This document shows positions 1-64,000 of a stretch of DNA of 64,000 bases, piece by piece (position 1 is the first letter of the stretch; each line of letters starts with the position of its first letter). Made by a program: the position numbers and the translations under genes. The stretch comes from Thunnus maccoyii (Eukaryota; Chordata; Actinopteri; Scombriformes; Scombridae): contig NC_056552.1 of assembly GCF_910596095.1 (NCBI RefSeq), positions 18,424,611 to 18,488,610 on the forward strand, written 5' to 3'. The notes beneath the pieces were generated by a model. The model was given only the letters and a program-made list of their open reading frames with translations. It was not told the DNA's origin and searched no databases.

Positions 1-31184
<31,184 letters not shown>

Positions 31185-31854
31185 CACCACCAGCTAGAGA
31201 GAAATCCAAATATTGACCCAAACTCTGGAGTTGACTGCTTCCAGGATAGTCCTTCAGAACAGACCAAGGGACAGAGGGAAACCAAGACGAAGAATTTCGG
31301 CTCTGCGTATTGATCTGTCCCTTGTAAGAGAAGGAGCTAGCCCACTGGATAAAGCCCAGCAGCACTGGCACTTAGAGGAGTCCGGTTTGTTCTGGGGAAA
31401 AGTCTGACCCATGTCAGATTTTTACCTCTTTATCAGATGTGGATTGAGGCTCCCTGTCGCAGCAAGAGCCTACAGCCTTCCCTGTGGCTGATATAAGAGA
31501 ATATCTTGTCTCTGCGACAAGATTACTGCAACAAAAGAACAGGAACCAAGGACATGAGCACTTTGGAGAATGGTAGCTTGGAAATGCTACAGCAGACTTG
31601 GCTTTCTGAAACAAAGACTGACTCAGAGAGCGGAAGAGACTGTATGGTAAGGAGAGACTTACTGTAAACCACACTGGTTTGGATGGTTTTAATGGTCTTA
31701 TACTGGTAGTGTGATAATGACAAGGCGATTGGGAGATCCCCAACAGGACCAAAAAACACTGTAGTTCGGACTTTGTGTGTAAATGTGTGTGCAGAGTGGC
31801 TGCGATGACCCTGTTTGGCATTTAATGAGCTCTGAGTAAATAGTGCTTTAGCGT

Positions 31855-31860
31855 GTGTGT

Positions 31861-31891
<31 letters not shown>
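31855..31891 (+). repeat. (TG)n microsatellite in the 3' UTR
   Basis: About 17 TG units with one TA interruption, inside the inferred 3' UTR. Confidence 0.9.
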
Positions 31892-31892
<1 letters not shown>

Positions 31893-32236
31893 TTGTACTG
31901 TGTGTGTGGTCATGCACATGTATGCCTGTGCTCGTCGGTTGCAAGCCAAGATGACGTCATGACACACCGTCAGTATGTCTTTAACACTCTGAATATGAAT
32001 CTGTCCAGTACTTAACGTTCGGTTGTTAGTCCTTGAGACGGAAACACAAAATGATTTTTCTCCTGTCAAGCCATACACGTCAATACCTCTCTCGTATCCT
32101 CCTATTCAGGTGCGAAGACACATGTACAGGTAGTTGGATTGTTTATTTGAACTGTGCGTGCATGTTTGCGTGCGTGCGTACGTGTGCATGGGCGAGCGTG
32201 TGTGCTTTGTACAGCGTTATGTGTAATATAACATGT

Positions 32237-32244
32237 TGTAAATA
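32237..32244 (+). promoter_or_regulatory. Pumilio-type site TGTAAATA in 3' UTR
   Basis: Matches the UGUANAUA consensus bound by Pumilio proteins. A second match, TGTAGATA, is at 32,730-32,737. Motif match only. Confidence 0.35.
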
Positions 32245-32729
32245 GTATACATATATATTTGTTCTTGTTTTTTTTTTTTTCTTTTGCAGAGAAGATTATT
32301 TTATTTAGATTTTTTTAAGGTTGTGTGTGGGGGGTTTGGGGAGGGGTCTGGCAGAGGGAGGAGGTTAAATGTCCTTCTCTCTCAATGCACTGAACAGGAT
32401 CGGAGATGTGGATTTGGGGTCAAGCTGTACAACTGATGTGAAGACTTTGCGGTTGTAAGCCCTGCTTTAGGGATGAATATGTAGAAAGGGTGTCTGGGAA
32501 ATGTTGTTTTTATAAAGAAATCAGAAAAAGGCTCTTTTTAAACATGTGTCCAAAATCTCTTTGTTCTCTTTATTTTGCTCTGTTAGGTTTAGAGTGTGCT
32601 TTTCCTGTTGGGAGCTTCTTTTTTTTTTTTTTTTTTTTTACAAATACTGGAAAAGAAACTAAGTTTCTGCTGTTCTCTGATCCTGAAAGAATCTTCTTTA
32701 TCTATTTTAGCCTGTATTTCTATAAAAAA

Positions 32730-32737
32730 TGTAGATA
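32730..32737 (+). promoter_or_regulatory. Pumilio-type site TGTAGATA in 3' UTR
   Basis: Second UGUANAUA match in the same 3' UTR, about 490 nt after the first. Motif match only. Confidence 0.33.
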
Positions 32738-33665
32738 TTTATCTGGCATCAAAAAGAAACATACCAAAGCACCTGTGAGTTTATGCTTCACTGCAGTAGA
32801 AGAAAACAATTCTATGAAAAAAAAGACAAAAAGATGTTCAATCAAATCTGAATCCGGGACCCCTGCAATCACAGAGGTATTTGAAGTAGAGTTCCTCTCG
32901 TTGTCTGCTCGTGTTCATCCAGCGTTGCTATGACAGCCTCTGAGAAACATTGCAGCAACATTGTCTGCACACTGCCCAGCTGATGCACTTGAGGTCTCTA
33001 TGGCAACCAGAATGGCATCACGTGACTGTGAAGGACAATCAGAGCCAATCAATGGGACAATGTTGAGAGACAAAAAAAAAAAAAAGCAAGATAAGGATCA
33101 AATCACAAATTATGCTTCTTGTCACTTTTATTCCTGCTTTGCCAAAAATGTCTGTGTGTGTGTGTTTTATGTTTGCTTGTTTTCCTAGTTTACCATTGTC
33201 TTACTGTTTATGCAAGCCTGTAATGACTGTGTGTTGTCAGTGTATAGGATGTACAGGGGGAAGAACATGAATGCCTTTTTTCTTTTTAGGACATTGACTT
33301 TTTTGACTTTTAACAACAATGTTGCTGTTACACTGCAAAGCAAAAGCTTTATAAGAAATCTAATGTGAAACTCACTTTTTGAAATATTACATTTATGGGT
33401 CTTTAATTGATTTTTTTTTTTAAAGCTGTATTTTCTTTAAGAAACACTGGATTCAGTTCTAACCACATTTTGACAGAAGCAGCATCATTGTGCGACCTGT
33501 TTTGTTTTGTAGACCCACTGGAACCTGCTTTGTACGGTTGAGATGGCCTACTAAAATATATTATGTAATTTCAGTCATTCTTTTGGAAATATGACTTAAA
33601 TATTTCCTCATGTACAAAAAGAAAAAAATTATTTATCTTAATTTTATTGCCTTTTTTTGTGTTTC

Positions 33666-33671
33666 ATTAAA
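33666..33671 (+). terminator. bahcc1 polyadenylation signal ATTAAA
   Basis: ATTAAA is followed within about 20 nt by an A-rich cleavage region and then a T/GT-rich downstream element (33,696-33,730). It is the common variant of AATAAA. I saw no better candidate nearby in the 3' UTR. Confidence 0.65.
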
Positions 33672-35452
33672 AAAAGATTCTTACAAAAAAAAAATCTTGA
33701 TGTTTTTTTTTCTTTTCTGCCGGGTGTGAGTCCTCTGAATACTGCCTTGTGTTCATCAGTGCCCGTCATTTGTCTGCTGAAGTAAAATGGACCACAGAAG
33801 AAAGCGTGGAAGGTTGAGAAGGGGGGAGGAAAAAAAAAAAAGAAAAACACAAGAGGAGGAAGCAATCTGAAACTGTAGCTGTAGCCGATAGAGGGAAAAG
33901 AATGGGAGAGAAAGGGAAACTGTATCTAGCGGTGTTTCATGAGAGACGACGGGCGGGATAAAGTCTCCTCGGGCTGTACAGGTGGGTCAGGTATTCAGAA
34001 TAATAAAAACGGAACAGAACCATCAAGAGAACAAAGCGAGGAGATCAGCTTTCAGCCCGCAAAGATTTCAAATCCTCACTCTTTGCATGTGTGTGTGTGT
34101 GTGTGAATGCAGAAATGCAGCTCACATGTGCTCATCAGACAGAGGCCATTTATACACCAATGTAAATCTACAGTCTGCATGCATTCCTCTACTTTTGTGT
34201 GTCTTTCTACTCTCCTTTATGTGTGTGTGTGTGTGTGTGTGTGTGAGTGTAAGCTGAGAGCTGAGAAGAACAGTCGAGATTATCCCTTGCAGGGTGTGGA
34301 GTTTCTAGGACAAAGTGCACAAATTTACTGCGTTTTATTTGAGACTTCCTGTGATATATTCACACCTTTTTATCGCACTGTAACCAGAGCCTTTGTGATG
34401 CGGCTTATTGCAACATTAAAGTCTGGATGGAGGATTTACCTTTGACCTCAAATTACAGTCTGGCTGCCTCGTGGCACCACGCGAAGAAGGCTCGAGCGCA
34501 GCGTTGCCTTGAACGCCAGCTGTAAACTTTATTTAATACCAAGTGGTGTTTTTAACATCAGCCCCTCTTTTGCTGGGTTTTTCTTTTCTCTTCTTGGCCA
34601 GCGTATCTCTCCCTGCTTTTCTAGTCAATACAGGAAAAGGTGACTCACATTTTTTTCTGAATAACTTTGCTAATGGTCCTCGGACATAGTTTGAAATCAC
34701 ACACATAGGCCTACACACATTCAAAGATAGGCTCTTTGTCCAGCGGTATGTGTGTTTGCTTTCCTTTTGTCTCCTGCGTTTCGCTGTTTCGGCAGTTTAA
34801 CTTGTTATTACAAAGATATGAAACACTATGCCTACCAGTCTGACCACACACATACACACACACACTCATGTGCCCATTCTGCTCACTGCTGGTCTTTTAC
34901 ATCCTCCTCATCGGCTCCTCAATCAACCAACGCCTTCAGAACACACAGACATTAAGTGCAGTCTTTGACTCCTTATCAGGAGGTTTGTATTGGGCTTATC
35001 TGGTTGACATTGTTAGACTACTTTACCCAGAATGCTGCGGGAGATAGGGGCACAATGGGAGGCTGGGGGTGCCCTCTGGGTTAATGAGAGAGGGCTTTCA
35101 CGTCGTAAGAGCAAACACGCCACAAGCTGATTTGTGTGTGAGAATGTGTGCGTGTGTTTGTGTGTGTGCGTGTGTGTAAAGGGTCAAGGTGTCACAGAAA
35201 GGTGTGGCAGTTTGTGTTATTGTGTTTTTTAGTTTTCAGACGGCAGCTGGTGGACAGGAGCAAAGACATCACATCTGAAGCATGTGCACCCGCCAAGAGG
35301 AGTCTAGAGGTTATCCATTGGGAGCGGCTCAATCAGTGTGTGTATGTGTGTGTGTGTTATTATGTGCTTCTACTGTATTTGTGCAGGTGTGTGTATCTGT
35401 ATTCTAGTTTAAAATAGTTGAATTGAAAAAGGAGAGTGTGTGTGTGTGTGTT

Positions 35453-35478
35453 GGGGGGGCGGGGGGGGGGGGGGGGGG
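35453..35478 (+). repeat. poly-G tract
   Basis: Seven G, one C, then eighteen G, directly after a TG repeat. Strong G-quadruplex potential, and also a region prone to assembly error. Confidence 0.85.
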
Positions 35479-35758
35479 TCCAATCCAGAGAAAGCTCTCC
35501 ATTTAGATATAGCCTGAGCATGTCACCGAAGTGAATGAATGGCTGCCAGCTGCAGCGGGATGCTGCATGTGTGTGTTTGTGCACATTTGCGTGTGTGTGT
35601 GTGTGTGTGCGTGTGTGTGTGTGTGTGTGTGCGTGTACTGGGGTATATTCAGGTCACTGAGAGTGGGAGTAAGGAGATCAGTGGTCTTCTCTGCATCACC
35701 TCATCTATCGTTCATATGAGCCTCCATGAGCTCGCCGCTGGTATCCATCTTACTATCC

Positions 35759-35791
<33 letters not shown>

Positions 35792-36871
35792 CTTTGATGA
35801 CATTGTAGATGTCCGTATAGCCAATCTGACTCATTGGTAGTTGTGCAACGTATTCTGTGGCAACAGATGGTAGGCTTACATAAATCATGGATTCTTGGCA
35901 GTGTGGAAGTCATGTCCATGTTTTCCTACATTACAACACCAACAAACCTCCTCTGTTCTTTCTCTTTCCCCCCGTTTTATGACTTGTTTTACTCTCTGGC
36001 CCATTACACAGAATATTTAAGGGGACATTTAGGGCCAAATGTAGATGATGTGGCGACATTTTCCACTCAGGACAATGAAGCAGAAAATGAGACCAAATCT
36101 GAGACATGTACACTAAACATCGGCATTTTTGTCCCTCAAAAAGCCAAGGCTTCTTTTCACTCGCTATTTCACGTCAGAGAGAATTTAGACAGTTCGTACT
36201 GTATCTAACACGAGTAAAATAATGTTTAACAAACCTATCATCCTATTATTATTACCTAGTATTTCACCTTGATACCATAGGTTAATTTTTAAATATACAT
36301 TTTCTTTAACCACTTTTACACCAAAATTAAAAAATAGAAGAAAAAACACTTAAATTGAGTTTATTTCTATTTCACTTTTTTCAACCACATTTCATGTTTT
36401 ATTTGAAGTATATTTTAATTATTTTTTGTTGTAATAAGGGGTGTCTTTGTATCTTTAATTTATGTGACATTATACATTTAAAATAATAATTAGTATTTTA
36501 GGTCTACGTTTTGTAGATAATTCACCTCAAAACAAAAATCCTTTTTAAATCCCTTCAATAAATGAACAACTGTTAAAATGTTTTCTGTGACTGAAACAGG
36601 AAATGGACTTGGAGGAATGGGGGAGCTTTTAAAACTATTATAACAAATTTCAGTTTAATTCAATTGTAGGTCTGTACATATTGAAAAGGCAGAAAGAGAC
36701 AGAACATCTTTTTCCATTCACTCTGTTGTGTTTTACTTAAAGTTTGAAGAAGCAGAGGAAAGAAGAGAAGAAGAAACCGAGGGAAATGAGGAGGTGGACG
36801 ATGAAGAGGAGCACAGGGACTGAGGAAGAGCCAGGAAAACCACCATGATGATTAACCCTCTTTCCTACAGG

Positions 36872-36874
<3 letters not shown>

Positions 36875-36918
<44 letters not shown>
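36875..36918 (+). repeat. (CA)n microsatellite
   Basis: About 22 CA units. Confidence 0.93.
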
Positions 36919-36919
<1 letters not shown>

Positions 36920-37160
36920 GGGTTGTACATTACACGGAGCAGTTCTGGTGGTTATCGCTGATGCTGGTATTTGATATTTGGAATAGTAGAGGAGTCTTGG
37001 CCAGCAGGAGGCCGCCTGCCCCGACAGTCAGAATAGGTCAATCATCCTGTAAAGTCTTAGTGGACACAGCAACCCGAGCCACAGACACCTGATAGCTGCT
37101 GTGTAGGAATGTGTGTGTGATATTATATGATCTGGATGCAGGGTGGAATTTATACGGGAA

Positions 37161-37195
<35 letters not shown>

Positions 37196-37295
37196 GGGAG
37201 ACACTTGATTGCCAAGCTGGCCAATTCTACCCCAGCGACAGTTGGAGAAAAGATTTGTACAGTATATTTATATAAAACAACCAGTACAAACTCGC

Positions 37296-37329
<34 letters not shown>

Positions 37330-37715
37330 CTCAAACTGCCCTGTATGTTCTTTCCTCCTGATGTGTTGTCAGCTACCCTGCAGGGGTCATCAAAATTCCT
37401 GTAACCGTACACCTGTCTGGATGTAATACGTACAGTAAATTAACGTGAAACCTGAACAGTGTGACAGTGTTCGAGGATTTATCTCCACACATGCCTCTGT
37501 CGCCGCTTTATATGTGAATTGATGCATCATTGGTGATGTTAACAGGCAGGTTGCATTTCCTTACATTTCATCAGATTTTTCTCAAACATGCTCCACAGTA
37601 AAATAATACTGCACAACCTCACTGCAACTTGATAGCAATAAGACCACAGAACATATTTGCTAAATATTTGTACATATATCTCAAAAGTTTCTTTATTATA
37701 AAGGCTTTGATATCT

Positions 37716-38133
37716 GAAGGAATATTTTGACATTTTTGGAAATGAGCTCCTTTCCTTTCTTGCTAAGAGTTATGTGAGAAGATTGATACCACTCTCGTGT
37801 ATGTATGCTAAATGTGAAGCTAGAACTAGAAGATAGTTAGCTGAGCATAAAGACTGGAAACAGGTGGAAACAGCTAGCCTAGTTCTGTTCGAAGGTTAAA
37901 AAACATCAGCCTACTGTCACCATGTTTCACAAACAAGATATAGTTTTCTTTTTGGATAGAGCCATCCTAACTGTGTCCCCCTGTTTCCGATCTTCACGCC
38001 AAGCTAAGCTAAATGGGTCCTGGCTCTAGCTTCATATTTAGCGTACAGGCATTAGAGTGGTATCATTCTTCTCATTTGACTTTCAGCAAAAAAGTAAATT
38101 ATTTTCTCCTAAAATGTCCAACTATTCCTCTAA
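37716..38133. mobile_element. palindromic foldback element
   Basis: About 418 bp that reads almost the same on both strands. The left end GAAGGAATATTTTGACATTT pairs with the right end AAAATGTCCAACTATTCCTC. Inner blocks pair too: GAGAAGATTGATACCACTCT with AGAGTGGTATCATTCTTCTC, and AAATGTGAAGCTAGAACTAG with CTGGCTCTAGCTTCATATTT. This sequence type is widespread in percomorph genomes as I recall. No coding capacity. Confidence 0.65.
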
Positions 38134-40386
38134 ACACTTGTGAAAATAGCAACTGGGATGCTTCTCCTGAATTTTGGTGTATTTTCTATTTTTATTATTA
38201 GTTTTATCTTCCCATAGATAAGTCAAAGCAACTGTAATCCTATTTTCACCTGTGAACCTCTTGTAATTCAGGAATTTGTGTGTTTACTGCACAAAACACA
38301 GGCAAAGTGGGTAAATTCCTAATATAGCCTCTTAGCAATTTAGACCATGTCCACACTAAGCCATCTAAACTTGTAAATGCATCTTTTTCTCCACCAAAAA
38401 TGGAGCTTTTCCAAAATGGCCTCGAGTGTGTTAATCTGAAACCGTGTTATAGTGTGTAAGGCAGGAATTGGAGCTGTGTAGAAACACTGTCATATCGGTG
38501 ACAAAACAGTTTGTCAGTAACGTGGCACTTTATTGTTTTTCATTGGTGTTTTATTGGAAGAGAGAGAGGAAGAAACAATGACAATTACAACAATGGCAGA
38601 TGGCTTCATGCGAGTGCTGTTCTACTTTGATAGCTTATTTAGAGTTAAAAGTTGCAGTCTATCACTTTTCTCTCGCTGAAATTGCTGTCATCTGCTTGCA
38701 ATAAACAAAATGTCAGGAAGCCGCTGTAGAAACGGAAATAGCATACCGTTTCTTCTTCGCTGGTTTTCTGTGGCTGACTTGCTCATCTGTCCTCCGTGCA
38801 TGCCTGGTGGGAGGAGAATTACCCGTTTTGCCGTTTTAATGTGGACGGAAGTATTTGCAGAAGCGAGCTGAAACTCCTGCTGTGAGCACATGTGGATTTG
38901 CTCGAAAACAGCATTTTAGAATTTAGCCGGCTTAATTTAGCCCAAATCTTAAGATAGCTTCTTTCCAAATGGCTCTCCAAAAAAAAATCCTAATTACTGA
39001 GACACTGAACTTATATTACCTAATGACCTGTGTGTTTGGTGAAACATGGGAGGTAATTTGTGGTGGAATTTTTACTTTACAGTTTACACGCATGCCTGAT
39101 TCAAAGCAATTAAGAACACTGATGACCTCTGCAGATATTACTGATCACAAGAGAAGCCCAGGTAATGGTAGTCCCATGCACAGGGCTAGTGTCAAGACAT
39201 AGTTACCATGATGATAAATGGCAGAAAATTAATGAACAATTTAGAGAATAATTGGTAAACATCATAATTATTAATAATTCTTAATAGAAGAGGGACAGAG
39301 AGCATTTTCTCTGGTGAAAGTAGCCTCAGTGGACCAGTTTCTCATCTTGAAGAAACAAACATTGATGTTATGAGCCATGTAAGACGCACAAAGAGCGAAT
39401 GGTGATATAGTACAAAGACAACAGCTTTCCTACAATGTCTGCTTTACGTTCTCTGTCTAAATGTCTCTGCCTGTAGTCCCTGAAGCTGAAAGCTGCGCTG
39501 CTTGGTCTGTATGACTGACGATTCATCAACTGACAGCGATCCTGAGAGATTAAGACGCCACGCTGAGTGAGCAGAGCTGAAGCAACACACCAGGAATGTA
39601 CAGTGCAAAATCAATGGAACAGTTAAGCTTCCTATATATCAGACACAGACAACAGAAATCAAGACAGGCGGGGGAAATCCTGGTTATATTTTGGTCTTTT
39701 GTTATCCGCATTGACTCAGCAAAGTGTGTGTGTATGTGTGTGTGTGTGTTTGCATGAGAAAGTCTGACAGAGGAAGAGACGAGGGATTATGTGTGGATTA
39801 CGTGCAGTGTGTGTGAGGAAGTTGTTTGGAGAATTTGTGGGTATGTTCTTGTGGTAGTGAAAGCGCAGGATGGGTGTGTGAGTGAGACTGCAGGTTTAGG
39901 ATCTGGGATTGTGTGTGTGTGCGTGTGTGTGTGTGTGTGTGTGTCCCTGGCAGCTGTTTGCCCTGCCCAGAGTGGTCTTGGCAGTGTTTCTTTACTGTAA
40001 CTGCTCCCACATGTTGGCACAGCCTGGCACAGCAAGGGCACACTTCTCAGGTGCCAGGGGTGTGTGTGGTGTGAGTGTGTGTGTGTGTGTGTGTGTATGT
40101 TTGAGAGAGAGAGAAAGAGAATGAGAGAGCGAGAGAGACTGTTTCCACATCTGTTTGTGAGTTTATGAGTGGGAGTTTGTGAGTGTATCTGGGTAGGTAA
40201 AGGTCTGTACAAAGAGTGTGTGTGTGTGTGTGCGTGTGTATGCACGTGTGTGTGTGTGTGTGTATTCCAAGGGGTTGAGCGGGCCTCTTCCACACAGTGG
40301 TGTCAAGTCAATGAACTGATTTACCAATCATTTAATCAACATTTTACTTTATTTCAGACAATGTGACAAAGATACAAAGACAAAGT

Positions 40387-40434
<48 letters not shown>

Positions 40435-42873
40435 CCTGACCACAGACAAATTACTCTCCTCTCTGGAGGGAGTTGCAGAAAAAAAAAAAAAAACATTGCA
40501 AGTGGAAAGCAAAGGAAAAAAGAAGTTTACCACTAACTTTGTCACCAGCCTGAGTGATTTCTGTCTGTACATCTATGTAGCTATGTGTGTGTGTGTGTCA
40601 GAATGTGTGTTTGCAAACACGTATATGTGCATAGCAGTACAGCCTCGTCTGTGCTATTCATGTCACGTTTCTGTTGGCTCAAAGAAAACGTTTCATCTAT
40701 AATTGTCCCTTCATCTTCCACGGAGGTGTGTGTTAGAGTGTGTGTGTGTTTTTTTGCACAATGTGTCTTTTAGTTCTATAAGTTTGCGTGTCCGTTCAAG
40801 TACGCATGCATGAGTGTTGCCTACACATCAGAGGCCTCAGTCATGGGCTTCGTCTCTCAGCGTGTGTGTGTGTGTGTGTGTGTCGGCGTTTGCGTGCTGA
40901 TGGCTCTTCACTCTTTCATCTCATCAAGCGTTCATCACTCCGTCCTTCATCAATCACACCATCCGGCAGATCACTCATCAACTGAGCGTCCTGCTTTTAA
41001 ACGATAAGATCTCTCCGTCCACAGACTCTCTCTGTCTGTAACACACACACACATGCACGCGCACACACACGCACTGTGACGTGGAATGTGATCATAGTGA
41101 CTTTCGAAGGTATTCTTGCTAACACAGTGGGAGGCCTCCTGCGTAGCACCTACACATTATTCCCCCTCCTCATAACACACACACACACCCTCCAGCTCAC
41201 TGTTGGTCGCCGGTGCACACACACACACACACACAAATGTGTACACACACACAGACACACAGTTTCCATGGTGACGGATAGGCAGCCATGCAGAATGAGT
41301 GCATAGTCCCTTGGGACATCTCCTTTGTCCATCTTTCCATCGTTCTCTTTTAGTGATGACAAGATGTCTCCTCTCTGTCTCTCTCTCCCTTCGGCCTCTG
41401 TTCATTATGCATAATGCATGTGTTTCAGTTCATAAGCTAAATTTCATCTGGCCCATCCAGTGGGTTGCAGCACATGCAGTCTTTGTTCCCAAACTCTTTC
41501 CTCCAGATTTGCCCAATGTATTGCCATAAACTCTGTTTCAACAATTGCAACTGAGACTTTAATCCCAACTGAGCTGGCTAGTCCTGTAACCTCGCCGGTG
41601 TTGCAATAAGTGCAGCTTGAATCCGTTTGAGTGACAGCTCCTCATTATGACAGAGTAAGTATGGTATGGATGGAAGGAGGGAGGGAGAGAACAGATTGGT
41701 TGCTCTGTCAGATTGTGAAAAGAGGCCTCGTCACACTCTGGTTGTGATTTATTCTAAAGACGATACCCTCATTTCCCGTGAGTCACTGCTGCTCGGCATG
41801 TTGGGGCTTTGCTGGGCAGAAGAATCGTCGTCAGAACGACACCAACCTGGACAACAGCCACAAGCATCAATGTTCCTTTCTGGAAGAGTTTGTTAGAAAA
41901 TCATGCCTGTAGCCTCTACAGTATATGTACAACTCACAGACGTGGACATTTGATAAAGAGGATCTGGGGCAGCATGATGTGTAACCTCCACCAGAGGCTT
42001 CTTTGTGGCCGCATATCACATGACCTCCATACTAAGAATGGAAGTCATTTGACCTTAACCAACTTTCTTATGAAAGAGAAGAAACCAGTGGTGTCTTTCT
42101 TTACTTTTTGAAAGTTTTAAGTTATTAAACAGCCCATGGTTGAGTGTCCCAAATGACTTAGCACCTCTAATTTTTTTCTCTTTCAGATGATTTCTGGCCC
42201 AACAGTAGAATTTGAATCGTCCTGGATCAGGGTCCCCCATGAATATATTGTGAAATCTGAATACAAGACTCAAAGACGGTGCCAAATCATTCCAGTCAAG
42301 GCCACACTGCAAATGTTAAAAGCTTAACGTTTGTTAGTGCTTGCTGGCTTGCTGGCTGTGAAATGAATGTTGAGTTTGGATGGATTATTTTAGCACTGTG
42401 GTCTGGCATTTACATTGATTATCTCGACGCAGGTGTTAATTTCAAACAGTGTGATGACGTTTGGAGGGCTGACACATCTTACTGCCTGGCCTGAGGGAAG
42501 CCTGCTTCATTTGGGTCAGACACCATCTTGCTGTAACTCGTTGTTTCATGGTGCCCAACGGGGATCAACTTTGCCGACAGGGTTCAAAAGGCTGTAAATG
42601 CTTATTACGAATGTGGTGATGAAGTTGGTAGAACATGATCTCTAGGCCAATGTTTTGATATTTTCAACATCTAATTCTTGGTTTCATGACTGTTTTGACT
42701 GACATCTCTTAATAAGTTTTGGGTATGAACTTTTTTTCCCAGACAATCTATCATGAGTCATTGTTTAAGTGAAAAAGGCCTTGAATCAGTTGGTTTTCAT
42801 GCATTTTTTAAATGGAGGCTGGAAAATTTAAGTGTTACTTTCAGAAGTGTAAAGTGCTGTGATTTTTGCCATT
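38134..42873. other. intergenic, repeats only
   Basis: No gene recognised. The stretch 38,340-38,860 (CCACACTAAGCCATCTAAAC ... TTTTAATGTGGACGGAAGTA) looks like a decayed dispersed repeat with related ends. TG/CA repeats lie at 39,725-39,750, 39,909-39,943, 40,073-40,096, 40,216-40,261, 40,385-40,433, 40,862-40,882 and 41,216-41,235. Confidence 0.5.
40385..40433 (+). repeat. (TG)n microsatellite
   Basis: About 22 TG units with one early T interruption. Confidence 0.93.
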
Positions 42874-42877
42874 TTAA

Positions 42878-43276
42878 AGCTACTGTATGTAAGTTTTTTT
42901 CTTTTTAGTTTATTTTTTTTGTTGTTGTGGAGAGGTGTTGTCAAGGACCTCTGTGACTGAAGCTCACTGCACAACACAGCAGCAGTACAGAGATATTCCC
43001 TACTCAAGTTTTAAAATGAGTCTCACCCTTCAAACGAATCAGAGATGGCCAAAGTCAGGGGTGCAAGCTCATGGCTGTTAATTAATATCTAAATGCTCTT
43101 CTGGCCTACTACTCCTCTAGTACTGAGGCTCAAAGCTAGCATTAGCTGCTGGAAGTTGTCTCTATGACTTACTCAGAGGCAAGCAAGCTCCTGATAACTG
43201 CATTAGTCAAATCACAAGGATGCAGGTCATCTCATGCTAGCGCAACCTTAATTTCCAGAACTTGCATATTGTAGCT
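42878..43276. mobile_element. MITE with TTAA target duplication
   Basis: 399 bp. The left end AGCTACTGTATGTAAG and the reverse complement of the right end AGCTACAATATGCAAG match at 13 of 16. TTAA lies immediately outside both ends (42,874-42,877 and 43,277-43,280). No coding capacity. It is a second family with the same target preference as the intronic element at 29,282. Confidence 0.65.
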
Positions 43277-43280
43277 TTAA

Positions 43281-46200
43281 AGTCTAAATATTGGGGGGGG
43301 TTTCTGGACCTGTTCTTTGCTAAAAACTGCCTGGATCAAGTGTTGCAATTTGTATGGACTCTAAGCTGATCTACATCGCTGTTAACAGACAAATAACCTC
43401 AGAAAAAGAGACAGTAAATGATACAGTGCAAAAAACTTATCAGTGCAGTTATTTCAGTGATCATGTAAAAGGAGCAACATTGTTATACGTGCAAATGAAT
43501 CAGTGATGCTGTGAGGATAAATTATTCCCTGCTTCTTTTATTCTGAGACATCTGAAGGCAGTGAAGCACCACATGCATCCTACACATTTGTGTTAGCTGA
43601 CTTGAATCACACCAGGGTGATTCTATAACTCTGAGACATTTCATATCCGTGAGATATATCTCACATATATTTTTAACACCCAAGCAAGTTTGAAAAAAAT
43701 GGTACCATTATGTATTGTATCAGCAGGATAAAGATATCCAGCTGTTCCCTGATTAGAAACAATAAGTCATGAAATCTTTTCATCATATTCATTTTGTAAA
43801 CATCAGATAACCATACAGACATCTGTTGATACTGATTCTTATTTCTTATCATTCATTCAATCATTCGTTACACTTGTCTCAGTTGCTCATACCTGAACTT
43901 GCAGTACACAATTTAAAGATTGCAAACTTAATTATAAATCAGCTAATTGAGCAAAGTTTAAAATAAAAAAAAAAACTCAGCATCATCACTTCCCTACATT
44001 GAAAGCTTGGTATGTTCTCCGTCTTTTATCTTAATAGTGTTTGAGTCTAGAATAGATTTTTTGAAGGTCAGCAGTGTTCATTCAATTGCTTTTTGGCTGA
44101 TGCCGTATGGTATTTGATTGTATGACTCTATATGAGGGACCAGCCCAAAATCACAAAGATCAAATCAGTTCCTATCAACACGTATAGCTTGAGGTTGACA
44201 AGCAGTATTTACAGTATGTCGCATAAAACTTTGCTTTTTCTGCTCATTTAGAAAAGCTACATATCCTGCATCTTTAAAATCTACTACCGGTAACTCAACT
44301 GGTTTCCATCAAGATCCCCATTCTGTTTTTGTTGCTCAACCACCCCCTCAAAAAATGCAACAGTACAAAATGTTGTAACACCCATTCAAGATTGTCATGT
44401 TGAGATTGGAATCGGAACGAGGACAGTGAGAGGTAGAGTGCAGTGAAACGGAAAGTTTGTGCAATGTTGGCTGTAACACGGCGAGATGAAGTCAGCCCTC
44501 CAACGTGGTTCACTGGACTGGACTGGATTTGTGGAGTAGAACCAGGAGATAATGTGAATGTGACATAGAAGGTGAAAGGAGAAGAGGAGCAGAGTTAGTC
44601 ACAAGTAGGTGTATAGCTGTTGACCTATCCAAAGCGGAGTCGCGGAGATCTGATAGTTGGATATGACTAACATTCCCATGAGGGAGGAAGGAAGCATTTG
44701 ATAAAGAAGCAGTGCATGAAACTCATCTGGGAATTTTATCATGAACACAGGTGCTGTCTGCTTTTGCGCAACAATAGTTGTGAACAGATTACAGTACTTC
44801 CTGAACTAATGGTCTTGAGCTCATTGTTGCACAAAAAAGATCCAGCAGGAGCCGGTTGAGGCCATGTGGTCACTAGCCTGAGGTTCGCCCTCCCCACAGG
44901 GAAATGTTGAAAATCTGATTACAGATGGGAGATGTTTGGATGTAATCAGGGGAAATGTTAAGAAAATATCATCAGGTTTTAGTCTGCGCTGCCCTACCAC
45001 CCAGTGACTGTTCACCCACACCACAGGATCCCTAATAAATAAGAGTAAAACTCGACACTTCACTTTTATTGTGCGCGAGTGTGTGTGTATTTGTGTGTGT
45101 GTGCGCGTGTGTGTGACCTCCCCCCGTCCTTTGGCACGTGGAACATTTTGCTCTGCTGTTTTTACAAGCCGGGCGTTAAGCTGTCCATCAAATGCCAGGA
45201 AAATACCCCGGATCCCTTTCCCCCTATCACACACACATGCACAGATACACACACATCGATTCCCCAGAAACCACAGTCGCAGTAGCGGTAGCCGCTCCTC
45301 TGCCAAGCTCTTAAACACGCTGAAACCAACCTCTCCGCTCTTTACGGCCTCTCTCGTACATGAGCCTTCTCTTTTTACATCTCTCCCTCTCTCATCCGTC
45401 CTTCCTTTCACCTATCATTCATCGCTCTCTATATCGCTCCCTAAATATCCTTTCTGCTTAGATACAGGCCACGTTATAAGACCGGCACTCTGCTGACTAG
45501 ATGGACCGTGATACAGCCAGCCTCGTCTGGCCTCACCACCTTAGATTGGCTTGTTGGGAGATATGCTTGTAAATGTAAAATACAGCTTGACATGGTGCTC
45601 GGCTCTCTATTACTTCTGCTTTTTACAACCAAAAAAGTGGGTGCAAAGGTTGTGTGTGTATTTGACTGTGTGTGTTTCTGTTTATTACAAGTAAGCCAAT
45701 ATATCAAACTGAAATTATCTTTATTTAATATTAAATATTATACATCATGAAGCCTGTTTTGCTGTAAATTAATCCTCATGTGAGGGCTGTATTGCATCCC
45801 AGATTAACTGCTACAAAGCCATTTTGGTTATGGTGTTGTAAAGAAGTTTCATCTGTCTGGGTGTTTAGTTTCTGTGTCCCATGATGACCAACAGTAAATA
45901 GTTTTAGAGGTTTTTCCACCCTGAAAACAATTAATCTGGGGAAACACTGAATATTCCGTTTTTTTATATTTAAGATTGTGCATTTTTGCCTTTAATTGAT
46001 CGTGTATAGTCAAGAGAATGACAGGAAATGTTACTTGAACCAGTTTACATGGTACATGTCTACCTAGACCACCGTGGACCGAGAATACTCATACTTTTTT
46101 TTTTTACCAATTTTTATGATAGACTGTGTACCAGAATGGTTCTTGAGGAATTTATGCATGTCATTGTTCTATTTTGGCATTTTAATATGTAGGACATTCA

Positions 46201-48121
46201 CAATATGTAGGATGCTGCTAATTTGATTTAGACAAAACCTTAGGAAGGAATGCATGTCATTTCTAATTTTTTAGAGCTATCACTGTTTCAAAAAATCAAG
46301 TTGGAATGAATTAGAACTAACACACAATTTATTTGGATTAATTCAAACGCAACCCAAGTTGTAGAATTTACATTGAACAGTTTATTAGCAGCGCCTCCGC
46401 TGCTTCACTCGAGTGACAAGATAACCTAAAATCAGCTAACAGCCTTACTTTTATCTGTGATTTTCTGGGGATCTGGGTTTACAGTGGTACATCCAAACTG
46501 TTTCCACACATTACTTTTCAGTGTCATTATTATCCGTTTAGCACAGCTTGCCAGTTTTCTTCATTTTGCGTTAGCCATTTTGGGTTAGTAAAGAAACCAT
46601 AGTTTAGTTCATAGAGCAACAGGCCTTATTGTGAATTTTGAATTCAAACAGGTCAATCCTGAGCAAATACTTTATTTCTTTTTCACTTTTCGAATAGAAA
46701 GTGACAGCCTGGCTCAATTCAGACATTCTCCAAAAAATCACGTTTGTAGCCCTGAGAGTCGCAATCAAGAAACATAAAAGTGTGTTTTTCTCTTACACTA
46801 CAACTTTGCATCTGTCAGTGAATGACAATTTAATAGCTAATTTCTTAATCAGGGAAACTGTATGCTTTACAGATGCTGTATATATTGGCCATCAGCAGTT
46901 TCACAACAAAAATCAGTATTGGTCTTAGCCATCCAAAACTCTGTTAAAACCCTGATATATCTATGCATCTGTGAGCATGGGAGAGAGCATACCTAGGGAG
47001 AAAGCACTACAGAGAACCATTTGACAAATAAAGGGTTGGAGACAAAGGGGAAAGCTAAAAAGAGGAAAAGCATCACAGGGGCCATGATAGAGAGAAAAAC
47101 ATCAATACTGTGCACATTTAGAGGAAATGAGTGAAGAAGAGAGAGAAAGACAGAGCCATGGGAGAGAGGCGGGGAGCTCCACTGAGAGAGAGAAGGAGGC
47201 TTGAGAATCAAGAGGGGAAGTCTAAATGAGATTATCTGAAAGAAGTCGAAGACAATGAAAGTAGGATTCAGGGAAATAGACAAAGGGAAGAGTGGAAGGC
47301 TTTCTACAAAATGAGCAGGAGAAAAAAATCCAGCCTCATCAGTGAGGTGTATTCTGCTCAAAGAGATCTTCAGTTTTGCTTTCAGGATGGACATGAAGAC
47401 TCCATTAATGTGTGAACATAATTGACATCATCATCTCACCTGTGTGTGCACAGAAGGTATCCAAGGTGAGAGGCTGAAAGACATATACAGAGAAAGGAAA
47501 GAAAGGCTGATATTCTACATTTTTCTTATTGTCAGCAGATCAACAATGCGTTAGTCCAACTCCCAATACTTTCCAACTTCACTATGCTGGTGCTGTGCTT
47601 TTCATAGCTTTTGGACAACTATGGAGTTTCATAACACAGATGAGCAAGCTGTATCAGGATCCACAGGCAATACTTGTTATCAATTCTTTGTTGGTTATGG
47701 CCTTCTGTAGGATTTGTTGACAATAAGAAAAATATAAATATCACCAGCCATGTCCTCTAAACACCAGCATGTGTAAGCTCATGAGGAGCAAAGGCAGAGT
47801 TGACTGTATATACTGTGACTTCCAACATGAGCACTTTGGGACCCACAGAACAATCCTATATAAGGATTTTAATCCCTGGGTGACTGAGGATCGTAGGAAT
47901 GTAACGCACAGGTCTCAGGTCAGAGCTTACAAGTCTACCTCATTACTGGATCAGGGCCAGTTTTATTGCAAAAGGTCTCAGGTCATGTCGATTCATCCCA
48001 TCAGGGCCAAGCAGCAGCTACCACGGCTTGAGGCAGAAGTGCAATACCACCAACAGACGCCAGATGCTGGTTCCAGAAAATCCCTGGCTCCAACTGACTC
48101 CTATTCAAAAAGCATCAATTT
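43281..48121. other. intergenic, nothing recognised
   Basis: AT-rich, mostly non-repetitive sequence with a TG-rich patch near 45,080-45,115 and a purine-rich patch at 47,030-47,340. Open frames here show no family I know and no codon-like bias I can support. Confidence 0.5.
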
Positions 48122-48129
48122 CTCAAAGT

Positions 48130-50801
48130 CAGGGGTGTCCAAACTTTTTTTTAAAGAGGATCTGATAATGTGAAGATTCCCAGGGGCCAGTGGTCCCTTC
48201 TGACATTCTTTAAACAGTAAAAGTTACATACAAGTGCACTGTTCTATAATAATTGTATTTTCATTGTCACAATTATCATTTTTTAAATGGCAATGTAACC
48301 AAATCTAAGCCACTCAGGCGTGAACAAATAAAAAAAAACAATTCTGCCTTTCTTCCACATCTGGAGTCAGATAACATAGAATAAACTGTATGGGATACCT
48401 TAAACTTCCATGAAGTTAATTAAAAATCTTAACCCCATGTTCATTTTAAACGTGACTTATATGAGTAATGCAAAATCTGTTAACATTTAAGCTTAAAACA
48501 TATGACTCTTGCTCTTGTCTTTCACAAGATCATTCAGAAAGTAATATTTTGTATCACATCTACAGGTACAACACCAGCACTTATAGGCAAACCTCATTCA
48601 AAAGCTTAATATACTAAGTGCCAGATGTCCAAGTGCATATATTTATAACTGTGCTTTTGGCTTTTCACTGTTACTATTGACAGATGTTACCATTCAAAAC
48701 ACTCAGAATTTCAGATTGACCAAGAGATGGGTAACTTACTAACACTAATGAGAAGGGTGATATTGAGATCTGGATTTCAGTAGACAGGCCAGGTCTGGTT
48801 TGAGGGAATTGGTTGAGATGCGTAAAATGTTACGTGGGTGGAAGTCATTTAGTCTTGACCTCAAGCAGTTCTTGTTTAAGTTCATGACAGAGAATGTCTT
48901 CTCACACAAATATGTGGAGCCAAATAAGCTTAACATTTTCTTTGCAAATGTTCGCATTTCTGGAAACCTGCCTTTATCCAGCTGCCGGTAAAAGTCAACA
49001 ACAGAAAGCTGCTGGTGTCTGCCACGCCACTCATTGTCACACTGCAGCTCAATGAGCTCCAGCTGCAGCTGTGGCAAAGCATCATGAGGGTCCACGGAGA
49101 AGGGAGAAGAAAAAAGCAACATGTCCTTTTCAATAGCTGCAAAATCCCGAAAGTGTTCCTTAAACTCCACAGAAAAAGATCCAATGGCTGCTGCATACCT
49201 CTTTGTTTACGCACCAATGTTTTCCTGCAGAAAACTGTCCATGACCTCTTGCAAAGCTAAAAAATGTGCGGTGCAGGGTTCAGTTTGTGTCAAGTGTCTC
49301 TGGAAAAGTTGCAACTTGGTTCCAAAGGCCTTAATGTGCGCATACAGTTGGCTCACCACTGCGTCTTGTCCTTGGAGGCTAATGTTCAATGCATTCAGAT
49401 GCTTCTTTATGTCAACCAAAAAAGCTAAATCTGCCAGCCATACAGCATCTGACAGTTCTTGCATCGGTTGTCCCTTTTCAGCCAAAAAATGTCCAATTTC
49501 TTGTCTGAGAGAGAAAAATCGCTGCAGTGCGGAACCCCGACTGAGCCACCTCACATCAGTATGATATACTACATCTCCGTATTCAGCCTGGATGTCAAAC
49601 AGGAACTGCTTAAACTGGCGATGGTAAAGGGCTTTAGAGTGAATAGAATTGATCGCCTTAACCATGGGTTTCATAACATGATTAAATTTGAGATGTTTTG
49701 CGCAGAGAGCCTGCTGGTGAATTATACAGTGGAGTTTAATGGCGTTACCTCCTTCTTCGCTGACTTTGTTGCAGATCACTGTGGACAATACACTTCGTTA
49801 ACCAACCATGGCGGGCGCACCATCGGTAATCATCCCACTAACTTTACTCCATGGTAGTTTCATATCATCAACAGCTGCACAAACAGAAACAAATAAATCC
49901 GTTCCTCGTTTGGCTTTTAAGGCTTTGGAGGTCAAGCAGCTCCTCTGTTACGTTCATGTCATCGTCAACTTCTCTCAAAAAAATCAGTAACTGTGCAGTG
50001 TCAGATGCATCTGTGCTTTCATCACAGGCCAATGAAAAATAATCAAAAGTCACTCCCCTGCCCCCAAGTTGTCTCTGAATATCTGACGATATGTCCTCTA
50101 TTCTCCGTGCCACAGTGTTACGAGCCAGGCAAACGTTAGCAAATTCTTGCTTCTTCTCGGGGCAAATGTTCTCCACCATTTTCATGACACAGTCCTTGAT
50201 AAATGTACCTTCTGTGAAAGGTTTGCCATGTTTGGCGATTAACATGGCAACTTCGTAGCTTGCCTTGGTGACGGATTCATTTGACTCACAGGCCCACATG
50301 AAGAGTCGCTGTTGTGAGGCTAAAGCAGCTTGGAGTTGCTTCACTTTTTTGCGCGCTCACTCCCTGTTAGCTTGTCGTATGTATTAGCATGTTTTGTCTG
50401 GTAGTGTCTCTTTACATTGAATTCCTTAATCAAGGCAACAGTCTCTTGACAAATTAGGCAAACACAATTGCCTCGATTTTCAGCGAAAAAATATTGTAAT
50501 TCCCATCTCTCCTGGAAGCGGCGTCCCTCACGGTCAACTTTCCTCTTTTTATTTACAGGCGCCATGGCAGAAATTAGCGAGAAGGGTTCACAGCAAGGTC
50601 ACAGAGCCTGATAGACTTAAAGTGGTGCTGCCGTCATGAGGTAAAAGGAGAAATTGCATTTTGAACCTTTTATGATTTATTTATTCTGTTTGACAGTCCT
50701 AGCGGGCCATAAATAATACATTATAAAACCAAAGCTGCGGGCCACATAAAATCTGACTGCGGGCCGCGATTGGCCCCCAGGCCGGACTTTGGACATGCCT
50801 G
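48130..50801 (-). mobile_element. hAT DNA transposon, near complete, inactive
   Basis: 2,672 bp. The left end CAGGGGTGTCCAAACTTTTT and the reverse complement of the right end CAGGCATGTCCAAAGTCCGG share the hAT-type terminus. The flanking 8-mers CTCAAAGT (48,122-48,129) and CTCTAAGT (50,802-50,809) match at 7 of 8, the right length for a hAT target duplication. A minus-strand transposase with an N-terminal BED-type finger and a C-terminal hAT dimerisation block fills the body. The ends also carry GGGCC-rich sequence (gggccagtggtccc; gcgggccgcgattggccccc). Confidence 0.88.
48745..50565 (-). pseudogene. hAT transposase pseudogene (BED finger plus hAT dimerisation domain)
   Basis: Runs right to left in four open pieces. 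50,565-50,341: start MAPVNKKRKVDREGRRFQER with a BED-type finger (CVCLICQE...VKRHYQTKHA). 50,344-49,868: catalytic-core start (FDYFSLACDESTDASDTAQL). 49,788-49,207: middle (KLHCIIHQQALCAKHLKFNH; VVYHTDVRWLSRGSALQRFF). 49,170-48,745: dimerisation block (LFGSTYLCEKTFSVMNLNKN, then LRSRLND...ILRIS). Breaks: a 1-nt shift at an A run near 50,350, a second frame change near 49,910, a TAA near 49,805 and a TAA near 49,205. It resembles the fish ZBED/GTF2IRD2-like hAT transposases. Not expected to make full-length protein. Confidence 0.85.
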
Positions 50802-52329
50802 CTCTAAGTCGAATACTAAGTCAATGAGTTTTCAATGAGTCATTAAGGTCTCATTCGCTTAATTCAGGCCCTCTAATAAGTATACTGGTGGTTATTTTGG
50901 AACACCCCACACCCCTTATTTGGCCCCTCTTTATTTCATCACTATTGTATCAAAAGATCTCGAGCATCTCGAGTACTGAGTCTACAGTATACACACTGAA
51001 CTTTAATGGTAAACAGTAAGCATTTATAGTACTCAATGAGCCAAGTCATCTGCTCCATAGTGTCACATACTTGATGTCATTCATTCACCAAATAAATAAC
51101 AATACAATAACATAAAACAGTTTTACATATAAAAGCATATAGTTTATTGACTCATACCTCTATGTTACATTCTTAAATTAAGTTTAAATAAGGATTAGTG
51201 GATGTTCAAAAATGTGCAAACTGTGCTTGTGCAATTCTGGGTTATGGTAATTATGGACATGCGTACTACTGCGTAGCAAAATCCACACAGAAGAGTTAAG
51301 ACAGCAAGTAAGTGAGAAACAAGCAATGGTGTACAAGCACAATAGCAGATTTCAAAAGTGAAAATTGAAAGAAGAAGCCGAGAAAGAAAAAGCAGGCTGA
51401 TCTATCACTATCTTGCCTTGCTATTATGACTCCTCTTCTATAACATGGCGGTCTGTTTCCCCAGTAATCATTTAGTTGTCAACTGCAGTGCATTTCGTTG
51501 TTGCCGGTTGTTTTAAAGCCGCATTCTTTCACTTCTTTCATTCGCTACTGACGTTACATTATGTTACATCTGATTGTGATGGGCAGCCAGGCTTGCTTTG
51601 ACTATCTTGCATTGGTGTCCAGCGCTGACTCGTTAAGCCACTGCTGGGCTTTAAACTGGCTCCAATGCGAACCAGTGGGTGACGTCACACCTCACTGCAC
51701 CCATCTTTATATACAGTCCAACTCTGGCTTTGGTTAAAAAAAAAAGTCACAGGCTCCTTTAGTGAGAATCTGTAGCATGACTTATGCCAACATTATACTT
51801 CTGCACACTACATCTACACACAAAAAGTTGCTCTGGGTAACCATAGATCCCAGAGGAGCCATAGTGTGCATCTCCCAACTCCAAACAATGCGTTGAACAG
51901 CCTTACACGTCAAATAAGTCAATCCAATTTCCTGTTGTGCAATGGGTTCAAAATGGAACACTTGCTCTGAGCTCTTTAAAGTTTTACCCAAAATCTGTAC
52001 AACTGCAAAGGACAACATACATGAGAACATCGCCGGAGAGAAGCACGTTCCAACCTTTAATGGTATTTAACAATCTGCAACCTACCTTACAATCTCACAA
52101 TTTCATTTAGCAGACGCTTTTATCCAAAGCAATGTACATCTGAGATGCACATCTACCAAACAGAAACACACAAAGATTTGAAACAAACTTAATTTACGAA
52201 TGATCCTCCTAGAAATCCTCCTAGTGTAGGTAGCACATTAAGCATCAATAAACAGTTCAGCTAACATTCACATTTTCAACCACCTAAAATCTAGTTTCTG
52301 AAGAGACCACCAGAGGAGAGAAAGAGAAA

Positions 52330-52333
<4 letters not shown>

Positions 52334-52371
<38 letters not shown>
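52334..52371 (+). repeat. (TG)n microsatellite
   Basis: About 19 TG units. Confidence 0.93.
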
Positions 52372-52374
<3 letters not shown>

Positions 52375-52784
52375 GAGGGTTTTGGTGGGGTCACGTCAAC
52401 AGACAGTCAGCGATATAATTGCACCTCATTAGGCATACAGATTGGCGCCTTCCACTCCCTCTCCATTTTCCTCACTCCGGACGACCCCATAGGACGGCTG
52501 CCACTCAGAAGAAAGTCATTAACCAATCACAGCGTGGCGTTTGTCACTAAGGGAAAAATAATGATAATCGTAATCCTTAGGATCTCCTAGATAACTCATT
52601 TATTTCATTTAAAAGCCAAATTACAGTGCTCAAATGCAGTGGAGGCCACAGTGGCACTCAAAGCAGAGCGTCAGAGAGGGGGCCAGAGCGACGTGTTGTG
52701 TCTTCATTAACTGTGCGAGAGGGAACCAAAGACTCTGCACGCAATTAATGCAACATCACAGCGCTAACGTTTATCACTCGCCCC

Positions 52785-52788
<4 letters not shown>

Positions 52789-52833
<45 letters not shown>
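52789..52833 (+). repeat. (CA)n microsatellite
   Basis: About 22 CA units. Confidence 0.93.
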
Positions 52834-52835
<2 letters not shown>

Positions 52836-52956
52836 ACTGAGTGACACAGACATAACAGCGCACTGCTCATTACTCCTGTGCAGGTCTGGTCTCCATGGTC
52901 TAGGTGGTGTGATGGGGGCTGTGGGAGTAGCCTCCCAGTTGTCTGACACACGCGTG

Positions 52957-52996
<40 letters not shown>

Positions 52997-55789
52997 CACG
53001 TGCATCTAGCTTCACCTGCTATAGGGGATCAGGATGAGGGAAACCTCTGATTCATAGCCTTTTATCTCAGGCACAGACACACAGAAACACACACTCTCTC
53101 CGTCTGTCTGTCTCTCTCTCTCTCTTTCACTCTCTCTCTCTCTCAAACACACACAAACACATGCAGTGGAGTCATATCTTGATTAGGCGGCTTAGGTGGT
53201 CCTGGGGAAATACACTCATCTCTGTCTGTCTCTCTGCCTCCTCTGGCATGCTGTTATCTCCAGGGTCCAAATGTTTGGAGATATCTTCACACACACCTGA
53301 TGGCAAACAACCTCAGTTGTCTCCCCGGCCTGTCCTTCTTCTAACAGGCTCCTGCAGCCTTGACCAGACCCACAGCCTGTTTACAAAGGGTCGGCCCCAA
53401 CATGCTGTTTAGCCCTGTTTGTCAAAAGGGAGAAAGAGAAAGGTAAATGCAAAGGCAGTGAGCTTTACTGGTCCAAAATCCTTTTCTGGAAAATTGGATT
53501 CCCAACTATCTGAGGAACTTCATTTACATAGAAAAAATCAATTGTTCAATTTCCACAGAATTTTCTTATTTTTCCTCTTTCCTCATGGATGCTATATTTA
53601 TTCATTCAGGGTTATATGGAATAATGAACCTCCAATGGCTGGAGGAATTATGACTGTTGTCCATCGGGAACAGAGGAGAAAGTAGGATAATGTTGTTATA
53701 GAGCCAGAAAGTCACAGGAGAAGGAGGTGCAGGTGGTTGAAGGGGTCAACGAAATGATTGACTGTGACACGGGAGCTGTTCATTTCCCATTTCTTACAGT
53801 GAACTTTTTTTTTCAAGCCATGATTGTGCAATAACCATAACCAAGTAGTTCTTTTAACCCAAACCATGATCTTTCTCTAACCTTAACCAAAGTCATTTTT
53901 GTGCCCAAACTTAACAGTGTATTTTTGTAAGATCAGAAAAAAACTTTGCAACTTTGATGTTGTAACAGTTTTTGAAGGCACTGATAGAATAATGTTGTCC
54001 TGCTGTGGTCGTGTCAGACCAGAAAACAGATGTGTGTCTTTCTGGAGGGCAATTACAAACAACATATTTTGTCGTTTAATTTAAAGGACTTGTTTCTTGA
54101 CACTTAGGGTTTTAACCTTAAAACCAGCTATTTAACATTTTCACAAGAACCTACAGCAATTTAACAGTTAAATTATAGATTGGAATTCTTATTTTAGAAA
54201 TATAAACTATAAACATATGCTGTCATTGTATGGTTGAACACAAGAAAATGTGGTTGTTTATGCATACAAACAAGAAGTTTATCTGACATTTAATTGGAAT
54301 TTTTTGAGACAAATGTCTTTATCTTGTGGATATCCAGGAAAGAGCTAAACTGCAGCTTACTCATAGGTTAAGCTTAACTTTAAACTGCACACAGATGCCT
54401 AAGAATATATCCTGACTTTCATCCTAATATGTAGGTAGGAAAAAAGACTGAAATTACACAATATCACAAACCCAACCTATCCATTTCCAGTGACAATGTG
54501 CAGCTGTTTCCCTTGAAGCAGGGAAGTGTATTATAAGACCTGCCTTCCTTCCTCCTCCTCATGTGAAGGAGGAGACGTGGCCATGACAAAAAAAAGACAG
54601 ATCTGCCGTTGGTCAATGCAGCTTTCTCTTAAATTTACATTTTTGTGGGAGAAGTGAGCAGGCGAAATAATAGAAAGACATAAACTGACTCATGTTGAAA
54701 TCAACACGTTGTGGAGCAAAGTAACCCAATGGTCAGGTTTTTTTTTTTCTCATTTTATTTTACAAAGCAGTCACCACAGAAAGTATGATGTTTTTTGGTA
54801 AATGAGTGCATTTTAACCTAAAAGCCTTCTCTAGTGTATCATATAATTTTCAAGCCTTTAATTTCAGCTGTGACAAAATAACAGGTGCACCTCACAAATT
54901 ATTGAAAAGGCTTTCAGAGCAGTTGACCCAACCAGCTACTCCATAGAGACAGAGCATCATAAAACTGTCACAGCAGTGTGATCACCTCCCTTCTTTTCCT
55001 ATCCCCTGTATACTTATCAAAGACAATAAAATTGAAATGAAATTTAGTAGCTATAGCCGCATGAAGATACCAGATAGATTAACACACCCAAGACACAAGA
55101 AAGATAAGTTCCTCGTCAGTTATGTAGATAGTAAAATAACTAAATCAGGTCATCTGGGCAGTATGCAAAACTGACAGAACAGGTTTACTGGACAACTGAC
55201 GCGTGTTTTACAGATGACAGAGTGTGAAAGGAGAAGTATTTGCATGATGTCATCTTTCCTCAGACCTTATCTTTTAAAGATCATCAGTCAATGCACATGG
55301 TGGCATGACTTGTGATGTCGTCCTCCCCTCCAGCAGCAGATCATCAACAGGTAAATTCAGATTCGTGGCTCAGTGGAGACATTCCTCTCCTCTGTAACAG
55401 TACCTTATTAAACTTCAGCACAAATAAGACCATCATTTTCAATGTTAATTAACACAATAAAAACTACATAATAAGACCTTTAGATTTTGTCCAAGTTTCC
55501 CTATTTGGTGCTCTTACCTAAGTTGTAACTGCTCACGGGAACTACGTCGTCCCTCCAAAGCTGTTTCCCAAACCAGAGGACACCTACTTCAGAGTCCATT
55601 TTTCCAAGACCAAAAACAGAACAGTATAGCAGGTTGAAAAGACCTGTCTTAATCCTCTAAAAGTATCCTCTAAACATGATGGCACATATCCAGTGGATCC
55701 TGAACAGCCCTCAATATTTCAAAAGCCAGTCACTTCAATGTCGTGCAGTCCTCGACAACTTGTAAAATGAGGAAATGTTGCAACCATGT

Positions 55790-56021
55790 TTTTCTTTATG
55801 GGGACATAGCATGCTTTTTGCGATTTTCTGTCATTTATATACTGTTAAAATGTCGGATGTCTATGCTAAAAATAGTCAAAGTTCCAAAACTTGAGGTGAA
55901 CTTATGTGTGAACTTAATGAATTCTCTATTTGCAAGTTACCTCTACTTCTCCATCGGTAAGACGTCAGATTGTTCGCACATGCCTACGAATGACAGTCAG
56001 TTCCATTGTCTTTGTTTCTAA
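55790..56021. mobile_element. dispersed repeat, left half, split by the Harbinger element
   Basis: Sequence such as GACATAGCATGCTTTTTGCG and ACTGTTAAAATGTCGGATGT resembles a dispersed repeat I recall from many fish genomes. Its probable other half lies right of the Harbinger insertion (58,231-58,612). The family is not named and the outer left boundary is not clear. Confidence 0.35.
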
Positions 56022-56171
56022 GGGCTCATTTATGCTCCCTTTATGTACGAAAATAAATGCGTCCATTTCAAACGATGTAACCATCACTGTCCACAAACTT
56101 CCATGCATCCTTTATGTTGGCATGGATGTTGAGCAATACATCCACTAGAGTCGGAGTCACAAGTTTCGGAC

Positions 56172-56900
56172 AACAAACATGGCGACAGTGGAGAAGGTCA
56201 TTACAAGGTACCTGTTAAGAAAGAGGCAAAAGCGGAGGCAGTTTTCCAATACTTTCAGATGTCCGCCGGGGCATTCGATAACTTGCTTTGCCAGGTGAAC
56301 CATCACATCAAGCATGGGAATTCACACCATGCGCCTGTGAGTGAGGCTGAGCGACTAGCTGTCACCATCCGCTTTCTCACTTCAGGGATCAGCCAGCAAG
56401 CTTTGGCAGCAAGTTACAAGCTGGGTTCTGCAACTGTGAGCTGCATTGTCAGGGAGGTGTGCCATGCTGTATGTGATTGGGCTCAGGGATGAGTTTGTGG
56501 CCTTTTCAGAGGAAGAACAGTGGGATGTAATCAGGAGGGAGCTGTGAAATTATCCCAACTGCTTCGGGGCTATAGATGGTAAACATATCAGAGTGAGAGC
56601 ACCAGCCAACAGTGGCGGTAGTTTATATAACTACTTAAGTTTCTTTAGTTTTATCTTGATGGCAGTCTGTGATGCAAGGTACAAATTCAGATACGTCAAT
56701 ATTGGCGCTTATGGCAGAGAGAGTGATGCTGGAGTCTTCTCGAGAAGCCGCTTTGGATCCCAGCTCATCCAGGGCAAGCTTCATCTTCCACCCACAGCTC
56801 CCCTGCCTGGACTGAGATAATCACTCCACCTGTCGTTGTGGGTGATGAAGCATTTCCACAGAAGGTGAACCTGATGCCACCATATTCAGGTCAGTGTACC
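56172..56900 (+). pseudogene. HARBI1-like (PIF/Harbinger) transposase pseudogene
   Basis: Pieces in order: MSAGAFDNLLCQVNHHIKHG..., a helix-turn-helix-like region (SGISQQALAASYKLGSATVS), then NYPNCFGAIDGKHIRVRAPA, FSFILMAVCDARYKFRYVNI, GAYGRESDAGVFSRSRFGSQ and, in another frame, VVGDEAFPQK. The Asp of AIDGKH and the Asp of RESDAGVF are candidate catalytic residues of the DDE_Tnp_4 family; the GDEAF block should hold the Glu region. Breaks: a frame change near 56,487, a stop (TGA) near 56,545, and a frame change plus stop near 56,810. An ATG at 56,178 (MATVEKVITRYLLRKRQKRR) is a likely original start, out of frame with the rest. Confidence 0.82.
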
Positions 56901-57154
56901 TCAGATTTTGGTGGACAAGAAAGAAAAAAAAAACACTACAGTACAAAGGAATGCACATATTGTCTTAAAAATGAAGACAATATATCTATTCTCACAATTT
57001 TATCAGGTTTTGAAGTCTGTTATGGTATAGTGTATTGTGGCTTGTTTTATTGCACTCTTTTAATTCATTCATTCATTCATTCATTATCATTTACTGATAA
57101 AGCATCAGTTGCAATATTTCTTTTACTAGCCGCTTGGCATTAGCTTCAGGAAGC

Positions 57155-57463
57155 TTACGTGTTTAGGTTGGTCATGAAAGTTGCATACATTTTTGTTTGC
57201 CAATGTCTCCTTGCGAATTTCTTCCAGCCTTCGGAGTGATGCATTGTCAAATGGATTTGGTTCCTAGCTTCTCTCTCTTTTTTCTCATGTGATGATGCCC
57301 TAGGTGGAGGAGGAGGAGGAGGAGGAGGAGGGCTTGCCACACCAGAGGATGATAATGTACCTGAGCTTGATGCAGGTGAAGAAGATAATTGACAAACTTC
57401 AAGTACTGGCCTCCCCATCATGTTCTGGTGGCTAGAACAACAGAGAAGCCACATGCAAGGCAT
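57155..57463 (-). pseudogene. possible second Harbinger frame (uncertain)
   Basis: 102-codon minus-strand frame with a poly-Pro run (about 10 residues, from a GGA repeat at 57,301-57,330) and a basic C-terminal half. Many Harbinger elements carry a second Myb/MADF-like frame, and position and orientation would allow that here, but no Trp-rich Myb/MADF pattern is visible. It may be noise. Confidence 0.25.
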
Positions 57464-58230
57464 TGGCAGTGTGAATCAATAGGTGCCAAGTTGTTTTTTG
57501 TGCAATTCATATTTATTTACAAAGTAGTCAATAAAAACATGAATCATTTATTAACAACCAGGTGTCAAATGACCTCATCTGTCATCATATTACCAATGTT
57601 AGTAATTGAGGTTGGTCAGTTGGCTTGGGTTTTGTTATTCTTGCACTCTCTCTCTTTCTCTCTCTATGTGTATATTTTTCAAAAATGTCTTTTTAGTAAA
57701 TATTTCTATAAAGTTTAAATCAAAGCAGGTGGACAAAACACCACATTATACGCTATATCTTTGAAATACCAAAACATAAAAAGTAAATTATCTTTCAAAG
57801 AATAAACACAAGATCTGCAGTTTTTTTAAGTGCTCATTATATAGTACTCAAAATATAATAGGCCTGAATGTAGTTATCCATCCACTCATTGCAGTCAGCA
57901 TAGCATATGGTGCTGTATTGAAGAAACATCCCGCTGTTTTCCAAGTACCACAATGTTAAACAAGATACTTATCATGTCGTTATTTGGGTAATTGGTCTCT
58001 GTTGTTCGGTGATTAATATATACGTTGATGCATCCCAGATGCTGAAGAATTGGTGGATTCACCAGCTGCATCCCCACTCCGTTTGCCCCAACGATTTCCG
58101 GTGGTACTGCTCCGTCTAATCCGTATCTGTAAGCTTTAAGAAAATGTGCACAAACATGGACGAAATGAATGCAGAGTATGGACAGAAGGCTCCATCCATA
58201 CCCGTGTTTAACGTTGAGCATAAATGAGCC

Positions 58231-58612
58231 TTGAGGTTGTTCCATGGGCTGTTCAAGTTGTCCGCTTGCATATTTTGGATCGGATTCAGCTCAAACATGT
58301 AGGGATGTCACTGAGAAGTTTATGTTTTGAGTAAATAAATGAGGAAAAGAAGCGAAATGTTTGTTTACGTAGCCTCAGGAGAAGGGCAGCTTCTGGAGGC
58401 TAACCAATCAGAACAGAGTGGGCTCACTGGGAGGGCAGAGACAGGAGCTTAAACAGCCTGTTTCAGACAGAGGCTGAACTGAGGGGCTGCATTAAGGGCC
58501 AGTGTAAGATAAATAAAAAGTGTTTTAAACTGTAAATCATGCAAAGATATTATAGTAGTAACCCCAGAATATGAATATTGATCTGGAAATGTGCATTATA
58601 TATACTCTTTAA
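58231..58612. mobile_element. dispersed repeat, right half
   Basis: Contains GGAGGCTAACCAATCAGAAC and CTGTTTCAGACAGAGGCTGA, motifs I associate with a common fish repeat, and ends at about GCATTATATATACTCTTTAA. Probably continuous with 55,790-56,021 before the Harbinger insertion. The family is not named. Confidence 0.35.
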
Positions 58613-59132
58613 GTTCACATCACTGGTAATAACAAAACATTGACTGAAATAAGGAAAATTTCACCATAAAGTGTGAACAAAAGAAGCTTCCTGAGCTGCT
58701 TGTTGTTTTCACGACAGATGTCATCTCCATCGACTACACACATAATGACAAGAAATGTATGTTATGGATGTATTTTGTAGCCCAGGCTTTAAAATGACAC
58801 CCTATAATATTAGAATTATCCCTTTTAAAACAATTCATTTTATTTTGAAACAAACAAATAATTAATTTAGGGTGATTATATACATTAAGAAAATAATAAT
58901 ACGAAGAACTATTAAAAAGTGTTGGTATAGAAATAACATTTGGAGTAAATATCATTCAAATAATTCATATAAATGACTACATCTGTTGAAAGTTGTTTAA
59001 AATCATGAAACTATGTGCATAAAGGGAGAAACACAGCCAACATTGTATTTTCCAAGCAGCAGTGAAGGGCTCAGTATGACAAGATCCCCACATAACAAAT
59101 CAATGAACCCCACTAGTCCCAGGTGATCGGCT
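58613..59132. other. AT-rich spacer left of the gag-pro unit
   Basis: 520 bp with no recognisable feature. The outer boundary of the left arm may lie within 59,090-59,133, but the right arm runs off the window so it cannot be fixed. Confidence 0.5.
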
Positions 59133-59873
59133 GCAGTTCCGCTTCCTGTTATAACTTCCTGTTTTAAAAAACAGCCTATGCTGGCTACCTCGAGTGCTGA
59201 TGGGACATAGAGAAAATAAAATCTTTTGCCATCCGTTGGATTGTAAAGCAGCGTGAGAGGCCGGATGATTTTCGCGGGTCTGCCGAGGTGAAATGCTGTA
59301 AACCTCGTTCATACTTTGACTCAGCGGTCAGGTTTTTGGTGATACCATAAAGAAAAAGGGGACGCAGCCAGTACTTCCTGCTGGACTCCTGCAAGGCTTC
59401 AGATCCCTAGACCCAGAGATTCCCAGTGTGAACTGGGTGGCGAGCCGAACCGAACCACTGGTATTGAACCTGAGATGCGTGCAGGGTTCCTTGGTTTCTC
59501 CTTTCTCACAGACCGTGCGGTAGGACTAAAATAGACAGTGATACACTGACAATTGGTCGGAAAAAGGGCCCCAACGCAATAAGGACTAACTTTGGGAACA
59601 AAGGGTATCTTTTGTTTTATTTTGCCGGCTTTATTATTTTAGTTTGTTATTTTTCATACATTGTTCTTTCCAAAAAAAAGCTGTTGTATTACATGTTGAC
59701 CTTCAGCTTGAAATAACAAGTGGCCACAAACATACAAACCATTGTAGTCTGTGTCATTATTGATGTTCAAAATATTGGCTCTTAAAAGTTTAGTGTCTTC
59801 TGTTACTGGTCCAGTTATTACTATTGACTATTAATTACCTGTGCTCTGTTATTACATCGTAACAAGGGTTACA
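59133..59873 (+). repeat. left inverted arm (LTR/leader-like, intronless)
   Basis: About 741 bp that reappears in reverse orientation at 62,480-64,000. Three blocks correspond to putative exons of the right arm: 59,133-59,239, 59,240-59,326 and 59,327-59,873, joined without the right arm's two extra segments. Its last bases GGGTTACA sit where a Ty3/gypsy 5' LTR should end, just before a TGG primer-site-like sequence. Over the 547-bp inner block I count about a dozen differences from the right arm. Confidence 0.85.
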
Positions 59874-59877
59874 GAAT

Positions 59878-59897
59878 TGGCGAGCCAGCCAGGAGCC
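59878..59897 (+). other. candidate tRNA primer-binding site
   Basis: TGGCGAGCCAGCCAGGAGCC lies 4 nt after the arm end. A primer site begins TGG because tRNA ends in CCA. The tRNA type was not identified. Confidence 0.4.
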
Positions 59898-59904
59898 AAT
59901 TAAT

Positions 59905-61614
59905 TTGAATATCAATACTGAAATCATGTCCAATATGGACTTTGTACAAAGGTCTGGTGTTAAAATCCCAAATACAGTTATTGTTAATGGTCTGACACAG
60001 ATAGCTGATCAAGATGAACAGGTAATTAACTATCTAAAGAAGTATGGCAAAATTGAGAGATCCCTTGTTGTTGATGATCTATCAGACGAACTCTACCAAA
60101 ACCTGATCGTTGAGTACTCGAGTGGTTCAGCCTTGGAAGGCTTAGAACCTCACTTGCCGCTTACGTACACAGTACATAGCAATCCCCCCATTGCCTATGA
60201 AGTAAAGTTACTAAGCAGTGTGTACACTACTAAGATCGGCAGCAATGTTACCAAGACATATCTGGCTGAGCTCAAGGAGCTGGCTAAGCAGAGTGGTAAA
60301 GATTATGGTGAGGTGCTGAAAGAAATGATGTCTCAGATAGGTGAAGATGTTGAAGCTATGCAACCCCGAGCTGAGGGCTCTCCCCCCACACCTGCTGAGC
60401 CCACTGTCTTCATACCTTCACCTCTGGGCCCTGAGCAACAGCCTCTCATCTCATTCTCAGATATATCACCAAGCAATAATGGCTTAGGTGCCACTGACTC
60501 TGCCCTACTCACAAATGAAAAGAGATTACCATCCCTTTCGTTAAGTGATATGAATCCACCTGAAGTCCAGAAGGTCGTGGTTGAGCACATCGTACGGAGA
60601 CAGGATGCTGTCCCACAAGTGCAATCCCCAGTGAGACTCCGCTCCTTCTCTGGAAAGGCCCCCAGACCTAATAATGAAACCGACTATGATACTTGGCGCT
60701 CACATATTGAGCTGCTCCAAACTGATTCCAGCATGTCCCCCCTGCAAATATCCAGAAAGATCTTTGAGAGCTTGCTCCCGCCCGCAGCTGACGTTGTCAA
60801 AGGGCTACGGCCTGAGTCACCCCCTTCAGCCTATCTACAGCTACTAGACTCAGCTTTTGGCACTGTGGAAGATGGGGAGGAACTTTTCGCTCGATTCCTG
60901 AACACCCTCCAAGATCTGGGTGAGAGGCCCTCCGCTTACCTCCATCGGCTGCAGCTAGTTTTAAACCTTGTGATAAAAAGGGGCGGTGTTGCACACGAGG
61001 AAGTAGACAGACACCTTCTTAAGCAGTTCTGCAGGGGGTGTTGGGATAATGCCTTGCTCAACACCCTGCAACTCGAACAAAAGAAAAGTAGTCCACCCAC
61101 ATTTTCAGATCTCTTGCTAATGATACGCTCTGAAGAAGACAAACAGCAAGCGAAAGCCAGTCGTATGAAAAAACATATGGGTGCTACAAAGCAGAAAGCC
61201 CAGTTGCAGTTCCATGGTGCATGTGCCTGTGTGCCAGAGGAGAGTCATGAGATCGGCCTCAGTGCTATTGAGGACTTGAGGAAACAGGTGGTTAGTCTAC
61301 AGAGTCAACTAACCTCATTCATGCAATCGAAAAGGACAAAGGGAGGTGGCAACAAGGGAGCAGCTGGGAAGTTTCAGAGTAGAGTATCAGGGCCAGATGA
61401 TGCCAAGACAGACATGCGAGAACCGATCAAAAAGAACCCGGCAAACAAACCCAAACCCGGGTACTGCTTTAACTGCGGGGAAGATGGACACATTGCTCCA
61501 TCTTGCACCAGCACAGCAAACCCAGCTTTAGTAGCTGAAAAGAGGAAGCAGTTTGAGGAAAAGCAGCACAGGTGGGAAACACAAAATGGTCCCAGCCCGC
61601 CTTTAAACGAGTAA
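59905..61614 (+). CDS. Gag polyprotein of a Ty3/gypsy-type element, PNMA-like
   Basis: 569 codons, no stop. The N-terminal about 120 residues look RRM-like (IPNTVIVNGLTQIADQDEQV, then KKYGKIERSLVV), as in PNMA-type Gag proteins. A disordered linker follows (residues about 150-245). The capsid region (about 246-430) starts LRSFSGKAPRPNNETDYDTW and includes a block ending LFARFLNTLQDLGERPSAYL. A coiled stretch (IEDLRKQVVSLQSQLTSFMQ) precedes one CCHC zinc knuckle, CFNCGEDGHIAPSC (about 526-539). The stop TAA at 61,612-61,614 lies between the slippery site and a stem. Start: an in-frame ATG at 59,929 is an alternative. Family known to form particles and package RNA; domesticated relatives include PNMA and ZCCHC12. 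Intactness suggests a recent insertion or selection. Confidence 0.88.
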   Translation: MNINTEIMSNMDFVQRSGVKIPNTVIVNGLTQIADQDEQVINYLKKYGKIERSLVVDDLSDELYQNLIVEYSSGSALEGLEPHLPLTYTVHSNPPIAYEVKLLSSVYTTKIGSNVTKTYLAELKELAKQSGKDYGEVLKEMMSQIGEDVEAMQPRAEGSPPTPAEPTVFIPSPLGPEQQPLISFSDISPSNNGLGATDSALLTNEKRLPSLSLSDMNPPEVQKVVVEHIVRRQDAVPQVQSPVRLRSFSGKAPRPNNETDYDTWRSHIELLQTDSSMSPLQISRKIFESLLPPAADVVKGLRPESPPSAYLQLLDSAFGTVEDGEELFARFLNTLQDLGERPSAYLHRLQLVLNLVIKRGGVAHEEVDRHLLKQFCRGCWDNALLNTLQLEQKKSSPPTFSDLLLMIRSEEDKQQAKASRMKKHMGATKQKAQLQFHGACACVPEESHEIGLSAIEDLRKQVVSLQSQLTSFMQSKRTKGGGNKGAAGKFQSRVSGPDDAKTDMREPIKKNPANKPKPGYCFNCGEDGHIAPSCTSTANPALVAEKRKQFEEKQHRWETQNGPSPPLNE

Positions 61615-61644
61615 CAGGCCCTGTTGCGGGACAAACAGGGGCTG
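61602..61644 (+). promoter_or_regulatory. -1 programmed ribosomal frameshift signal
   Basis: The heptamer TTTAAAC (61,602-61,608) is in the gag frame as T TTA AAC, the X XXY YYZ arrangement. A 6-nt spacer with the gag stop follows, then a stem: 61,615-61,624 (CAGGCCCTGT) pairs with 61,635-61,644 (ACAGGGGCTG) at 9 of 10 positions around a 10-nt loop. Slipping back one base enters the protease frame at CGA GTA ACA. Confidence 0.82.
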
Positions 61645-62501
61645 AGGAGAGTCAACAACGTCCCCCAGATGTAAACAAACCCCCAGCTGCAAGAGTCAAA
61701 GCCCAATCCTGTTCCAGCCTGGAACATGTGTATCAAAACCCACCTTTCCGGCTTCCCAAGCGGTTGGTTGGCACCAAGAGTACGGCTCGAGTGACCATAA
61801 AAGACGAAGCAGTCAACTGCCTGCTTGACACAGGTTCACAAGTAACAACCATTCCTCAGTCGTTCTACAGACAACATCTTTCAGAGCAAGAGATCAAGCC
61901 ATTATTCAACCTCCTAGAGGTAGAGGGGGCAGCGGGGCAGTCCGTCCCCTATTTGGGCTATGTTGAGTTGGCTGTAACTTTCCCAAAAGAACTTGTGGGG
62001 GCATCAGTTGATGTAAACACACTTGCCCTAGTCATACCTGACTTTGAAGCCGTCACAGAGCCCCTTGTGCTTATAGGCACTAATACCCTTGATGTGCTCT
62101 ATGACATCTATTCCAAAACTGGAATGACACATCAGCCTACCCCGCACGGTTACAGAGCAGTCCTTAAAGTACTTGAGGTGAGACACAAGCGGGCAAACGA
62201 CATCGAGCCCTGCGGTGTAGTGAGGCTACATGGGAAGAGCTCCCAAATCATTCCAGCTGGTGAAACTGTTGTACTGGAAGGAGTTGCTCCAATGAACGGG
62301 TTCCAGAGCGAGAAGTCCGTTCTTATCGAACACCCATCTTCATCCTCCTTGCCAGGTGGTTTGCTTGTTAAAGCTGCCCTGATTGATCTTCCCCAGCGGC
62401 GTCCCAATAAGCTACCAGTTGTGATCTGTAATGAGTCCGATCATGATATTGCCATTCCTGCAAAGTGCACAATAGCACATGTAACCCTTGTTACGATGTA
62501 A
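61608..62501 (+). CDS. retroviral-type aspartic protease frame (Pro), truncated pol
   Basis: Open from 61,572 in the -1 frame and probably reached by frameshifting at 61,608; about 297 codons from there. The protease active-site block is VNCLLDTGSQVTTIPQSFYR (DTG, about 61,825-61,833), and the second conserved block is LVLIGTNTLDVLYD (about 62,068-62,109). A spacer follows (VVRLHGKSSQIIPAGETVVL) ending NESDHDIAIPAKCTIAHVTL, then a TAA that belongs to the inverted arm. In a full element reverse transcriptase, RNase H and integrase would follow; none is present, so the unit is not autonomous. The last eight or so codons come from the arm, so the C-terminus is not native. Confidence 0.85.
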   Translation, partial: RVTGPVAGQTGAEESQQRPPDVNKPPAARVKAQSCSSLEHVYQNPPFRLPKRLVGTKSTARVTIKDEAVNCLLDTGSQVTTIPQSFYRQHLSEQEIKPLFNLLEVEGAAGQSVPYLGYVELAVTFPKELVGASVDVNTLALVIPDFEAVTEPLVLIGTNTLDVLYDIYSKTGMTHQPTPHGYRAVLKVLEVRHKRANDIEPCGVVRLHGKSSQIIPAGETVVLEGVAPMNGFQSEKSVLIEHPSSSSLPGGLLVKAALIDLPQRRPNKLPVVICNESDHDIAIPAKCTIAHVTLVTM

Positions 62502-62514
62502 TAACAGAGCACAG

Positions 62515-62520
62515 GTAAGT
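62515..62520 (+). promoter_or_regulatory. strong 5' splice-site match CAG/GTAAGT
   Basis: Perfect donor consensus 14 nt after the Pro stop, on the sense strand of gag-pro, in the right arm. The left arm copy has GTAATT instead. No acceptor in the window was assigned. Confidence 0.3.
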
Positions 62521-62716
62521 AATAGTCAATAGTAATAACTGGACCAGTAACAGAAGACACTAAGCTTTTAAGAGCCAATATTTTGAACATCAATAATGAC
62601 ACAGACTACAATGGTTTGTATGTTTGTGGCCACTTGTTATTTCAAGCTGAAGGTCAACATGTAATACAACAGTTTTTTTTGGAAAGAACAATGTATGAAA
62701 AATAACAAACTAAAAT

Positions 62717-62722
62717 AATAAA
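62717..62722 (+). terminator. AATAAA downstream of the protease stop
   Basis: Lies 216 nt after the Pro stop codon, within the right arm read in sense direction. Could end a gag-pro transcript; motif match only. Confidence 0.4.
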
Positions 62723-63025
62723 GCCGGCAAAATAAAACAAAAGATACCCTTTGTTCCCAAAGTTAGTCCTTATTGCGTTGGGGCCTTTTTTCTGACCAAA
62801 TGTCAGTGTGTCACCGTCTATTTTAGTCCTACCACACGGTCCGTGAGAAAGGAGAAACCAAGGAACCCTGCACGCATCTCAGGTTCAATACCAGTGGTTC
62901 GGTTCGGCTCGCCACCCAGTTCACACTGGGAATCTCTAGGTCTAGGGATCTGAAGCCTTGCAGGAGTCCAGCAGGAAGTTCTGGCTGCGTCCCCTTTTTC
63001 TTTATGGTATCACCAAAAACCTGAC

Positions 63026-63719
63026 CTAGAGACAGGCCAGATGAGATCCAAATATCTCATTACATTCATACTGTCTGCATAAATCATGTTCATTTTCTAA
63101 TCTCCCATGAATTATTACCAATTAATAATAATATTTTGTATTAATTAGTTCAATCATGTTCTCAAAAAGGTTTAGTTGTACAACAAAAATATATCTTTAG
63201 TTTCAAGTGTTCATTTGTAGTTGTGTAACTATAAATACATTCAAAGTGCTAGTTATAATCATGTTCAATTACACATTAATAACCATCTACAAATACTCAA
63301 AATTATGTGGTTACACAAGTAACTGACAAAAGTACATTTCACAAAAATAAAATAAAATACTGTGGAGTACCCCTTTAATTTGGTCAAAATTGCATCAAAT
63401 GCAGCAAACATTAATAGTAACATGAGGCATTAAGGCTTAACGTGCTTAATTGTCTCTCCTTGCACCGGTAACAGTGAGAGATTGCACTAAATATTAACCT
63501 CTTTAATTACTATAAACATAAAATAAACATAAATTGCACGTAACACCAAATAATCATGCCAGCTAAGTGGCTAGGCTCAAGTTAACACGCTATTAGCATC
63601 ACAAAACACAGTCTCAGATAGAGCACTATTAGCACCTTTTAATGGCTATCAGCGCCAATTAACATAAATATCAGCTGCCTTACAGTCATCTTAACAGGTT
63701 TTATAGTGTTTTCACTCAC
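63026..63719 (-). other. intron-like segment 2 (694 bp, GT-AG)
   Basis: On the minus strand it starts GTGAGT and ends GCCTGTCTCTAG. The left arm joins GACTCAGCG to GTCAGGTTTTTGG at 59,326/59,327 without it. No coding or repeat was recognised inside; it is AT-rich. Confidence 0.75.
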
Positions 63720-63805
63720 CGCTGAGTCAAAGTATGAACGAGGTTTACAGCATTTCACCTCGGCAGACCCGCGAAATCATCCGGCCTCTCACGCTGCTTT
63801 ACAAT

Positions 63806-63894
63806 CTTAAATGCAACAGTATGGCGGTCAGCAGCTGTTTAACATCATCTAGAATTAATATTACTTCGTTTAGAAGATCATTTTTAGTTCTTAC
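63806..63894 (-). other. intron-like segment 1 (89 bp, GT-AG)
   Basis: On the minus strand it starts GTAAGA and ends GCATTTAAG. The left arm joins its flanks exactly (CCGTTGG to ATTGTAAAG at 59,239/59,240). Size and ends fit a short spliceosomal intron. Confidence 0.75.
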
Positions 63895-63971
63895 CCAACG
63901 GATGGCAAAAGATTTTATTTTCTCTATGTCCCATCAGCACTCGAGGTAGCCAGCATAGGTTGTTTTTTAAA

Positions 63972-64000
63972 ACAGGAAGTTATAACAGGAAGCGGAACTG
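63972..64000 (-). promoter_or_regulatory. triple GGAA (ETS-type) cluster in arm block 1
   Basis: Three GGAA cores lie in about 28 bp (ACAGGAAG, ACAGGAAG, GCGGAAC), mirrored at 59,134-59,163. ETS-type sites near a start are typical of TATA-less promoters, so a transcription start for the spliced leader may lie close. Motif match only. Confidence 0.35.

Follow-up and report, generated by a model that had tools for sequence, protein, structure and literature searches.

Two intron-like segments distinguish the LTRs of two probably nested Gypsy/Ty3 retrotransposon copies in a tuna

Introduction

A retroelement gag gene in tuna DNA is flanked by two nearly identical arms in inverted orientation, and two segments with the ends of spliceosomal introns are found in the right arm only. 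How did the arms of such an element come to be inverted, and how can they differ so cleanly in these two segments? We addressed these questions within the window (the whole 64-kb stretch of DNA analysed, ending at position 64000), and the comparison is that of the one LTR pair found there.

Results

The left arm was aligned with the inverted right arm, which extends to the end of the window. With the two right-only segments set aside, 738 columns could be aligned with 12 substitutions, corresponding to a K2P distance of 0.0165 (738 sites). The longest BLAST piece between the arms covers 548 columns at 97.8% identity, in agreement with the initial annotation, which had described inverted arms about 98% identical over 547 bp. 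Six inverted pairs were found in total. Five of them make up the arms, and the sixth is a 74% pair elsewhere. All features are collected in Table 1.

Table 1. Positions in the window of the features of copy A, LTR-B and the inverted arm pairs
Feature	Positions	Strand	Basis or remark
LTR-A, 5' LTR of copy A, intronless, 742 bp, TGCAGTTCC...GGGTTACA	59132..59873	+	alignment with LTR-B
TATA-like TTTTAAAA	59162..59169	+	putative promoter
Sole AATAAA in LTR-A	59215..59220	+	19 nt upstream of intron 1 position
Exon 1/exon 2 junction (intron 1 site in LTR-B)	59239..59240	+	alignment
Exon 2/exon 3 junction (intron 2 site in LTR-B)	59326..59327	+	alignment
Primer-binding site (PBS)	59878..59895	+	18/18 complementary to 3' end of tRNA-Arg(ACG)
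gag of copy A, intact ORF	59926..61614	+	PNMA-type capsid and CCHC knuckle
TTTAAAC slippery heptamer, gag phase	61602..61608	+	one codon, then gag stop
Putative protease and start of pol, -1 frame	61602..62479	+	cut at 62479/62480
Predicted H-type pseudoknot	61615..61664	+	stem 1 61615-61625/61634-61644 (10/11 pairs); stem 2 61628-61632/61660-61664
LTR-B, copy B, inverted, with putative introns	62480..64000	-	inverted-pair search and alignment; leaves window
Exon 3 of LTR-B	62480..63025	-	TTACA end meets pol frame of copy A
Putative intron 2, 694 nt, GTGAGT...TCTCTAG	63026..63719	-	24 ATG
Exon 2 of LTR-B	63720..63805	-	alignment
Putative intron 1, 89 nt, GTAAGA...TTTAAG	63806..63894	-	CTGAC branch-like site at -23; 3 ATG
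Exon 1 of LTR-B	63895..64000	-	alignment
Inverted arm pair	59134-59239/63895-64000		99%
Inverted arm pair	59239-59271/63774-63806		100%
Inverted arm pair	59270-59331/63715-63776		98%
Inverted arm pair	59326-59679/62673-63026		97%
Inverted arm pair	59668-59873/62480-62685		98%

The left arm (LTR-A) ends with CA 4 nt upstream of the PBS, which was matched against what we take to be the tRNA-Arg(ACG) sequence (ARAGORN assigns Arg(acg)). Its putative TG start lies 2 bp past the last base comparable with the right arm (LTR-B); going by this start, LTR-B probably lacks just two bases of its full length. Three TTCC motifs (ETS-type core) are located at 59137, 59143 and 59156. The R/U5 boundary and the other U3/R/U5 borders that we place in LTR-A are putative.

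The gag product matches the PNMA capsid profile (PF14893, 6.7e-22, 78.1 bits, cut-off 25) and a zinc knuckle (PF00098, 1.5e-4, 22.2 bits, cut-off 20.8), and its structural matches in the PDB are PNMA2 chains. The nearest gag is a Thunnus thynnus protein with 98% identity; named relatives are zinc finger CCHC domain-containing protein 18-like and 12-like proteins and paraneoplastic antigen Ma homologues. Near the end of gag, GGGAAAC around 61573 was discarded as the frameshift site, since it is out of gag phase, whereas TTTAAAC at 61602 is in phase. Two more in-phase heptamers occur upstream, at 59967 and 60960. None of 500 shuffles was as good as the predicted pseudoknot by a home-made score. 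A plain fold of 61609-61700, made with a program that ignores pseudoknots, did not stand out (z = -0.45), since 70 of 200 shuffles did equally well. The putative protease carries an LLDTGS motif and scores 18.6 bits with PF13975, below the cut-off of 28.2; protease profiles were likewise below their cut-offs in all three relatives scanned. Judged by the tRNA-Arg PBS, the PNMA-type gag, the -1 frameshift site and the protease, copy A is a Gypsy/Ty3 (Metaviridae-type) LTR retrotransposon.

The protease/pol reading frame of copy A extends a short way into LTR-B, as far as a stop at 62501, and no RT-RNase H-integrase is encoded before the cut. In 13 of 16 aligned relatives the pol frame reads on past this point, and RVT_1 lies downstream in two of the three that were scanned (P0033 and P0043), while P0004 stops short of it. 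Going by these relatives, copy A belongs to the gag-pro-pol type and has been interrupted by an insertion, so that the label "gag-protease gene" of the initial annotation was misleading. The cut in the pol frame (62479/62480) coincides exactly with the CA end of LTR-B. Since most relatives continue past this exact CA-end cut, a second copy (B) would have integrated antiparallel into A. Each arm is the LTR of a separate copy within one Gypsy-type family, and the two are not, as proposed before, parts of a single palindromic element with arms "unlike LTRs": the right one joins the pol frame at its CA end. Only LTR-B of copy B falls inside the window, and this copy may be full length or a solo LTR. 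The nesting also implies a time order, absent from the initial annotation, in which the intronless copy A seems to have been in place before the intron-bearing copy B landed. Two other element types were considered. A DNA transposon with TIRs is contradicted by the start of the right arm in a cut pol frame at a CA end and by the PBS following the left arm, and a Penelope-like element by the PNMA gag and PBS of copy A.

Both right-only segments are missing cleanly from LTR-A. Read on the - strand, the 89-nt segment starts with GTAAGA and ends with AAG, and the 694-nt segment starts with GTGAGT and ends with TAG. The placement of their boundaries is ambiguous by no more than 1 and 3 bases, respectively, and a GT-AG placement is among the options. 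The junctions given earlier (63805/63895 and 63025/63720) were correct to the base, with GT-AG ends in the arm's own sense. We estimated how often such ends arise by chance from 200,000 random segments per length on the - strand of the window. With equal slide tolerance, 0.8% and 1.5% of the random segments had GT-AG ends, a joint rate of about 1.2e-4 that leaves donor strength uncounted.

Splice sites were scored with weight matrices that are approximate. On these approximate scores, the donors of intron 1 and intron 2 ranked second and first among 1512 arm positions, and the acceptors of intron 2 and intron 1 second and 20th among 1502. The intron 2 acceptor is good. Intron 1 has a weak acceptor, equalled by the same matrices at 2422 of 127920 window positions, with a CTGAC at -23. 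As features of U2-type introns, GT-AG ends with a consensus donor and precise absence from a related copy (LTR-A) are present. No inverted-repeat pair links the ends of either segment, which have only weak internal repeats, and intron 2 showed no similarity to the rest of the 64-kb window (BLAST, E 1e-3). Since end-joining inverted repeats are missing and the ends are ambiguous by only 1 and 3 bp, the segments do not look like transposon insertions, and MITEs and introners were rejected. Putative spliceosomal-type introns at two places in LTR-B, absent from LTR-A, are best explained by reverse transcription of a spliced RNA into LTR-A. The earlier proposal that the left arm derives from a reverse-transcribed spliced RNA is thus supported as the best explanation of two cleanly missing GT-AG segments. 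Taken as a whole, including the loss and retention of introns, the explanation by two copies of one PNMA-gag Gypsy/Ty3 family nested head to head is one that we regard as likely.

Further copies and RNA features were also sought. Within the 64-kb window, a BLAST search with the element (E 1e-3, low-complexity filter on) gave no match besides the element itself and its arms. In viral contigs, the gag pattern gave 9 stretches and pro/pol alignment 17, none of them confirmed, and neither the PBS nor the exon-2 string had a match; pro/pol alignment in prokaryote genome contigs gave 321 stretches, none confirmed. A 17-mer of exon 1 was found at 17 loci, four of which showed matches of 20-38 bases to the element. 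The best of these (27 bases, E 5.8e-7, in a bacterial contig chosen by that very 17-mer) was attributed to chance. Rfam returned nothing for 58500-64000 at the gathering threshold, and no tRNA genes were found in the window.

Several other histories could leave such a pair of arms. The family might originally have been intronless, with the lineage of copy B acquiring two introns by introner-like insertion or reverse splicing. The order of A before B would fit such a later gain too, but introns with strong donors would have to be gained twice, independently, within a K2P of 0.0165, and neither the segment ends nor the window search for intron 2 described above favours insertion; we consider this improbable. 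That separate copies were wrongly joined during assembly is very unlikely: near-identical inverted arms are prone to such errors, but the join lies exactly at the CA end, as expected of integration and not of a mis-join within a repeat, and the difference in introns would remain despite a mis-join. Slightly less probable still is autointegration, in which the cDNA of a single element attacks itself and produces inverted LTRs. It is known from Ty1 and likewise leaves a CA end attached, inverted, to a site within the element, and an inverted LTR joined by its exact CA end within pol suits this geometry. However, the LTRs of one cDNA share U5 from the same strong-stop DNA and hence their intron status, whereas the two LTRs here differ in it, and also by 12 substitutions. 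Two DNA deletions in LTR-A are the least credible alternative, for although DNA is often lost in this way and 1-3 bp of microhomology is present at each boundary, both deletions would have to strike donor and acceptor exactly, against the joint GT-AG rate given above even with donor strength left aside.

Discussion

On the nested-copy reading, the genomic RNA of copy A would have been spliced before reverse transcription, yielding an intronless 5' LTR. Copy B would later have integrated into the pol frame of A in opposite orientation, its own genomic RNA having been reverse-transcribed unspliced, and LTR-B would have retained both introns. From the sequence of the two LTRs we infer this origin for each copy: spliced RNA for A, unspliced RNA for B. 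Under the proposed mechanism, U3 is very short and contains the transcription start, at the left end of the LTR. Both introns would follow the poly(A) signal and so belong to U5, and only some RNA molecules would have their 5' leader spliced. U5 introns should disappear in one round if the genomic RNA is spliced, because the 5' end of the RNA is the source of U5 for both LTRs of the new copy; an unspliced genome would keep them. With the intronless A preceding the intron-bearing B, reverse transcription seems to have used genomic RNA in both forms, spliced and unspliced, and an intron-bearing copy integrating after an intronless one would mean that unspliced RNA still serves as genome. More tentatively, and with somewhat more doubt than confidence, we suggest that this metavirus (Gypsy/Ty3) family keeps the two LTR (U5) introns as a working switch. 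Unspliced RNA would be the genome, and spliced RNA, rid of 27 intronic AUGs, would be the Gag mRNA; spliced RNA leaking into particles would found intronless copies, the host genome recording both fates.

Penelope-like elements offer a superficially similar picture, with intron-bearing copies, inverted pLTRs and a secondary insertion in opposite orientation described for them (PMC3846280). They encode an RT and a GIY-YIG endonuclease and have no gag or PBS; here, in contrast, the ends are LTRs and nesting explains the inversion. With the PNMA-gag Gypsy/Ty3 elements of fish (Metaviridae), the tuna element has in common the PNMA capsid gag, the CCHC knuckle, the putative protease in the -1 frame, the pol frame seen in relatives and the tRNA PBS. 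Two whole introns inside an LTR would set this pair apart, although the LTRs of these relatives may share them. Among the literature matches listed, no title or opening of an abstract pointed to a Gypsy element with a complete intron within its LTR.

In HIV-2/SIVmac, one intron in the R-U5 leader, upstream of gag, is removed from part of the RNAs. As would be the case in the tuna element, it lies wholly in the LTR-derived 5' leader and both RNA forms code for gag; it differs in being one intron instead of two and in belonging to a different family. We know of no fixed HIV-2/SIVmac proviral copies from which the leader intron has been lost. Deltaretroviruses and foamy viruses have a splice donor in R and an acceptor outside the LTR; the 5' splice site in the LTR is thus alike, but, unlike LTR-B, their LTRs contain no whole intron.

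In the intron-marked retrotransposition assays for Ty1 and L1, loss of the donor's intron in a new copy is the proof of an RNA intermediate. The tuna pair would be a natural counterpart of such an assay, and the choice of a Ty3-type element between mRNA and genome would become directly testable. In contrast to the assays, the marker here is natural, lies within the LTR and is present in both states in the genome.

Inverted arms and probable nesting of two copies

LTR-A and LTR-B, the left and right arms, are near-identical and face each other, and their alignment (12 substitutions and two single-base gaps over 738 aligned columns; K2P 0.0165) bore out the inverted layout and the numbers given for it in the initial annotation. 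The same annotation considered the arms unlike LTRs, which did not hold. The left arm ends in GGGTTACA and is followed, 4 bases past its end, by an 18-base perfect complement of the 3' end of tRNA-Arg(ACG); judged by sequence, a 5' LTR meets its primer-binding site here. The tRNA sequence that we assumed for this match was typed by ARAGORN as Arg(acg).

Downstream of the primer-binding site lies a gag gene of the PNMA type whose product includes a zinc knuckle. This product shares 98% identity along its full length with one protein of Thunnus thynnus and 96% over 63% with another, so the host is probably a tuna or a near relative. The protease follows in the -1 frame, with an LLDTGS motif and a score below Pfam's cut-offs. 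A slippery TTTAAAC in gag phase is the one of three in-phase heptamers that adjoins the gag stop. The home-made score of a predicted H-type pseudoknot after it was equalled by 0 of 500 shuffles, and the plain fold of this region was unremarkable.

The pro-pol frame of this element, copy A, reads ...IPAKCTIA and then runs into the right arm. In 13 of 16 aligned relatives, chosen among the matches listed (120 of 248), the reading frame continues past this point, and the other three (P0001, P0006 and P0010) end or diverge before it. Of three relatives scanned with Pfam, P0033 and P0043 have a reverse transcriptase domain and P0004 stops short of it. The CA end of an LTR is the end that integrase joins to target DNA. 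Because the frame of copy A breaks exactly at the CA end of the right arm, this arm is, on the evidence of the junction, an LTR of another copy (B), integrated antiparallel into copy A: an ordinary nesting, not the palindromic element proposed earlier. Autointegration of one element would be expected to produce the same inverted geometry, but it cannot give two LTRs of differing intron content, since in retroviral reverse transcription U5 of both LTRs of a cDNA derives from the same strong-stop DNA.

Positions of features in the window
Feature	Position	Strand
Low-complexity ORFs	5000-28594	
TGGCGAGCC, outside the element	23743	
Broken hAT-type transposase	48745-50356	-
LTR-A (5' LTR of copy A, intronless)	59132-59873	+
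TATA-like box	59162	
AATAAA	59215	
TGGCGAGCC in LTR-A	59438-59446	
TTTAAAC	61602	
Frame break of copy A	62479/62480	
LTR-B (LTR of copy B, to the window end)	62480-64000	-
CAG/GTAAGT	62512-62520	+
TGGCGAGCC in LTR-B, inverted	62906-62914	
Intron 2 (694 nt)	63026-63719	-
GGGGTACTCC	63364-63373	-
Intron 1 (89 nt)	63806-63894	-

Two probable introns in LTR-B

Two segments are present only in LTR-B, and LTR-A is joined at both sites exactly as a splicing product would be. When scored in arm sense with approximate weight matrices, their donors ranked second (intron 1, TGG/GTAAGA) and first (intron 2, GCG/GTGAGT) among 1512 arm positions, and their AG acceptors 20th and second among 1502. With the same slide tolerance, GT-AG ends arose in 0.8% (intron 1 length) and 1.5% (intron 2 length) of 200,000 random draws per length from the - strand of the window. 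No inverted-repeat pair linking the two ends was found in either segment. The weak point is the intron 1 acceptor, which 2422 of 127,920 window positions equal in score; a CTGAC branch-like site lies at -23. These sequence features, all from a single pair of LTRs, support the earlier reading of both segments as introns and of the intronless arm as derived from spliced RNA. In open-licence literature, at title and abstract level, no report of whole introns in a Gypsy LTR stood among the matches listed.

Since copy B integrated into copy A, copy A is the older insertion. It would have been intronless before copy B arrived, unless both introns were later lost by exact deletion, and copy B would have carried them on arrival, unless they were gained afterwards. 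Ancestral introns would imply that both spliced and unspliced RNA have served the family as genome.

From the TATA-like box, we infer a transcription start near 59190. Because of this start, and because the poly(A) signal AATAAA precedes the intron 1 position by 19 nt, the introns would lie at or beyond the R/U5 border and hence only at the 5' end of the RNA, so that copying of spliced RNA would remove them from both LTRs at once. Splicing would also shorten the gag leader and clear it largely, not wholly, of ATGs, since 3 and 24 ATG triplets lie in introns 1 and 2 versus 7 in the exonic LTR (6 of them downstream of the inferred start). The most attractive function for the introns would be a switch between genome and mRNA, like that of the HIV-2 leader intron.

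Other features

The low-complexity ORFs are long and resemble fragments of exons from a large host gene, possibly BAHCC1-like; three pieces scanned gave no Pfam match. In the hAT-type transposase, one piece has a hAT dimerisation domain (1.8e-5), another matches DUF4371 below threshold (17.8 of 32.1 bits) and the middle piece has no domain match.

A further primer motif resembling the tRNA-Arg type, the 9-nt TGGCGAGCC, lies in exon 3 of the LTR and may be left over from a shorter LTR that preceded the present one; chance is also possible, since the same 9-mer occurs outside the element. Within the inverted LTR-B, a consensus splice donor, CAG/GTAAGT, lies in gag-pro sense, and a substitution at this site removes it from the antisense strand of LTR-A. 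The sense strand of intron 2 carries GGGGTACTCC, which we take to be a motif of fish repeats.
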